This document shows positions 1 through 64,000 of a DNA stretch of 64,000 bases, piece after piece. Every line of letters begins with the position of its first letter. Position 1 is the stretch's first letter. The DNA is from Armatimonadota bacterium (GTDB lineage Bacteria > Armatimonadota > Zipacnadia > Zipacnadales > JABUFB01). The notes under the pieces are model-generated. The model did no database searches. It was given only the letters and a program-made list of their open reading frames with translations, and had not been told where the DNA came from. The DNA lies in NCBI GenBank assembly GCA_013314775.1, contig JABUFB010000003.1, forward strand, positions 170,622 to 234,621, in the 5' to 3' direction. Both the position numbers and the translations under genes were made by a program.

Positions 1-1202
1 TGGTTGGGGAGGGTGTCGCGGGCCGTGAAGGTGAAGCTGTGCTCGGTCCAGTTATTGCCGGCCTGCACAGAGGCGGTCAGGCCGTGATCGCGCCAATCGG
101 CTATGTCTCGGCGCGCTCCCACGCTCACGGTGCGCGGCGGGTCGGCCCTGATCTTGAAGGAAAGCGTGTAGACCTGTCCTTCCTTGAGATCATGCCCGGT
201 CTGATGTACCTGGAAATCCCAGGGATTCACGCCGAGGCTGTTCAGCCGCGCGTGAATGGCCTTGCCAACCTCGGGGTCATCGACGATCTCGAATACATCC
301 GTCTGGCGGTTGCGGGTCTCCAGCACCCACTCTTTCGTGCCCTGGGCGAAGTCCCGGTTGCGTACCAGTTCCTCGCCCAGCGGTGCGGAACCCTCATCCC
401 AGGCAGCGCGCAAGGCTTCGGTGGTCTGGTACTTGTCCTTGAGGTAGTCCACCCACATCGCCCGGAGCTGCCCCTTGTACGGCTCCTGCAAGAGATGAAA
501 CTCCTGCCCCATGGCGAACTGCAGGGCACTGTTCTCATTGTTCAACTCCACCATCGCGATGCAAGGCTCTTCCACGTAGCGCGTGTTCGTGTAAGGGTTC
601 CGGTGGGTGAGCAGTTCGCGGGCATATGCCTTCTGAAGCTCGATCATCCGCGGCTGCCAGTTGTCCACCCCCTTGTCGTAGCCGGGGAGGGTCTCGGCGT
701 TCTCGAAACCGTCAGCGGCGCCGAACTTGCGCGAGACGTGGAGGTTGATGTTGGAGTAGATCCCATTGAGCTTGAGCTGGTAGATGATCCAGTCCAGGCG
801 GTCAAGCTGCTCCGCGTCTATGTGCTGGCGATCCTGGAACGCCGGATCCCAGATCCCGCGGGGTTTCGTCTGGTTGTCCATGTGATGGAAGCGCACGCAG
901 TTGATTCCCAGAGCAGCCATTCGTCGGGCGATCAGGGGCGCCTGATCTTTGTCCGGGAAAGCGCTGTCGAAAGTCAAGTTTGTGGCAAGGAACCGGATGC
1001 GGTTCCCTTGTTCATCCACGAAGTGCCCGCCCCGTGCCTGGATGAAACCCTTTGCGCCTGCCACCGCGTTATTGTAGCCTGACATATTGGCAACGCTGTC
1101 CGGGGCGATTTCGCCGATCACGAAGGGGAACCAACCTTCGGGAACCTGGGCGCAGCTTACGCTTGTCAGTACCAGGAGAAACAGCGCGATAGCAAGAAAC
1201 AT
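1..1202 (-). CDS. Secreted clan GH-A glycoside hydrolase with CBM4/9-like module (3' end cut by window edge)
   Basis: The reading frame starts at ATG 1202 (AGGAGG six bases upstream) and is still open at base 1, so about 400 N-terminal residues are visible. Residues 1-19 are a signal peptide (MFLAIALFLLVLTSVSCA). Residues 50-270 look like a (beta/alpha)8 retaining hydrolase, with GINCVRFHHMD at about 99-109. MVELNNEN at 218-224 carries the Asn-Glu pair (N222 E223) that is the acid/base site in clan GH-A families such as GH5. From about residue 276 the pattern (LVRNRDFAQGTKEW, then GQVYTLSFKIRA, then WTEHSFTFTA) matches a CBM4/9-type carbohydrate-binding beta-sandwich. It should act outside the cytoplasm on polysaccharide. 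The exact GH family and the nucleophile cannot be fixed from this part. It is divergent from the Nudix gene. Confidence 0.82.
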   Translation of the reverse strand, partial: MFLAIALFLLVLTSVSCAQVPEGWFPFVIGEIAPDSVANMSGYNNAVAGAKGFIQARGGHFVDEQGNRIRFLATNLTFDSAFPDKDQAPLIARRMAALGINCVRFHHMDNQTKPRGIWDPAFQDRQHIDAEQLDRLDWIIYQLKLNGIYSNINLHVSRKFGAADGFENAETLPGYDKGVDNWQPRMIELQKAYARELLTHRNPYTNTRYVEEPCIAMVELNNENSALQFAMGQEFHLLQEPYKGQLRAMWVDYLKDKYQTTEALRAAWDEGSAPLGEELVRNRDFAQGTKEWVLETRNRQTDVFEIVDDPEVGKAIHARLNSLGVNPWDFQVHQTGHDLKEGQVYTLSFKIRADPPRTVSVGARRDIADWRDHGLTASVQAGNNWTEHSFTFTARDTLPN

Positions 1203-1302
1203 GGCAGGCCTCCTGTGCAATGGATAATCGGGAGTCTTCGCTCGGGACGGCCCGCTGACCTCTTGGCCGCGCAGACGGCGACGACGCGCAAGGAGACGAT
1301 CG

Positions 1303-1764
1303 ATGGCGAAAACCGGCCTGAAAGTCCGGGCTGTGGCGGTCACTGTGCACCAGGGGAAGGTCCTGCTGGTGGAAAGCAACCACTCGCCCGGGAGCTATGT
1401 GCCTCCGGGCGGAACTATTGAACACCGCGAACTCGCGTCACAGTGCGCTGCTCGGGAAGTGGCGGAGGAGACCGGGGTCAATGTTAGCATCGGCCGACTC
1501 ATTGGCATCCGGCAGGCCTTCTGGCCGCAGCGGGATTCGCTGGAGCTGTACTACTCCGCGACGGTGTCGGCCAATGCCCGGAACGCCGCCGGCGGCGGCA
1601 TCGAGGGGCGCCGTTTCCGCTGGGTCCCGCTTGATGAACTGCATACGGTACCCCATTTCCCGGGCGAACTTGGCACGTTGTGTGCCCTTGCGACAACAGC
1701 CGGTGCCGGCGTGGCGGAACTCCCGCCCCTGGACCTCACGCAGACGAAGGACACCGCTGAATGA
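1303..1764 (+). CDS. Nudix hydrolase
   Basis: 153 residues, normal for a single-domain Nudix protein. The box is perfect: G37-x5-E43-x7-R51-E52-x-x-E55-E56-x-G58. It follows a beta strand with the GKVLLVESN pattern and the VPPGGTIE loop, and the Mg-binding glutamates are E52, E55 and E56. The family cleaves nucleoside diphosphates linked to another moiety; the substrate cannot be predicted. ATG 1303 has AAGGAG seven bases upstream. The stop overlaps the next start (ATGA at 1761-1764), so the two genes are probably translationally coupled, although a cytosolic Nudix enzyme and a secreted protein make an odd pair. Confidence 0.92.
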   Translation: MAKTGLKVRAVAVTVHQGKVLLVESNHSPGSYVPPGGTIEHRELASQCAAREVAEETGVNVSIGRLIGIRQAFWPQRDSLELYYSATVSANARNAAGGGIEGRRFRWVPLDELHTVPHFPGELGTLCALATTAGAGVAELPPLDLTQTKDTAE

Positions 1765-4049
1765 TGGATTCCCTTGCCCGATTCGCGTTCCTGGTCGCCG
1801 TCATTACCGTCTGTTCCCTTCCGGCAGGCGCAGCCCCCGGCAGGACCGCCTACCTGTGCAAGATTGGGCAGGCCCCCCGAACGCTGGCGGTCATTCCTGA
1901 CCACCCACCCAGGGAGGAGCTTGCCGGCCTGCGCCAGTGGGATCTTGTGGCGGTGCAGACCATTGCTCGAGCCGCGCGGGGTGAAGCGCCCCTGTCCGGT
2001 GCGGTGGACATGCTCCTGGCGCTGCTCAACGGCGGCCCCTTCGCCGGCGCGTTCCGGGACGAAAGCGCTGCGCCCGATCCATTCCTCGAAATCCGCGCCC
2101 GCAGGTTCCTGGATGCGGCCTCGCGGATCCACAGCGGCCTTCCCGCGGACCTGTTGCGCGAGCTCCTCGGGGACGAAGCGCTGGTTGCAGAATTGTCCCA
2201 GGACGACAGCGGTTCGGCCCGGCGCGGCGGACATTTCTACTTTGCGCAACGTCTCGGCGCGAGAAGTGACCAGGCGGCGCTGCTGAGGCTCCTGCCCGCG
2301 CTCCTGACGACCCGCGGGCACACTTCCGACCGTGAACTTGTGGCGCGCTGCATGTCCCAGTTGGATCGCGGAATTGCCAACAGCGACCTCGCCGATTTGC
2401 TATCCCGCACGATCCTGTGGGACCTGCGCCTGTACCTGCTCTACCGGAGCTCTGCCGAGAGCCGGCAGGAAGCGCTGATGCTTGAGGATTCCGCGCTGGA
2501 AGCCGAATACCGTGAGACCGTTTCCGCCATGCACTTGCGGTATTTCCTCCTGGGTGCGCGGGAGCGCAAGGATGCGGCACGGCTGTGGGACCAACTTGAC
2601 GCGGCGGGCTTCATGAAGCGCCACCCCGATTGCGAGTGGGTCGGCTACGCCGCCGCTCTGTGCCGCGAACTGACAAGGGGAACGGTGCTCGTGGTGGATG
2701 GTGACACCTCGCCGGTGCTCCTGCGCACCGGGAATACCGTGCCACTGACCTACACTGTCGCGCCGGGGGAAGCAGCCAGCTTCGCCCGCTTGAGCGTGCC
2801 GGACAGCGACCTGCCGCCGGGCATGAGCTGGCAGGAGGAGCCGGCGGTTGTGGAATACCCAGAGCCGATTTCCGGGAAGCCTTGGCCCTCGGGGCTTCGG
2901 TTCTCCGCGGTATTCACGAAGCCGGGCTCATACGCCCTCAGCCTTCGGCCGGAGATAGCGGGCATTCCATTGCCGGTGATCTCGCATCCCATACAGGTGC
3001 AGGACGCGAGTGCAGCCTCGCGGCCGGAACAGGCGCCCGAATCAAGCGGTCTGGAGCGACTGGCCTTGCAGGTCCCGGTCAACATCCCCGGATATGAGCC
3101 CTTCTCCGAGCCATCGCCCACCGGGGATGGAGTCTTGTACGGGGTACGCAGGTTCATCCCTCTGTCTGATGGGCAGCACGGGATGGAGCACCAGGTGATG
3201 TATGAAATCCATGTGGGTCCCGCTGGAGCGATGCCGCCCGAAGTGGCCTATTGCGACCCGAAGCCCGGTCCCGGGGCGAGTGCCCGGGAGCAGATCCTCG
3301 CGCAGGCGCTGGAGAACGTCTCGCAGTTGGTCGGGGAGGGTTTCGCGCTGGCACCTGGTCGTGCGAGGGTGGTGGGGCGAGACTGCTGGGTGGGCAGGCA
3401 GGGCAAGGGACAGGACGATCGCTACTACTATGTACTCTGCCGGGGAAGGCAGCAGTATTACAAGCGCAACACCGCCTTCCTGTACCAGACCTTCTGGGAT
3501 GCGCTCATCGGCGAACAGCCCGTCTACGACGCGCGACAGGTGCAGGCAGACACAGAGGCGGTTGCCGAGGCGGTGCTGGGCGCGCTTCAGGTTATCGGGG
3601 GAGCGAGTGAGCAGAGACCGACCGCTGTCGGGCCCATCGCGCGGGGCAGAGCCGTGGAATTCCTGGACCAGGCACGGGCGATACTTGAGACCGACGGCGA
3701 CCTCGTGCGCAGGCTCGATCTGACCGCGGCCACCTGGAAGCAGAAGCGTCTCGAGAACGCCGCGGCCGCGCAGACAGTGGCCGAGGACATTGTGGGCGGC
3801 TATGATATGCTGGCCGCGCAGGTCGAGGCGATGGTTCCGCCTGACGACGCCCTGACGAGTGTGCTGGATGACGTGAAGGCGGTGATCAGCATCGGTGTGG
3901 CGGCCTCGCGGCTCGTGGAGAAGGGCATGCGCTCCGGCGAGGAAGAGAAGGTTGACCGGGGCATGGCTCTCCTGCACGGCCACGATCCCGAACGCCAGCG
4001 CCTGCGTACCCAGAGCATGACGCTGAAGCTGGAATACGCCGAACGATGA
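1761..4049 (+). CDS. Secreted protein of unknown function, 762 aa
   Basis: The protein starts with a clear signal peptide (hydrophobic stretch LARFAFLVAVITVCSLPAGA, residues 5-24). I recognise no catalytic domain. Residues 30-300 are helix-rich and Leu/Ala/Arg-rich. Residues 305-400 look like a beta-sandwich (TGNTVPLTYTVAPGEAASF, then SGLRFSAVFTKPGSYALSL). Residues 430-600 form a mixed alpha/beta region with many Tyr and Gly. The last 130 residues are helical and possibly coiled-coil. The start overlaps the Nudix stop by four bases. The gene converges on the minus-strand gene ending at 4066. Frame and codon use match neighbouring genes, so I am confident it is real, but I assign no function. 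Confidence 0.85.
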   Translation: MMDSLARFAFLVAVITVCSLPAGAAPGRTAYLCKIGQAPRTLAVIPDHPPREELAGLRQWDLVAVQTIARAARGEAPLSGAVDMLLALLNGGPFAGAFRDESAAPDPFLEIRARRFLDAASRIHSGLPADLLRELLGDEALVAELSQDDSGSARRGGHFYFAQRLGARSDQAALLRLLPALLTTRGHTSDRELVARCMSQLDRGIANSDLADLLSRTILWDLRLYLLYRSSAESRQEALMLEDSALEAEYRETVSAMHLRYFLLGARERKDAARLWDQLDAAGFMKRHPDCEWVGYAAALCRELTRGTVLVVDGDTSPVLLRTGNTVPLTYTVAPGEAASFARLSVPDSDLPPGMSWQEEPAVVEYPEPISGKPWPSGLRFSAVFTKPGSYALSLRPEIAGIPLPVISHPIQVQDASAASRPEQAPESSGLERLALQVPVNIPGYEPFSEPSPTGDGVLYGVRRFIPLSDGQHGMEHQVMYEIHVGPAGAMPPEVAYCDPKPGPGASAREQILAQALENVSQLVGEGFALAPGRARVVGRDCWVGRQGKGQDDRYYYVLCRGRQQYYKRNTAFLYQTFWDALIGEQPVYDARQVQADTEAVAEAVLGALQVIGGASEQRPTAVGPIARGRAVEFLDQARAILETDGDLVRRLDLTAATWKQKRLENAAAAQTVAEDIVGGYDMLAAQVEAMVPPDDALTSVLDDVKAVISIGVAASRLVEKGMRSGEEEKVDRGMALLHGHDPERQRLRTQSMTLKLEYAER

Positions 4050-4065
4050 GGGCGGCGCGTGGCGT

Positions 4066-5733
4066 TCAGTCTTCGTCGCCAACCGGCGGGTATCGGCGTT
4101 TGAGGTCCTCAGCGGCGGCTTTCGTGGCCTCAAAGTCGCCTGTTTCGTCGGCAACGCCCCGCACGATCATAGTGTAGTCCAGTTTCTGCCCGGCTTCGAA
4201 TGTCTCCGGTTGCCCCACCCGGCGCGTGTAGAACTTGTGGTAGCGCTCCAGGTCCCAGATCATGGTGTGGCTGCCTTTGCCAGTGGCGACCTTCGGTGTG
4301 TATGCCAGAATCCCGATGCCCATGTTCGGCTCATACTGGGCGACCCACCGGGTGTCCTTCATCACCTCATTGCCCTCGTTATTGAAGTCCCCGCCGATGG
4401 TCTCCCCGTCCGGCAGTTCGGCCAGCCATTTCGACGTGGTTCCCTGCCAGCAGTGCATGAACAGGTACATGATTTTGAGGTCGAAGGTCTCCAGGGCCTC
4501 GAGTTCCTGGCGCTCGATCACCTCGTCATCGGTGACAGTGACGGTGGCCCGCGCCCTGAACTTGTGGATGGTTGAGTCCTTGATCAACTCGATGCGGCTG
4601 CCCGTGTACTCCTTGTCGATCTCAATGGGTGTCTCCACACCGTCCACCAGCAGCTTCACCGCATGGACGATCTCGCGGCCCCCTTCGGTGTGCCCGGTGC
4701 CGATGAAATTCCCGCCAACCGGGATCAATACGGTCCCGTAGAAGCCGTTCGAATGGCCGATGAGGTGATCGCGGTACGTGAAATCGTAGATGGTCCAGGC
4801 CTGTTTCGCGGAGAAGCGGATCGTATAATCCCGGGTTTTCGCGGTAATGAAGCCCTCTTCCGGCACGCCCTCGCCATAGAGCCGTCCCACGTTCTCGTTG
4901 ACCTCTTGCGGGGGGAAGCGGGCCTGGAGTTCGCCGGCAACCTGCACGGCCACGTCCTTCCAGTTGTCCGCGCCCGCGTTGAAGGGGCGCAGGACCAGGA
5001 GCGCAGAGATCTCCTTGCCCGCCTCCAGTTTGCCGGAGGCAGGCTGCATCAGGAGCTTGCGGTATGCGGGCTGATCCCAGAAACGGGTATCCGCACCCGC
5101 GCCGGGAGTCACTTCGGGGAAGTAGACTACCACCCCGACGCCCTTCTCCAGGTCAAACTCCGCGCCCCAGCGGATCGAGCGATTGACGAGATTCGCGGCG
5201 GAACTGCTGAAGGCGCCCTCCATCAGTTGTCCCTGGAGCGGCTGGGCGATCCACTGATCCATGTCGGGGGTCAGCGAATACGCGAAGGCATAGAAGGGGT
5301 TCGCCGAGACCTCCTGCAGCACCCGGAAATAGTGGCGCTGGATCATGGTGTCCTTCTCGAAAGTGGTGGTGGCCACATGGGCCACCCGGTCGATGATCGA
5401 GGCCTTGCGGACAGTGACGCACTCGCCGGCGATGGTCTCCGGCAGCGCACCCTCCAACGCCTTGCCGTCCACAGAGACCGCGAGCAGCAGCGGGGTCTCG
5501 CCGCCTTTCATGGACGAGCCGAACCACTCCCCGCCGGACAGCTGGTACACCGCGCCCTGGCTGCCGGCAGGAACAAGAAGCCTCTTGCCGTCGAAGTCCA
5601 GAGAGGTGATTGTCCAGCCGGCCTTGGCGGTCATGGTGACGGCGAGGTTTTCGGTATTCACAGTGAACTGGCCTTCCGGCACCTGTGCGAAGGCTGCGGA
5701 GGCGAGGAGGAGGACGGCAAGTGTCAGTCGCAT
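4066..5733 (-). CDS. Secreted protein with two tandem homologous halves
   Basis: I choose ATG 5733 (GAGGTGA about six bases upstream) over an in-frame GTG at 5742, giving 555 residues. Residues 1-17 are a signal peptide (MRLTLAVLLLASAAFAQ). The mature protein is an internal duplication: residues about 20-275 and 290-551 align end to end. Matching landmarks are AGWTITSLDFDGKRLL with QAWTIYDFTYRDHLI, KGVGVVVYFPEV with MGIGILAYTPKV, and the half-ends ELQARFPP and DLKRRYPP. The pattern suggests paired beta-sandwich domains, perhaps for sugar binding, but I recognise no family. It lies 33 bases downstream of the zinc MDR gene on the same strand and is likely cotranscribed with it. Confidence 0.86.
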   Translation of the reverse strand: MRLTLAVLLLASAAFAQVPEGQFTVNTENLAVTMTAKAGWTITSLDFDGKRLLVPAGSQGAVYQLSGGEWFGSSMKGGETPLLLAVSVDGKALEGALPETIAGECVTVRKASIIDRVAHVATTTFEKDTMIQRHYFRVLQEVSANPFYAFAYSLTPDMDQWIAQPLQGQLMEGAFSSSAANLVNRSIRWGAEFDLEKGVGVVVYFPEVTPGAGADTRFWDQPAYRKLLMQPASGKLEAGKEISALLVLRPFNAGADNWKDVAVQVAGELQARFPPQEVNENVGRLYGEGVPEEGFITAKTRDYTIRFSAKQAWTIYDFTYRDHLIGHSNGFYGTVLIPVGGNFIGTGHTEGGREIVHAVKLLVDGVETPIEIDKEYTGSRIELIKDSTIHKFRARATVTVTDDEVIERQELEALETFDLKIMYLFMHCWQGTTSKWLAELPDGETIGGDFNNEGNEVMKDTRWVAQYEPNMGIGILAYTPKVATGKGSHTMIWDLERYHKFYTRRVGQPETFEAGQKLDYTMIVRGVADETGDFEATKAAAEDLKRRYPPVGDED

Positions 5734-5766
5734 CGGTGTCACCTCGGTCTCAGTCTTTGCGGTCGG

Positions 5767-6744
5767 CTACTCCCACCCGCTGAAGGCGACCTTGATGGCC
5801 TCGCGGTTCTCAAGCAGCGCCATGCCCTCGTCATAGCGGGTGTACGGAAGCACGTGGGTCAGGATCGCCCGGGTGTCCAGTTCGCCCTTGGCCAGCATCG
5901 CCGCCGCACGCCGCAGGCAGTTGACCTGCACGTCGCCCCGCCAGTGGTACGGAAGGATGGGAATGGACCGCAGCCACTCGCGCTTGCCCCATTCCACCGA
6001 GCCGTGGGGCACCGAGAAAACGTGGAACGCCTCGCGGGCGATCTCCATGGCATTGCGCATGCCCGCCGGGTGGCCCGAGCAGTCATATCCCAGCTGGCAT
6101 CCCTCAGCGATGACGCGGTTCAAGGCGTCGGTGTCCGTGGGGTCAATCACTTCATCAGCGAAAGGCCGCGTTGCCTCCAGGCGCATGGGGATGGTGTCCA
6201 GGCCGATGACCTTTGACGCCCCACGAGCCTTGGCGACCTGAACGTGGAGGATTCCGGCTGGTCCGAGGCCCACGATGGCCACCGACTTGCCCGCGATGTC
6301 TCCGGCCATGTCCAGCGATCGCACCGCGCACTGGGCCATCTCGAGCGGTGCGCAGAGCACCAGGTCAAGTGCTGGGTCGAGTTTTGCCACCTGCGCCGCA
6401 GGGCGGGTGATGTGGGTCGCATGGGCGTCGTTCTCCGGTCCCCGCAGGCTGGGATGCACCGCGACGTGATCGCCTACCTGCAGATCAGTCACTTGCGCGC
6501 CGAGGGCCACAACCACACCGGCCGCTTCATGGCCCGGGCTGCCTGGGTTCTGGGGGTAGATAGGGTGCCCCGGGCGGTCGAAGATGTCGCGCCCGCGCCA
6601 GGTATTGAGCTCCCAGTTGGTGCACGTGGCGCAGGCCTTCACCTCGATGAGCACTTCATCTTCGGCAGGCTCGAGCATAGGCAGTTCCACAATCTCGAAC
6701 TTACCCGGCGCGGTAACCTGGATAGCCTTCATTGTGTCGGGCAT
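5767..6744 (-). CDS. Medium-chain zinc-dependent alcohol/polyol dehydrogenase
   Basis: 325 residues. The N-terminal GroES-like domain has the catalytic-zinc motifs CATCTNWEL and PGHEAAGVV. The four-Cys structural zinc loop of classical ADHs is absent. The Rossmann domain has VGLGPAGILHVQVAKARGA at about 160-178, followed by an acidic residue (GLDTIP) that suggests NAD. The family oxidises or reduces alcohols, polyols or sugars. Its place behind a zinc-less MDR and a TIM-barrel sugar isomerase points to a sugar or polyol substrate (inference). ATG 6744 is preceded by GGAGA. Confidence 0.9.
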   Translation of the reverse strand: MPDTMKAIQVTAPGKFEIVELPMLEPAEDEVLIEVKACATCTNWELNTWRGRDIFDRPGHPIYPQNPGSPGHEAAGVVVALGAQVTDLQVGDHVAVHPSLRGPENDAHATHITRPAAQVAKLDPALDLVLCAPLEMAQCAVRSLDMAGDIAGKSVAIVGLGPAGILHVQVAKARGASKVIGLDTIPMRLEATRPFADEVIDPTDTDALNRVIAEGCQLGYDCSGHPAGMRNAMEIAREAFHVFSVPHGSVEWGKREWLRSIPILPYHWRGDVQVNCLRRAAAMLAKGELDTRAILTHVLPYTRYDEGMALLENREAIKVAFSGWE

Positions 6745-6873
6745 GTTGTCTCCGATCTCCTCTTGTGTAAGGCGTGTCTGGCTGGACGGCGAGGCGCAGA
6801 GCCGAACGGCCGGTAAGGGGCCCGCGAGCGATCATTCGGGGCAAGGCCGCGCTTACAGAGGGCGACGGCCGAC

Positions 6874-7875
6874 TCACTCCTGCCAGTTCAGCAGCACTCC
6901 CACGAAGTCGTCGCTCTTGTCCCAGATCATCCGGTAGGCCTGGTCCGCGCGGCTACCCGGGAACTCGTGGGTGATCAGCTCCTTGACCTTGAGCTTCCCT
7001 TGGCGCACCCAGTCCAGGGTGGCCTCCATGCGGGGCCGGGTCCATCCCGCCATGCCCCAGCAGGTGATCTCCTTGTCATGCAGCCACTGGATGTTCATCA
7101 GGTGCTCACCCTCGGGGTGATAGCCGTTGAAGACCAGATGCCCATCATGGCGCAGGAGCTTGAAAGCCAACTCGATATTGCGCAGCAGGCCCACGGCCTC
7201 GTCCACAATGTCCACGCCACCGGGGAAGCGGTCGCGTACCAGGGCCTCGATGTCCACCTCGCGGGTGTTCACTGTCTCATCCGCAGAATGCTCAGCAGCC
7301 ACGGCAAGGCGCTTCGCGCGATGACCACAGAGGATCACGTATGCGCCCCTGGCGCGGAAAGTCTGTGCGGCCCATTGCCCGACCAGGCCGTCGCCGATGA
7401 CCACCACGGTGGACCCCTCACCTGCCGGAGGACGAGTGCCGCCGTTGTAGCCTACCTGGGTGAGAACGAGACCGGCCACGTCCACAGAGTCCACATCATC
7501 GGGCACCGGGTAGCACTGCTCGGCGTGGGTGACAGCGAGCTCCGCATGGCTCCCCCAGGATGTCTCGTATGGCTCTTCAAAACGCGAGACCGTGGCGGCA
7601 ACGCGCTGCCCGGGTCGGAGGTTGGTGACATCGGCCCCAATTTGCTCAATGACCCCCATGCGCTGGTACCCCGGCACCCAGGGGAAATGCATCCGGGTGG
7701 GCTGTCCGGGACTGTGGAACCGCCCCGCCCACACCCAGCTTTCCGTGCCGTTGCTGATGATGGAGTATTCGGACCGGATGAGCACCTCGTTGCGGCCGGG
7801 ATTAGGGACGGGGATTTCCCGCACCTCGACTTCGCCGGGTGCTGTGAAGACAGCGGCTTTGCTGGTGGTTGACAT
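6874..7875 (-). CDS. MDR-family dehydrogenase lacking zinc ligands
   Basis: 333 residues. The MDR architecture is intact: GroES-like N-terminus, then a Rossmann fold with VIGDGLVGQWAAQTFRARGA at about 158-177. The catalytic-zinc positions are replaced: SIISNGTESWVW stands where the Cys motif belongs, and PGYQRMGV replaces PGHExxGV. This matches the zinc-independent subgroup that resembles BchC-like dehydrogenases. It probably uses a sugar-like substrate given its neighbours. AGGAGG sits seven bases before ATG 7875. A strong hairpin at 7908-7942 separates it from the upstream isomerase, so it may have its own promoter or receive read-through. Confidence 0.9.
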   Translation of the reverse strand: MSTTSKAAVFTAPGEVEVREIPVPNPGRNEVLIRSEYSIISNGTESWVWAGRFHSPGQPTRMHFPWVPGYQRMGVIEQIGADVTNLRPGQRVAATVSRFEEPYETSWGSHAELAVTHAEQCYPVPDDVDSVDVAGLVLTQVGYNGGTRPPAGEGSTVVVIGDGLVGQWAAQTFRARGAYVILCGHRAKRLAVAAEHSADETVNTREVDIEALVRDRFPGGVDIVDEAVGLLRNIELAFKLLRHDGHLVFNGYHPEGEHLMNIQWLHDKEITCWGMAGWTRPRMEATLDWVRQGKLKVKELITHEFPGSRADQAYRMIWDKSDDFVGVLLNWQE

Positions 7876-7907
7876 TCACTGGCCTCCTGCGCGACGGGCA
7901 AAGGAAA

Positions 7908-7942
7908 CGAACCGACCTGCCCTGTTCTGGCAGGTCGGTTCG
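7908..7942 (-). terminator. Strong stem-loop terminator behind the isomerase gene
   Basis: A perfect 14-bp stem (7908-7921 with 7929-7942, CGAACCGACCTGCC arm) closes a 7-base loop. On the minus strand the stem is followed by TTTCCTTT. It lies 34 bases past the stop of the gene ending at 7976. Confidence 0.75.
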
Positions 7943-7975
7943 TGATGCGCTGCGGGTCTACCTGCAAGGCAGGCG

Positions 7976-8779
7976 TCAGACGTTGTGCTTCAGCCAGACC
8001 AGGCACTTCTCGTAGCCCACGCCGTCAGCTTCCTTGCCCTCATACTCGGCGGTCCAGGCGTAGTCGTACCCGGCTTCCTTGAGAACTTCCACAGCGAGCT
8101 TCAAGTTGATTTCGCCATTGCCAAGGTCTTTGCCCTTGTATTCGGCGCGGGATCCGAATCCATCCTTCATGTGGGTATGCATGACCCACGGGGCGACTTC
8201 CCGGTAGAACTGATCGCACTCTTCCAGGGAATTGCCGAACCAGCGGACGTTCATGGTGTCCAGGTTGCTGCCGACGAACTCGGGCTCATCCACTTCCCGC
8301 AACAGGCCGAGCATCGTGGGGATGTGATTGGTCACATAGCCGTGGTTGTCAATGGCGAACTTCATGCCCATTTCCTTGACGAAGGGCAGGCAAGCGCGGA
8401 TACAGGTGGCCATTGCCTCGACCCACTTGTCCTCGGGAACTGCTTCTTTGGGCTGCCCGCCCTCGGTCCGGATCACCTTGCAGCCCATGAACTGGGCGAT
8501 GTCACAGATGGTCTTCATACGGGCGGCTTGCTTGTCGATGTTTTCGGAGTCGAGATACACGAAGTCATTGCCCGAAGCAATGGCGCTGACGACCATGCCG
8601 TACTTTTCGACGAGGCGCTTCCCCTCGGTTGCCGACTCTTGCCATGGCAGCGATTCGTCCGGCCACAGGTCGCGGATCTGCAGCTCGGTGCTCTCGAACC
8701 CGGCGCCGGATGCCCACGCGAGGAACTCCTCGAGATTGGCTCCCGGAGCGTTGTAGTGAATGACTCCCAGCATACCCAT
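7976..8779 (-). CDS. Sugar phosphate isomerase/epimerase (xylose-isomerase-like TIM barrel)
   Basis: 267 residues from ATG 8779, which has AAGGAGAG about nine bases upstream. The open frame extends far upstream, but that extension overlaps the divergent pseudopilin gene and lacks coding character. Family features are GMLGVIHYNAPGANLEEFLAWA at the start (read in two blocks), KFAIDNHGYV, VGSNLDTMNVRW, VMHTHMKDGF and YAWTAEYEGKE, which carry the metal-binding Asp, His and Glu set. Such enzymes isomerise or epimerise keto-sugars or inositols in the cytoplasm. It is the first gene of a cluster with two MDR dehydrogenases and shares an intergenic region with the pseudopilin at 9005. Confidence 0.9.
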   Translation of the reverse strand: MGMLGVIHYNAPGANLEEFLAWASGAGFESTELQIRDLWPDESLPWQESATEGKRLVEKYGMVVSAIASGNDFVYLDSENIDKQAARMKTICDIAQFMGCKVIRTEGGQPKEAVPEDKWVEAMATCIRACLPFVKEMGMKFAIDNHGYVTNHIPTMLGLLREVDEPEFVGSNLDTMNVRWFGNSLEECDQFYREVAPWVMHTHMKDGFGSRAEYKGKDLGNGEINLKLAVEVLKEAGYDYAWTAEYEGKEADGVGYEKCLVWLKHNV

Positions 8780-9004
8780 GATAGTTGTCTCTCCTTGCAT
8801 CGTTCGCATTACGCCAGGGGATATTGCGCCGCCGAGGCCGGAGGGACCTCCCTGTTCAGGGGAGATGTGGAACCTATAGAAATGATGAGCGTTAGCAATA
8901 GAATACATGTAGCGTTGAAAGAGCGTATCGCAGTATAATTCAAAATCCGGCCTCGCGATGGCGGGGACACGTTCCGGCGTACAATCTCGCAGGAGGTATA
9001 GGCA

Positions 9005-9682
9005 ATGCGTCGCGGTTTCACCCTCATTGAACTGCTGGTGGTCATCGCAATTATCGCGATCCTCGCAGCGATCCTGTTCCCGGTTTTCGCCCGGGCGCGG
9101 GAGAAGGCCCGCCAGGCAAGTTGTTCGTCGAATCTGAAGCAAATCGGCCTGGCCATGATGATGTACTGCCAGGACTATGACGAGAAGTACTGCAGCGTGT
9201 ACGACGATGGCAATGGCTACCCGGCCGGCCGCATCATCTGGGCCGACAAGATTCTGCCGTATGTCAAGAACCGCCAGATTTTCGCTTGCCCGTCCATGGA
9301 CATCAACATCGAGGCCCAGCCGGCGGGCCTGTGGCCGGGAAGCCTCCAGGCGACCCGCTACCAGATGCCGATGACCCACGTGTTCCCTGAAGGCTGGACC
9401 AGTCCCGCGTCCATGGGGTCTTTCAAAGCTCCGGCCGAGACGGTGATGATCCTCGAGTCCAGCAATGCGTGGTGGCAGCACTACTGCAACATCCACGTGA
9501 CTGCGCCCATGGGTGTCTACAATTCCAACGGAACCGACTACATCAATGGCGGACTCAACGAGCGCACGTGGCCGTGGCACAATGACGGCCTGAACGTGGC
9601 TTTCAACGACGGGCACGTCAAGTTCATGAAGATCAGCGCACTGGCTGATCCGACCCAGGCCAATCTCTGGCACCGGCAGTAA
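9005..9682 (+). CDS. Type IV pseudopilin-like secreted protein with H-X9-DG motif (copy 1)
   Basis: 225 residues. [20 protein letters not shown] is a classic class III prepilin leader: cleavage after Gly4, Phe+1, Glu+5, then one hydrophobic helix. [16 protein letters not shown] follows, the hallmark of the large Armatimonadota/Planctomycetota family. The C-terminus has [16 protein letters not shown], the prepilin-processing-associated H-X9-DG motif. It should be processed by a type IV prepilin peptidase and exported by type II secretion or pilus-like machinery, none of which lies in this window. AGGAGG is eight bases before ATG 9005. It is unlinked to the pair at 26-27.6 kb. Confidence 0.93.
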
Positions 9683-9708
9683 TCGCGCGCAGACCGATGC
9701 AGCAAGAG

Positions 9709-9739
9709 ACGGGGAGCCCGCACGGTGCAGGCTCCCCGT
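9709..9739 (+). terminator. Hairpin terminator after pseudopilin 1
   Basis: A 10-bp perfect stem (ACGGGGAGCC at 9709-9718 with its complement at 9730-9739) and an 11-base loop lie 27 bases after the stop. The T-tract is poor. It lies between convergent genes, so it may serve both strands. Confidence 0.6.
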
Positions 9740-9766
9740 TGTCGTACATGCAAGGCGTCTGAGGCG

Positions 9767-10156
9767 TCAGGCGCGGAACATTACCAGCAGCATCTTGAAG
9801 GGCTTCACGGCCTCAACGCTGTGGGGCACGTCGGCAGGCATCACGATCATTTCCCCGGTGCCTACCGTGAAGGGGTCTGCGCCGACCACGATCCTCGCCT
9901 CTCCATCCAGCACGTAGACATGCGCGTCATAAGGTGCGGAATGGGTGCTCAGGCGCTGTCCGGCGTCAAAGGCAAAGACCGTCAGTGTGCCGACGTCCGT
10001 ATCGGCTACCGTGCTGCTGACGATGGAGTCCTTCGCATACTGAACCCGGTCAGCCACGTTGAACAGACACGCCTCGTGGGTCTTGTCTCCCGCGCAGCAG
10101 CCGCAGCCGCCGTCCTGCATTTCCTCGCAATCCTTGTGTGGGCAATCGCTACTCAT
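9767..10156 (-). CDS. Cupin-domain protein with Cys-rich N-terminus
   Basis: 129 residues. The C-terminal 85 residues form a single cupin barrel (LSTHSAPYDAHVYVLDGEA, GTGEMIVMPADVPHSVEA) with metal-type His residues. The first 30 residues hold six cysteines (C5, C10, C18, C20, C21, C30), which is unusual for a cupin and suggests a bound metal or Fe-S cluster. AGGAGG precedes ATG 10156. It lies 42 bases after the ferredoxin-like gene on the same strand, so the two are probably one operon with a redox or regulatory role (inference). Confidence 0.87.
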   Translation of the reverse strand: MSSDCPHKDCEEMQDGGCGCCAGDKTHEACLFNVADRVQYAKDSIVSSTVADTDVGTLTVFAFDAGQRLSTHSAPYDAHVYVLDGEARIVVGADPFTVGTGEMIVMPADVPHSVEAVKPFKMLLVMFRA

Positions 10157-10198
10157 TAGGACCCCTCCTGTAGCCCCGCGGGGCGGAATATGATCAGG

Positions 10199-10975
10199 TC
10201 AGACCGTCTGCCGTCCGCGAACCTCGCCGTCCACGCCGAGCGTCACCACTTCGACGGGAAGCTGCTTGCCTGCAAGCGCCAGCGCCGCCCGGACCACGTT
10301 CACCAGCCCGCCGCAGCAGGGCACTTCCATCCGGGCAAGTGTGATTGACCGAATGTCATTTTGCTGGAAGATCGCCGCGAGCTTCTGCACATGCGGGCCC
10401 GTGTCATCGAGTTTCGGGCACCCTTGCAGGACTACGCGTCCGGGTACCAGATCGCTGTGGAAGCCGCCGTAGGCGAAGGGGACGCAGTCGGCGCTGATGA
10501 GCAGGTCGGCTTCCCGCAGGTACGGCGCATTGGGGGGAACCAGGGCTAGCTGGGTCGGCCAGTTCGTGAGGGCCGAAGGAGCGCTTTGCGAGAGCCGCAC
10601 GGCAGGCGCTCGCTCCAGCTTCCGGGCCTGAGCGGAAGGGCACCCGCACGGGAGCTTATCCTTACCGCTGATGGCATCGAGCATCCCCTGAACCGACGGG
10701 CACGCAGCAGGAGCCGGTTTCCCGTGCTGCACGAGATGCTCCTGAACCGCCGCTTCATCATAGGGCGCTGCTTCGCGCACCTCGAAGCTGATGGCGCCCC
10801 GGGGGCATTCGCCCAGGCAGTCGCCCAGACCATCGCAGTAATCGTCCCGCACCAGCTTCGCCTTGCCGTTCACAAGTTGGATCGCGCCCTCATGGCAGGC
10901 ATCCACGCACAGGCCACAGCCGTCGCACTTGTCTTCATCAATCTTGATGATCTTGCGGGTCACCAGTGTGCTCAT
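10199..10975 (-). CDS. Ferredoxin-type 4Fe-4S protein with C-terminal extension
   Basis: 258 residues. The N-terminal 65 residues resemble a 2[4Fe-4S] ferredoxin: C17-x2-C20-x2-C23-x3-C27, then C47-x5-C53-x3-C57. In the second motif the expected middle Cys is Leu50, so cluster II may be 3Fe-4S or may use another ligand. More cysteines follow (PCGCPSAQ near 109, then ISADCVPF, LQGCPKLDD and VPCCGGLVN in the C-terminal domain). That region resembles iron-sulfur proteins with a redox-sensing or electron-transfer role. GAGGTGA precedes ATG 10975. It leads an operon with the Cys-rich cupin gene. The partner reductase is not in the window. Confidence 0.88.
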   Translation of the reverse strand: MSTLVTRKIIKIDEDKCDGCGLCVDACHEGAIQLVNGKAKLVRDDYCDGLGDCLGECPRGAISFEVREAAPYDEAAVQEHLVQHGKPAPAACPSVQGMLDAISGKDKLPCGCPSAQARKLERAPAVRLSQSAPSALTNWPTQLALVPPNAPYLREADLLISADCVPFAYGGFHSDLVPGRVVLQGCPKLDDTGPHVQKLAAIFQQNDIRSITLARMEVPCCGGLVNVVRAALALAGKQLPVEVVTLGVDGEVRGRQTV

Positions 10976-11059
10976 TATCTCTCACCTCGCCGGGTTGTTC
11001 TTGACTGTCTGCATCTTACCCGTCGGGGGGAACGGCTACTTTGACCTGAGTCAAGAGCA

Positions 11060-12360
11060 GTGAAAATGTGTGTGGAGAGCCGCACTGGAAGATTGGCATC
11101 GCGATCCGCTGCCGTCCCCGGTCGGCAATCTCTTCAGCCTTCGCGTCCCGGCAGGACGCCCGGCCGAAGGCCCCCAGACCCGGGTTGAAACACGGGGGGT
11201 CTGCCGCCCCCTTCGGGGGCTCTTATAATTTGGAGGGGGGCCCTGATTCCACCAGCTGACGCTGGTGGCAAGAGACTGACGCCCCTGCGGGGCTGGACGG
11301 CAACGGCAAACGGCGTCGGCCGTCCCCATCAATCGCGTAGGCCGCCCGCCCCGGTCGGCAGTCGTTATTGGAGACGAGGCAATCTCCTCGGCCTTTGCGT
11401 CCGGCAGGACGCCCGGCCGAAGGCCCCCAGACCCGGGTTGAAACACGGGGGGTCTGCCGCCCCCTTCGGGGGCTCTTATAATTTGGAGGGGGGCCCTGAT
11501 TCCACCAGCTCACGCTGGTGGCAAGAGGCTGACGCCCCTGCGGGGCTGGACGGCAACGGCAAACGGCGTCGGCCGTCCCCATCAATCGCGTAGGCCGCCC
11601 GCCCCGGTCGGCTGTCGTTATTGGAGACGAGGCAATCTCCTCGGCCTTTGCATCCGGCAGGACGTCCGGCCGAAGGCCCCCAGACCCGGGTTTCAACCCG
11701 GGGCACCGATCCGGGGCGTCTGCCGCCCCCTTCGGGGGCTCTTATAATCTCGAAGGAGGGGGCCTGATTCCACCAGCTTACGCTGGTGGCAAAGGGCTTC
11801 CGCCCCTGCGGGGCTGGACGGCAACGGCAAACGGCCTTGGGCGGCAAACGGCAAACGGCGTCGACCGTCCCCATCAATCGCGTAGGCCGCCCGCCCCGGT
11901 CGGCAGTCGTTATTGGAGACGAGGCAATCTCCTCGGCCTTTGCGTCCGGCAGGACGCCCGGCCGAAGGCCCCTAGCCCCGGGTTTCAACCCGGGGCACCA
12001 ACCCGGGGCATCGACGCGCCCGCAGGCGGAGGTCGGATTTCTGCCGCCCCCTTCGGGGGCTCTTATAATCTGGAGGGGGGCCCTGATTCCACCAGCTTAC
12101 GCTGGTGGCAAGAGGCTGACGCCCCTGCGGGGCTGGACGACAAACGGCAACGGCCTGTCGAGCGGGACGCTCAGCCTTCGCGTCCCGTCAGGACGCCCGG
12201 CCGAAGGCCCCCAGACCCGGGTTTCAACCCGGGGCACCAACCCGGGGCGTCAACCCGGAGCGTCAACCTACTACGCGTCCGGCAGGACGCCCGGCCGCAG
12301 GCCCCTAGCCCCGGGTTTCAACCCGGGGCGTCAACCCGGGGCATCAACGACCTGAAGGTC
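11060..12360. repeat. Imperfect tandem intergenic repeat array (~250-320 bp units)
   Basis: Four long units and two fragments fill the gap between the ferredoxin and phosphohexomutase genes. Landmarks recur in order: GGCAGTCGTTATTGGAGACG (11357, 11609 with one change, 11902), the CTCTTATAAT box (11220, 11472, 11740, 12060), a hairpin around CCACCAGC-n-GCTGGTGG, CGCCCCTGCGGGGCTGG, and the palindrome CCCGGGTTTCAACCCGGG (11685, 11976, 12215, 12311, with small variants). Unit spacing is about 252, 267 and 320 bp, because of insertions within the CCCGGG-rich part. Open frames exist on both strands only because 252 is divisible by three; they contain no recognisable protein and no ribosome-binding site. 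Confidence 0.9.
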
Positions 12361-12392
12361 GGCAGCGTGACACCCCCCCAAGGCCTCCGTTC

Positions 12393-13898
12393 TCACCCCA
12401 GGACGTCCCGTGCGACCTGCATTGCTTCGTCCACCAGCGCCCGGGCTTTGCGGGTGGTGTCGTGCTCGGCGATGAACCGCACGATCGGTTCGGTGTTACT
12501 GGGCCGGACATGCACCCAGGAGCCGTCCGGGTAACGCACCCGCACACCGTCGTCGTCGCGCTTGTCTCGTTGGGGCACATCTGCCGCAAGCAGGTGCCTG
12601 AACACCGCCTTGAGCACTTTGTTCTGCTGGCGGAGCGACCCGAACCGCATGCTGTCTTTCACGATGACGCAAGGCGGCAGCACGCTCCTGCGCCAGTGGT
12701 CCAGGAGCAGGCGTTCATCGCCGGGGCGCTGCAGGTCGCCCCTGTCCCGGCTCAGTTTCCAGCGCGCAAGGCCCTGCAGGATGAGTGCGATGGAGTTCAG
12801 GCTGTCGCGACAGTATTGGTTGCGACCGTCGATGATGCCGCCGCCGCCCTCGCCACCGAAGGCGAAGACATCCGCGCCAGGATGTCCGCGCCGTGCGTTC
12901 TCCAGGAGTTCCTGCAGCTTGAGCACCACGTTGACCTCGCCCACCGGGGACCTATCGAAATCGAACCCGTAATCTTCCGCCACCTGCTCGATCATGCGGC
13001 TGGTGGAGGTGTTGCAGGCCATGACTACATGCTGCCCGTTTTCGCGGGCCTGGGCTGCCACCGATGCCGCTCCCAGCGCCAGGGTGTACTCCTCCCCAAT
13101 TGCCATGCCCCGCACACCGCTCTTTCCCGGCACGCAGGCTGCGATGGACACCCGGTCAGCGTCGGGGTCCTGGGAGAACCCGATGTGATAGCCAAGCTCG
13201 GCCACCCGCGCCGCAAGTTGTTTCATGTGCGCGGGCACCGGTTCGGGCTTATGGGTGAACCGGCCTGTCGGCTCAGCGTTCATAACATCCAGCTTCGCCA
13301 CGCCGAGACGGGAAAGCAGATCCCCGGCACACAGACACCCTGCGCCGTTGTTGCAGTCGATGACCACTGTCAGTTGCGCGCGGCGAATCAGGTCGCAGTC
13401 CACGAGGGAGGCAATCCGCTCGACGTGGCGCTCCATCGCCCCGCCGGCGCACTCGATCGCGCCGATCTTGTCATACGCGACGGTCGAGAAAAGCCCCTTG
13501 CGCCAGGCCGCGATGACCTCTTCTGCCTGATCGGGGAACAGGATGATGCCGTCAGGGCGGTAGAACTTCAGACCGTTCTCGTCCTCCGGATTATGACTGG
13601 CACTGATGTAAACGCCGCCCGAGAGTGTGTCATCGAAGCGAATCGCGGTTTGGAAAGCGGGCACCGGAAGGACCCCGAAGTCCACGACATCCCGGCCGCT
13701 CTGGCACAGCCCGGCAACCACTGCGGCGCGCAGCATCTCCCCGGTGACCCGGGTGTCGCGGCCCAGGGCGATGCGCCGGCCGGGCGACCATCCCGCGAAA
13801 GCCCGGGCGAATTCCAGGGCGACTTGTACGGTCAGCCCCTGGCCGACCACCCCTCGCACTCCAGAGATTCCCACTTTCAGATCGAGATCGTCTGCCAC
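12393..13898 (-). CDS. Phosphohexomutase (phosphoglucomutase/phosphomannomutase family)
   Basis: I choose GTG 13898 (AAGGAGGAG nine bases upstream), giving 501 residues. The four family signatures are present: catalytic phosphoserine loop SASHNP (S101), metal loop DPDADR (244-249), sugar-binding loop GGEGGGGIIDG (about 348-358) and C-terminal phosphate loop RPSNTEP. It interconverts hexose-1- and hexose-6-phosphates and so feeds nucleotide-sugar synthesis. The GEGGGG loop does not let me separate PMM, PGM and GlmM activities. It is divergent from the beta-propeller gene at 14029. Confidence 0.93.
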   Translation of the reverse strand: MADDLDLKVGISGVRGVVGQGLTVQVALEFARAFAGWSPGRRIALGRDTRVTGEMLRAAVVAGLCQSGRDVVDFGVLPVPAFQTAIRFDDTLSGGVYISASHNPEDENGLKFYRPDGIILFPDQAEEVIAAWRKGLFSTVAYDKIGAIECAGGAMERHVERIASLVDCDLIRRAQLTVVIDCNNGAGCLCAGDLLSRLGVAKLDVMNAEPTGRFTHKPEPVPAHMKQLAARVAELGYHIGFSQDPDADRVSIAACVPGKSGVRGMAIGEEYTLALGAASVAAQARENGQHVVMACNTSTSRMIEQVAEDYGFDFDRSPVGEVNVVLKLQELLENARRGHPGADVFAFGGEGGGGIIDGRNQYCRDSLNSIALILQGLARWKLSRDRGDLQRPGDERLLLDHWRRSVLPPCVIVKDSMRFGSLRQQNKVLKAVFRHLLAADVPQRDKRDDDGVRVRYPDGSWVHVRPSNTEPIVRFIAEHDTTRKARALVDEAMQVARDVLG

Positions 13899-14028
13899 TG
13901 TCGCCAACTCCTCCTTCCGCATGTGTCCTGTGGCACAGCGTCCGTGAAGGCCTGCGAGCCTTCCGGCGCGAATAGGAGTGTACACGATACCGGGCCGCCG
14001 TCAATGCGCCCGGCGGAGGATGACCCAC

Positions 14029-16260
14029 GTGCTGACAAGAGCAATTCCCCTGTGCGTGACTCTTCTCGCGCTGTGCGTCGCAGCGTGGTGCGCCGACATC
14101 ACCTGGACCAATTTCGGCCCCGGCGGCGGAGGGTGGATCCAGTCCATTGCCTGCGACCCGCGAGACCCCAACGTGCTCTATGTGGGCTGCGATGTGGGCG
14201 GGTTCTACCTCTCCACAGATGGCGGGCAATCGTGGCGCATCCAGAACCAGGGGCTCAATGACGCCTTCGTGGAATGCCTGGCGGTGAGCCCTCAAGATAA
14301 CAAGGTCATCCTCCTCGGCATGGAGGGAGGCGTATTCAAGTCCACCGACGGCGGGAGCACGTGGCAGTGGAAGAGGCAGGGCTTCCCCGAGCCTCAGCGT
14401 TACGCCTTCTCCGCACCCATTGGCGGCCTGTGTTTCGATCCGACCGACCCGAATACCGTATACGCAGGCATCGGCCGGCCCCGCTGGCAGAAGGACGGCA
14501 AGGGTCATATCTACAAGAGCGTCGATTGTGGCGAGTCCTGGGCGCTGGTGACGCCGGAGGGAATGCTTCCCGCGGATGCGATCGTCTGCGACATCGAGGT
14601 GGCGCCTGACGGCGCATATGTGCTGGCGGCCACAAACCGCGGAGTGTTCCGGAGCGAGGACAAGGGCGCCACGTGGGTGAGTTCCGGCGTCGGCCTGGAT
14701 CACCCGCACGTGTTGGAAATGGCTATCGCGCCTTCGGACCCACGCATCGTCTACTGCACGCTGCAGACCACCGCGCGAGACGAGGAGCCCTGGAACGGCG
14801 GGGTGTTCCGCTCGGAGGATGGCGGCAAGACCTGGACACGGCGCAGTAAGGGATTGGACCAGCGTGTGGATTCCCGCAACAAGCCCGCCCCTATGAACTC
14901 CATCTACAAGGAAATCGTGGTGGACCCGCGCGATGCCAACGTGGTGTACGTCGGCGGCGCGTCGTGGGTGAGTGCAGGGGTGTTCAAGAGCACCGACGGG
15001 GGGATGAACTGGGCGCGGAGCAGTTGGCATTTCGGCGATCAGGCCAACATGGATCGTGGCTGGATCACTCAATGGGGCCCGAGCGTGGAGTGCCTGGCGA
15101 TTTCCCCGGCCAACCCCGATCTGCTGGTGTTCGGCACCTCCGGCCATGTATACCTGACCGATGACGCGGGGCAGACCTGGCAGCAGCGCTACTGCCGCCA
15201 GTTCGAAGACGGGCGTTTCACGGGCACCGGGCTGGAAGTCACGTGCATGTTTGACGTGGTGCTCGACCCGGTTGACCCCGCGCGCGGGTACTTCTGCTTC
15301 TATGACATCGGCCTGCTCATCAGCGATGACGGCGGCAGGACTTTCCGCCGCAGCGCCGAGGGAATGAAGAACGCCGGCAACTGCTTCACCGTGGTGGTTG
15401 ACCCTGCCGACAACGCGAAGCTCTGGGCCTGCAGCGGGCAGTGGGGGTCCAACGTGGGCGATGTTTGCCGCAGCACTGACCGCGGCGCGACCTGGACGGT
15501 AGTTGGCGAACCCCGGACCGGCCTGCCTGTGGGCCAGACGCGCTCCCTGGTGCTGGATCCGGCTTCCCCGGAAGGCTCGCGCACGCTGTACGTCACCTGC
15601 AACGGCCACGGGGTCTTCAAGAGCACCGACGATGGCCTTTCGTGGTCAGCGATCAACGCCGGCCTGCCTGAGAAGGCCGTCACGCAGCCGTGCCGCCTGG
15701 TGATGAACCCGGCTAATCCGGAGCACCTGCGAGTGGCACTGGGCGGCAATCCTCTCAACGGTGCGGGAATCTACGAGACCACCGATGGCGGCGCGAACTG
15801 GACCAGGATCAGCACCTATGCGCCTTTCGGGGACCTGAAGGACTTCGTGGCTGATCCCCGGGATTTCGCCACCCTGTATATCTGCCAGCGCGAGAAGTAC
15901 GACCGCACACTGTCCCCGCCGCAGTTGCTCCCCGGCGGGCTGTTCAAGAGCACCGACGGTGGGAAGACCTGGGCGCGCGTCTATGACTATCACTTCACCA
16001 ACTGCGTCGCGGTGAGCCCAGCAGATAGTCAGGTGCTGTATGTCGGGACTACCGACCATCCGTACCATGATGCCAACATTGCGCAGGGCGTGCTGAAGTC
16101 CTCGGACGGCGGCGCAACCTGGCAGCAGGAAATTGAGGGCATGACCTGGCCCAATGTCTCGTGTATATCCGTCGACCCCCACGACCCGTCGCGCATTTTC
16201 GCGGGTGTGGGGGGCAATGGCGGGTTCGTCGGGATCGACCGCGAAATCCAGGCCCGGTAG
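14029..16260 (+). CDS. Secreted Asp-box (BNR) beta-propeller protein
   Basis: GTG 14029 (GGAGG nine bases upstream) is preferred over ATG 14020, which abuts the same GGAGG. The signal peptide reads LTRAIPLCVTLLALCVAAWCA. The 743-residue protein carries at least 13 Asp boxes of the form S-x-D-G-G-x-T-W, for example STDGGQSW, STDGGSTW, SEDGGKTW, STDGGMNW and SSDGGATW. They are spaced as in two stacked seven-bladed propellers of the sialidase/GH74-xyloglucanase/VPS10 type. It might be a GH74-like endo-glucanase or a non-catalytic binding protein; I cannot fix the catalytic acids. It lies 36 bases upstream of the GH42-like gene and is probably cotranscribed with it. Confidence 0.9.
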   Translation: MLTRAIPLCVTLLALCVAAWCADITWTNFGPGGGGWIQSIACDPRDPNVLYVGCDVGGFYLSTDGGQSWRIQNQGLNDAFVECLAVSPQDNKVILLGMEGGVFKSTDGGSTWQWKRQGFPEPQRYAFSAPIGGLCFDPTDPNTVYAGIGRPRWQKDGKGHIYKSVDCGESWALVTPEGMLPADAIVCDIEVAPDGAYVLAATNRGVFRSEDKGATWVSSGVGLDHPHVLEMAIAPSDPRIVYCTLQTTARDEEPWNGGVFRSEDGGKTWTRRSKGLDQRVDSRNKPAPMNSIYKEIVVDPRDANVVYVGGASWVSAGVFKSTDGGMNWARSSWHFGDQANMDRGWITQWGPSVECLAISPANPDLLVFGTSGHVYLTDDAGQTWQQRYCRQFEDGRFTGTGLEVTCMFDVVLDPVDPARGYFCFYDIGLLISDDGGRTFRRSAEGMKNAGNCFTVVVDPADNAKLWACSGQWGSNVGDVCRSTDRGATWTVVGEPRTGLPVGQTRSLVLDPASPEGSRTLYVTCNGHGVFKSTDDGLSWSAINAGLPEKAVTQPCRLVMNPANPEHLRVALGGNPLNGAGIYETTDGGANWTRISTYAPFGDLKDFVADPRDFATLYICQREKYDRTLSPPQLLPGGLFKSTDGGKTWARVYDYHFTNCVAVSPADSQVLYVGTTDHPYHDANIAQGVLKSSDGGATWQQEIEGMTWPNVSCISVDPHDPSRIFAGVGGNGGFVGIDREIQAR

Positions 16261-16296
16261 GCCGGGCCGGCAATCACGGCTCGCTGGAGGCAGATC

Positions 16297-19200
16297 ATGA
16301 TCCGCGCAATGCTGATCCTCGCGGGGGTGCTCCTCATGACCCCAACTTTCGCGCAGGGCAATTTCGTCTGGACCGTAGACGACTTCTCGTCCGTTGACCT
16401 GAGCGCCTGGCAGAGCAGCATGTCACCCGAGTACTACCGGGGCGGCGAAGGTCAAAAGGGCCTGGAAATCATCGACGACCCGGAGCGCGGTCAGGTCTTG
16501 CGTTGCGACGTGCGCTACGTGGACGACAAGGCCAGCGAACCGTGTTTCATCACCCGGAAACTCACCCCTCAGCCGGGCAAGCTTGACGTGGTCGGGGTGC
16601 GGTTTTATGCAAAGTTCACGGAGGCCGCGATCGCACCTGAAGGCGGGTTCCGGGTGCGCCTGCGCACTTCGGACACCGCCTTCACCGACTACGACGTGCA
16701 GGAACAACTCGGCCGGCCCTTCCCGGTGGGCGAGTGGGTCGCGGTGAACCTGGAGACCGGTATCGGCCCGAACGTGCGGAACATCTGGAACGACGTCTTC
16801 GGCACTATCCGGGAGATCACGTTCCGGCTGGATGACATTGACGACCGCAATGCCCAGTTCGCGCTGCTGCTGGATGATGTCCAGCTCGTCATGAGACAGC
16901 CGGCGCAGGAGCAGTCCTATGAGCCGAAGCAGTCGGAGCGTCCGGCTCATGAGGGCGTGCGGGTTCTGCTTCTCAAGCACCGGGCCGCGGGGTACTACGG
17001 GCTGGAGGAAGCAATCCGGCAGGCGTATCCGGAGGCGCAGATCGACACCTGCCACTACCGCGGCCTGCACTTCGAATTCTTCGACTTCCCGCAGACCCGT
17101 GAGGACGTGCTCGCGTATGATCTGATCGTGCTGCTGAGCATCGACCCCTTCGTGATGACCTGGGAGCAGGCAACGTGGATTGCCGACGCGGTGGTCTCGG
17201 GCAGCAGGCTGGTGGTCTTCGGCGGGCCGGTGACGCTGAACGCGTCCAGGGACTTCAAGGCGCCGCTGAGGGCGGTGCTCCCGGTAACCTTCGAGCCCGG
17301 AGCGAAGGCGTTGCCTATCAACAAGCCACCGGTTCCCGGAGAACCGCACTACCTCAATGCGGGGCTGGATCCGGCAGGTCTCGGCACCGTCACGGAGATG
17401 CAGGACCTGCGGCCCATCGAGGGCGCAGCGGTTCCCTGGACCGCCGGCGACAGGCCTCTCGTGATCACCGCACCCATGGGCAAAGGCGTCAGCACGGTGG
17501 TGAACACCTGGGTCCACGCCGCGAACTCAGCCACCGGAGACTTCTTCACCTCAACCCTCTCGGATGACTTCCTGCGGACGCTGGTACGGTTCGGGCCCGA
17601 GAGCACGACGCCCGCGATCACCGACCTGAAACTGCCGCCGCTGAGCGTGATGGGGGCAGCGGAACTGACGGCTGTCGCGACGGTTTCGGGAGAGCGGCGG
17701 GAGTTTCCGATCTCGATACCCGCGCCCAAGCAGGCGGAGGAGAAGTATCCCTTCGTCATTGCCGCTTCCGCACCGGATGGCGGGCGAGAGGTGCGAGACT
17801 TCGAGATCACCGTGCTTCACCCGCTGGACTTGCGAGTGCTGTGGACACGGGGCAAGTACACCTTTGCGCCCGGAAGCCCGGTGGAGTTCACCGTGGACAC
17901 CCGGCGGCGCGACCTGGCCCGGGTGAGCCCGGGCTCGGGCCCCCGGGTGGACTACTCCGGGGGCCAATTCCCCGTGAGTGTGGACAACTTCGTGGACCCC
18001 TGGGTCTACCAGCCGGGGACCGAGACCGTCATGCACAATCTCGCTGGCGCTGAAGACGTGCGAGTGCAGGAACGCACCGAGAACCTGCTGCCTCGCTGGA
18101 ACGTGACGGGTTTCGCGGTGTGCGCGCGGCCGGCGGAGAACCTGCGGATCGGCGAAGACGGGCGCATTCTCCGCGTGGAGCGGGACATCCAGGCGAATCC
18201 CGGCGGCAAGGTGCGGGTCCAGACCCGGTACGAGGTGCTGCAGGACATGCGGGTCAGCCGCCTGCCCCTGAACGTGAGTTTCCCGGTGAGCAACTACGCC
18301 GGACTGAAATACACCGCGACCCAGGAGGAGGGTGTGCGCGAAGGGGTCTTCCCTGTGGATACCACCCCGGGCAATCTGTTCAGCGGTCACGGACTGGACA
18401 TGACCATCCAGACCCCGGACGGTCCCGTGGCCCTTCGTGTGGTGGAGCCCGGCGTTCGCGTCTGGCTGCGTGACCTGCGGCAGTTCGACATGACCACCTA
18501 CCGGCTGGAGATTGAGTCGCCCCTGGAGGGCAAGGAAGCCAGGGCCGGCGACACTTACACGCTTACCCTCGAGATGAGCGGGCCGGTGACCGGCGCGACC
18601 GATCTTCTGGCGGCACTGCAGGAGATGCCTCACATACAGGCGGAGTTAGTCGATCCGACCACAGGATACCGGTGGGATGTGCCGCGGGTGGAATCTGAGA
18701 CCGGTGCGCGGTTCGCGGGCAGCCTGCCGAACCTGGCCTCGGGCGAATACGCGCTGGAGGTTACGGCTTCCGTGGCCGGGGAGACGGTGTGCACGCAACG
18801 CGCAACCTGTTACGTCGTTGACCCCCTGGACCTCGGCGACTTCTTCCCACTCATGTCCATCGTGGGCGTCGACGGCGACGGATTCTGGCTGGATGACGCC
18901 GGAATCCAGGCCCGGGTGGAGGACCTGATCGACCACGGCTTCAACACCGCGGCGATCACCGGGACAAGCAGCTTCCAGTCGGACACGCCGCGCAATAACC
19001 AGCGGCTGAAAGGCGTGGCCGAAAGCTATGCCCAACGCCGGGGCATGGCGACGACTTACGAGTACTCCAGTTTCACCGACCTCAACGCCAGTGGCCCGCC
19101 GGCGGTGTGTCCCTTCGATCCCGGCTACCGCGATCACCTTCGCGGACGGCTCGAGTGGCAGGTGGATGTGGGCAAGCGCACCCCGCGCCTGATCTCGGCC

Positions 19201-20949
19201 AAAATCCTGGACGAGCCCACCGTGAACCCGGGCGTACTCGCGAACATCAGCGAGCAAGGCAAGGCGGAGTTCCAGCGCAGGTATGGGATCGAGTATTCCG
19301 CGGACTATGCAAAGAGCCAGGAGCCTTACGAACGCTGGGCATTTGCGGATTTCATGGGCGAGTATCTCGGCGAGGGCTACCGCCACAGCCGGGGAATTCT
19401 CGACGAGATGGACGCGGGGTTCGACCTGCTGCTCACATACATGGCCGCCGCGACAGGCTACCAGAGGCCGCTGAATTCCCAGCAGGACGGCCTCGACTGG
19501 ACCCGTCATGTGAGCTGGGCGGACTTCGACGTGTACCCCTACTTCTACCCGAAGTCCCAGCGCATCCGCATGGTTCAGGCGGGATTCTCCATGAGCTTCA
19601 TGCGCGACATCTCCCGGGCACGCAAGGTGCCGTGGGGCTTCTACGTGGAGCTGGATGACCGCAACTGGCCTTTCCAGAAGAACCCGCGACAGGCATCGGC
19701 CGAATGCGCTTTCACTGCGATTGCCCGCGGCGCCGACTATCTGAACAGCTTCATCAACACCGTCGCGACCACGGGCACCCAGTCCCGGCCGGAACGCTGG
19801 GAGGACGCCGGCAAGGCTTTCCGCATGATCCGCCGTATGGGCCCGATGCTCAAGCACATGCCCGCAGTGCGTGCGCGCCTCGCCCTGCTCTTCCCGAACT
19901 CCCAGCAAGCCATCGGTAACGGCTACGCCACGCCGGACTACGCCCTGGCCGCGATCCAGGGCGGCTTCGGCGAGTGCGACATCCACAATGAACAGGTGAT
20001 CGTGGAGACCGGCGAGATCCCGTATCCCGCGCTGGTGCTGCTCAAGGCCGAGTTCATCCACGAGAAGCTGGCGGAATTGCTGGAGCAATGGGTCAGGGCC
20101 GGCGGAGTGCTCATCTGCGACCGGTTGCCGACGCAGAGCCATCGGGGCGCACCGCCGGCGTGGAGTCTCCCCGCACAAGGCGACCCGCAGCCGGCCTGCG
20201 GGCCAATCCAGTGGTCCATGGCGTCATTAGGAGAGGGCAAGATCGTCTTCCTGCAGACCGATATCAACGAGGAATTCCGCAAGCTGGTGGAAGTGCGGAC
20301 TCCGGAACCGGCGGCCTGCAAAGCCTTCCGCGCCGGACTCGCGCAATTGCTGGACGGGATCGGGCTTGTCCCGAATGTGCGGGTAGAGTACTCGGAGACC
20401 CAGGATTCGGTGGACCTCGTGGAGGCCGGACTGCGTGGGGGAGAGCATGCTGCGCTTCTTCTCGTCGTCAATCACCAGCCCTCCGAACAGGAAGTGACTG
20501 TGACTCTGGACCGTGCCGATCTGCGGTGGTTGGTGGACATGGACAGCATGTCGCCCGTGACTGCCCAGGTGCAGGACGGCAAGACCCTCTTGCGCCTGAC
20601 CGTTCCCGCTCGCTGGGCGCGGGCTGTGGCGGGTTACAGGACGCGGCCTGCCGGTGTGCAACTGTCAATGCCCGGAGGGCGAGTGCAGCGCGAAGGAACT
20701 CTCTCCTACTCGGTGACTGTCGCCGGTGAGGGCCAGGAACCGGTGATGGGCGGAGTACTCATGGAGGCAGAAGTCACCGGACCGGATGGAAAGCCTGTCA
20801 GCCGGTTCGGCGGCAGCTTTGCGCCACTGAGCGGGACCCAGACGGTTCGCGTGCCTGTGCCGGTCAACGCTGCGCAGGGCAACTACGGGTTGACGATCCG
20901 GTTTCCCCAATGGGGCGCGACCAGCAGCACGAGCTTCCAGGTGGAGTGA
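16297..20949 (+). CDS. Very large secreted multi-domain GH42-like glycosidase
   Basis: 1550 residues starting at ATG 16297 (GGAGG six bases upstream), with a signal peptide ending TFAQ at 20. Residues 21-205 look like a carbohydrate-binding beta-sandwich. Residues 220-400 look like a glutamine-amidotransferase-like flavodoxin fold (VRVLLLKHRAAGYYG, then YDLIVLLSIDPF, then GSRLVVFGG). Residues 430-850 appear to be Ig-like beta domains. Residues 860-1180 form a TIM-barrel-like region (LIDHGFNTAAITG, SAKILDEPTVNPG, SWADFDVYPYFYPKSQ, ECAFTAIARGADYL) resembling GH42-type enzymes. A second flavodoxin-like domain at 1195-1330 is like the beta-galactosidase trimerisation domain, followed by a C-terminal beta-sandwich. 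The candidate acid/base is in LDEPT; the nucleophile is uncertain. Confidence 0.85.
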   Translation: MIRAMLILAGVLLMTPTFAQGNFVWTVDDFSSVDLSAWQSSMSPEYYRGGEGQKGLEIIDDPERGQVLRCDVRYVDDKASEPCFITRKLTPQPGKLDVVGVRFYAKFTEAAIAPEGGFRVRLRTSDTAFTDYDVQEQLGRPFPVGEWVAVNLETGIGPNVRNIWNDVFGTIREITFRLDDIDDRNAQFALLLDDVQLVMRQPAQEQSYEPKQSERPAHEGVRVLLLKHRAAGYYGLEEAIRQAYPEAQIDTCHYRGLHFEFFDFPQTREDVLAYDLIVLLSIDPFVMTWEQATWIADAVVSGSRLVVFGGPVTLNASRDFKAPLRAVLPVTFEPGAKALPINKPPVPGEPHYLNAGLDPAGLGTVTEMQDLRPIEGAAVPWTAGDRPLVITAPMGKGVSTVVNTWVHAANSATGDFFTSTLSDDFLRTLVRFGPESTTPAITDLKLPPLSVMGAAELTAVATVSGERREFPISIPAPKQAEEKYPFVIAASAPDGGREVRDFEITVLHPLDLRVLWTRGKYTFAPGSPVEFTVDTRRRDLARVSPGSGPRVDYSGGQFPVSVDNFVDPWVYQPGTETVMHNLAGAEDVRVQERTENLLPRWNVTGFAVCARPAENLRIGEDGRILRVERDIQANPGGKVRVQTRYEVLQDMRVSRLPLNVSFPVSNYAGLKYTATQEEGVREGVFPVDTTPGNLFSGHGLDMTIQTPDGPVALRVVEPGVRVWLRDLRQFDMTTYRLEIESPLEGKEARAGDTYTLTLEMSGPVTGATDLLAALQEMPHIQAELVDPTTGYRWDVPRVESETGARFAGSLPNLASGEYALEVTASVAGETVCTQRATCYVVDPLDLGDFFPLMSIVGVDGDGFWLDDAGIQARVEDLIDHGFNTAAITGTSSFQSDTPRNNQRLKGVAESYAQRRGMATTYEYSSFTDLNASGPPAVCPFDPGYRDHLRGRLEWQVDVGKRTPRLISAKILDEPTVNPGVLANISEQGKAEFQRRYGIEYSADYAKSQEPYERWAFADFMGEYLGEGYRHSRGILDEMDAGFDLLLTYMAAATGYQRPLNSQQDGLDWTRHVSWADFDVYPYFYPKSQRIRMVQAGFSMSFMRDISRARKVPWGFYVELDDRNWPFQKNPRQASAECAFTAIARGADYLNSFINTVATTGTQSRPERWEDAGKAFRMIRRMGPMLKHMPAVRARLALLFPNSQQAIGNGYATPDYALAAIQGGFGECDIHNEQVIVETGEIPYPALVLLKAEFIHEKLAELLEQWVRAGGVLICDRLPTQSHRGAPPAWSLPAQGDPQPACGPIQWSMASLGEGKIVFLQTDINEEFRKLVEVRTPEPAACKAFRAGLAQLLDGIGLVPNVRVEYSETQDSVDLVEAGLRGGEHAALLLVVNHQPSEQEVTVTLDRADLRWLVDMDSMSPVTAQVQDGKTLLRLTVPARWARAVAGYRTRPAGVQLSMPGGRVQREGTLSYSVTVAGEGQEPVMGGVLMEAEVTGPDGKPVSRFGGSFAPLSGTQTVRVPVPVNAAQGNYGLTIRFPQWGATSSTSFQVE

Positions 20950-20990
20950 GGGGTGACAGGGGCGGCAATTGCCACAGACCGCGCACCCGG

Positions 20991-21911
20991 CTACTGCGCC
21001 GGCCCTGGCGTGTCGTCGTCGACCAGGGCCATCCCGCGCCGGACCCGCATGCGCCACTTGTAGTACTCCGTGAAGGTCACGGGCAGCAGGTATGTGAGCC
21101 CGAACCCAAGCATGGCATAGCGTGCATAGTCGGCTGGTTCACTGTCACCGAGGATCGCTTTCAGGCCGATGCGCAGGCCGAGCAGGACCGTCACCGCCAC
21201 CAGCAGCTTGAAGGCCTGGGTGAGCCGCGGTGCGTGGGCGCTGTATCCACGTCTTTCCAGGAGAATGAACCCGATCCCGGCGCCCAGCAGCACTCCGGCG
21301 GAGCGCACGCAGGCCTCGACGCCCTGCCCGGCAATGTATGTCATCGCGGATGCCGCGACCACCAGAACCATGGAGTTCGCGGCCTCCAGCTTCCGTCCCG
21401 ACGCCTTCCACGCGCCCAAAACGAACAGGTAGGCGAGCAGAATCAGCCCGCCGATGATCAGTCCGCCGACAACATCAACCGGCCAGTGAACCCCGAGCCA
21501 CAGGCGCGAGAAGGCGATCCCAGCAATGAGCAGCAGTGCGGCGATGCGTCTGACGGGCGAGCCGGTGCGCAGGGCGATGACCCCCCAGACCACCGCGGCG
21601 TTCTGGGCGTGGCCGCTGGGAAAAGCCGGGCCGCCTGCGCTCTCGGGGTACAGGGCAGTAATCTGGTCCGGATAGGCCTCATAGGGGCGCACCGTTCCGA
21701 TGGACTGCTTGAGCAGACCATTGGAGAAAGAGGTGGCGAGAAACAGGATGATCAGATGAAAGCCAATCCGATGGCCCGCGCACAGGTAGACAAAAGCCAG
21801 CAACACCATGTAGGCCTCTTCCGACCCCAATCCTGACAGGCCGATGAACAGGTTGTCCAGGAAGGGGACTCGCAGGCTCTGCAACCACATCAGGAAGTCC
21901 AGGCTTGACAT
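20991..21911 (-). CDS. PAP2-family membrane phosphatase
   Basis: 306 residues from ATG 21911 (AAGGGC upstream); the frame is open further upstream but overlaps the divergent gene. The three phosphatase motifs are complete: K68-x6-R75-P76 (KQSIGTVRP), P98-S-G-H101 and S135-R-x5-H142-x3-D146. Six or more membrane helices flank them, and the active site faces outward. The family dephosphorylates lipid phosphates such as undecaprenyl pyrophosphate or phosphatidic acid. The C-terminal half (residues 165-300) is an extra membrane region with about four helices, longer than a minimal PAP2 protein. It converges with the GH42-like gene. Confidence 0.92.
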   Translation of the reverse strand: MSSLDFLMWLQSLRVPFLDNLFIGLSGLGSEEAYMVLLAFVYLCAGHRIGFHLIILFLATSFSNGLLKQSIGTVRPYEAYPDQITALYPESAGGPAFPSGHAQNAAVVWGVIALRTGSPVRRIAALLLIAGIAFSRLWLGVHWPVDVVGGLIIGGLILLAYLFVLGAWKASGRKLEAANSMVLVVAASAMTYIAGQGVEACVRSAGVLLGAGIGFILLERRGYSAHAPRLTQAFKLLVAVTVLLGLRIGLKAILGDSEPADYARYAMLGFGLTYLLPVTFTEYYKWRMRVRRGMALVDDDTPGPAQ

Positions 21912-22011
21912 GGCTTGCCCTTCTGTCTGAAACTCAGATACCTGTTGAAGAAGGGTTCGCCGCAGCCCAAGCAGTACCTGCCGCCAGCAAACCAACCGGG
22001 GGAGCATGCTG

Positions 22012-23550
22012 ATGGGGCTCACGAAAGACCAGATATTGGCCGATCTGAGGGCGCTCGGTGTTAGCGAAGGCATGGTGCTCATGGCCCACTCATCCCTGTC
22101 CGCACTTGGACGGGTCGAGGGTGGCGCCGAGACCGTCATCGAGGCACTCGCGGAAGCCGTCGGCCCAACCGGGACCCTCTGTATGCCTGCGATGTCCGGC
22201 GAGCAGCCCTTCCGGGTGGAGTCTTCACCCTCCAACGTGGGGAAGGTCACCGAGCGGTTCCGCTCCTGGCCCGGCGTCAAGCGCAGCATTCATCCGACCC
22301 ATTCCGTCTGCTGCCTAGGCCCGAAGGCCGACGAGATCATGGCGGGGCACATCGACCAGCCTACCGCACTGGGTCCGGAGTGCCCCTGGGCGCGCATCGC
22401 GAGAATGGAAAACGGTTACATCCTCCTCCTTGGCTGTGACCAGGACCGCTGCACACTCCTGCACTGCGCCGAGGAAGCCGTAGATGCGCCGTACCTGAAC
22501 ACCATCAGCCGGGACTATGTCGATGAATCAGGTGAGGTTCAGACCAAGATCCTGCACAAGTTCCCCGGGCCGCACCGGGACTTTATCGGTCTGAATCCCA
22601 TCCTGCGCCGCGCGGGAGTGCTCAAGATCGGGAAGGTGGGCCGGGCGCTTGCAACGCTCATGCCCGCGGGCAAGCTGCTGCAGGTCGCCATCGAGGCCCT
22701 GCGCGACGACCCGGCCGCGGTACTGTGCGACAACCCGAACTGCGCTGACTGTGTGCGCCAAAGGGCCGCGATCAAGCGACACCGTCTGGCCCAGGAGAGC
22801 TTCACTCTATCGGCTGTGCTGGACGAGCTCACGGTGAACCTGGACCGACTCGGCGATGCGCTGCAGACACTCACAGCCCACGGCATAGGCTACATCGAGC
22901 TTGGCCCGGCGACATCCGGTATGATCGGCTCCATGGCGCCCGAGCAGATCGAGCGCATTTCCGGTGAGATCGCCGCACGGTCGATGAGCGTCAGCATGGT
23001 CTCGTGCTCGGGGCCGCTGTCCCTCAACGAGAACGTGCGCCAGGCCATGGTGCTTGCGAAGGCTCTGAACTGCGGTTTCGTCAAGCTGCCGCCGCTCTTC
23101 GCCGACAGCCACCTTTCGGTGGAAGAGCTTCCCGCGCTGGTTTTCGAGGCCGGTGAGAACGGGATCAGCCTGGTGGTCGAGAACCAGCTTGGCGGCCTGT
23201 GCGAAACGAAGACGGGCTGCGAGGAGTTCTTCGCAGCCAACAACGGCGTGCTGCTGGCCTTCAACCCGGCCCATTTCGCCCACGCCGGCGAGCACCCGTT
23301 CCTGAACACCTTTTACAAGGGCCGTCTGAAGCACGTGATACGGCAGCTCTATGTGACCGACGGCTGTCATCCGGGCGGCGAACAGTTTACGCTGCCCGGC
23401 CAAGGCAACGGAGAGGTCAAGGAATTGATCTCGATCCTGCGCTGCCGCGGCTTCGACGGATTCCTGTGCCTCAAAATGGGCGACCGCACCGGACGGGAGG
23501 CCTTCAACGCACAGGCGGATGCATTCTGGAGGCTGCTGGAGAACCTGTGA
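22012..23550 (+). CDS. AAC(3)-family acetyltransferase fused to a sugar-isomerase-like TIM barrel
   Basis: I choose ATG 22012 (GGGGGA eight bases upstream); ATG 22006 lies too close to that site. Residues 1-260 are an AAC(3)/YokD-type N-acetyltransferase: MVLMAHSSLSALGRV, IHPTHSVCCLGPKA, LGPECPWARI and the Cys cluster LCDNPNCADCVRQR. Residues 268-512 fold like an AP-endonuclease-2/xylose-isomerase barrel (GIGYIELGPATSG, ISLVVENQLGG, HVIRQLYVTDG, GFDGFLCLKMG). Two expected metal ligands are altered: Asn in LAFNPAHF where Asp is usual, and Lys in LCLKM where the last strand normally ends in Glu. The reaction is unknown. An acetyl-amino-sugar role is plausible but is inference; antibiotic resistance should not be assumed. 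Confidence 0.88.
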   Translation: MGLTKDQILADLRALGVSEGMVLMAHSSLSALGRVEGGAETVIEALAEAVGPTGTLCMPAMSGEQPFRVESSPSNVGKVTERFRSWPGVKRSIHPTHSVCCLGPKADEIMAGHIDQPTALGPECPWARIARMENGYILLLGCDQDRCTLLHCAEEAVDAPYLNTISRDYVDESGEVQTKILHKFPGPHRDFIGLNPILRRAGVLKIGKVGRALATLMPAGKLLQVAIEALRDDPAAVLCDNPNCADCVRQRAAIKRHRLAQESFTLSAVLDELTVNLDRLGDALQTLTAHGIGYIELGPATSGMIGSMAPEQIERISGEIAARSMSVSMVSCSGPLSLNENVRQAMVLAKALNCGFVKLPPLFADSHLSVEELPALVFEAGENGISLVVENQLGGLCETKTGCEEFFAANNGVLLAFNPAHFAHAGEHPFLNTFYKGRLKHVIRQLYVTDGCHPGGEQFTLPGQGNGEVKELISILRCRGFDGFLCLKMGDRTGREAFNAQADAFWRLLENL

Positions 23551-23566
23551 TAGGGACGTTGCACTG

Positions 23567-25285
23567 ATGCGTGTATTCCTCGCGGTAGCCGCCTGCCTGT
23601 CTCTCTCGGTGGCGGCCTTTGCGCAACCCGGCGGGCCGGATGTAGACAAGCGGCAGGTGTCGGTGGAGGCGGTCAACCGCCCGCTCACCGATGTCCTGGC
23701 GGATCTCGGCCGCCAGATCGGCGCAGGGATCATCGGCCAGGGCACTGACGCCACGCTGGTCACTCTCTCCCTGTCCAACACGCCTTTCCGGGATTGCATG
23801 GACCTTCTCGCAGACACTTTCTCGCTTATCGCCGGGTGGGAGGGAAATGCGCTGGTAGCGCGCTCCATGACCCATGCGGTGCAGGCGGTTGACCGGCGTC
23901 TGGCCGAAGGCCAGATCGACGCTCTCGCCACTCTCATGCCTGCCGCAAGTGGGCAGGTGCCTCTGTATGGGTCGGACGACCTGCGCAAGCAACTGGCTGG
24001 GAAGCTCCAGCAGATCGTCTCCGAACGCACCCGGGAGTGGCTGGCGCTGGGCGACATGGACCCCGATCTCGCCCTTATGATGGCGTCGATCCCGTTGCAG
24101 GACCCCAAGCTGCGGCCGGCCCTGGTATGCCTGGGTGTGCGCGGGCTGGTGCGCGACGGTCGGGTTGACGCGGCTCTCGAAGCCTGGAATCTCTACCTGC
24201 GCGGCGATCGATCCCCCGCAACGGCCACGGCGTGGGCTGAACTGTTCTTCGCGCTGCACTACAGTTCGTCCCCGTACGCCGTTGCCTTCTGGCAGCAGTC
24301 CTTCAGTCCCGACCGGGTGGCGGATGTGTTGGGCCAGTACTGGTCCGAGAAGCGCTACCAGGACGGCCTGCATTTCGCGCGCCTGAATCTGCGCTATGCG
24401 ACGGGAACCGGACGCGCCGCGGAGGCCGCTCGATTAGAGCAGATCATTGCGGCAACTCTCGGCCAGGTGCGCACCATCGACGTCACCTGCGCCGTGGATG
24501 CCGACGCCCTCACCGACCCGCGCACGGAGAACAAAGTGCGGGTGCGGGTTGGGAAGCTTTCCGAAGTGTTCGAGCGCGAGTTCGGCATCCGCTTCCGGGT
24601 TACCGACATGATCGCGTGGAACCCGCCCTCGAACAACGGCTTCGAGCCCCAGTACGTCGCCCTCAAGCAGGCCCTCGGAACCCGCAGACCCGAGCTCACC
24701 CTCGGGTTCATCCTGGAAGTCTTTCAGATGCACCCGTCGCAGTTCCAGCCCATGCACAAGCACCTGTGGATCGGCTACGGCTGCCCGCATGTGGGCGCAT
24801 ACCTGCTCACCCGGGACTTCTCCTTCGAGTACATCACCGCTAATGAAGCGCTGGAGTGGACCTTCAAGCCGGGCGCGGTGGAAGAGACCCTGGTACATGA
24901 AATGGCCCATATGTTCGGCGCGCTGCACGTGGATGACCCCACATCGGTCATGCGCCCCACCTCCAACAGCCGCGTGGAATGGTCCTTCGACGACGTGAAC
25001 CGCCAGATCATCATGGCCGGGAAGTGGCGCGACTTCTCGAGGGGCGTCGATTCCCTGGATATCCCTGAGCTGCTTACCACCATCGACCGATACCACGCGC
25101 TGGCCGGTCAATCCGCGACGCCCAATGGCGCGGTGCAGGAGATCGCGCGCTGCCACCTGGCCCTGGCGAAGCTCTACTCGGCGCGGCGCGAGCCACTCAT
25201 GGCCCGGGAACACCTGCAGGAGGTCCTGGCCATCGGCGAACCCAAGGACGTGCTGGTCGAGGCCCAGGCGATGTTCGCGGGCTAG
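23567..25285 (+). CDS. Secreted metzincin-type zinc metalloprotease with STN-like N-terminal domain
   Basis: ATG 23567 gives a clean signal peptide (MRVFLAVAACLSLSVAAFAQ); an in-frame upstream ATG would overlap the preceding gene. 572 residues. Residues 25-95 (VSVEAVNRPLTDVLADLGRQ, then LVTLSLSNTPFRDCMDLL) resemble the secretin/TonB short N-terminal (STN) fold. Residues 120-290 are helical. The protease signature is HEMAHMFGALH: H444, E445, H448 and H454, with a likely Met-turn SVMRP at about 462-466. This is the long metzincin zinc site (HExxHxxGxxH). The C-terminal 90 residues are TPR-like helices. Substrates are unknown. It is 16 bases behind the fusion gene. Confidence 0.87.
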   Translation: MRVFLAVAACLSLSVAAFAQPGGPDVDKRQVSVEAVNRPLTDVLADLGRQIGAGIIGQGTDATLVTLSLSNTPFRDCMDLLADTFSLIAGWEGNALVARSMTHAVQAVDRRLAEGQIDALATLMPAASGQVPLYGSDDLRKQLAGKLQQIVSERTREWLALGDMDPDLALMMASIPLQDPKLRPALVCLGVRGLVRDGRVDAALEAWNLYLRGDRSPATATAWAELFFALHYSSSPYAVAFWQQSFSPDRVADVLGQYWSEKRYQDGLHFARLNLRYATGTGRAAEAARLEQIIAATLGQVRTIDVTCAVDADALTDPRTENKVRVRVGKLSEVFEREFGIRFRVTDMIAWNPPSNNGFEPQYVALKQALGTRRPELTLGFILEVFQMHPSQFQPMHKHLWIGYGCPHVGAYLLTRDFSFEYITANEALEWTFKPGAVEETLVHEMAHMFGALHVDDPTSVMRPTSNSRVEWSFDDVNRQIIMAGKWRDFSRGVDSLDIPELLTTIDRYHALAGQSATPNGAVQEIARCHLALAKLYSARREPLMAREHLQEVLAIGEPKDVLVEAQAMFAG

Positions 25286-25346
25286 ACTGCTGCGGCCGCC
25301 CAATACTGTCCCACACGGACCATCTCGCCGATTCGGAGGCCGCGAC

Positions 25347-25916
25347 ATGGAAACGAATCCCAAGTTCACGCTGAACAAGTACCTGATACACCAGAAGATC
25401 CTCTCCCTGGGCACATACTACGTCTATGACGAGATGCAGCGCCCCCTGTTCTTCGTGGTGCGGCCGGCGCTAAAGCTCAAGGCCCACGTCTCCATCTACG
25501 ACGACGACACCAAGGCGAACAAGCTCCTGGAACTGCGCCAGGACAAGATCATCGCCATCAACCAGATGTTCACCCTCCTGTCTCCCGATGGCGCAACCAT
25601 TGCTGTCTTCGAGCGCCAGGGGCTCTTCTCCATGCTTCGGCGCACCTGGAAGATCACCGGGCCCGACGGCCGACTGATCGCCATCGCGCAGGAGGACTCC
25701 TGGGCGAAGGCGATCATCCGCCGCTTCCTCACCGACTGGATCCGCACCGACTTCGAGGTCGTCCTGGCCGACGGGACGAAGGTGGGATACTTCCACCGGC
25801 AGTTCACGATCGGCGACAAGTACTCCCTGGATCTGAGCGCGGATCCGGGCAGGCGTCTTGACCGCCGAATCGCCGTTGGGTTAGCAATCCTCCTCGATAC
25901 TGCAGAAGCCCGCTGA
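25347..25916 (+). CDS. LURP-one-related / scramblase-like protein
   Basis: 189 residues from ATG 25347 (CGGAGG seven bases upstream). The sequence is a string of amphipathic beta strands with the LURP-one/DUF567 pattern: YLIHQKILSLGTYYVYDE, HVSIYDDDTKANKLLEL, AIAVFERQG-like TIAVFERQGLFSMLRRTW, TDFEVVLADGTKVGYF. This barrel family includes phospholipid scramblases and plant LURP1-like proteins; bacterial functions are undefined. The short hydrophobic tail (IAVGLAILLDTA) could be the central C-terminal helix of the barrel. It has no signal peptide. Confidence 0.85.
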   Translation: METNPKFTLNKYLIHQKILSLGTYYVYDEMQRPLFFVVRPALKLKAHVSIYDDDTKANKLLELRQDKIIAINQMFTLLSPDGATIAVFERQGLFSMLRRTWKITGPDGRLIAIAQEDSWAKAIIRRFLTDWIRTDFEVVLADGTKVGYFHRQFTIGDKYSLDLSADPGRRLDRRIAVGLAILLDTAEAR

Positions 25917-25977
25917 AATGATCGCCTGCGTGCAGCGCCGCGCCACCGTCGGCTGCCTCGAAAAAAACCTGGAAACA

Positions 25978-25993
25978 GGAAGGAACTCGTAAG
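25978..25993 (+). promoter_or_regulatory. Conserved leader element before pseudopilin 2
   Basis: GGAAGGAACTCGTAAG lies 50 bases upstream of the TTG start at 26044. The same 16-mer with one change occurs at the same distance before pseudopilin 3. Both leaders also share an ACATCCT box and an AGAGGTGAC ribosome-binding region. Function unknown. Confidence 0.5.
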
Positions 25994-26043
25994 AACACGC
26001 GGAATATAGAGGAACATCCTATCCACAAGAGAGGTGACGGGAT

Positions 26044-26730
26044 TTGCGCAAGACAGGCGGTTTTACGTTGATCGAGCTCTTGGTTGTGATCGCGATCATC
26101 GCGATCCTGGCCGCCATTCTGTTCCCGGTGTTCGCAAGAGCACGCGAGAAGGCGCGCCAGGCAAGTTGTCAGTCGAATATCAAACAGATCATGCTCGCCT
26201 GCATCATGTACAAGACCGACTACGACGGCCGCTTCCCGCAGAACTGCACCTCCTCGTCCACCACGGGTTGTGTTGCGCCGGGTTGGGACTGGCGAGAAGT
26301 CACCCAGCCCTACGCCAAGAACTGGCAGCTCTATATCTGTCCCTCGACCGAAGAGATTTCCCGGCCCTGTATGCTCAGCATCCCGCGCAGTTTCGCAGGG
26401 CAAAACCTCGGCGGGTACGGCGCGAACGCCGGCCGCCCGGGCGTCATCGGTCAGATCGGCAATGGCCCCTTCGGCAATAGCTATCACCGACCAGCCCCGA
26501 AGGAGTCCAAGTTCCAAACTCCGGCCGAACTCATCGCCATCGTGGAGACTGCAGTGCACTGCCACATGGTCTGCGGCGTGGGGCACATGGGCACTGACAC
26601 CGGGTCCACCACCGGCTGGGATGCCCGACGCTTTGACCACAATGACGGCATGAACTGCGGCTACTATGACGGCCACGTCAAGTTCCACAAGCGACAGTTC
26701 ACCGCCGCCGAAATGGGCACGGATCTCTAA
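26044..26730 (+). CDS. Type IV pseudopilin-like secreted protein with H-X9-DG motif (copy 2)
   Basis: 228 residues. The start is TTG 26044 (AGAGGTGAC upstream); the only nearby GTG is out of frame. The leader [20 protein letters not shown] has Gly-Phe cleavage and Glu+5. [16 protein letters not shown] follows, and [16 protein letters not shown] is the C-terminal H-X9-DG motif. Between them the globular head is unrelated in detail to copies 1 and 3 (Cys-rich, [10 protein letters not shown]). The protein is expected to be exported and processed like a minor pilin. It is followed by a hairpin at 26760 and copy 3. Confidence 0.92.
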
Positions 26731-26759
26731 TCCAGACAGGCTCCACTTGCGCTACTTGC

Positions 26760-26788
26760 AGAGCCCCGGCACCCAAGGCCGGGGCTCT
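26760..26788 (+). terminator. Hairpin between pseudopilins 2 and 3
   Basis: A perfect 11-bp stem (AGAGCCCCGGC with its complement) and a 7-base loop lie 29 bases after the stop. No real T-tract follows, so termination may be partial. Confidence 0.65.
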
Positions 26789-26843
26789 CACTTTCAGCGC
26801 CCGTTAGAACCGGCAGAATATCGTCGAAATTGTCGTAACAAGG

Positions 26844-26859
26844 GGAAGGAACTCGCAAG
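26844..26859 (+). promoter_or_regulatory. Conserved leader element before pseudopilin 3
   Basis: GGAAGGAACTCGCAAG lies 49 bases before the TTG start at 26909. It differs by one base from the element at 25978 and has nearly the same spacing. Probably a shared control or mRNA leader element. Confidence 0.5.
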
Positions 26860-26908
26860 GCCCACGTCGAAGGTAAGCATTACATCCTTCAGGAAAGAGG
26901 TGACCGGC

Positions 26909-27601
26909 TTGCAGAAGACCCATGGTTTCACGCTGATTGAGCTGTTGGTGGTCATCGCGATTATCGCGATCCTGGCGGCCATTCTGTTCCCCGTTTTTGC
27001 CAGAGCACGCGAGAAAGCGCGCCAGTCAAGCTGTCAGTCGAACCTGAAGCAGATCGCTCTGTCGTTCCTCATGTACAGCCAGGACTATGACGAGAAGTTC
27101 CCGTGGTGCTGCAGCGCACCACCCCGAACCGGCAGAAACGACGGCCTGAATGTGGACCCGTGGTGGCGCCCGGCCTCGGTCGGAACAACCGACATTCGCT
27201 ATGCGGGTCTCACGGGTCCGTACATCAAGAACCGCCAGATCTTCGTCTGCCCATCGGCGAACTATGATGTGAATGGCTACGCCGCAGCGCGGCAGGTCCT
27301 GCAGAGCAACAATGGCTGCTACGGCCGCCTCCAGGCCGAGATCAAGTTCCCGGCCGAGAAGGTCCTCTGCGGGGACGGCATGAACACCCGCGGGCTGTGC
27401 GGAACGAACCGCAGCACCTCCTGCGCAGGACGCTGGGGACGTGGCGACGACGCCGCAGCTACGATCGAGGCCTGGAAGCGCCACAACGACGGGACCAACA
27501 TGGCCTACTGCGACGGACACGTGAAGTACCAGAAAACCCCGTCCGGCCCGATGGATCAGACCCAGTGTCTCAAGATGTTCGGCGACCCAAGGAACTACTG
27601 A
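26909..27601 (+). CDS. Type IV pseudopilin-like secreted protein with H-X9-DG motif (copy 3)
   Basis: TTG 26909 (AAGAGGTGA upstream) is chosen by analogy with copy 2; GTG 26900 is in frame but lies inside the ribosome-binding site. 230 residues: [20 protein letters not shown] leader, [16 protein letters not shown], then [12 protein letters not shown]. The C-terminus has [16 protein letters not shown] (H-X9-DG). The head contains several Cys pairs. Copies 2 and 3 look like a tandem duplication that has diverged in the head domains. Confidence 0.91.
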
Positions 27602-27628
27602 GCCGCATTTCGGACTGCACCCACGACA

Positions 27629-27652
27629 CGGGCCTCCAGCGATGGAGGCCCG
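27629..27652 (+). terminator. Terminator after pseudopilin 3
   Basis: A 9-bp perfect stem (CGGGCCTCC with its complement), a 6-base loop and TTGCTCTT after it, located 28 bases past the stop and before the convergent reductase gene. Confidence 0.7.
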
Positions 27653-27687
27653 TTGCTCTTATCCAGCAGGTTCTTCTCGGTCCGGTT

Positions 27688-28659
27688 CTATGGCGCCCCG
27701 AGTTCGGGTCTGGGGAACAGGTCGCACAGTTGGGCGTAGGTCTCGTCGCTCAGTTCCACGTTCGCTGCGGCCACATTGTCCCGCATCTGCTCGATCTTCG
27801 TGGCCCCGATGATCACCGACGTTACGGCCGGGTGCTTCATGCACCAGGCGAGAGCAAGCTGGGCGGCGCTGATTCCGAGCTCAGCCGCCATGCTCTTGAG
27901 GGTCTGGGCCTTGCGGAGTACCTCGTCCTTGAAATACAGGTCCATCATGATCTTGTTCTGCGATGGGTCCGAGGCCCGGGTCCCTTCCGCAGGCGGCTTG
28001 CCGGGTTCGTACTTGCCGGTGAGTACTCCGTGCGCCAGAGGTGAGAAGACGACGTTGCCCATCCCGGTCTTCAGCGTGGTGGGGAAGACCTCGGCCTCCG
28101 GGTAGCGCCACAGGAGGCTGTAGCGGGGCTGATTGGATACCGGCGGCCGGCAGCCCATAGCTCTCGCAAGGTCACACGCCTCCTGCAATAGCGCTGACGG
28201 CCATTCGCTGCAACCCCAGTAGAGGATTTTCCCCTGCCGCGCGAGGTCATCCATGATCCGGATCGTCTCCTCCAGCGGAGTATCCGGGTCGGGTCGGTGA
28301 CATTGGTACAGGTCGATGTAGTCAGCGTTCAACCGCTTCAGGCTGGCATGGCACTGCTCGAAGATATGCTTGGCCGACAGCCCGCGATCATTAGGCCCGT
28401 CACCCATGGGCGCCCAGACCTTGGTGGCGAGGACATACGATTCCCGCGGATAGCCGGGGAGGATACGGCCCAGGGACTTTTCAGCCTCGCCGCGATTGTA
28501 GGCATTGGCCGTGTCGAACCAGTTGATGCCGGAGTCGAAGGCCAGGGCCACGCATTCGGCGGCGACGTCATCACTCACATGCATGCCGATGGTGAGATAG
28601 CTCCCCAGCCCGATCTTGCTGATCTTGACGCCCCACTTGCCGAGGTTGCGGTATTCCAT
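27688..28659 (-). CDS. Aldo/keto reductase
   Basis: 323 residues from ATG 28659 (AGGGGATA upstream). The (beta/alpha)8 AKR tetrad is visible: Asp and Tyr in WFDTANAYNRGEAE, Lys in VLATKVWAP and His in DLYQCHRPDPDTP. The C-terminal cofactor-binding segment is ITSVIIGATKIEQ-like (TSVIIGATKIEQMRDN). Resembles YajO/IolS-type NADP(H)-dependent reductases of the KCNAB-like class. Substrate unknown; the adjacent TIM-barrel sugar isomerase on the same strand suggests sugar or inositol metabolism. Confidence 0.93.
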   Translation of the reverse strand: MEYRNLGKWGVKISKIGLGSYLTIGMHVSDDVAAECVALAFDSGINWFDTANAYNRGEAEKSLGRILPGYPRESYVLATKVWAPMGDGPNDRGLSAKHIFEQCHASLKRLNADYIDLYQCHRPDPDTPLEETIRIMDDLARQGKILYWGCSEWPSALLQEACDLARAMGCRPPVSNQPRYSLLWRYPEAEVFPTTLKTGMGNVVFSPLAHGVLTGKYEPGKPPAEGTRASDPSQNKIMMDLYFKDEVLRKAQTLKSMAAELGISAAQLALAWCMKHPAVTSVIIGATKIEQMRDNVAAANVELSDETYAQLCDLFPRPELGAP

Positions 28660-28742
28660 GGTGTATCCCCTGGCGTGCGTGGTTGTGGATTTAGCCGTTG
28701 CAGCCGGTTGGCCCGGACCCTCCCAGCCGGGGCAGGTCTCCG

Positions 28743-29516
28743 TTACTTCAGGCCCCACGCCCGCATGTTGTCGAAGCTGATCTTCAGGCTGTCGAAGGGA
28801 TCGCGGTCGTAGCAGTTGTCCTGCTCGACGATGTACCATTCGACGCCCGTGGTCTTGCAGGCTTCCAGGATGTTGGGCCAGTTCAGATTGCCCTCACCGA
28901 CCTCAGCGAAGCGCTGCTCGCCGCTGACAATCCGGAAATCCTTGAAGTGGACGAGGAACATGCGGCCTTTGAGCATGCGGATCCAGGCCGCCGGGTCGCC
29001 GCCGCCATGCTGCACCCAGTAGGTGTCGATCTCGCCGGTCACATATTTCGGGTCGCTCTCTTCGTAGATGATCTGCAGGCCGGTGCGATCGCCGTACTTC
29101 TCCAATTCGAAGCTGTGGTTGTGATACCCGAAAGCCATGCCGGCCGCCGCCAGCTTACGCCCCACCTCATTGGCCTGCTTGGCGAAGGCGGCGTACCCCT
29201 CGGCGCTTCCCCGGAACTCATTGGGCAGGCCACCAATGGCGGGGTACTTGCACCCGATGATCTCGTGTTGCTCGATCATCCGGTCGGTGTCGTCGCGCAG
29301 GCTCTCGAAGGACACGTGGGTCGCGGCGACCACGATCCCGTTGTCGTCGCAAATGCGGCGAACATCGGCCCAGTCAATGTCCTTGCCGATGCCGGAGACT
29401 TGCACGGCCTCATAGCCGATCTCGCGCACCCGCTTCATGGCCTGGGCAAAGTCTTCGGTGGTCTGGGTGAAATTCCGCAGCGTATACAGCTGGGCGGCGA
29501 TCTGTGTCCGTGGCAT
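28743..29516 (-). CDS. Sugar phosphate isomerase/epimerase (IolE/xylose-isomerase-like)
   Basis: 257 residues from ATG 29516 (GAGGA upstream). Metal-site motifs are complete: FGYHNHSFEL (Glu), GEIDTYWVQHGG (Asp, His), LVHFKDF (His) and EWYIVEQDN (Glu). The opening QIAAQLYTLRNFTQ is typical of the sugar isomerase/inosose-dehydratase-like subgroup. It is cytoplasmic and probably acts on keto-sugars or inosose. It is upstream of, and on the same strand as, the aldo/keto reductase, 83 bases apart. Confidence 0.92.
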   Translation of the reverse strand: MPRTQIAAQLYTLRNFTQTTEDFAQAMKRVREIGYEAVQVSGIGKDIDWADVRRICDDNGIVVAATHVSFESLRDDTDRMIEQHEIIGCKYPAIGGLPNEFRGSAEGYAAFAKQANEVGRKLAAAGMAFGYHNHSFELEKYGDRTGLQIIYEESDPKYVTGEIDTYWVQHGGGDPAAWIRMLKGRMFLVHFKDFRIVSGEQRFAEVGEGNLNWPNILEACKTTGVEWYIVEQDNCYDRDPFDSLKISFDNMRAWGLK

Positions 29517-29720
29517 GCAAATCGTCCTCTCGGCTGGTCAGGCAATCCCCGTCGGGGGATCGTCCTGCCTGTGGTTTTTCTGAAGTATGCTCAAAAGGGC
29601 CCCCGGCGTCAACGGCGGAAGCCCCGCGATGGCGACGGCTCAGACGGCACTTGCATCGGGTTCGGGTACGGCTCGAACTCGGATGCCGGCCTGCCACTGG
29701 GTGACCTGTTCCCCGCGTCC

Positions 29721-31001
29721 CTAGACCTTGCGCCCCACGAACTCCGTGAAGTTCCGAGATACCAGCCGCTCCACGTCATCCGCGATAGCCGCCGCGGTCA
29801 CCCGCCAGCCGGTTGCCGCGAGATCCGCGTACTTGTCGGTCAGCACAGTCGCGATAATTTCCCGCGAATGCTTCCACTTGTAGATGAGCTGGTCGAGAAT
29901 GCGGGCGTCGGAATGCTGAGGGATCATGGACAGTCCCAGCAGCTCCAGGCGCATGCGGGTCATCTCGTTGATGGTTAGCGGGTCGTTCAGGAACCACCAG
30001 CAGCCGAAGGGCATGAGGTTCGGCAGTTTGCGGGCGGCCACGCACAGTTCATGCTGATTCTCGCGGGACAGGAGGGTGCAAAGGAAGCGGATGTCCGGAT
30101 TGTCGGCGGCCATCCGCTCCACCGCTCGGATGTCGCACTTGCCCACACCGTCTCCTGCCAGCTTCAACGCCGGATTGAGCTGTCGCTTGACGCCGATCAT
30201 CATGGCGAATGGGGTGCCCGTATCCCGTGCAACCGGCAGGACGCAGTTGGCGATCATCTGAGCGGTGAAATCGTCGCCCGGGAACTGGAAGGTGTCAGGC
30301 AGCGAGACCGCCATGTACATGGGCTTCATGCGTTTGATTTCGTCGGCCAGGAACTTGCGGACATTTCGGAACGCCTGCTGGGTGAGACCGGGCGTCACCG
30401 GGTAACCCCACTCCTGCAATGACGCTACATTTCGCGCCCACATGCTCTCGATCAGCACGCCGTCGATGCGCAGGGCAGGCAGGAATCGCGGGTCGGTGCA
30501 TCCCTCGCCGAGCCAGACCGGGCGCTCAATGGGGTCGAATGGGTCATTTGTCATCACGGCCGCGCGCACGTTGGACAGTTTCAGCACCCGGTCGATGTGC
30601 TCGGTCACAGTGGTGCTTGCGAAGTACTCCCGCGCGGCCTTGAGGTCCGGCTGATTGACGTCGATCCCCAGTGCATTGAGGGTGGTGAGCACACCGCGGC
30701 ACGCCTCACTCACCGGGGAGCTTTCCACGAACAGGTGCTGCCAGATGCGGTCGGCCTGCCCGGTCTTTGTCATCGCGTAGAATTCGGCGGGAGACGGCCC
30801 GCCGGGAGCGCGACAGACCTCGGCGATCAGGTAGTGGTAGGTGACAAGCTCATCCACGCCCCACAGGAGAAGCTCGCCGAAATCGGCGCTGTAGATGTGG
30901 GTGTGCAGGTCGATGACAGGCGCAGTCTCGAGGGCGGTCGAGACAGCGGCAGCGATCTGCTCCCGCCCCGAAAGCGCGTCGCAGTTCTGGCAGGTTGGCA
31001 T
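29721..31001 (-). CDS. Uronate (glucuronate) isomerase-like metal-dependent hydrolase-fold protein
   Basis: About 426 residues from ATG 31001; the frame is open to 31085, so the start is uncertain. VIDLHTHIYSADFGELL near residue 30 is the HxH metal motif of the amidohydrolase superfamily. WWFLNDPLTINEMTRMRLELLG and IPQHSDARILDQLIYKW (read in blocks near 350-390) resemble divergent glucuronate isomerases. These convert D-glucuronate or galacturonate to the keto-acids, which suits a pectin- or hemicellulose-degrading cell. An unusual CQNCD near the N-terminus is present. Alternative: another amidohydrolase with a different substrate. Confidence 0.8.
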   Translation of the reverse strand: MPTCQNCDALSGREQIAAAVSTALETAPVIDLHTHIYSADFGELLLWGVDELVTYHYLIAEVCRAPGGPSPAEFYAMTKTGQADRIWQHLFVESSPVSEACRGVLTTLNALGIDVNQPDLKAAREYFASTTVTEHIDRVLKLSNVRAAVMTNDPFDPIERPVWLGEGCTDPRFLPALRIDGVLIESMWARNVASLQEWGYPVTPGLTQQAFRNVRKFLADEIKRMKPMYMAVSLPDTFQFPGDDFTAQMIANCVLPVARDTGTPFAMMIGVKRQLNPALKLAGDGVGKCDIRAVERMAADNPDIRFLCTLLSRENQHELCVAARKLPNLMPFGCWWFLNDPLTINEMTRMRLELLGLSMIPQHSDARILDQLIYKWKHSREIIATVLTDKYADLAATGWRVTAAAIADDVERLVSRNFTEFVGRKV

Positions 31002-31077
31002 GGTGCGGACCCCCGGGGTCAATGTGATGTGTGCAGGGCATTTCGTCGGCGCGTGGTGGGTCTCCTTCAGCGAAAGA

Positions 31078-31101
31078 GCCGCCACCCGGTTGGGTGACGG
31101 C
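31078..31101 (-). terminator. Possible hairpin after hom
   Basis: A ten-base-pair stem with one C-A mismatch (GCCGCCACCC arm) and a GGTT loop lies 29 bases beyond the hom stop. The T-rich stretch after it on the minus strand is short (TCTTTCG). Confidence 0.4.
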
Positions 31102-31129
31102 CCTGCGGGCGATCTAAAGAAAGGAGGGG

Positions 31130-32422
31130 CTATTCCACCACTCGGATCACGTTGGGGATGGAATCGACGATGCCCAGGTTGGAAATCGCCGCGAGCGCGG
31201 TGCGCAGGTTTCGTTGCGGACCGGGGTGCATTACCCAGACGATCTCCGCAAGATCATCGCCAACGTTGGCCTCCTGGATCACCGATGCGATGCTGACGCC
31301 CTCCTGGCCGAGGATCGTGGCGATGCTGCCGAGGACACCCGGCCGGTCCTTCACTCTCATACGCACGTAAGCCTTGGCTACCACGTCGTCCATGGGCAGG
31401 ATGTTCGCCTGGCTCTCGCAAGTGCAGGGAACGCGGCCTCTGGCATTGCGCAGGATATTACGGGCACAGTCGATCACATCCCCTGCGACGGCGCTGGCTG
31501 TGGGAAGCGCCCCCGCACCGCGACCATAGAGCATGACGTCATCGCAGGCATCGCCCTGGACGAAAATGGCGTTGAAGACCCCGTCCACCGAGGCCAGAGG
31601 ATGGGACCGGGGCACGAGCGCCGGGTGGACACGCACCTCGATCTGGTCATTGTGCCGGCTGGCGATGGCCAGGAGCTTGATCACGTACCCCATGCGTCGC
31701 GCGTACTCGATGTCGGTCGGTGTGATCTTTGAGATGCCCTCGCGGTACACGTCCTCCACATTGACCCGGCGCGCGAAGGCAATCGCAGCGAGGATCGCGA
31801 TCTTGTTCTGCGAATCAATGCCCTCGACATCCGCGGTGGGGTCCTGCTCGGCGTAACCAAGGGCCTGGGCTTCTGCGAGAACCTCGGCGAACTCCCGGCC
31901 CTCCTGGCTCATCTTTGTGAGGATGTAGTTTGTGGTGCCGTTCACAATGCCGAGAATGCGCTGGATGCGGTTGGCTTCAAGGCTCTGGTGCAGTGCACGG
32001 ATAATCGGGATGGTGCCGCCCACAGCGCCCTCGAATTGAACATCGACGCCTTTATCGCGGGCGGCGTCGAGGATCTCGCTGCCGAACTTTGCCATGAGCT
32101 CCTTATTGGAGGTGACCACGGCCTTGCCGTTCTCGATAGCCGTCATCACCAGCTTGCGTGCGATGCCAATCCCGCCTATGGTCTCGACGATGATGTCGAT
32201 GGACGGGTCCGTGCACAGGGCCATGCCGTCGGTGGAGCGCAGTTCCGCGGGCACCTCGAACTCACGAGGACGGTCCCAGTCGATGTCCGCCACGGCGGCA
32301 AGTTCCACGGGGGCCTGGGTGCGACGCGCGATCTCATCGGCGTTGCGGGTCAGCAACTGGTAAAGCCCGCCACCCACGACGCCGCAACCAAGAATGCCGA
32401 CACGAACCGTGCGTTGTTCCAT
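31130..32422 (-). CDS. hom: Homoserine dehydrogenase
   Basis: 430 residues. The NAD(P)-binding GILGCGVVGGG is at 9-19. The catalytic core includes SNKELMAKFG (Lys), IVNGTTNYILTKM, and GYAEQDPTADVEGIDSQNK, which are signature family blocks. Residues 350-430 form an ACT domain (RMRVKDRPGVLGSIATILGQ) for amino-acid feedback, usually by threonine. It reduces aspartate semialdehyde to homoserine, the branch point to Thr and Met. AGGAGG is eight bases before ATG 32422. The downstream thrC and thrB genes are not adjacent. Confidence 0.97.
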   Translation of the reverse strand: MEQRTVRVGILGCGVVGGGLYQLLTRNADEIARRTQAPVELAAVADIDWDRPREFEVPAELRSTDGMALCTDPSIDIIVETIGGIGIARKLVMTAIENGKAVVTSNKELMAKFGSEILDAARDKGVDVQFEGAVGGTIPIIRALHQSLEANRIQRILGIVNGTTNYILTKMSQEGREFAEVLAEAQALGYAEQDPTADVEGIDSQNKIAILAAIAFARRVNVEDVYREGISKITPTDIEYARRMGYVIKLLAIASRHNDQIEVRVHPALVPRSHPLASVDGVFNAIFVQGDACDDVMLYGRGAGALPTASAVAGDVIDCARNILRNARGRVPCTCESQANILPMDDVVAKAYVRMRVKDRPGVLGSIATILGQEGVSIASVIQEANVGDDLAEIVWVMHPGPQRNLRTALAAISNLGIVDSIPNVIRVVE

Positions 32423-32558
32423 AACACGAACCTCCTGAACCGATGTAGCCGGTTCGAGAATGCGACCTGGGCCGGGCGAGAGCTTGCATGATAGCGTGGG
32501 GGGGAGGTGGGGTCGCGACGCCTGCGCGCATGAACAGACACAGGGCGCGACCCCGCGG

Positions 32559-32999
32559 CTAAGTAGTCTCGACGTACATCAGGACCTGCCCGGCCTCTAC
32601 GTGGTCCTCATTGGCGACCAGGATACGCCTGACGATGCCCGAGACGGGGCTGTGCACGTCGTTGAAGAGCTTCATGGCCTCGATCAAGCCGACAGTATCG
32701 TTTTCGTGAACTTCCTGATCCGGCTCAACGTACACGGGAGACTCGGGCGAAGGTGCACGATAAAAGATGCCGGACATGGGCGCGAGGATCGGGGTGAGGT
32801 TCTCCGGGATCGCCGGCTCAATGGGCGCATGTGCGCCGATGTCTACCGGACCGGCGACGCCCCCTGCAACTACAACCGCGGGAGCGTCGAGACGCTTGAT
32901 GACCGCCTGTTGCTCGCCCATCTGGACCTCGATTTCGGCGAGGTTCTCGTTCTCGGCGAGGGACAGCAGCCATTGGATGTCGGAATCGTCGATAGCCAT
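32559..32999 (-). CDS. accB: Biotin carboxyl carrier protein of acetyl-CoA carboxylase
   Basis: 146 residues, a normal size. The biotinyl-lipoyl domain at 68-146 carries GLIEAMKLFNDV with the biotinylated Lys110. The N-terminal 40 residues and an Ala/Pro/Val-rich linker follow the AccB layout. The protein carries carboxybiotin between biotin carboxylase and carboxyltransferase for malonyl-CoA synthesis. accC is not adjacent, which is unusual, since the two are often paired. GGGAG precedes ATG 32999. It may be transcribed from the promoter upstream of the Lys-rich gene through the tRNA. Confidence 0.95.
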   Translation of the reverse strand: MAIDDSDIQWLLSLAENENLAEIEVQMGEQQAVIKRLDAPAVVVAGGVAGPVDIGAHAPIEPAIPENLTPILAPMSGIFYRAPSPESPVYVEPDQEVHENDTVGLIEAMKLFNDVHSPVSGIVRRILVANEDHVEAGQVLMYVETT

Positions 33000-33114
33000 G
33001 GGTGTCTCCCGCGGGCACGGCCGGCGTGGGTGCGCAGGCCTGATCTGATGCCCATAAAACCTTAGCGACGGGGATGCCCGCCGCTATCAGTCAGGAAGGA
33101 AGTAAGAGGATATC

Positions 33115-33190
33115 TGGTAGCGGGGGAGGGATTTGAACCCCCGACAACGCGGGTATGAACCGCGTGCTCTAACCACTGAGCTACCCCGCC
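33115..33190 (-). tRNA. tRNA-Met (anticodon CAU), CCA encoded
   Basis: The minus strand folds as a full cloverleaf from 33190 to 33118, with CCA encoded at 33117-33115. Acceptor GGCGGGG pairs with CCCCGCT, so position 1-72 is a G-U pair. The D arm is GCTC/GAGC, the anticodon stem CGCGG/CCGCG with loop TTCATAC, and the T arm GGGGG/CCCTC with TTCAAAT. It has a 5-base variable loop and discriminator A73. It lacks the initiator features (three G-C pairs next to the loop, 1-72 mismatch), so elongator Met is favoured; lysidine-modified Ile2 is not excluded. Confidence 0.95.
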
Positions 33191-33199
33191 ACTCAATCG

Positions 33200-33373
33200 C
33201 TACTTGCGCTTTCGCTTCTTCTTCTTCGCCTTCTTACGACGAGCCTCTTCCTCTTCCAGCCGCTTCGCTTCGATCTCCCGCTGAATATTGCGCGAGACCT
33301 GCTCATCGAACTCGCGAAGAGGGGCTCGATCGAATGCAGCCAATGCCTTGTAGTCAACGTTGTACTTGCTCAT
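33200..33373 (-). CDS. Small Lys/Arg-rich protein, 57 aa
   Basis: ATG 33373 has GGAGG six bases upstream and a strong promoter 21 bases before the start. The product starts MSKYNVDYKALAAFDRAPLR, has an acidic/basic helix in the middle (EIEAKRLEEEEARR) and ends with a basic run, KKAKKKKRKRK. It is probably helical, with net positive charge at the C-terminus; nucleic-acid binding is inferred. No family recognised. It ends nine bases before the tRNA-Met 5' end, so the two are likely cotranscribed. Confidence 0.8.
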   Translation of the reverse strand: MSKYNVDYKALAAFDRAPLREFDEQVSRNIQREIEAKRLEEEEARRKKAKKKKRKRK

Positions 33374-33393
33374 AACCAGCCTCCAGGACGGAT

Positions 33394-33422
33394 AGAATAG
33401 CGATCTTGCGCCCCGGAGTCAA
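33394..33422 (-). promoter_or_regulatory. Sigma-70-type promoter of the Lys-rich gene/tRNA-Met unit
   Basis: On the minus strand, TTGACT at 33422-33417 and TATTCT at 33399-33394 are separated by exactly 17 bases. The start codon is 21 bases past the -10 box, and GGAGG lies between them. Confidence 0.75.
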
Positions 33423-33478
33423 CCGCTTTCTAGGGCCGGGTGTGAGCGAAACCGAGTGCGGCGCTCAAAGCTCTTGCG

Positions 33479-34378
33479 CTATCCGGCCGGTTCCTCAACT
33501 GCCGGCCCGGACAACTGCAGGAAACGCTGGACATGGGCGTTCTTCATCAGGCCTGCGCGCATCTCACGCATGAGGGCGAGGGTTTTCTGTTCCTTCATCA
33601 TCTGTGCGATGCCGTCCTTCACTTCCTCGAAGGGCGCGGTGCGTTCGTTCTGGCGATCTTCGCGCTTGACGATATTGTACAGGCCCTGGAACAGCACAAC
33701 CGGGCTGATGTCGCCATCCTGCTCGAGCGCCATGGCTGCCTGCATGAGGGGGCTGCCATCGTCGGTACGGTAGCCGATTTCTCCGCCAGTTTTCATGGTA
33801 TACGGGTTGATGTTGAACTCCCGCGCCGCGTCACCCCAGGTCTTCTCGCCGGAAGCGATCATCTGCCGGACCTTCTCGGCCTGCTCTTTGGTCTTCAGGG
33901 AAATGACGCTGATCTTCACCCGGGTCGGCTCCCGAAACTGGTCCCGGTTCTTCTCGTAGAACGCGCTGACGTCAGCTGCGGAGACCGTGGCCTGCCCCTC
34001 CACCATCTTGCGCAGGAGAACCTGGGTGCGCATTCGGGCCCGGAGGTTGGGGATGGTCATGCGACGCGTGGCCAGCCAGACCTGAAACGGCTCGCACTGG
34101 CCGGCCTGCGCGCCCGTGTCCATACTCGTCTGCATGGCCAGCAATTCTTTGTCGATTTCCTCGTCCGTCGCAGTGACTTTTGCGTTCCTTGCCGCCTGCT
34201 CGATAACAAGCGCTTGGATCATCTCATCCAGCACCTGCTTGCCGTACCACTCCACGAGCGTGTCCTGGAACTGCTTTTCGGTAATCGGTTCCGTGTTCAC
34301 CTGGGCAACCGGGTCCACCGCAAAGGCCGGAACCAGGAGGGTCAGTGCGAGAGCGAGCATCGTTAGCGTGCGAATCAT
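33479..34378 (-). CDS. Parvulin-type (SurA/PrsA-like) foldase
   Basis: 299 residues with a signal peptide (MIRTLTMLALALTLLVPAFA). The N-terminal region (VAQVNTEPITEKQFQDTLV, then DEMIQALVIEQAAR) is a SurA/PrsA chaperone helical domain. Residues about 150-260 resemble a PPIC rotamase (VKISVISLKTKEQAEKV, TGGEIGYRTDDGSPLMQAAMALEQDGDISPV in blocks). It probably assists folding of exported proteins, which are abundant in this window. AGGAG is six bases before ATG 34378. It is 67 bases behind the CapA-like gene. Confidence 0.9.
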   Translation of the reverse strand: MIRTLTMLALALTLLVPAFAVDPVAQVNTEPITEKQFQDTLVEWYGKQVLDEMIQALVIEQAARNAKVTATDEEIDKELLAMQTSMDTGAQAGQCEPFQVWLATRRMTIPNLRARMRTQVLLRKMVEGQATVSAADVSAFYEKNRDQFREPTRVKISVISLKTKEQAEKVRQMIASGEKTWGDAAREFNINPYTMKTGGEIGYRTDDGSPLMQAAMALEQDGDISPVVLFQGLYNIVKREDRQNERTAPFEEVKDGIAQMMKEQKTLALMREMRAGLMKNAHVQRFLQLSGPAVEEPAG

Positions 34379-34445
34379 CGGCTTCTCCTACAGTTAGATG
34401 ATAGCTGTGCGGGCTAATCCGGGCCCACGGTTATCAGACGGCCTT

Positions 34446-35627
34446 TCAGGCGTCAGGGTTCGCAGCGACCGTCTGGGTGCCGGAAGCCCGGGCCTTGATA
34501 GCTGGGTCTATGCGCACCACCACGCGGGAACCGGCGATCTCAGCTGGGGTGCCCAGATCCCTGCTGAGGTCCCGCAGGCGACGCGCGATCTTCAGCGCCC
34601 GCTCCTTCTCCGGGTAAATCGGCCCCAGGCGGGAGCGTTCAATCCAGATGGGTGTGGCCTTGACCTGCCACTGCCCACCCTCTTTCCACCACAGTTCGAA
34701 CAGCGCGCTTTCCATGCGCTCACCCTCGCGCTGGTCGAACACGAAATTGCCCATGCTGTACAGTATCGGGCGATTCTTGTAGATGCCGATGCCCTGAAGC
34801 GTGTGCGGGTGGTGCCCCAGGATGCAATCAGCCCCGGCATCGATGAGCGCCAGCGCGGTCTTGCGCTGCCGATCACTGCGCTTGCTCTGGTACTCCTCAC
34901 CCCAGTGCACGGAGACGAAGAGAACATCACAGCGCTTGTCGGTGCGCCGCACCTGCTCCATGACTGCTTCCGGGTTTTCGTCAATCTTGCAGTAGGACCC
35001 ATGCTCGAAACTCAAATCAGTGTATGCCAGGAAGGCCACCTTCAGGCCGCCCACACGAAATATCACGGGCTCCCAGCTTCGCTCGCGCTCGCGGTTTGCA
35101 CCTACATACGCGATATTGCTCTCATCCAGACAGTCGAGAGTGTTGAGCACGCCCTCACGCCCTGCGTTGAGGGTGTGATTGTTCGCGAGTGAGACCACAT
35201 CGATGCCGCCGTCTACGAGGACTTTGACCGTGGCCGGATCGGCCCGGAAGGAACAGTTCACTGGGTCGTGTGGCCCGGTTTTCGATAGCGGGCATTCCAG
35301 GTTTGCGAAGGTGAGGTCCGGTGCACGCAACTGGTCGCGGACCTTCGCGAGAATAGACTCGGGGCCATTGGCGCGGATGCGTTTGCCCACGCTGCGGTCC
35401 AGCATGATATCGCCGACAGCCGCCATCCAAAGCATCCTGCGGGCCTCGGGCGCCGGTTCGACGCTGAGAGCAGCCGCAGGGGTGAGATCAACTGCGGCGG
35501 GCCCGGGCAATGCGCCGGCCTGGGCCTGGGGTCTCTCCCCGCACCCGCTAAGGCAGCAGCACAGGAGCAGGCTCAGGGCGGCCGTGCAGAGCGGGAAGGT
35601 CCGGCACAGTGAGGGCCACGTACCCAT
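34446..35627 (-). CDS. CapA-family lipoprotein (PGA-synthesis-like metallophosphoesterase fold)
   Basis: ATG 35627 (GGAGG six bases upstream) gives 393 residues with a lipoprotein signal (LLLCCCLSGC). CapA hallmarks are VGDIMLDRSVGKRI, FANLECPLS, DVVSLANNHTLNAGR, VLFVSVHWGEEYQ, DCILGHHPHTLQG and ILYSMGNFVFDQ. This calcineurin-like fold is known from CapA of poly-gamma-glutamate capsule export, but most homologues have unproven roles in cell-surface polymer metabolism. It lacks CapBC neighbours, so capsule synthesis should not be assumed. Confidence 0.93.
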   Translation of the reverse strand: MGTWPSLCRTFPLCTAALSLLLCCCLSGCGERPQAQAGALPGPAAVDLTPAAALSVEPAPEARRMLWMAAVGDIMLDRSVGKRIRANGPESILAKVRDQLRAPDLTFANLECPLSKTGPHDPVNCSFRADPATVKVLVDGGIDVVSLANNHTLNAGREGVLNTLDCLDESNIAYVGANRERERSWEPVIFRVGGLKVAFLAYTDLSFEHGSYCKIDENPEAVMEQVRRTDKRCDVLFVSVHWGEEYQSKRSDRQRKTALALIDAGADCILGHHPHTLQGIGIYKNRPILYSMGNFVFDQREGERMESALFELWWKEGGQWQVKATPIWIERSRLGPIYPEKERALKIARRLRDLSRDLGTPAEIAGSRVVVRIDPAIKARASGTQTVAANPDA

Positions 35628-36203
35628 CCGCCACCTCCATGGAGAGCAAGAGACGTGGCAATGATACGCGACTTGTGAGAGCACGTCAAACGCCTCGCAA
35701 TGCGCCGGCAGGCGCGTTGGTATTCGGGGATGCGTGTCGGCCGAGGCCGAATTCGCCCTCAGCCGGCCCTTTGCCCTGAGCCTTTGCCCCGCAGACCGAG
35801 AAGCGGGTGACACAACCGCCCAGGGTTCTCATTGTTCACTTCTGTCGCCCCTGTTGGAGGCTCCAGTGACCCAGGGATGGGCCGATTCCACGGGTTCCGT
35901 TCGGCTTCGCTCCACTCCACCCTTGGCTGTAAGCTGGCGCCCAGTTCGCGGGCAGTGAGGCAAAGGGCCCACCAGCGAGATGCCAACGCTCTCGGACAGC
36001 GGAACTCACTCCAAGCAGGTAGAGCCGGTGGCGTCGGTAGGTCGAGACACGCTCGGGAAGCTACGCCCATAGGAGGCAGAGAGAACGCGCACTTTCGGCT
36101 GGTCCGGGTCCGCTCCGCCGGCGATGGTAGGGTGGGTTGGTAGCCGGAAGGTTGGAGTGCACGCGGCTCGCGCGGGAAGTTTCAAAAAACTCGCTGAAAT
36201 GAC
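35628..36203. other. 576-bp gene-free interval
   Basis: I find no credible gene here. Short frames lack ribosome-binding sites and family signatures. The text is low in coding rhythm, with stretches such as GGTTCCGTTCGGCTTCGCTC and TGGCTGTAAGCTGGCG that may be decayed or repeat-derived DNA. It lies between the divergent CapA-like and Hsp20 genes and ends at the Hsp20 promoter. Confidence 0.6.
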
Positions 36204-36232
36204 TTGACAGTACTACGCTCAATCATTATAAT
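36204..36232 (+). promoter_or_regulatory. Consensus sigma-70 promoter of hsp20
   Basis: TTGACA at 36204-36209 and TATAAT at 36227-36232 are perfect hexamers with a 17-base spacer. The predicted mRNA leader is about 45 bases before ATG 36285. I see no CIRCE inverted repeat. Confidence 0.88.
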
Positions 36233-36284
36233 AACGGCACAAACAGGGCGCTGCCCATGAATACTATCAAGCGGAGGGATTAGC

Positions 36285-36719
36285 ATGCGCAACGACCCGT
36301 GGAGCACCATGCGTGCTATGATGGACGAGATGGACCGTTGGGCAAGAACGGGCCTGGGCCGCAGGGGCCAGGAACTTGCCGACGCCCTGGGCTATCTGCC
36401 GCTGGACGTGGCCGAGACCGCTGACGCGTATATTCTCAGCGCTGAGCTTCCTGGCGTCACGATGGATGCTGTCTCGGTGAACGTCGAGGATAACGTGATC
36501 ACGATCACCGGCACCAAACCGGCGCCTGAGGACACGGAGACTGTGAAGTACCACCGCATCGAGCGGCCGTACGGGAACTTCCAGCGCTCCTTGGCTCTGC
36601 CGCGGAACGTGGATCCGGATCAGGTGTCCGCGAAGTACGAAACGGGAGTGCTCACCATCACGGTAGGCAAGCGCGAGGAAGCCAAGCCGAAGCGGATCGA
36701 GATCCAGGCGGGTCCGTAG
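36285..36719 (+). CDS. Hsp20/alpha-crystallin small heat-shock protein
   Basis: 144 residues, typical. The alpha-crystallin domain covers about 35-138 (YILSAELPGVTMDAVSV, GTKPAPEDTETVKYH, ERPYGNFQRSLALP, AKYETGVLTITV), with the conserved A-x-x-x-x-G-V-L element. A C-terminal I-x-I (IEI) supports oligomer formation. It is an ATP-independent holdase. The gene sits alone: consensus promoter upstream, strong terminator downstream. GGAGG lies seven bases before the ATG. Confidence 0.96.
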   Translation: MRNDPWSTMRAMMDEMDRWARTGLGRRGQELADALGYLPLDVAETADAYILSAELPGVTMDAVSVNVEDNVITITGTKPAPEDTETVKYHRIERPYGNFQRSLALPRNVDPDQVSAKYETGVLTITVGKREEAKPKRIEIQAGP

Positions 36720-36744
36720 CAGCTTCGTCTAGTCATGCCAACAC

Positions 36745-36779
36745 AAGCGGCCACCCCGGAGGACGGGGTGGCCGCTTTT
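36745..36779 (+). terminator. Rho-independent terminator of hsp20
   Basis: A 13-bp perfect stem (AAGCGGCCACCCC with its complement), a 7-base loop and a T-run ending the stem (CTTTTC) lie 25 bases after the stop. Confidence 0.9.
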
Positions 36780-37014
36780 CATGCATGGGGATGATCTCCG
36801 CGACCGGGCGGAGCCAAATGCAATGGTGGGTACCGTACCGGGAGGGAGGGCTGTGCCCCTTGGCAACACCGGGGCTGTGGCCAGGCCGGAAGCAGGGTCG
36901 ATCGCGGCTCACTCTCACCGGAGAGCCTTTGAGTTCGGGCACAAAGGGCGCGGGCCAGGCTCCGTCGAAATCACCGACCGCGGCGGATTCTACACCCGCC
37001 CGGCGAGGTGATCC

Positions 37015-37980
37015 ATGAACCCCAATGCCTGCATGCAGATGCTTACACCCGACTATTGGCCTGCCCGACTGGGGCAGATTGAAGACGCCCTGCGCCGCCT
37101 GAAGCGCGGGCGAGTGGAGACCTTCGGCCTCAGCGCCGGCAACCGACCTTTGTGGGGCGTCGTCTACGAGGCGTCCGGCGCAACGCAGACGCTGTGCATT
37201 GTCGGCGGCACCCACGGTCATGAGCCGGGAACATGCGTCTCGTGCGTCAATGCCATGCACGTGCTGGAGCACGAGCGGGATCTCAAAGGCGACCGTCTTC
37301 CCGCACTATCCGAGGCAGCAGAGCGCATCAACATCCTCTTTATCCCCGTGTTGAACGTCGACGGCCGGGCGCGACTGCCCGCCGGTTTCCACGCCACATG
37401 GTCGGACAACACGATCCCCTACGAGCGCGGCGTCAACTCAGGCCACAAGCTGAACCAGGGCGAAAACGGCGAGCTTCTGGACGGGATCGACCCCTCGGGC
37501 ATGGTACTGCTCGGGGGGCGCTATAATGATGCCGGGTTCCTGATGAATCGCCCCGTGTCGCTCACCCAGACGCGCAGCATTGAGGTGCGCCAGATGCTCC
37601 AGTGGCTGGACAGGTACCCACCCGACTGTCTGGTGGACCTGCATGCCTGCGGCAGCAACTTCTTCATCATGAACCGCATGCTGCCCGAGCCTTACCGGGA
37701 GAAGTTACGGGCGATCAACCGGCGTGTGAGCGACATCCTCCTGGCACGCGGAAGCCGGATCGGGCCCATCGACGGAGACCAGGCCCCTGCGGAGTCCGGG
37801 TTTGTCAGCAACGTGCGGATGGTTTATCATCGCTTCGGGTCCCTGGCTTTCGTCTTCGAAGGCCGCCAGGGGTATCTCAACTTCCCACCACTTTTCGGGT
37901 ATGACCGAATCGTCGACGATTACCTGACGGTGATCGCCGAAACTGCCGCATACGGCGCCGAGGAGGGTTTCCGGCCGTGA
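37015..37980 (+). CDS. M14-family zinc carboxypeptidase-like protein
   Basis: 321 residues, no signal peptide. Zinc ligands are H67 and E70 (GGTHGHEPGT) and H210 (CLVDLHACG); the catalytic Glu is E282 in AFVFEGRQG. This matches the M14 carboxypeptidase/succinylglutamate-desuccinylase superfamily. It probably removes C-terminal residues from peptides such as cell-wall fragments, or acts on an amino-acid derivative. GAGGTG precedes ATG 37015. Its stop overlaps the next gene's GTG (GTGA at 37977), so the pair is translationally coupled. Confidence 0.9.
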   Translation: MNPNACMQMLTPDYWPARLGQIEDALRRLKRGRVETFGLSAGNRPLWGVVYEASGATQTLCIVGGTHGHEPGTCVSCVNAMHVLEHERDLKGDRLPALSEAAERINILFIPVLNVDGRARLPAGFHATWSDNTIPYERGVNSGHKLNQGENGELLDGIDPSGMVLLGGRYNDAGFLMNRPVSLTQTRSIEVRQMLQWLDRYPPDCLVDLHACGSNFFIMNRMLPEPYREKLRAINRRVSDILLARGSRIGPIDGDQAPAESGFVSNVRMVYHRFGSLAFVFEGRQGYLNFPPLFGYDRIVDDYLTVIAETAAYGAEEGFRP

Positions 37981-38786
37981 GACGCTGCCGCGCGCTGCTA
38001 TTGAGTGGAGTGCTCTTCGTCGGCACACTTACCGCGCACGCCGACATCTATTTCGGCGTCTTCGGCGACAGCCAGCCCGGAGGCGACTGGAACTATCCGG
38101 TGCTGTCGGCCATCGCGGCGGACATGGCCGGAAGGCGACTGAGCCTCGTGCTCGGCACTGGGGACTACATTGACGGAGCGCGCAGTCTGGGCAGCCACAA
38201 AGGGCAGTGGCTCCATTTCTTCAGGGGTATCGCACCGCTCCAGCAATTGGGGAAGGTGCCCGTGGTGCTGGCCCCGGGGAATCACGACATCCGGGGAAGC
38301 CGCGCCTACCTGGAGATTTTCGAGCAGCACTTCGGTCCGGCCTACAGAAGCTTCGACATGGGCGGCTGCCATTTTATCACCCTGAACACCGAGGAGCCGG
38401 GCCGGGCCGGGATGATTGCCGGCGAGCAACTGGCCTGGCTGAAGCGCGATCTCGCGGTCACCCCCAACATCACCCCGACTTTCATCGCCATGCACCGCCC
38501 GCTGTGGCCCGTGAGTATCCACGTCGGCGAGAGTCTGGATCAGTACCCGGAGGCCCGCGACGCCCTCCACCAGCTGTTCGTGTCCGAAGGCGTCCGCTGC
38601 GTTTTCCAGGGCCACGAGCACCTGTTCAACCGCCAGTTCAGGGATGGTGTGGAGTACATCATCAACGGTGGTGCGGGCGGGTCTTTGTATGCGCGGCCGG
38701 ACCGGGGAGGCTTCCACCACTGGGTCCTGGTGCACGTGCGGGACGGCAATCACGCCCTGCAGATTCGGAAGATCAAGTTCGAGTGA
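37977..38786 (+). CDS. Secreted calcineurin-like metallophosphoesterase
   Basis: 269 residues with GTG start inside the preceding stop. Signal peptide RRCRALLLSGVLFVGTLTAHA. All five metallophosphoesterase motifs are visible: FGDSQPGG, GTGDYIDG, LAPGNHDIRG, AMHRPLWP and FQGHEHLFNR. The active site binds two metals. Secretion and coupling to an M14 enzyme suggest periplasmic nutrient or wall turnover; the substrate is not predictable. Confidence 0.93.
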   Translation: MRRCRALLLSGVLFVGTLTAHADIYFGVFGDSQPGGDWNYPVLSAIAADMAGRRLSLVLGTGDYIDGARSLGSHKGQWLHFFRGIAPLQQLGKVPVVLAPGNHDIRGSRAYLEIFEQHFGPAYRSFDMGGCHFITLNTEEPGRAGMIAGEQLAWLKRDLAVTPNITPTFIAMHRPLWPVSIHVGESLDQYPEARDALHQLFVSEGVRCVFQGHEHLFNRQFRDGVEYIINGGAGGSLYARPDRGGFHHWVLVHVRDGNHALQIRKIKFE

Positions 38787-38856
38787 CGGTCGCCCGGGCA
38801 TCAACCCGTGACCGTCGCCAACCAATCACCGGCGCGAGCCAAGGAGCGAACCCGCC

Positions 38857-41769
38857 TTGAATCCCACGAACAGCTTTGAAAAGATCATGTCGCAGATGGC
38901 CGTTGCCGAGGGCGCACACGGTAAGTGGTACGAGCGCATCCGGGCCGAACTGGACTTCGCCGCGAGGATGGCGGACGCGAACCCGGATCGGGCTGCGGAA
39001 TGGCGCCCGATCATCGAGCAGGCGGCCGCGCTGGTGGCCGATGGTCTGAAGGGTGGCGGCGGAGACTTGCCGGCGCTGGTTGCGGAGGCGGAAAAGATAC
39101 TGGCGCCGCTGTCGCCTGCTGCGAAGGAGTACGCGATCTACTGCGCCGGCCATGCGCACATTGACATGAACTGGATGTGGAGTTGGCCCGAAACCGTTGC
39201 GGTCACCCACGATACCTTCAGTACCATGGACCGCCTGATGGACGAGTTCCCGAGCTTCCACTTCTCCCAAAGCCAGGCTTCCGTCTACCACGCCATGGAG
39301 AAATACGCCCCGGAGATGTTCGAGCGGATCCGCCGGCGCATCCAGGAGGGCCGCTGGGAGTGCACGGCCTGCCAATGGGTCGAGGGAAGCAAGAATCTGG
39401 CGTCGGGCGAGATCCTCTGCCGCCACCTTCTCTATACCCGCCGCTGGTTCCGGGATCACCTGGGTCTGCCCTTCGACGCGGTGAAAATCGACTGGGAGCC
39501 CGACACTTTCGGCCACTGCTGGACGCTTCCGGGCATTCTCGCAAGAGGCGGTATCAGCCGCTACTACCATCACCGCAGTTCGGGGCCCCAGCTACAGGCC
39601 ATGTCCTCGGGCAGCGCCTCCCAGTTGTACTGGTGGGAGGGCAAGGACGGCAGCCGCGTGCTGGCGTACGACGACTCACCCAATGGCTACAACTGCGAGA
39701 TCAATCCGCACATGACCCACCTGCTGTTCGCGATCCAAAAGCACACCGGTCTGAAGAAGATACTGTGGGTGTACGGGGTCGGCGACCACGGCGGCGGACC
39801 TACCCGCAGACACCTTCGGGCCGCGCAGGACATGGAGAGCTGGCCGGTCTGGCCGCGGGTGCTTCTCACCACTACCGACGCGTTTTTCAGCGACGTTGAG
39901 CGGGAAATCGCCGAAAGGGGCCTGGAGCTTCCGGTACACAAGGGCGAGCTGAACTTCGTCTTCGAAGGCTGCTATACGTCCGAGAGCCGCATCAAGTTCG
40001 CCAACCGTTCGGCGGAGAACGACCTTGTAGACACCGAAATCATCGCCTTGTGCGCCAACCGGCTCTGCGGTATGGAGTACCCCTCGACGGTGCTCGAGGA
40101 ATGCTGGCAGCGCGCCATGTTCAACCAGTTCCACGACATCCTGCCGGGCTCCGGTGTGAAAGAAACCGTGGAATACGCCCTCGCGCTGTTCCAGGAGAAT
40201 CTCGCGAACACCGGCATGATCCGCACCCGCAGCCTGCGCGCGCTCGCGGGGATGGTGGACACTTCGGCGCTGGAGCCTGCGGCACTGCCGACCGCATCCG
40301 ACATGGGCCTCGGCGCCGGCGTGGGCAACGGGGCATGGTGGGGCGGCGTCTCCAGCCTTGGCGAGGCGGAACCGGGCGGTGAAGTTTTCGTGATATTCAA
40401 CCCCGCCCCGTTCCAGCGCGACGAGATGGTGTGGGTGAAGATCTGGAACCGGCCCTTCGAAGGCGGCCGCATTTCGGTACGCGACAGTCAGGGCAAGGTG
40501 CTCCCCGCGCAGATCATGGGCTCCGGACATTACTGGGGCCACCAGTTCGTGGATGTGGCCTTCCCGGCTGCAGCCCTGCCGCCTGTGGGGTACCGCAGCT
40601 ACGTGGTGGAGCCGGTCGCGGCGCAGCCCGAAGATGGCCCCCGCGCGTACCTGAAGGAGCTTGGCCGGCCCATCTACCGGCTGGGTTATGTGTGCGCACA
40701 GACCTCCAGCCCGGTGGCCATCGGCAACGACTTGCTGGAGATCACCATCTGCCCCGAGAGCGGCGGGATCACGAGCCTGATCGACAAAGCAACCGGGAAG
40801 GACCTGGTGCCCGAGGGTGAGGTCCTGGGCGTCATCCAGCGGGAGCAGGAAGTTCCCCACGGGATGACCGCCTGGCAGCTTGCGCCTATCTCCGATCGGG
40901 TCGAGCCACTGGCCGGAGCCACCTTGGACATGGTCTCCGAGGGCCCGAACGTGGCCGCGGTGCGTCTGAGCGGCAAGCACAATGAATCCGAGTATGCATT
41001 GAATATCCGCGTGCTTGCCGGAGTGCCGCGCATCGATTTCGAGCTGAACGTCAACTGGCTGGAGCGTGGCGACCCGCGCACCGGCGTGCCTGCCCTGCGC
41101 GTGTCCTTCCCACTGAACGTATCCGACGGTGCAGCGAATTTCGAAATTGCCTCCGGGCATATCGAGCGCGAGGCCGACGGCGAGGAAGTCCCGGCGCTGA
41201 ACTGGGCGGATCTCACCGGGAAGATGGAAGACGGCACAGTGGCCGGCGCCACGCTGGTCAATGACTGCAAGTACGGCCACCAGGCCTTCGAGAACGGCCT
41301 GCGGCTCACGCTCCTGCGCTCCAGCTACGACCCGGACCCGCTGCCCGAGATTGGCCGGCACGAGATCCGCTTCGCCCTGGTTCCGCACGTGGGTGCCTTC
41401 GATCCGGCGGCAGCAATAAAGGCCGGGTATGCCTTCAACCACAGGATCATCCCGGTGGCGACCACGGCCCACACAGGCGACCTGCCGGCGGAAGGTTCAG
41501 CCCTGGAAGTGCTCACCGATAACGTGATGATCTCCGGCATCAAGCAGGCAGAGGACGGCGACGGGCTCGTCATCCGCCTGTACGAGTTCGGCGGCATTGA
41601 GACTGAGGCCCGCGTGAGGCTCCATTCGCGCATTGCCGCTCCGGATTCGGCTGCGGTGGAGACGGATATGATGGAGCAGCCGCTGGCCAACTCCACCGCG
41701 AGCATGAGCGGGGACACACTGTCGGTCAAGGTGCCCGCATTCGGCATCGCGACGGTGAAGATCGGCTGA
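38857..41769 (+). CDS. GH38 alpha-mannosidase
   Basis: 970 residues from TTG 38857 (AAGGAG ten bases upstream). ATG 38887 is possible too, but no conserved residue is lost either way. The GH38 zinc site is AGHAHIDMNWMW (H101, D103), and the nucleophile motif is IDWEPDTFGH (D216). The middle helical bundle and C-terminal beta-sandwich domains (residues 480-970) follow the family layout. No signal peptide, so it is cytoplasmic: it removes alpha-mannosyl residues from imported oligosaccharides. Length matches family members (about 850-1050). It is a lone glycosidase amid unrelated genes. Confidence 0.96.
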   Translation: MNPTNSFEKIMSQMAVAEGAHGKWYERIRAELDFAARMADANPDRAAEWRPIIEQAAALVADGLKGGGGDLPALVAEAEKILAPLSPAAKEYAIYCAGHAHIDMNWMWSWPETVAVTHDTFSTMDRLMDEFPSFHFSQSQASVYHAMEKYAPEMFERIRRRIQEGRWECTACQWVEGSKNLASGEILCRHLLYTRRWFRDHLGLPFDAVKIDWEPDTFGHCWTLPGILARGGISRYYHHRSSGPQLQAMSSGSASQLYWWEGKDGSRVLAYDDSPNGYNCEINPHMTHLLFAIQKHTGLKKILWVYGVGDHGGGPTRRHLRAAQDMESWPVWPRVLLTTTDAFFSDVEREIAERGLELPVHKGELNFVFEGCYTSESRIKFANRSAENDLVDTEIIALCANRLCGMEYPSTVLEECWQRAMFNQFHDILPGSGVKETVEYALALFQENLANTGMIRTRSLRALAGMVDTSALEPAALPTASDMGLGAGVGNGAWWGGVSSLGEAEPGGEVFVIFNPAPFQRDEMVWVKIWNRPFEGGRISVRDSQGKVLPAQIMGSGHYWGHQFVDVAFPAAALPPVGYRSYVVEPVAAQPEDGPRAYLKELGRPIYRLGYVCAQTSSPVAIGNDLLEITICPESGGITSLIDKATGKDLVPEGEVLGVIQREQEVPHGMTAWQLAPISDRVEPLAGATLDMVSEGPNVAAVRLSGKHNESEYALNIRVLAGVPRIDFELNVNWLERGDPRTGVPALRVSFPLNVSDGAANFEIASGHIEREADGEEVPALNWADLTGKMEDGTVAGATLVNDCKYGHQAFENGLRLTLLRSSYDPDPLPEIGRHEIRFALVPHVGAFDPAAAIKAGYAFNHRIIPVATTAHTGDLPAEGSALEVLTDNVMISGIKQAEDGDGLVIRLYEFGGIETEARVRLHSRIAAPDSAAVETDMMEQPLANSTASMSGDTLSVKVPAFGIATVKIG

Positions 41770-41908
41770 CAACAGTGACAACCGGGGGACTGGCATCGCT
41801 TTTCGCTGCCGTCTGCGAAAGGCGTGCCTGTACCCGGTTCAGGACAGTGACGGGCAATCGGCATGGGTGCCACGCCAGGGCAGTTCGTGGTGTGCTCCCT
41901 GCACCGAG

Positions 41909-41931
41909 CACTGCTTCCGGGGGAAGCAGTG
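41909..41931. repeat. Perfect 10-bp palindrome between GH38 and HD genes
   Basis: CACTGCTTCC pairs with GGAAGCAGTG around a GGG loop in the 207-bp gap. It could be a terminator stem without a T-tract, or a dispersed palindromic element. A GTGCCAC copy lies in reverse just upstream. Confidence 0.5.
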
Positions 41932-41976
41932 GCACCCGCGGGCGCCCCCATCTCCCGCAAAGCAAGGTGATGGCGA

Positions 41977-42540
41977 ATGATCCCGGACCGCGCGCAAGCG
42001 CTGGAAATCCTGCATGAGTTCACCCAGGCCGAGCACCTGCGCAAGCACGCCTATGCGGTCGAGGCCGCGATGCGCGGCTATGCACTGCAGTTCGGCGAAG
42101 ACCCCGAATACTGGGGCGTGGTCGGGCTCCTGCATGATTTCGACTGGGAAGCGCACCCGACGCTGCCCGACCACCCCCTCAAAGGCGCGGAGATCCTGCG
42201 CGGCAAGGGTGTGGACGAGACGCTGGTGCTGGACATCCTGTCCCACGCGCCGAACCCGGATGCGCCCCGGGACACCCCGCTGCGCAAGGCTCTCTTCGCG
42301 GTGGATGAGCTGACCGGGTTCATCATCGCCACGGCGCTGGTGCGGCCCTCGCGAAGCCTGTCCGACCTGGAAGCCCGGTCGGTGCGCAAGAAGATGAAGG
42401 AGAAGTCTTTCGCGGCGGCGGTGAGCCGGGATGACCTCGTGGAGGGCGCCGAACTGCTGGGCATCGAACTGAACGAGCACATCCAGAATGTGATCGATTC
42501 CCTGAAGCCCATCGCGGGCGAACTGGGTCTTGCCGGATGA
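41977..42540 (+). CDS. HD-domain hydrolase-like protein
   Basis: 187 residues. The HD motif is complete: HAYAVEAAMRG (His), VVGLLHDFDWEAHP (HD) and a later Asp in FAVDELTGFI. Such proteins are metal-dependent phosphohydrolases, often on nucleotides. Start ATG 41977 is preceded by AAGGTGA. The stop overlaps the next ATG (ATGA at 42537), so it is coupled to a polytopic membrane protein of unknown function. Confidence 0.9.
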   Translation: MIPDRAQALEILHEFTQAEHLRKHAYAVEAAMRGYALQFGEDPEYWGVVGLLHDFDWEAHPTLPDHPLKGAEILRGKGVDETLVLDILSHAPNPDAPRDTPLRKALFAVDELTGFIIATALVRPSRSLSDLEARSVRKKMKEKSFAAAVSRDDLVEGAELLGIELNEHIQNVIDSLKPIAGELGLAG

Positions 42541-43889
42541 ACGAGAGCAACCCCGGGCTGGCTATCCTGGTATGCGCCCTGTGCGGATCGCTGGGCTGGG
42601 GCCTGCGCGGGGTGTTCGGCGGGCAGTCCGGGGCCATGGTTCCCGGCGCGCTCATGGGCCTGGGCATCGCGGCGGCGGTGGCCCGGCTCGGGCTAAGCGT
42701 GGATGCCCTGCGCCTTGCGGCGGTGGGAGCAGCGGCCTTCAGCATCGGCGGCGTGACCACTTACGGGCAGACCCTGGGGCTGGTCCACAACTCCCCGCGC
42801 CCGGCCACATACTGGTGGGGCGTGCTGGGCTGCTTCATCAAAGGCGGCCTGTGGTTCGGTATCGGTACGGTCTGCTTCGGGCTTTACCTCAACGGTCATT
42901 TCGCGCGGCCGGTGGGCGTCAGTGCATTGGCTCTCGCCGCGGGCATCGCGGGCATTCTCGGCAGGCGCCTGATCAACGAGCCGCTGGACCCTCCCCACCG
43001 CTACCCGCGCATCTACTTCTCCCGCCGGGCGCTGGAAGGCGAGGACCTGGGGAAGGACCCGCCGCGCCGGGAGTCCTGGGGCGGCCTGCTCTTCGGGCTG
43101 CTGACGCTTTGCGCAGGCGCGTGGGTCGGCCTGGGCGACGGCTCGGTGGCGCTCATGGGGCTGGTGGGCTTCTGCGGCGGTGCGGTGGGTTTCTCGGTGG
43201 GGGAGATGATCCAGGCCAAAGGCATGTGGGGGCCCGGGGAACAGCGGCGCAAGTGCCCGTGGATGGACTGGTGGAAGGTCATGGAGATGACCTTCGGCCT
43301 CATCGGCGGGGCGTCAGTTGGTGCGGCGGCGCTGATGGCGCATTCCACCTGGTGGCATGTCCTTGTCCGGCCTGCGTCGCCGGTGCCTGACGCCGTCCAG
43401 TGGGCAATTGCCGCGCTGTGGCTCGTGCCACTGCTGGCCGCGGTGAACGGAAACCGGGCTGCCGGGAAGCTGTATGACCTGCCAATGCTGAGCGGAATGG
43501 TGATCTTCGCCGCCTGTGCCCTGCCGGGACCCAGCGCGTGGCTATTGACGGGTGGCTTCGTCTTCTACGTGTCCGGCCTGAGCTGCCTGCACCGGTGGCG
43601 GAAGTCGCTGAACCGCGGGGCGACGCTCCTGTGGCATCTGGTGCTGGTGGCCATGACGGGGGTCTCGCTGGCGTTCGTGGGGCTGATCTCGGAGCCCTGG
43701 AACCTGCTGCTCTGGGTGGGCCTGTCCCAGACGGTCATCAGCTTCGTGAAAGCCCTCGGAGAGCCTGAGACAGGGAGTTTGCGCCGGCGGCTGGGTTCCC
43801 TCGGTGCTGCCTGGCCGGTGCACGGGGGCTTTCTGGTGTTGACAGCCTCGGCCTGCCTCGCGGCCTATGCATTGGCAGGCAGTATGTGA
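42537..43889 (+). CDS. Polytopic membrane protein of unknown function
   Basis: 450 residues, about 10-11 membrane helices judged by hydrophobic runs (for example LAILVCALCGSLGWGLRGVF, MVIFAACALPGPSAWLL, GGFVFYVSGLSCL, GFLVLTASACLAAYAL). The helices are Gly- and Ala-rich, with a long Arg-rich loop near residues 140-180 (RYPRIYFSRRALEGEDLG). I recognise no transporter family. It overlaps the HD gene by four bases, suggesting a two-gene functional unit. Confidence 0.86.
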   Translation: MNESNPGLAILVCALCGSLGWGLRGVFGGQSGAMVPGALMGLGIAAAVARLGLSVDALRLAAVGAAAFSIGGVTTYGQTLGLVHNSPRPATYWWGVLGCFIKGGLWFGIGTVCFGLYLNGHFARPVGVSALALAAGIAGILGRRLINEPLDPPHRYPRIYFSRRALEGEDLGKDPPRRESWGGLLFGLLTLCAGAWVGLGDGSVALMGLVGFCGGAVGFSVGEMIQAKGMWGPGEQRRKCPWMDWWKVMEMTFGLIGGASVGAAALMAHSTWWHVLVRPASPVPDAVQWAIAALWLVPLLAAVNGNRAAGKLYDLPMLSGMVIFAACALPGPSAWLLTGGFVFYVSGLSCLHRWRKSLNRGATLLWHLVLVAMTGVSLAFVGLISEPWNLLLWVGLSQTVISFVKALGEPETGSLRRRLGSLGAAWPVHGGFLVLTASACLAAYALAGSM

Positions 43890-43953
43890 CCCCGCCCGAC
43901 GCCCTTTGACCGAGTCTGCGGATATGGCGTATTCTATCGGCCAGGAGCGGAAT

Positions 43954-44433
43954 ATGCCGAAGATTCAGGAACAGAAACGCCACATCAACAAGCCCGATGA
44001 ATACTTCTTTTGTGATGAGATTTACCGCGAGCCGGGGTATCTCGTGCTGCGGTATGACGTAACCCGCGCCGGGCATATCGGGCCCTTCGAAATCCCCGCA
44101 GGTTCGGTCACCATCGCCCACTATCGCGAAAACACCAGCTATGTCCTCTGGGAGATGTGGGGGCCGGAGCGGGAGCTCCTGGGCTACTGCTACCATATCT
44201 GCCTGCCCCCGGAGATCGGCAAGGACCACGTGGAGTACCTCGACCTGCTCCTCGACCTGTGGTTCGATCCGGACGGCAAACTCACGGTGCTGGATGAGGA
44301 CGAGCTTCTGCAGGCCGCAATACGGGGCGATATCAATAAGGAGCAGGCGGAACTGGTGGACTGCCAGCGCAAGGCGATCGAAAAAGACCACGCGCAGATC
44401 ATTGCCGGGCTGTGGCGGCCTGAGCGGATCTGA
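43954..44433 (+). CDS. DUF402-type protein
   Basis: I choose ATG 43954 (AGGAG six bases upstream), giving 159 residues; the frame extends upstream into the previous gene. The sequence DVTRAGHIGPFEIPAGSVTI, followed by SYVLWEMWGPERELLGYCYH and LDLLLDLWFDPDGKLTVLDE, matches DUF402. Relatives include the RNA-binding FAU-1 barrel and nucleoside-diphosphatase-type proteins. Cytoplasmic; substrate unknown. Confidence 0.85.
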   Translation: MPKIQEQKRHINKPDEYFFCDEIYREPGYLVLRYDVTRAGHIGPFEIPAGSVTIAHYRENTSYVLWEMWGPERELLGYCYHICLPPEIGKDHVEYLDLLLDLWFDPDGKLTVLDEDELLQAAIRGDINKEQAELVDCQRKAIEKDHAQIIAGLWRPERI

Positions 44434-44454
44434 GCCTGAGCACTGGAGGCCCGG

Positions 44455-45189
44455 ATGGCTGACAACGAGACCGTTGCGCCGCGCGAGCCTGACCCATTGA
44501 CCCAGGCGCTCCCGTATGTGGTGCCCTATGCGGTCTTCGGCCTGCTCACCATGGCCGCTGACTACCTGCCCGACTGGCAGTCGGTGCTTTACATCGTCAA
44601 AGTTTTCGCACTCGCGGCCACGCTGTGGCACTACCGCAAAGCATACACGGAACTGCGGCCAAGATTCGGCGCGGACAGTCTCGTCGCGGTCATCGTGGGC
44701 GTGCTGGTGATCGTGGTGTGGGTCGGACTGGACCCGTACTACCCCCAGAGCGGCGAGGAGTGGCAGCAGTTCGGGCAGGGAACGCGAATCTTCGAGCATG
44801 CGGACAAGGCCGAGGGCGCTTTTGACCCGTACGAGCCAGGGCAGAGGATCCCGCCGCTGGTAGCCATCATCTTCCGCATCATCGGCGCGGTGCTGCTGGT
44901 GCCGATCTTCGAGGAGCTGCTCATCCGCGGGTGGCTCATCCGGTTCCTGGTGCGCGACCGGTTCCTGGCAGTGCCCATGGGGACGTTCACGTGGCTGTCT
45001 TTCGCGGGCACCCTGGCGTTCATGGGCCTGACGCACCATGAGTGGCTGGCGGCGGTGATCTGCAGCGCGGCGTTCAATGGGCTCTTGTACTGGCGCAAGG
45101 ACCTGTTCGTCTGTGTTGTCGCTCACGCGGCGGCGAACCTCGCGCTGGCGGTCTGGGTACTGGTGAACGGCGCCTGGGCGTTCTGGTAG
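44455..45189 (+). CDS. CPBP/CAAX-type intramembrane metalloprotease
   Basis: 244 residues. About six membrane helices. The catalytic motif is IFEELLIRGWL (E153, E154, R158), with membrane His in LTHHEW (H194 or H195) and VVAHAAANL (H224, N228). The N-terminal region resembles the exosortase-associated CAAX-related subgroup, but no exosortase is nearby. ATG 44455 has GGAGG five bases upstream. Protease targets in bacteria are mostly unknown. Confidence 0.9.
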   Translation: MADNETVAPREPDPLTQALPYVVPYAVFGLLTMAADYLPDWQSVLYIVKVFALAATLWHYRKAYTELRPRFGADSLVAVIVGVLVIVVWVGLDPYYPQSGEEWQQFGQGTRIFEHADKAEGAFDPYEPGQRIPPLVAIIFRIIGAVLLVPIFEELLIRGWLIRFLVRDRFLAVPMGTFTWLSFAGTLAFMGLTHHEWLAAVICSAAFNGLLYWRKDLFVCVVAHAAANLALAVWVLVNGAWAFW

Positions 45190-45332
45190 GATGACAGCGG
45201 CCGGCGGCCTGCAAGTTTCATCAATGAAGGACAATGCGCAAGCCGCAGGGAAACAGTCGCCGGACGGTCACAAGCCGCGAAACTCGCACGCCCGCAACGG
45301 GCGTGTTCCGGCGCAAACAGGAGGACAATCGG

Positions 45333-46436
45333 ATGGCCATACCGCGTATCGGCGTTGTCGGGATCGGAACCTTCGGAATCAACCACCTTCGGTGTTTCCG
45401 GCAGATGCAGTACATTGGCGCGGCGCAGCTTGTTGCCGCGGCGGATCTCAATGAGAGCCTGCTGGAGGAGCGCCGCAAGGAGTTCGAGTTCGCCCCCTAC
45501 AAGGACTACCGGGAGATGCTCGAAAAGGAGCAGCTCGACGGGATCACCGTGGTCACACCCGACCCGTACCACAAGGACATCGTGCTCGCCGCTGCCGAGG
45601 CGAAGGTCAATGTTCTTTGCGAGAAGCCGCTGGACGTCACCGTGGACGGCTGCCAGCAGATGATCGACGCCTGCGAGAAGGCGGGAATCCTGCTGATGGT
45701 GGACTTCCACAAGCGTTACGACGAGTACCACATCGCCATGAAGCAGAAGATCGATGCGGGCGATCTGGGCGACATTCAGTATGGCTACGCCCACATGGAA
45801 GATCGCATTGAAGTGCCGAAAGACTGGTTCCCGGGCTGGGCGAAGAACTCGTCGCCCGCGTGGTTCCTGGGCATCCACTTCTACGACCTCGCCCGGTTCC
45901 TCATGGGCGCCGATGGGGTCGAGGTCTGGGCCAGCGGCCGCAAGGGCCGGCTCACCAGCTTCGGCGTAGACACCTGGGACAGCATCTCCGCAATGGTGCG
46001 GTTTGACAACGGCGCCACCGTGAGTTTCGACACCTCATGGATCCTGCCGTATGAGTTCGAAGCCGTCGTCAACCAGGGCATCCGCCTCGTTGGCACCCAC
46101 GGCCTGCTGGAGTGCGATTCCCAGGATCGCGGGACCATCACCTGCATCGCCGACGACGCCCCTGGCGTGGTGAGTGGAAAGACGACGCGGGTCGGTATGG
46201 AGACTCACAACAAGAGCTTCCTGCGCCTGAAGTTCGACAAGAAGGGTCGGGAGATCTACGAGGGCTACGGTATGGACTCCATCGCGGATTTCGCCTACAA
46301 TCTGGCAGTACTGCTTGATGGCGGCAAGATCAGCGATCTGGGCGATTTCCCGGGCGGCGAGGACGGCCTTGAGGCCACGAAGATCGCTGCGGGAGTGCAT
46401 GAGAGCGTGGAGACGGGCTGCACGGTGCGGCTCTGA
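45333..46436 (+). CDS. Gfo/Idh/MocA-family sugar oxidoreductase
   Basis: I choose ATG 45333 (AGGAGG eight bases upstream), giving 367 residues. The Rossmann motif is GVVGIGTFGINHL, the catalytic region VLCEKPLDVT (EKP), and the C-terminal fold contains MEDRIEVPKDW, then GIHFYDLARFLMG. The family oxidises sugars, inositols or cyclitols with NAD(P). A signal-less cytoplasmic protein, consistent with the other sugar-handling genes. No clear operon partner. Confidence 0.95.
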   Translation: MAIPRIGVVGIGTFGINHLRCFRQMQYIGAAQLVAAADLNESLLEERRKEFEFAPYKDYREMLEKEQLDGITVVTPDPYHKDIVLAAAEAKVNVLCEKPLDVTVDGCQQMIDACEKAGILLMVDFHKRYDEYHIAMKQKIDAGDLGDIQYGYAHMEDRIEVPKDWFPGWAKNSSPAWFLGIHFYDLARFLMGADGVEVWASGRKGRLTSFGVDTWDSISAMVRFDNGATVSFDTSWILPYEFEAVVNQGIRLVGTHGLLECDSQDRGTITCIADDAPGVVSGKTTRVGMETHNKSFLRLKFDKKGREIYEGYGMDSIADFAYNLAVLLDGGKISDLGDFPGGEDGLEATKIAAGVHESVETGCTVRL

Positions 46437-46643
46437 GCCCGCTCCGCGAACCGGTGACGACGGCGAGTCCGGGTGTCAGGCGAGGTCCAACCTGTCTTCC
46501 GGCTCGCTTTTGGCCTGCTCGTAGTACGGGCGACTGACCACGCAGCACGCCGCCCGCTTTGGCAAGAGCGTACCCGTAAGCATTCGTTCGTTCCCCGGCG
46601 GCCACAAGCCGCACAGCGCCGGGAGCCGGGAGGGACACCTGTC

Positions 46644-49175
46644 ATGAAGCGCGCGATGCCGGCGGCCATGACGCTGGCCGCGATCCTCGTCTCCGCGACA
46701 GCCGCCTTCGCCTGGTCCCTGTCTAAGGACGGTGGCCACGGCGCCTACGGGCCGTGCGACAAGTGTGTGCCCGGGGTAACGCCTGCGTTGTCCCGCAGCA
46801 TCTGGATCGACGGCGCAACCTGGATGGAGCGCCAGCCCGATCGCTCATGGCTGAAGATCCGCGTCAATGATCGGCCCACCGACCTGGGCCGGGTGGTGAT
46901 CCTGGTCAAGGGCGAGCTCATGGCTCCCGTGACCAGCGCCCCCGAGTTCGGCCTCACCGCGACCCGCAGCGGTTTGAACCACCGCCTGATCACACTTGCG
47001 GGCGGGCGATACCTGGTCCGCCTGCGTATCGGCACCAAGGGCGCGGAGATCGGATACGCGAAGCGGGCCCTGCCGGTGGCGCCGATGTGGTACAACGGCA
47101 AAGTCTACATGCCCCTGGAAAGCATCGGGAAGTACCTGGACTGGGAGACCTCCTTCAACCAGGCGAAGGGTACGCTGAGCATCAATACCCGCGGCCCGGA
47201 TGTGGTGTCTTTCGCCAACGCCGGCAGTTGGGCCCAGGCCCGGCACCTTTATGACGAGGCCCTCGCGGAATACCAGAAGGCGGCGGCGCTGGACCCCGGC
47301 GACTGGACCATCCTCGGGCGCATGGGCGACTGCCAACTCGCCAAGGCCCAGTACAATGATGCCCTCGCAGCCAGTCACGGCGCGATCAAGGAAGCGCTGG
47401 AGCGGGTGAAGGAGTACAAGTCGTACGTGGAGATGCACCCGCGCACCGGCATGACCCAATACCAGGAAGCTGTCCAGCGCGCGGTGGCTCTCGTTGCCCA
47501 GTATGAGAAGATCGCGGCCACCTACTACCCGCTGACTGACGTCCGGCAGCCCGACCAGGCCCTGGACATCTACTCGCGGGTCCTCATGACCGACCCGCTG
47601 TCTGCGAAGACCCCGAAGAGCGCCAGCACCACGCTGATCCTTTCAGATGACCTCGGACAGGCCATCCAGCAGGCGGCAGCCAGCCAGCGCGAGTGTGAGA
47701 CCCGTGCCAACAACGCCTACCGCGCGGCGGTGGCCCAGTATCGCGCGGCCGCTGAGCTTGCCCCGGCGACGGTCACCGAGTTCCGCAGCCTCGCCAAGGC
47801 CAACGGCATGAACGACGATCCGGCCGAGGCCGCGAAGGCTTTCCGCAAGGCGCTGCAGATCGACCCGCAGTATGCCGCGGTTCGTCTGGAACTGGCATAC
47901 ACTCTGGCCGATCAGGGCAAGTACGCCGAGACCATTGAGGAGGCGCGCCGGGCCATCGAGCTCGACAAGAACAGCGCCGCCGCCTACAACCTCCTGGGCT
48001 ACGCGTTGCGGAAAGAAGGACAGGAGAAGGAAGCAATCGCGGCCTACCAGAAGGCCATCGAGCTCGATCCCAAGTTCGCCCTGGCCTACAACAACCTCGG
48101 CGTCGCCTACCGCGATGCACGCAAGACCGAAGACGCGCTGAAGATGCTGGCCAAAGCGGTGTCGCTCGACGGTACCCGCGCCGACTTTCAAGCCAACTAT
48201 GCCCGCGCCCTGCAGGATGCGAAGAAGCCCGACGATGCCGTTGCCGCGTGGAAGAATGCTGTGGCGCTGAGCCCGGAGAGCGCCGAGTACCACGCTGGGC
48301 TTGCGGTCGCTCTGTTCGAATCGGGCGATGTGGACGGTGCGCTATCCGAGGCGCGTCTAGCCTTGGCTCGGCGCGACCGAGCCAAGCCCGAAACTGCTCG
48401 CGCCGTCGCGGATGCCCAGGGCGTGATCGCCATGGCGCTTCTTGAGAAAGGGCGCCTGGGCGAGGCACTGGCCGAGGCAAAGACCGCGTCGGAGGCTATC
48501 AAGGACACTGCTGCCGGAGCCGCCATCCTGGCCGCCGTGCATGTGGAGCGCCTCGACCCCGAGGCCGCGATGAAGGCCCTGCAGTCTGCCCCGGAAGTCG
48601 GTCGCGATGCCCTCCTGTTCCGCGCGGTGGACGTCGCCGCGCGCGCGCTGACCGGGCAGGCGACGGCGCAGAACGTGGAGGATGTGGCCACGCTGATCGG
48701 CACGAGCAAGGACCGCTGGGCCTGGTACTTCACAGCCCGCGCTTACGCTGCACTTGGCCTGACCGGCGAGGCCGCCGCAGCCTTCAAGAAGCCCCAGCCC
48801 GACCGCTATGACCCGGCGCGCAGAGCGCTGGTGGCAGACTACCTGGCACGCCACGGGAAGGACGCCGCGAAGGCCGCTGCGGCGGCGGGTCCGGCGCTAA
48901 AGACGGACCTGCAGGTGATGGAGATCCCCGGAACAGACCCGGTACTCGTGGTCTGCAATCACTCGGGTAAGCCTCTCTCGGTCCTGTTCAATGCGGGGCC
49001 GGGGAACGAGGCGGTCTGGGAAGTTCCCTCCGGCGTCTGCCAAGAGGGTGCCTTCCCGGCGGGGATCGCTGATTACACTCTCACGCTGCGCAGCGAGGGC
49101 GCCCGGGATACTACAGTGACCGTCAAGCCGGCGGAGAGCCGCAAGTACACGGTCGCGGTCACGCCGGGCATGTAG
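46644..49175 (+). CDS. Secreted TPR protein with copper-amine-oxidase-like N-terminal domain
   Basis: ATG 46644 (GGAGG ten bases upstream) gives 843 residues with a signal peptide (AMTLAAILVSATAAFA). Residues 70-190 carry the stalk-like copper-amine-oxidase N-terminal fold (APMWYNGKVYMPLESIGKYL, LDWETSFNQAKGTLSIN), common in surface proteins. Residues 190-750 contain about ten TPR-type repeats; three clear ones are QYAAVRLELAYTLADQGKYA, NSAAAYNLLGYALRKEGQEK and KFALAYNNLGVAYRDARKTE. The C-terminus is a beta domain. Likely a scaffold in the envelope. Confidence 0.9.
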   Translation: MKRAMPAAMTLAAILVSATAAFAWSLSKDGGHGAYGPCDKCVPGVTPALSRSIWIDGATWMERQPDRSWLKIRVNDRPTDLGRVVILVKGELMAPVTSAPEFGLTATRSGLNHRLITLAGGRYLVRLRIGTKGAEIGYAKRALPVAPMWYNGKVYMPLESIGKYLDWETSFNQAKGTLSINTRGPDVVSFANAGSWAQARHLYDEALAEYQKAAALDPGDWTILGRMGDCQLAKAQYNDALAASHGAIKEALERVKEYKSYVEMHPRTGMTQYQEAVQRAVALVAQYEKIAATYYPLTDVRQPDQALDIYSRVLMTDPLSAKTPKSASTTLILSDDLGQAIQQAAASQRECETRANNAYRAAVAQYRAAAELAPATVTEFRSLAKANGMNDDPAEAAKAFRKALQIDPQYAAVRLELAYTLADQGKYAETIEEARRAIELDKNSAAAYNLLGYALRKEGQEKEAIAAYQKAIELDPKFALAYNNLGVAYRDARKTEDALKMLAKAVSLDGTRADFQANYARALQDAKKPDDAVAAWKNAVALSPESAEYHAGLAVALFESGDVDGALSEARLALARRDRAKPETARAVADAQGVIAMALLEKGRLGEALAEAKTASEAIKDTAAGAAILAAVHVERLDPEAAMKALQSAPEVGRDALLFRAVDVAARALTGQATAQNVEDVATLIGTSKDRWAWYFTARAYAALGLTGEAAAAFKKPQPDRYDPARRALVADYLARHGKDAAKAAAAAGPALKTDLQVMEIPGTDPVLVVCNHSGKPLSVLFNAGPGNEAVWEVPSGVCQEGAFPAGIADYTLTLRSEGARDTTVTVKPAESRKYTVAVTPGM

Positions 49176-49196
49176 CCCGAATAACCATGAGGATCG

Positions 49197-49223
49197 AAAA
49201 GCCGGCCTCCGGGCCGGCTTTTT
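49197..49223 (+). terminator. Rho-independent terminator of the TPR gene
   Basis: AAAAGCCGGCC pairs with GGCCGGCTTTT around a TCCG loop, and the final arm is followed by further T. It lies 21 bases after the stop, which also excludes a start before 49223 for the next gene. Confidence 0.88.
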
Positions 49224-49285
49224 CGTGCGCGGACCCCGGGGGCAGGATGAGTGCCGGGGCCCACATGACCACAGGAGGCGGACCC

Positions 49286-50611
49286 GTGACTGACGACAAA
49301 CAGGCTCTGCTGGCGATCTGCGCTGACCTTCAGGAACCCGCCGAACGAGCGGCGCTGGAGATCGGGCGACTCGCCGAACTGCCCCTGCAGGAAGTGGCAT
49401 CTGCGGCGCTTCTCAAGGAAATCCTGGTCCGCGAGGGTTTCGCGATTGAACGCGAGTTCCCCCAGATCCCCAATGCCTTCGTGGCCGGTTCGGGGTCGGG
49501 CAGGCCTGTAATCGGGCTGCTGGCGGAGTATGATGCACTTCCGGATTGCGGCGTTGGGGGCAAAGGTCCCGGACACGGCTGCGGGCACAATCTGCTGGGC
49601 GCGGCAGCCACGTACGCGGCAGTTGCGGCGGCGAGGCAGCTCCTTGCCTCGGGCCGCGCAGGCACTATCAAGCTCTTCGGCTGTCCTGCTGAAGAGACAC
49701 TGGTCGGCAAGGTCTACATGGCCCGCGACGGCGCCTTCGACGGCCTCGATGCATGCCTCGCGTGGCACCCCGGCGGGAACACGAACGTGAACAACGGCAG
49801 CGGAGCGGCCATGGACTCCCTCACTTACGAGTTCTTCGGCCGCACCGCGCACGCAGCCGGCGATCCCCACAATGGCCGCAGCGCGCTGGACGCTGTGGAG
49901 ATCATGAACGTGGCGGTAAACTTCCTGCGCGAGCACGTCCCGTCCAACGTGCGCATTCACTACGCGATCATGGACGGTGGCAAGGCCCCTAATGTGGTTC
50001 CTGCATACGCCCGGAGCTGGTATTACATACGCGGCGAAAACCGGGATCAGGTGGCGGACATCAGCACCCGTGTCCACCATTGCGCTCGGGGCGCCGCACT
50101 GGCCAGCGGAACCACCATGAAGCGCCGAATCCTCACGGCAGTGTATGACCGCTTGCCCAACGACGCCCTGGCGAAGGCCCTCGACGCCAATCTGCGCGAG
50201 GTCGGGCCGCCTGTTTTCGGGCCGGATGACCTTCAGCTTGTACGAGACCTCGGGGTGCCCGGGGACTTCGCGGATTCCGTGGGGGAGATCAGCACCAACA
50301 AAGGCTTTGCATCCAGTGACGAGGCGAATGTGAGCTGGATCGCGCCCATGACCGTGCTTTCTGTGGCCTGCTGGGCCCAGCGCACGCCCGGCCATCATCA
50401 TCTGATCCACCAGCAGGCGATGCTTCCTGCTGCGATGAAGGGTCTTGCAGTGGCCATCAAGACGCTTGGGCTCACAGCGTGGGACCTGCTGACTGACGAG
50501 GCACTGCTGGCAGAGGCGCGGAGGGAACTGGACGAGCGTCTTGCGGGGCGCACCTACGACCCCATCATACCGGCGAAGCAGAGGCCGCCGCTGCAGGACC
50601 AGATCCCCTGA
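49286..50611 (+). CDS. M20 amidohydrolase, AbgB-like
   Basis: GTG 49286 has AGGAGG seven bases upstream and is downstream of the terminator that lies in the longer frame; 441 residues. The M20 zinc motifs are LLAEYDALPDCG, PGHGCGHNLLGAAA, GCPAEETLVGK, DACLAWHPGG and TAHAAGDPHNGRSALDAVE. The closest family I recognise is p-aminobenzoyl-glutamate hydrolase subunit AbgB. It hydrolyses an aminoacyl amide; the substrate is inferred only. Confidence 0.92.
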   Translation: MTDDKQALLAICADLQEPAERAALEIGRLAELPLQEVASAALLKEILVREGFAIEREFPQIPNAFVAGSGSGRPVIGLLAEYDALPDCGVGGKGPGHGCGHNLLGAAATYAAVAAARQLLASGRAGTIKLFGCPAEETLVGKVYMARDGAFDGLDACLAWHPGGNTNVNNGSGAAMDSLTYEFFGRTAHAAGDPHNGRSALDAVEIMNVAVNFLREHVPSNVRIHYAIMDGGKAPNVVPAYARSWYYIRGENRDQVADISTRVHHCARGAALASGTTMKRRILTAVYDRLPNDALAKALDANLREVGPPVFGPDDLQLVRDLGVPGDFADSVGEISTNKGFASSDEANVSWIAPMTVLSVACWAQRTPGHHHLIHQQAMLPAAMKGLAVAIKTLGLTAWDLLTDEALLAEARRELDERLAGRTYDPIIPAKQRPPLQDQIP

Positions 50612-50633
50612 GCGGCGACCCCTTTCTGCGCCC

Positions 50634-52559
50634 CTACACCAGCGGCCTCCAGTCTTGCACGTTCTCCACGACCCTTATGCTGTTCGCCGCGCCCAGTCGC
50701 CCGTAGCAGTCCACGGTCCACTGATACGCAGGCGGGATCTCTCCGATGAAGGTGATCGGACGAGGGTACAGGAGCGCCAGATTCTGCGGTAGGTCGCCGA
50801 AGCGCAGGATGCCCAGGAACTCAGGTGCCTGCGGGTCCTCGTGGGTTTCCGGTGGGCCGGCCAGGATCACCTCGCGAACTTTCTCGTCAAGCAGCGCCGC
50901 GTAAATGGCGAGGGCTGCGGTGTGCTCCTGTCCGAAGAGGCAGATCTCCCCGGCCGGCGCCTGCTCCCGCATGAGCGCGATGCCCATGAGCAGGTCGCAT
51001 ACCTGGCGCTCCGGCAGGGTCTGACCCAGCAGCGGATAGACGCGTCGCAGGGTCCACAGGTACCCGGGCCCCGTTGATGTGGCCGCCGTATTGCGGACCT
51101 CGACGCCCACAGTCCCCACTCCGCGTGGCACCCTGGGGCGCGATGGCCCGCCACCGCAGAAGCCGGACCTCGCGTCCTCCTGCAGCGCGTATGCGACCAG
51201 TGGGATCGGCCAGTCCGCCCCTTGCGGGAGAGCAGTACGCAGGCTGAGCTCCAGACCGTCGGGGGTCTCGAAGCTCCAGGAACCGTAAGCCGTGCCCACG
51301 CCCGGTTCAGTGCGGGAAGACTCTGCGCCGTCAGACCGATACTCCAGCACCCGGGGTGTGAGGACCTGTGGAACATGCCGGAAGGTTACAGCCCGCAGTT
51401 TGGCCAGCACAGTATCACGGTGGGCCAGCCAGCCGGCCTCACTCTCGGGCAGCGCAACCGTCTCCCTGAACACCAGGATCCGGTCGATCTCCTTCATCCG
51501 GTCGTTCTCGGGCAGCTTGCCCCCGAACACCAGCAGGTTCTCCTCGGGCTCCACAAAGTCCGTGACGTCGTCGGTGACCGGGGAATCATCGCCCTTCAGG
51601 TGTCTGTTGAACCACTCGAAGATGGCCTTGCGCAACTTCGGCGTGTACCCGTGGGGCGTGAGATCCTCAACGAGGTCCATCTTCTCAGCCGCGCCCAGAG
51701 CAGCGTATTGGTGCTTGATGCGGTGGCAGGCGTCGCGGAAGGCATACGGCCGCCATAGCACATCCTCCGTCCCCGCCGCCACAAGCAGGGGACGCGGGGC
51801 GATGAGAGCGCCGATGTCGGGCTGACACCAGCGGTAGTAGTTGATGAAGAAAGCGCAGTCGCAGTGCCCGTCGGTGGCTCGATCTGTGACCACATGCTCG
51901 ATGGTTCCGGTCTGGCAGACAGGCACCACACACTTCACGCGCTCATCCGCGGCGCCCAGACACCAGGAAATGACCCCGCCGCCGCTGAGACCGGTGACGC
52001 CGAGCAGAGCGGGATCCACATCGGCGCGTTCCTGGAGATAGTCCAGGGCCCGCATGGCGATCCATACCTCGGTGCCCGCGGGCGTGTATCCACGGCTGAT
52101 CCAGTCCCAGTTCTTGCCACTGTACGTGCCCGCGTGGAAGCCCTGGCACTCGCCAAGCTGGATCGGGTCCAGCACCAGCGCGACATAGCCGTGCTGCCCA
52201 AACCAGCGCGGGTTGGCCTGGTACGGGGCATTGACCTTCCCCTTGGTGTGTCCGCACAGGTACAGCACCGCCGGGAGTTTGCCCTGGGGCTCGGCCGGTC
52301 GGTAGATGTTGCCGGTCACGAACGCGCCGGGCACGGGTTGGAAGTGGATTTTCTCCACCACGTAGTCGCCCCGGTCGAGGGACCCGGTGATGGTCGCTTC
52401 GATGGGTGTGCGTTCGGGGAGAGGGGACAGGCCCAGCATCTCCAGCCACTGCGCCCGGCGCACCTCGAGGGTGCTGCTCCAGACGGCCGGGGGCATAGGG
52501 ATCGCGAGTGAGGCGCTGGAAATGGCGCGGGCTTCCTGCCGGGCAGCATTGTAAAGCAT
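50634..52559 (-). CDS. Acetyl-xylan-esterase-like alpha/beta hydrolase, two-domain
   Basis: 641 residues from ATG 52559 (GGAGG nine bases upstream). Domain 1 (about 20-330) is a full hydrolase: nucleophile VTGLSGGG (S192), Asp in VAAGTEDVLWRP and His in EDLTPHGYT. LPAVLYLCGHTKGK forms the oxyanion region. Domain 2 (about 400-620) looks like a degenerate copy: ICLFGQEHTAALAIYAALLD has Glu where the nucleophile Ser should be. No signal peptide. Likely deacetylates or de-esterifies sugars. Confidence 0.88.
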   Translation of the reverse strand: MLYNAARQEARAISSASLAIPMPPAVWSSTLEVRRAQWLEMLGLSPLPERTPIEATITGSLDRGDYVVEKIHFQPVPGAFVTGNIYRPAEPQGKLPAVLYLCGHTKGKVNAPYQANPRWFGQHGYVALVLDPIQLGECQGFHAGTYSGKNWDWISRGYTPAGTEVWIAMRALDYLQERADVDPALLGVTGLSGGGVISWCLGAADERVKCVVPVCQTGTIEHVVTDRATDGHCDCAFFINYYRWCQPDIGALIAPRPLLVAAGTEDVLWRPYAFRDACHRIKHQYAALGAAEKMDLVEDLTPHGYTPKLRKAIFEWFNRHLKGDDSPVTDDVTDFVEPEENLLVFGGKLPENDRMKEIDRILVFRETVALPESEAGWLAHRDTVLAKLRAVTFRHVPQVLTPRVLEYRSDGAESSRTEPGVGTAYGSWSFETPDGLELSLRTALPQGADWPIPLVAYALQEDARSGFCGGGPSRPRVPRGVGTVGVEVRNTAATSTGPGYLWTLRRVYPLLGQTLPERQVCDLLMGIALMREQAPAGEICLFGQEHTAALAIYAALLDEKVREVILAGPPETHEDPQAPEFLGILRFGDLPQNLALLYPRPITFIGEIPPAYQWTVDCYGRLGAANSIRVVENVQDWRPLV

Positions 52560-52624
52560 GGTGACGGGCCTCCGAATCGGTGGGCGCGTGCAGCAGCGCG
52601 ACGGCGGGAACTATCCCACTGCCG

Positions 52625-53953
52625 CTACTGCGCCGGTGCGGGTTCGGCGGGTGCTGTTTGAACGTCTCCGGTTGCCGGCTGGGCTTCCTCCGGCGCGGCA
52701 GGTTCGGGCTTTGTGATGAGACTCGTGGATCGGTCCCCGTTCACCTGGTACAGGATGGCGAGTTTGATTCCGGTCAATATCTCCGCCGGGCCCGGGTTGA
52801 GCCATTCCATCGCGGGTTTCTCGGCGGTGGAGCCCAGGTAGCCCACCTGGTCCCCTGGTCCGGCGATGCCGTCGCCGTCGTGATCCGCGGTGGCCATCAC
52901 GAAGTATGCCCCGGGGCGCACGCCGAAGCAGAAAGCGCCATCTGCATCGGTGCGGGTGGTGTAGTGGCGCTCGGTGAGGGCCTCGTCCGCAAAGAGGTCT
53001 ACCACAGCGCCGGGAACGGGTTCGCCATCGCGGGTGACCGTGCCACAGACCACCGCGGGGAGGTCGCCCAGGTTCATGCGTGGACCAAGGACCGTCCCGT
53101 CGCCGGAGCGCAGACGACCGTCCCGGGGCAGGACCCAGTCGAAGCGCAGTTCGATACCGGTCACGTCTTCACCGTCCGGTACCTCAAGCAGCGGCGCGGA
53201 AGGCCCCATAGGCTGCTCGTATCCGTATACAGCCATGAAGTCTCCTGCATCCATGGCGCCTGATTCGTTGAAATTCTCGATCCCCACCAGGTGGTAGGCT
53301 CCTGACAGCGCGCGCAGTTCGAAGGACCCGTCCTTCTGGATTGGCGCCGCCCGGGCCGGGACCCGGGGGTGAATAGGCACCAGGACGGCGAATGCCTGGG
53401 AGTCCTCAGAGAAGCGCCCGATGGCCTTCCCGGCGATGCGGCTCTCTTGTTCCGCGGCATAGGGTGCGGGAAGTTTTGCGGTTACGGGGATCAACCCGCG
53501 CCCGTCTTCGGCGATTTCGAAGACGATGGGGATGGTCATGCTCATGGCGGCGGAACCCGCATCCACCCGGAAGGGCTGGGGCTTTGAGCGGGCGTCATTC
53601 ACGCCGTAGAAGCCGATGCCATCGCCGGGCCCGGCCATCTTGTCACCGTTGGCGTCCACGAAAGCCATCACGTAGTAGGTGCCCGGGTCCAGGGACAGCA
53701 CAAAATGCCCCTTCGGTCCGCCGGACGGGTAGGTCTCGACCAGCTTCTGGCGCTGCGGATCGGCATAGACGCGGATCTGCGCATTGCTCAGGTCCACGTC
53801 GCGCCACCAGATGCGGCCCAGCACAGGGATTCCCCGGACCGTGCCGGGGGGAAGTTCGGTGGCCGGGTTCTCGTCTGCCGCGGACGGTCGAGACGACACC
53901 ATCAGCGCGCCCGCGATCAGGATCAGGCTGAGAGAAAACGGTCTTCGGCTCAT
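52625..53953 (-). CDS. Secreted beta-domain protein with Asp/Gly-rich repeat loops
   Basis: 442 residues with a signal peptide (SLSLILIAGALMVSSRPSAA). Three similar segments end in Asp/Gly-rich loops: YYVMAFVDANGDKMAGPGDG, YHLVGIENFNESGAMDAGDF and YFVMATADHDGDGIAGPGDQ. The first and third have EF-hand-like DxNGD and DxDGD calcium patterns. Each follows prealbumin-like or carboxypeptidase-regulatory-like beta-sheets (FVLSLDPGTYYV, FELRALSGAYHL, FCFGVRPGAYFV). The tail is Pro/Ala/Glu-rich. No enzyme motif; probably a surface binding protein. Confidence 0.85.
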   Translation of the reverse strand: MSRRPFSLSLILIAGALMVSSRPSAADENPATELPPGTVRGIPVLGRIWWRDVDLSNAQIRVYADPQRQKLVETYPSGGPKGHFVLSLDPGTYYVMAFVDANGDKMAGPGDGIGFYGVNDARSKPQPFRVDAGSAAMSMTIPIVFEIAEDGRGLIPVTAKLPAPYAAEQESRIAGKAIGRFSEDSQAFAVLVPIHPRVPARAAPIQKDGSFELRALSGAYHLVGIENFNESGAMDAGDFMAVYGYEQPMGPSAPLLEVPDGEDVTGIELRFDWVLPRDGRLRSGDGTVLGPRMNLGDLPAVVCGTVTRDGEPVPGAVVDLFADEALTERHYTTRTDADGAFCFGVRPGAYFVMATADHDGDGIAGPGDQVGYLGSTAEKPAMEWLNPGPAEILTGIKLAILYQVNGDRSTSLITKPEPAAPEEAQPATGDVQTAPAEPAPAQ

Positions 53954-53994
53954 GTCGACGTCACTACCTCGCAGGACTGGGACAGCATCGCCCG

Positions 53995-54795
53995 TCAGTT
54001 CAGATCAGCAAGCATCTCCCTGAGTTTAGACGCATACTGGGGGAATGCGACTTCAGGTCCCTGGAGTTCCGGGTGCCATTTCTTCTCCCACTCCAGGGAC
54101 AGGTAGCCCTCGTAGCCGATGTTCCTCAGACACTGCAATACCTCGCGCAAGGGCAGGTCGCCTTCGCCGAAAAGGGTATAGCGCGGCTTGCCGTCCTGCC
54201 AGAAGCCATCCTTCAGGTGAACGTGGATAACCTTGCCTCCGATGGCCTCCAGGGTCTGTTCGGGTGTTTCCCCGTGGCGGATAGAGTGGTGGGCGTCCCA
54301 GACGATCCCCAGCGCGGGGTGGTCCACGGCGTCCAGGATCAGCGCGCATTCGTCACCGCGGCACCAGGCGTCATGGGTTTCGAGGCCGATGGTGACCCCT
54401 TTGTCCCCGGCGAGATCGCACATCCTCCGCAGGCTCGGGGCCAGCAGTTCGACGGCATGCTCCCGGGAGGCGCCTTCAGGAAGGCCGCCGCCGAACACTC
54501 GCACGATCGGTGCCCCGATCCTGGCGGCCAGGCGCACGTAAGCCTCGCACTCTTCTTCCGCCGCGTTGGTCCGGGCGAAGGAGGCGGAGCTTCCCAGGAC
54601 AACCAGGTCGCAGCCGCTCTCCGCAAGCCGGGTGAGGAATAGCGAACCCGGCTCCAGGTGAGGGCTGTCGGGCAGGTGCATGTTGTCTTCAAGACCGCGC
54701 AGTTCGATCCCTTCGTAGCCCCACTGGTCAATCGCCTGCAGGACTCTCTCTACCGACCAGCCCGGGCAGCCCAACGTCGAGAAACACGGTTTCAC
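53995..54795 (-). CDS. Sugar phosphate isomerase/epimerase (TIM barrel)
   Basis: I choose GTG 54795 (AGCAGGTGA five bases upstream), four bases after the transglutaminase stop; ATG 54811-54813 overlaps that gene and lacks a ribosome-binding site. 266 residues. Metal motifs are GVTIGLETHD (Glu), GIVWDAHHSIRH (Asp, His), VIHVHLKDGF (His) and GYEGYLSLEWEK (Glu), all intact. IELRGLEDNMHL near residue 30 is family-typical. Cytoplasmic keto-sugar or inositol enzyme. Confidence 0.92.
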   Translation of the reverse strand: MKPCFSTLGCPGWSVERVLQAIDQWGYEGIELRGLEDNMHLPDSPHLEPGSLFLTRLAESGCDLVVLGSSASFARTNAAEEECEAYVRLAARIGAPIVRVFGGGLPEGASREHAVELLAPSLRRMCDLAGDKGVTIGLETHDAWCRGDECALILDAVDHPALGIVWDAHHSIRHGETPEQTLEAIGGKVIHVHLKDGFWQDGKPRYTLFGEGDLPLREVLQCLRNIGYEGYLSLEWEKKWHPELQGPEVAFPQYASKLREMLADLN

Positions 54796-54799
54796 CGGT

Positions 54800-56353
54800 T
54801 CACCTGCTCTCATCAATCTGGATCACGGGACCATCGTCCAGCGCGTATTCGATGACGTGAACTGTCAGCGCGCCCAGATTGCGCCCGGCGGCCAGGGCCA
54901 TGTTCGCAAGCGCTGACATGTCCACAGGGCCGGAGGCCATACGGATGTGGCCGGCATCCACCGCGTTCTCGCCCCAGGCCGGGTCCATCTCCACCCACTG
55001 GCCCACATAAATCTCGTTCCAGGCGTGGTAGAAGAAGCTGCCCCGGGCGTAGGCGATTCCGGTGACCATGCGAGCCGGGATTCCCACCGCGCCACATAGC
55101 GATGCGCAGAGAATCGCGTGCTCGGTGCAGTCACCGCTCATCTGCTCCATGATCTCCGTGGCTGAAATGAGCCGCGGCTCGCTGTTCACCTTGTGGAGCT
55201 TGCGGTACACCCACTGGACAATCTTCTCGGCAGCCTTCTGGGCGTCGGTCTCCTGTCCCACGATCTCCCGCGCAGTCTCGAGAATCAAGGGATCTTGCGG
55301 CTGGAACAGGTCCGAGGGCTGGAAGTACCGGGCGAACTGCTCATCGCGCATAGGGAATGTGGCACCGGTGGGTTCGGCTTTGTGGCGGCGCACAGTGAGC
55401 AGCAGGCCTTCGCCATTGGGCGTCGCCTCTTGCCGCACCGTGGTGGGCAACTCCATGAGCGGGATCCCGCCCGGCCTGTCCAGACGGACTTTGAGCATGG
55501 AGAGTGCGCGGGGGTTGTCCACGCGCAGGTTGGCCTGAATCTCGCTGGAAAGCACCAGCGGAGCGGCAGCCTTCAGGGCCTCTTGCTCGGTGGTCTGAAC
55601 CACCTCAAGCTGCAGCAGCGACGGTGTGGAGAAAGAGATCAGGTCGCCGTCGCCGGCGATGACGCTGATCACCTCCAGAGGCAACGCCTCACCGCGGGAG
55701 TGCACCACGAAGGCCTGGCGTCCGTCCTCAAGTGTGCGTTCCTCAGTGATCCACATCACATGTCGGTCGCACCGGGAGAGATCAGGCTCGAAGGTCACAA
55801 ACTCCGTGCGGTAGCCGACCTTCGCCTCGCCGCGCAGGATGGCGAGCATGAGGTCGAGGTCGCTGCCGAAGTCCTCAGGGAGGGGGAAGCTGGTAGTGTT
55901 CTCGGTGGTGCCGGCGCGGGTGTGGACCTCGATTGCCCCGCCGACCACATGCGCCGTGACTTCTCGCATGCGCCCGAACTCATCGCTGCGGACGCCCAGG
56001 GACAGCGGGTTCAGGTCCGTATCGTAGACCGCGGTGATCAGGCTCTCAATGGACAGGTCCTGGGCAAGGCCCGCCAGCTTCACCCGTGACTGCACCTTCT
56101 GCTCCACCACGAGTCGCGGGTTGCCCTCCGCGTCCTTCACGATCTGCACATTGCGGTAAGCATACCCCGTTCGCTGCCCCATAAGATGCACCGCATACCA
56201 CTGGGTGCCCACGAGGCCGGCGAGCTCATCGACGGCGGCAGCGTCGGCAAGCTGGGTGGCGCCGGGCAGGAGGAACACCAGACCGGCCAAGGCAAGCACG
56301 CGCGCGCCGTTCAGGGTGATCCAGACAGGGGAGCTTGGCATCGCTTCATTCAT
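54800..56353 (-). CDS. Transglutaminase-like cysteine protease-fold protein
   Basis: About 517 residues from ATG 56353; 56365 is a possible earlier start. A signal or membrane anchor region lies near residues 10-32 (ARVLALAGLVFLLPGATQLA). The C-terminal core has the complete catalytic triad: Cys in MSGDCTEHAI, His in FFYHAWNEIYVG and Asp in WVEMDPAWGE. The first 300 residues are beta-rich with no known family. The family forms or breaks amide bonds between side chains or in peptides. It precedes the isomerase gene by a few bases. Confidence 0.9.
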   Translation of the reverse strand: MNEAMPSSPVWITLNGARVLALAGLVFLLPGATQLADAAAVDELAGLVGTQWYAVHLMGQRTGYAYRNVQIVKDAEGNPRLVVEQKVQSRVKLAGLAQDLSIESLITAVYDTDLNPLSLGVRSDEFGRMREVTAHVVGGAIEVHTRAGTTENTTSFPLPEDFGSDLDLMLAILRGEAKVGYRTEFVTFEPDLSRCDRHVMWITEERTLEDGRQAFVVHSRGEALPLEVISVIAGDGDLISFSTPSLLQLEVVQTTEQEALKAAAPLVLSSEIQANLRVDNPRALSMLKVRLDRPGGIPLMELPTTVRQEATPNGEGLLLTVRRHKAEPTGATFPMRDEQFARYFQPSDLFQPQDPLILETAREIVGQETDAQKAAEKIVQWVYRKLHKVNSEPRLISATEIMEQMSGDCTEHAILCASLCGAVGIPARMVTGIAYARGSFFYHAWNEIYVGQWVEMDPAWGENAVDAGHIRMASGPVDMSALANMALAAGRNLGALTVHVIEYALDDGPVIQIDESR

Positions 56354-56500
56354 GGGATCGAGCATCTCCCTGGCAGGAGGTGAGAACGCGGGTGAACACA
56401 TGAGGAAGAACACCTGCGGAGACCGGCGCGTTTCCCCGTACCTGATCTGCACAGGCGGTCGTCCGGCATTACTTCGCGGATTCCTCGTGGAATGGCGGCC

Positions 56501-57907
56501 CTACGCCGGCAGATCCGCCAGCCCACTGCGGGCGAGTTCACGGAAGGCCAGGACGATGCGGGGATCGAAACGGGTGCCCGCTTCAGATACCACGGTGTGC
56601 AGCGCCTCACCGGGGCTCATTCCGCCGTCACCGCCCTCGGGGTTGATCAGCCGCTCGTATCGATCTACCACCGCAATAATCCGGGCGAGCAGTGGGATCT
56701 CCTCCCCCTTCCGTCCCTCGGGGAACCCGGTGCCGTCCCATCTCTCGTGGTGCGAGACGACGATGGGAACCGCCGGGGCAAGGAAGGAGATGGGCTGCAG
56801 GATACTGCGCCCGATGAGCGGATGCATGCGGTAGAACACCTGGGTCTCCTCGGGCCCTTCCCGGGAATCCAGGAAGCCCTCGGCAACCCCGATCTTCCCG
56901 ATGTCATGCAAGGTGGCGCCGAACCGCAGCATCTCCAGCTCGTCGCCATTGACGCCGAGCCGGGCGGCGAGTTTCAGCGCCAGATCGGTCACTCGCTCGG
57001 AATGGCTGTAGGTGGCGGAGTCCTTGGCCTCAATGGCGATGGTCAAGGCGCGCACCGTCTCGTAATAGCTCTCTCGGAGGCCCTCATAGAGCTCTGCATT
57101 CTCGATGGCGACCGCTGCCTGGTCGGCAAAGGCCTGCAGAAGGTCGATCTCTCGCGGCAGGAAAACGCGTTCTCTCTCCGAGTAGATTCTGATCACGCCA
57201 AGAGGGGTGCCGTGGCTGGTCAGGGGTACGCTGAGCACCGCTTGGATGCCCTCGCGCGCGGCTTCCTCGGGATACTGGAAGCGGGGGTCCTTACTCACAT
57301 TGCTGATCTGCAGAATTTCGCCCTCGAGCACAATCCGGTCCATTTCACTGCCTGCCACGGAGACCGGGCCTTTGCTTGCATATTCCTCGCTCAGACCATG
57401 CTGGGCGGCAAGCTCCAGTTCGCAGGTCTCCGCGTTGAGCAGCCGGATGACCGATGCTCGCGCGTCCATGACTGCCACGGCGTGGTGGGTGATGAGTTCC
57501 AGCACCTCAGGCAGCCGGAGGGAAGAGGTGACCTTCCGCGCTACCTCGTAGAGATTACGCGCTTCGAGAATGCGGCGCTTGAGTTCCTGACTGGCACGGG
57601 AAGCGGCGATGCCGATCACATAGAAGATGAGCATCCGGACGATGATATCCGACAGTCCCTGGGGAACGGGCCCATCGGCGGTGATTTCCGCGGGCATCCA
57701 GGGACCACACAAGGCGGCCGCCAGCAGGGAGACGATGATCGCGCCATAGTCGCCAAAAGCGAACCCGGCGTAGATGATGGGAATATAGTAGAAGTGCACG
57801 GCAATGCCGCGGGTGCCGGTGATCCAGACGAGAATTGTCACCGCCGCAACCGTGATTGCCAGAAAGATGACCGAGGCGATCTGCGCCGCCTTGTTTGGCT
57901 TCTTCAT
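56501..57907 (-). CDS. Membrane GAF-HD-GYP protein (putative c-di-GMP phosphodiesterase)
   Basis: ATG 57907 has GGGAGG seven bases upstream; 468 residues. Four hydrophobic segments at 8-30, 40-68, and 88-104 anchor it. A GAF sensor covers about 120-275. The HD-GYP domain has YSHSERVTDLALKLA, TLHDIGKIG (H334, D335), MHPLIGRSIL and SHHERWDGTGFPEG (H386, H387, E388; G-F-P replaces G-Y-P, as in many members). Metal-dependent c-di-GMP hydrolysis is likely. It sits 29 bases after metG, in the same run of genes. Confidence 0.93.
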   Translation of the reverse strand: MKKPNKAAQIASVIFLAITVAAVTILVWITGTRGIAVHFYYIPIIYAGFAFGDYGAIIVSLLAAALCGPWMPAEITADGPVPQGLSDIIVRMLIFYVIGIAASRASQELKRRILEARNLYEVARKVTSSLRLPEVLELITHHAVAVMDARASVIRLLNAETCELELAAQHGLSEEYASKGPVSVAGSEMDRIVLEGEILQISNVSKDPRFQYPEEAAREGIQAVLSVPLTSHGTPLGVIRIYSERERVFLPREIDLLQAFADQAAVAIENAELYEGLRESYYETVRALTIAIEAKDSATYSHSERVTDLALKLAARLGVNGDELEMLRFGATLHDIGKIGVAEGFLDSREGPEETQVFYRMHPLIGRSILQPISFLAPAVPIVVSHHERWDGTGFPEGRKGEEIPLLARIIAVVDRYERLINPEGGDGGMSPGEALHTVVSEAGTRFDPRIVLAFRELARSGLADLPA

Positions 57908-57936
57908 CCATCCACCTCCCCTCGTCCGAGAGCTGC

Positions 57937-59889
57937 TCAACGCACTTTCGTCCCAGGCGCGCAGTCGCGGTCCAGAGTAACCAGCGCCAGCGGCTCCTTG
58001 TCTCCGGCGGCAAGGACCATGCCGTTTGACTCAACCCCGCGGATCGTCGCCGGTTCCAGGTTTGCCACGACCACAACGGTGGCGTCCAGCAGTTCGCGAG
58101 CGCTGAAAGCCTTTGCCAGACCCGCTACCAGCGTACGCGGCTCCGCTTCACCAACATCCACGGTGAGTTTGAACAGCTTGTCGGCATTGGGCACAGGCTC
58201 AACATCCAGCACCTTGCCGACTTTGAGCTCAAGCTGGGAAAACTGCTCATAGCTAATGGTGTTCACGGACTTCGACTCCTTCGGGCTCTTCGCTGGTGGG
58301 GCCGTCTTTTCCTGAGCCGCCGCCTCCACCTTCTGGATATCCACCCGCGGGAAGATGGGCTCGGCTTTCCGAATGCGCGTCCCCGCTGGAAGAAGCCCGG
58401 CGGCGCATGCATCGACGCTCAGCAAGTCAGGCCGGTCTTCCAGACCCAGCTGGCGCCAGATCTCTTGCGCTGCCTCGGGCATGAATGGCCGCACTAGTGT
58501 GGAGATGATCCGGATCAGGTCCAGCACGTCATACAGGACCGCGTGCAGTTCGTCGGTCCTGCCCTCCTTGTAGAGGGTCCAGGGCTGGCGCTCGTCGATG
58601 AACTTATTCCCCGCCGCAAGAAGGCTCCAGATCGATTCCAGGGCGCCGCGGAAGTCCACCATCGCCATGGCTGCATCCACCGCGGGAACGACCTGCCCCA
58701 GCAACTCGGCGAACGCCCCTGCGTTTTCGCCAGGATTGGGCACGACGCCTTCGCAATACCGTTCAAGCAGGGGAAGCGACCGGTTCAGGATGTTGCCCAG
58801 ATCATTGGCCAGATCGCCGTTGAACCGGTTGAGCAGCGAGCGCATGGAGAAGCTGCCGTCCAGGCCGAACTGGACCTCACGCAGGACGAAGTATCGGGCC
58901 GCATCCACGGCGACCGAAGGTGCGCAGCCCGAGATCTCCACAAGTTGCGCGGCGACCTCCTCCAGATCCACCACATTCCCCTTGGACTTGCTGATCTTGT
59001 CCCCGTCGTCGGAGACCCACCAGCCGTGAGCGAAGAGCATTTTCGGCAGCGGCAGGCCCAGGGCCATGAGCATTGCTGGCCAGATGGAGGCATGGAAGCG
59101 AGGCAGGATGTCCTTGCCCATGAGCTGCACGTCGGGCGGCCAGAGGGTTTCGTCCAGGTCCGGGTAGCCGGCTACCGTCAGGTAGTTGATGAGGGCGTCG
59201 AACCAGACGTAGACGACGTGCTCCTCATCGCCCGGGACAGGAATGCCGAAATCGGTGCCCCGGCGGCTCACGCAGGTGTCCATCAGCCCGCCGCGGATAA
59301 ACCCGAGCACCTCGTTCCGCCGACTTTCGGGCAGGATGAACTGGTCATGGGTGCTGATATGATCGATCAGGGCATCGGCGTACTTTGAGGTGCGGAAGAA
59401 GTAAGCATCCTGGGCCAAGCGTTCCACGGCGCGGCCGCAGTCCGGGCAATTGCCCTCAACCAGTTCAGCTTCGGGGAAGTAGGTCTCGCAGGGAACGCAG
59501 TACCAGCCCTCGTATTCCGACTTGTAGATGTCGCCCGTCTCGAGGAGTCGGCGGAAGACCTCCTGCACCGAGGTCCGGTGCTCCGGTTCTGTGGTCCTGA
59601 TGAACCGGTCGGGCTGGATGTGGAGGCGGTCCCAGACTTCGCGGTAGACCTGAGCGTACCCGTCGAGGAACTCCATGACGGGGACGCCTTGTGCCTGCGC
59701 GGCGCGCAAGTTCTTCTGGGCGTGCTCATCCACACCGGTGGCGAACAAGACGGCGTCGCCTTTGAGCCTGTGAAAGCGGGCCAGGACGTCGGCGGCGATG
59801 GTGGTGTATGACGTGCCGATGTGCGGGCGCGCCGTGACATAGTAGATCGGCGTTGTGATATAGAAACGTTTCTGACCCGCCTGCTCCAT
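57937..59889 (-). CDS. metG: Methionyl-tRNA synthetase
   Basis: 650 residues. Class I signature HIGT (23-26, HIGH box), KISKS (about 300, KMSKS box) and the zinc knuckle in CVPCETYFPEAELVEGNCPDC. Residues 540-650 form the C-terminal tRNA-binding domain (LELKVGKVLDVEPVPNADKL, VVANLEPATIRGVESNGMVL). Charges tRNA-Met, such as the one at 33.1 kb. It is directly downstream of ricT, a common bacterial neighbourhood. ATG 59889 follows a weak GGAGAG at some distance. Confidence 0.98.
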   Translation of the reverse strand: MEQAGQKRFYITTPIYYVTARPHIGTSYTTIAADVLARFHRLKGDAVLFATGVDEHAQKNLRAAQAQGVPVMEFLDGYAQVYREVWDRLHIQPDRFIRTTEPEHRTSVQEVFRRLLETGDIYKSEYEGWYCVPCETYFPEAELVEGNCPDCGRAVERLAQDAYFFRTSKYADALIDHISTHDQFILPESRRNEVLGFIRGGLMDTCVSRRGTDFGIPVPGDEEHVVYVWFDALINYLTVAGYPDLDETLWPPDVQLMGKDILPRFHASIWPAMLMALGLPLPKMLFAHGWWVSDDGDKISKSKGNVVDLEEVAAQLVEISGCAPSVAVDAARYFVLREVQFGLDGSFSMRSLLNRFNGDLANDLGNILNRSLPLLERYCEGVVPNPGENAGAFAELLGQVVPAVDAAMAMVDFRGALESIWSLLAAGNKFIDERQPWTLYKEGRTDELHAVLYDVLDLIRIISTLVRPFMPEAAQEIWRQLGLEDRPDLLSVDACAAGLLPAGTRIRKAEPIFPRVDIQKVEAAAQEKTAPPAKSPKESKSVNTISYEQFSQLELKVGKVLDVEPVPNADKLFKLTVDVGEAEPRTLVAGLAKAFSARELLDATVVVVANLEPATIRGVESNGMVLAAGDKEPLALVTLDRDCAPGTKVR

Positions 59890-59937
59890 GCTGGTGGACT
59901 CTCTCCAATGACCGTTAGTTTGTATCTTCGGCGGCGT

Positions 59938-61449
59938 CTACTCGCTCGGGGCCTGCCCACCCGATCCGGAGTCACCGGAACCCGACTTGCCGGGCCGCCT
60001 GCGCCAGGGCCGACGTCGCGGTTTTGGCTGGCGCTGCCCTTCCCCTTCAGCCTGCTGCCCACCCTCGGGCCGGGCCTGCTCGGTCTTGTCGGGAGCCGGT
60101 TTCTGGGACGGGGCGCTGGTCTGTTCGCGCTGCTCTTCGGCCGCGCGTCGCGCCCCACCGGGCCGTCTCCGGGAGCGGCTGCGCCGCGACTGCTGCGGCT
60201 GGTCGCCGGCTGAGGCAGCCTCCGCTCCAGGCTCGGCCTTTGCCGGAGGCTGGCCGCTCTGGCTCTGCTCTGGAGACTGGGCGACCTCGGATCTGCGTCT
60301 GCGTCCCCGCGATGGCCGCCTGCGGCTCCGGGTGCGCTCCTCCGTCGCCAGTGGCTCCTCGGCCCCCACGGCTGCAGTTTCCTCGATTCTCTTCGGAGCC
60401 GGCGCCTGGCTTCCCGGACCGCGTCTGGGCTCGCGCATTGTCACCGTCGCCGGCTCTTCCACCGGCATGTCGCCGCGCTGAAGTGTGCTCTCGGCTCTCC
60501 GGGGGGTGCGCGGCTGGTTTTTCGGCAGACGCTCCTCAGTGGGCGGGGCTGCCGGAGACGGTGTACCCGTCGGGGCACCCTTCACCGACTGGGTCCCAAG
60601 CAGGCGCCAATAGCCCTTCGAGCGTCGCAGGTCAGATGCCGGCACCTCAATTGTCTCGCGGCTATCCTCGGAATCCACCGAGATTGTCACGCGTTCGCGC
60701 AGCAATGAGACCTGGCGCACCTTGCCCACAATTCCCTGGCCGCGAACCTCATCTCCCACGCGTGGCAGGCGCTCGGCGAGATCGATATACACCTCATGCT
60801 CATACAGCAGGCAGCACATGAGCCGGTCGCACACGCCGCTGATCTTGGTCGGGTTCAGAGACATTCCCTGGTCCTTGGCCACGCGGATGCCGACCGGTGA
60901 GAAATTGCGCAACCACTGGGCGCAACACAATGGGCGTCCGCACGGGCCAAGCCCGCCGATCATCTTGGCCTCGTCACGCACCCCGATCTGTCGCAGTTCA
61001 ATGCGACAGGCGAAAGTCTCCGCGAGATCGCGCACCAGAGCCCGGAAATCGACGCGAGTTTCCGAGCTGAAATAGAAGATGAGACGCTGGCCGTCGAAGG
61101 TGTAGTCGGCGCTGATGAGCTTCATCGGCAGCCCATGCTCTTCCACCTTCTTCTCACACACGCGCAGGGCTGCCCGGGCCCGGCGGCGCAGGATATCCTC
61201 CCGCAGGAGATCATCCCTCGTGGCCCGCCGCAGCAATGGCTTGAGCGCCTTCTCTTCGTCCTTCGGGTCCAGCTTGTACTTCAGGAGCACGACTTCGCCA
61301 ATGTCCACCCCGCGTTCGGTCTTGGCGAGAACGTACTCTCCGGGCTCGACGGCGATATTATTGGGCTCGAAAAAGTAGACTTTCCCGCCGTTCTGGAAAC
61401 TGACTCCCACCGCCGCGGAAAGTCGTGGACTCGGATTGCGTTTACGCAT
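59938..61449 (-). CDS. ricT: RicT/YaaT-type PSP1 protein with long basic tail
   Basis: 503 residues. Residues 1-290 are PSP1/RicT: VDIGEVVLLKYKLDPKDEEK and ISADYTFDGQRLIFYFSSET. Six conserved cysteines follow: C170, C175, C176 (GPCGRPLCC), and C207, C212, C213 (CDRLMCC). In Bacillus these bind Fe-S in the RicAFT complex that affects RNA processing and development. Residues about 291-503 are Arg/Pro/Gln/Ser-rich and low complexity (repeated RRR, RRPWRRRP), roughly 210 residues longer than classical RicT. AAGGAG is four bases before ATG 61449. It follows mfd by 23 bases. Confidence 0.92.
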   Translation of the reverse strand: MRKRNPSPRLSAAVGVSFQNGGKVYFFEPNNIAVEPGEYVLAKTERGVDIGEVVLLKYKLDPKDEEKALKPLLRRATRDDLLREDILRRRARAALRVCEKKVEEHGLPMKLISADYTFDGQRLIFYFSSETRVDFRALVRDLAETFACRIELRQIGVRDEAKMIGGLGPCGRPLCCAQWLRNFSPVGIRVAKDQGMSLNPTKISGVCDRLMCCLLYEHEVYIDLAERLPRVGDEVRGQGIVGKVRQVSLLRERVTISVDSEDSRETIEVPASDLRRSKGYWRLLGTQSVKGAPTGTPSPAAPPTEERLPKNQPRTPRRAESTLQRGDMPVEEPATVTMREPRRGPGSQAPAPKRIEETAAVGAEEPLATEERTRSRRRPSRGRRRRSEVAQSPEQSQSGQPPAKAEPGAEAASAGDQPQQSRRSRSRRRPGGARRAAEEQREQTSAPSQKPAPDKTEQARPEGGQQAEGEGQRQPKPRRRPWRRRPGKSGSGDSGSGGQAPSE

Positions 61450-61472
61450 GCTGCTCCTTCCCGCAAGTCACT

Positions 61473-64000
61473 TCACGCCGGCACTTTCGCGGCATTGCGT
61501 CCTTTGACCTTCTTCTCGGCTTGGAGACGATCCGTCAATGTCCGCAACAGAACGTCCAGGTGTTCGAAGACCAGTTGCGGCTGGGAGCGGTCGTAGGCGA
61601 AACTGATCTGCAATGAGGAGAAAGTCGCCCTGGGCAGGGCAGACCGCGCGCCTTTCCTGGCCTGCCGCATGGTGGGCTTGAACATGCCTTCCAGCACATT
61701 CTGCGCGCGCGCCCCGAGACGCGCCTCTTCCAGGAGACGCACCACGATGCGTCCGCTCTGCACCCCGATGTCCTCAACCCCCGCATCCGCCGCTTTCATC
61801 TTCAACTCGGCCACGCGCAGCAGGTTTTCCACAGCTTGCGGCGGCTCGCCGTACCGATCGATCATCTGCTCGCGCAGGCCCTTGAGTTCATCCTGGGACT
61901 GGACGGATGCGAGGTCTCGGTAAACGGCGATTCTCTGGTTTTCACCGGGCACGTAGCTGGCCGGGATCACCGCCTCCACAGGGAGGTCCACCGAGGGATA
62001 GCCTTCAACCGGCCGGACTTTTTCGCCCTTCAGGGTCTTCACCGCTTCGGCCAGCATCTGGCAGTACAGGTCGAGACCGACCGCACTCATGTGACCGCTC
62101 TGTTCTCCTCCCAGGAGGTCCCCCGCGCCGCGAATCTCCAGGTCACGCAGGGCCAGCTTGAACCCGCTGCCCAGTTCGCTGAATTCCTCAATGGCCTGCA
62201 GGCGCTCTTCGGCCTCCTCGGTCATGCGATCCGGGTAGCGGTACAGAAGGTACGCGTATGCCTGCCGGGTGGAGCGTCCCACCCGACCTCGCAGCTGGTA
62301 GAGCTGTGCCAGTCCCAGGTTGTCGGCGTCATCCACGATGATGGTATTGACATTGGGCACATCCAGGCCGTTCTCAATGATCGTGGTGCAGACCAGGACG
62401 TCGAACTCCTCGGCATAGAACGCGAGCATGACCTGCTCCAGGTCCTCTTCCTCCATCTGCCCGTGGGCCACTGCCACCCGGGCCTCAGGCACCAGGCGCT
62501 GCACCATGGATGCCACGTGGGCGATGGACTTCACCCGATTGTGGAGGAAGTAGACCTGCCCGCCGCGCCCGATCTCGCGCCGGATGGCTTCGGCGATGAG
62601 CGCCTCGTCACGCTCGCGAACGTAGGTGCGGATCGGTACGCGTCCTTGCGGTGGGTCATTGATGACCGAAATCTCGCGGATGCCCGACAGTCCCATGTTC
62701 AGGGTGCGCGGGATCGGCGTCGCGGTGAGGGTCAAGACGTCCAGATGCTCCCGGAACTTCTTGAGCTGTTCCTTCTGCTTGACCCCGAACCGCTGCTCTT
62801 CGTCAATGATGACCAGACCGAGCTGCTTGAAATCCACATCGGGCATGAGCAGCCGGTGAGTTCCCACGACGATGTCCACGCTGCCGTCCTTGAGACCGGC
62901 GATGGTGCGGTTTTGCTGCTCTCGCGTTCGAAACCGGCTGAGCATGGCCACTTCCACCGGGTACCGCGACAGGCGCTCCCGCAGGGTGTTGTAATGCTGC
63001 TGCGCGAGCACGGTGGTGGGTACCAGCACTGCCACCTGCTTGCCGTTCAGAACGGCTCGGAAAGCCGCGCGAATTGCCACCTCGGTCTTCCCGAAGCCCA
63101 CGTCGCCGCAGATCAGTCTGTCCATGGGCACGGGCTTTGCCATATCATCATAGACATCCTGGATCGCGCGAAGCTGGTCGGGCGTCTCCTCGAAGCGGAA
63201 GGCCTGTTCCAGTTCCTTCAGCCAGGGTGAGTCGTTGCTGAAGGCATACCCCTCCGCCTGCTCGCGGGCCGCGTACAGGCGCATCAGTTCCCGCGCAAGA
63301 AGCTGAGTAGACTTGCGCACCTTCTTCTTCGTCTGGTCCCAGCGTCCGCTCTTGAGCGCCGTGACCGTGGGCTTACTGCCCTCTCCGCCGATGTACTTCT
63401 GGATGCGGTCAAGCTGGGTGACAGGCACATACAGCTTGTCATTCTCCGCATACTCGATGACGATGTAGTCGCGCTCCATGCCATCGAAAGTCTGTTTCGC
63501 CAGACCCCGGTAGATGCCGACCCCGTGGTTGATGTGCACCACGAAGTCACCCTCATTGAGTTCGCGCAAAGACAGGAGCGAGAAGCCCCGCTTGTATACT
63601 GGTTCCTCGGGGCGCTTGAGCTTGCGCCAGCCATAGATCTCGCGTCCGGTGAGCACCACCAGCTGGGCGCTGGGCAGGGCGAACCCGGCAGAAATGTCGA
63701 TATGCGCTACAGTTACCGCACCCGGTTGCAGCTCCTGCGTTTCGCTCTGCTCGAGAACCCGCTTCAGACCGCGCTTCCGCAGGACATCGGCAGTCTGCGC
63801 CACTTCATTGGCGCAGACCAGTAACTTGCGGCCCTCGCGCTGCCACTCGGCCAGACCCTCCACGAGAAGCTCGAACTTCCCCCCGAAACTGTCCACCGGG
63901 GGCGTGCGGAACCGTACCACTTCGGCGTTCGGGGCCCAGGGCACCTCGCGCTGAAGCATGGTCAGGTAAACCACAGGGCGCTCCCGTGGTGCCGAAAAGT
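61473..64000 (-). CDS. mfd: Transcription-repair coupling factor Mfd (5' end cut by window edge)
   Basis: About 842 C-terminal residues are visible; the frame is open to base 64000, so the UvrB-like N-terminus lies outside. The RNA-polymerase-interaction domain starts at GDFVVHINHGVGIYRGL. Helicase motifs are complete: GDVGFGKTEVAIRAAF (Walker A), DEEQRFGVKQKEQL (DEEQ box), TATPIPRTLNMGLSGIRE, and QLRGRVGRSTRQAYAYLL. The TRCF C-terminal domain ends the protein. Mfd removes stalled polymerase and recruits UvrA. Confidence 0.98.
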   Translation of the reverse strand, partial: FSAPRERPVVYLTMLQREVPWAPNAEVVRFRTPPVDSFGGKFELLVEGLAEWQREGRKLLVCANEVAQTADVLRKRGLKRVLEQSETQELQPGAVTVAHIDISAGFALPSAQLVVLTGREIYGWRKLKRPEEPVYKRGFSLLSLRELNEGDFVVHINHGVGIYRGLAKQTFDGMERDYIVIEYAENDKLYVPVTQLDRIQKYIGGEGSKPTVTALKSGRWDQTKKKVRKSTQLLARELMRLYAAREQAEGYAFSNDSPWLKELEQAFRFEETPDQLRAIQDVYDDMAKPVPMDRLICGDVGFGKTEVAIRAAFRAVLNGKQVAVLVPTTVLAQQHYNTLRERLSRYPVEVAMLSRFRTREQQNRTIAGLKDGSVDIVVGTHRLLMPDVDFKQLGLVIIDEEQRFGVKQKEQLKKFREHLDVLTLTATPIPRTLNMGLSGIREISVINDPPQGRVPIRTYVRERDEALIAEAIRREIGRGGQVYFLHNRVKSIAHVASMVQRLVPEARVAVAHGQMEEEDLEQVMLAFYAEEFDVLVCTTIIENGLDVPNVNTIIVDDADNLGLAQLYQLRGRVGRSTRQAYAYLLYRYPDRMTEEAEERLQAIEEFSELGSGFKLALRDLEIRGAGDLLGGEQSGHMSAVGLDLYCQMLAEAVKTLKGEKVRPVEGYPSVDLPVEAVIPASYVPGENQRIAVYRDLASVQSQDELKGLREQMIDRYGEPPQAVENLLRVAELKMKAADAGVEDIGVQSGRIVVRLLEEARLGARAQNVLEGMFKPTMRQARKGARSALPRATFSSLQISFAYDRSQPQLVFEHLDVLLRTLTDRLQAEKKVKGRNAAKVPA

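Follow-up and report, generated by a model that had tools for sequence, protein, structure and literature searches.

The window, a 64,000-nucleotide stretch of an Armatimonadota contig, carries at 22012..23550 (+ strand) a gene for a real, conserved two-domain protein of 512 amino acids, an AAC(3)-type acetyltransferase joined to a xylose-isomerase-like barrel with an incomplete metal site. The explanation that we favour, tentatively and with somewhat less than even confidence, is that the protein is a small-molecule N-acetyltransferase whose barrel has been co-opted as a metal-free, ligand-handling partner, with a cyclase-like protein belonging to the same module.

The reading frame is uninterrupted from the ATG at 22012 (an alternative ATG lies at 22006), and both Pfam domains fall in a single chain: Antibiotic_NAT (NAT) at residues 24-230 (E 2.3e-50) and AP_endonuc_2 at residues 287-495 (E 1.1e-7). 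An AlphaFold2 model of the whole protein, built from a 31-sequence alignment, has a mean pLDDT of 95.1 and a pTM of 0.89, with every stretch at 50 or above. Full-length homologues with 44-58% identity are present in many related genomes, and scanning named genomes brought up this architecture in Candidatus Zipacnadia and further Armatimonadota, in Lentisphaerae/Lentisphaeria (Lentisphaerota), in Victivallales, in Kiritimatiellota and in Planctomycetota. The barrel profile was matched in 70 of the 199 genomes around a Victivallaceae genome, the listed frames there being nearly all of fused length, and both domains were found in all 28 newly fetched loci that were tested; a scan of viral contigs returned no relative of the fusion. 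The original prediction, an AAC(3)/YokD-type acetyltransferase joined to an isomerase-like barrel, is thus borne out by Pfam, by structural matches and by full-length homologues, and the genome survey that it called for shows the architecture recurring across several phyla.

The C-terminal half (residues 262-512; 22795..23547, +) is identified as a xylose-isomerase-like TIM barrel by PF01261, by the models and by structural comparison. Its PF01261 score is marginal against the cut-off of 31.1 bits (32.2 in the whole protein, 34.9 when the barrel is searched alone). Modelled by itself, the barrel reaches a pLDDT of 93.3 and a pTM of 0.91; in the whole-protein model the same residues match the known barrels Art22 (Z 25.7), UlaE (Z 24.2) and AsbF (Z 22.9), the last of which is also the top Foldseek match. 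Searching PDB sequences with the barrel returned nothing but spurious hits to WD-40 propellers over a 28-residue stretch, and a literature search on Art22 returned nothing useful.

Enzymes of the D-tagatose 3-epimerase type bind one metal through Glu152, Asp185, His211 and Glu246 (PMC8167858). The equivalent positions were assigned by a profile alignment to stand-alone barrels whose site is intact, among them one in the window at 53995..54816 (- strand; PF01261 E 9.9e-35), which has the complete Glu-Asp-His-Glu quartet and serves as an internal control. In this alignment the quartet becomes Glu390-Asn418-Tyr447-Lys488 in the fusion. The control barrel reads VWDAHH and LSLEW, containing the Asp and Glu noted for it in the original prediction, and these two residues are set opposite Asn418 and Lys488, so that the Asn and Lys singled out there do lie at metal positions. 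Both proposed substitutions therefore stand, but the tally was incomplete: Tyr447, which takes the place of the His of HxKD, is a third loss, and the first ligand, Glu390, is kept.

Residues at the four positions were counted in 59 fused rows (six of which duplicate another row), five NAT-adjacent unfused barrels and 25 stand-alone barrels. The first Glu (Glu390 here; 23179..23181, +) is found in 21 of the 59 fused rows, in all five unfused paired barrels and in all 25 stand-alone barrels. Asp at the position of Asn418 (23263..23265, +) occurs in 1/59 fused rows and 24/25 stand-alone barrels; His at that of Tyr447 (23350..23352, +) in at most 1/59 fused rows and in 24/24 stand-alone barrels with a residue there; and the last Glu, replaced by Lys488 (23473..23475, +), in 0/59 and 23/23, the latter again counted where a residue is present. 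When the fused and NAT-adjacent unfused barrels are taken together, Asp and His are each present in at most 1 of 64 and the last Glu in none, and no fused or paired barrel counted has the full quartet. Judged by its aligned residues, then, the fusion barrel lacks the Glu-Asp-His-Glu set by which a metal-dependent ketose 3-epimerase/isomerase would be recognised. Among stand-alone barrels, one (L160:247-1032) shows the Asp-to-Asn change only, its remaining three ligands being intact.

In five Clostridial genomes (L136/L080, L142, L144, L149 and L157) the NAT and a metal-less barrel are separate adjacent genes; at L080 the barrel gene begins after a Shine-Dalgarno-like AAAGGAGG, 15 nt past the NAT stop. 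In the barrel tree the fused and paired barrels form one group (96/97), with the pairs (100/100) and the fused barrels (92/89) each grouped in turn; the root is a midpoint used for drawing only, and the tree does not give the order in which pair and fusion arose. Ligand loss is tied to partnership with the NAT and not to fusion as such. The NAT tree likewise places the fused rows in one group save for two intruders, which we take for artefacts: S_L005 sits on a long branch (2.07), and P_L164 comes from a split copy that had been scored as a pair. The unfused Clostridial NAT of L080 has a second Cys-rich tail (CLDPVCEIC; L080:5848-5934) that is absent from the fusions.

In the first set of loci, 10 have a gene for a PF04199 cyclase immediately next to the fusion; so do 24 of 40 further loci, at a distance of at most 200 bp (a few of these duplicate the first set), and four of the five unfused Clostridial pairs likewise adjoin one. 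Across 61 genomes, 21 carry both the fusion and a close cyclase, 5 the fusion only, 3 the cyclase only and 32 neither (Fisher p 1.4e-8, an indicative value, as the genomes are related and p overstates their independence); the genome of the window has its close cyclase on a different contig (G000:C8). Kynurenine formamidase binds Zn through His50 and His54, of which His54 is strictly conserved (PMC4243253). The linked cyclases resemble it in family match, in the GTxxD/ExxxH core and in keeping the His60 equivalent, and differ in that both Zn-binding His are replaced: in 44 of 44 (some of which duplicate a locus) the His50 position is Q, M or E and the His54 position is Tyr. Among more distant cyclases in the same set of genomes, six of the seven with a readable motif retain both His, the seventh having the first His and Tyr at the second. 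One cyclase unlinked to the fusion, in L264, reads HAGTYLDAPAH, so that the change of His54 to Tyr is also met by itself. From this linkage we infer that the PF04199 cyclase-like protein belongs to the same module as the fusion. Neither this recurrent partner nor the unfused Clostridial pairs were visible to the original prediction, which was made from the window alone.

Beyond the cyclase, gene neighbourhoods vary. Some operons also hold a DegT aminotransferase, a Gfo/Idh oxidoreductase, a creatininase-family hydrolase and a ROK-like regulator (the last named from its sequence, without a family search), and DegT and Gfo/Idh are missing at many loci. DegT was rejected as a universal partner, the specific orthologue being absent in Zipacnadia, where the best matches have about 39-41% identity. 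Zipacnadia members have no adjacent cyclase; a D-aminoacylase-like amidohydrolase follows the fusion in 13 Armatimonadota loci, mostly Zipacnadia, and its orthologue in the genome of the window lies about 52 kb downstream of the fusion. The fusion's own neighbours in the window, a PAP2 phosphatase and an M12-like peptidase, do not fit the conserved context. The former, of the PAP2 family, is divergent from the fusion (20994-21911, -); the latter, the next gene downstream (23567-25282), looks secreted, weakly matches M12/M10 metallopeptidases and has a VHEMAHMFGALH motif. Farther along the window are two adjacent ORFs sharing a prepilin-like start (26044-27601) and another stand-alone xylose-isomerase-like barrel (28743-29516, -), which adjoins an ORF named from its sequence as aldo/keto-reductase-like (27688-28839). 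The same genome has four more AAC(3)-type genes, none of them fused to a barrel (L002-L005: G000:C1:18850-19638, C19:7467-8207, C7:58508-59194 and C13:136712-137491), and an ORF beside the gene of L005 (2472-3311) weakly matches the barrel profile.

The N-terminal half (residues 1-254; 22012..22773, +) is a member of the Antibiotic_NAT family: it scores 171.7 bits against a PF02522 gathering cut-off of 25, and its nearest solved fold is AAC(3)-IVa (6mn3), with Z 33.6 and an rmsd of 1.7 A over 246 residues. Catalysis in this family relies on the His and Glu of TxxHxxE as a dyad (PMC8956665), and in the fusion the motif is T148-H151-E154 (22453..22473, +), its His and Glu being unchanged in all 31 aligned fusions. 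The Cys cluster CDNPNCADC (C239-x4-C244-xx-C247; 22726..22752, +), equally invariant in those 31, is a putative Zn site of AAC(3)-IV type: Cys244 and Cys247 align opposite the Cys pair at the C-terminus of AAC(3)-IVa, and in AAC(3)-IV Cys247 and Cys250 are part of a zinc site, their double mutation abolishing resistance (PMC7504452, PMC8956665). The cluster was reported at the outset and is indeed present at residues 239-247; it is not a novelty, being the Zn-type motif already known from the C-terminus of AAC(3)-IV/Group 1 enzymes (PMC7504452, PMC8956665). By motif, the domain has the Cys signature of Group 1 (AAC(3)-IV-like) Antibiotic_NAT proteins, and Zn binding is predicted.

Taken together, the favoured explanation would work as follows. 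The N-terminal half would carry out acetyl-CoA-dependent N-acetylation through His151 and Glu154, with a Group-1-like Zn/Cys tail, an activity to which these motifs point. The C-terminal half, kin to metal-dependent sugar epimerase and isomerase barrels, would have been kept as a fixed partner after its metal site was gone, acting as a metal-free ligand-handling domain and not as a classical epimerase; it may bind, position or hand over the small polar amine that the transferase acetylates. The PF04199 cyclase-like protein, likewise minus its Zn ligands, would act in the same module. The DegT and Gfo/Idh neighbours suggest a substrate of the amino-sugar or aminocyclitol type. Against this, the molecules on which the two halves act might differ, and since neighbours vary (Zipacnadia have no adjacent cyclase and several have the D-aminoacylase-like gene), a single shared substrate is unproven. 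The original prediction of a possibly metal-independent barrel agrees with the lack of any full quartet; its new two-step sugar-amine reaction is a conjecture, and binding or substrate handling fits at least as well.

The main rival reading keeps the barrel as an enzyme: a metal-independent isomerase, epimerase or dehydratase would use acid-base chemistry at other pocket residues (for example Asp450, Glu296 and Asn391), making the protein a true two-step enzyme, both isomerising and N-acetylating one amino-sugar, in line with the original prediction. The barrel is not decaying, as judged from Nei-Gojobori dN/dS values between close pairs of about 0.05-0.47 (0.04-0.37 for the NAT), and purifying selection acts on both halves; this selection, together with the invariant polar residues E296, N391, D450, E468 and E471, speaks for such an enzyme, and sugar-metabolism genes lie nearby in some loci. 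However, in D-tagatose 3-epimerase-type enzymes it is Glu246 and Glu152 that do the proton transfer (PMC8167858), no fused or paired member has the last Glu, only the minority of fused rows counted above still have the first, and the replacements differ by clade (K/R/G/W/T), unlike a re-made active site. We consider this reading unlikely, if still worth serious attention.

Conservation within the barrel lies mainly in the beta6-beta8 half, and the most conserved residues are not significantly enriched at the C-terminal strand ends (8/30, p 0.34), for which reason a conserved pocket is not claimed as proven. This pattern, and the confident two-domain model (pTM 0.89), would suit a barrel that serves the acetyltransferase only as a scaffold, structural or for oligomerisation, and has no ligand of its own; yet N391, F422 and D450, which adjoin the old metal site, are invariant in all fused rows, and stand-alone AAC(3) enzymes need no scaffold, which leaves this idea with a small share of our belief. 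Smaller again is the chance that the barrel still holds a metal through Glu390 and other side chains: Glu390 is retained here, in the same minority of fused rows and in every unfused pair, but the other fused rows have R, F, A, Y or V in its place and no alternative conserved His/Asp/Glu set exists at the remaining ligand positions.

It is highly improbable that the protein serves aminoglycoside resistance, with the barrel as a passenger. AAC(3)-IVa is the closest solved relative and shares the catalytic and Zn-type motifs, but the NCBIfam equivalog cut-offs (NF033082/NF033081) are missed widely, at 131.2 against 270 bits for AAC(3) and 130.6 against 420 for AAC(3)-IV, so that fold and motif place the protein in the family, but it is not to be named an aminoglycoside-resistance enzyme; moreover, the family is chromosomal, spans several phyla and has metabolic neighbours, and FrbF, YokD and BA2930 share the fold without aminoglycoside activity (PMC8956665). 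A sequencing indel or assembly join as the origin of the fusion can be dismissed: in-frame stops or frameshifts do occur in a few copies from metagenome-assembled genomes (L051, L077 and L068), a sign that assemblies of this kind are not free of error or decay, but the fusion is full length, with no indel or stop separating its halves, in dozens of independent genomes across several phyla.

Both domains and the Zn-type Cys motif are already known. The NAT resembles AAC(3)-IVa in fold (Z 33.6, 32% identity), in TxxHxxE and in a C-terminal cluster of Cys residues, which in AAC(3)-IV binds Zn, and differs in being joined to or beside a barrel, in falling below the equivalog cut-offs and in its metabolic neighbours. 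With the PF01261 barrels (UlaE, AsbF, IolE and D-tagatose 3-epimerase, and Art22 by structure) the C-terminal half shares the (beta/alpha)8 fold and a detectable sequence family, from which the fused and paired members depart by an incomplete E-D-H-E and the fused barrel by its place C-terminal to a NAT domain. PDB 5hmq (a 4-hydroxyphenylpyruvate-dioxygenase/xylose-isomerase-like barrel) likewise joins an AP_endonuc_2-type barrel to an enzyme unrelated to it, its partner being a different one. No account of the fusion or of the NAT-barrel-cyclase trio turned up in the open-access literature searched; within that scope, and short of proof that none exists, the lasting pairing of an AAC(3)-type enzyme, fused or unfused, with an isomerase barrel that has lost its metal site, and their link to a degenerate cyclase, seem to be new.

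To our knowledge, the natural substrates of chromosomal AAC(3)/Antibiotic_NAT relatives, a reservoir of resistance genes, are mostly unknown, and the fixed partner barrel, its unfused homologues and the recurring operon together offer a concrete route to a native substrate. For comparative work they are a clear instance of a metal-dependent TIM barrel losing its metal site once coupled to a second enzyme, the intact stand-alone relatives serving as controls. It is conceivable, although we would lean slightly against it, that an AAC(3)-type acetyltransferase and two former metalloenzymes (barrel and cyclase), serving as binding or metal-free catalytic subunits, make up a widespread chromosomal module with an amine substrate, and that this is a native metabolic role of the family from which aminoglycoside resistance arose. 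That the arrangement recurs across phyla, often beside a similarly altered third protein, suggests that such acetyltransferases have a native task that has gone unnoticed.
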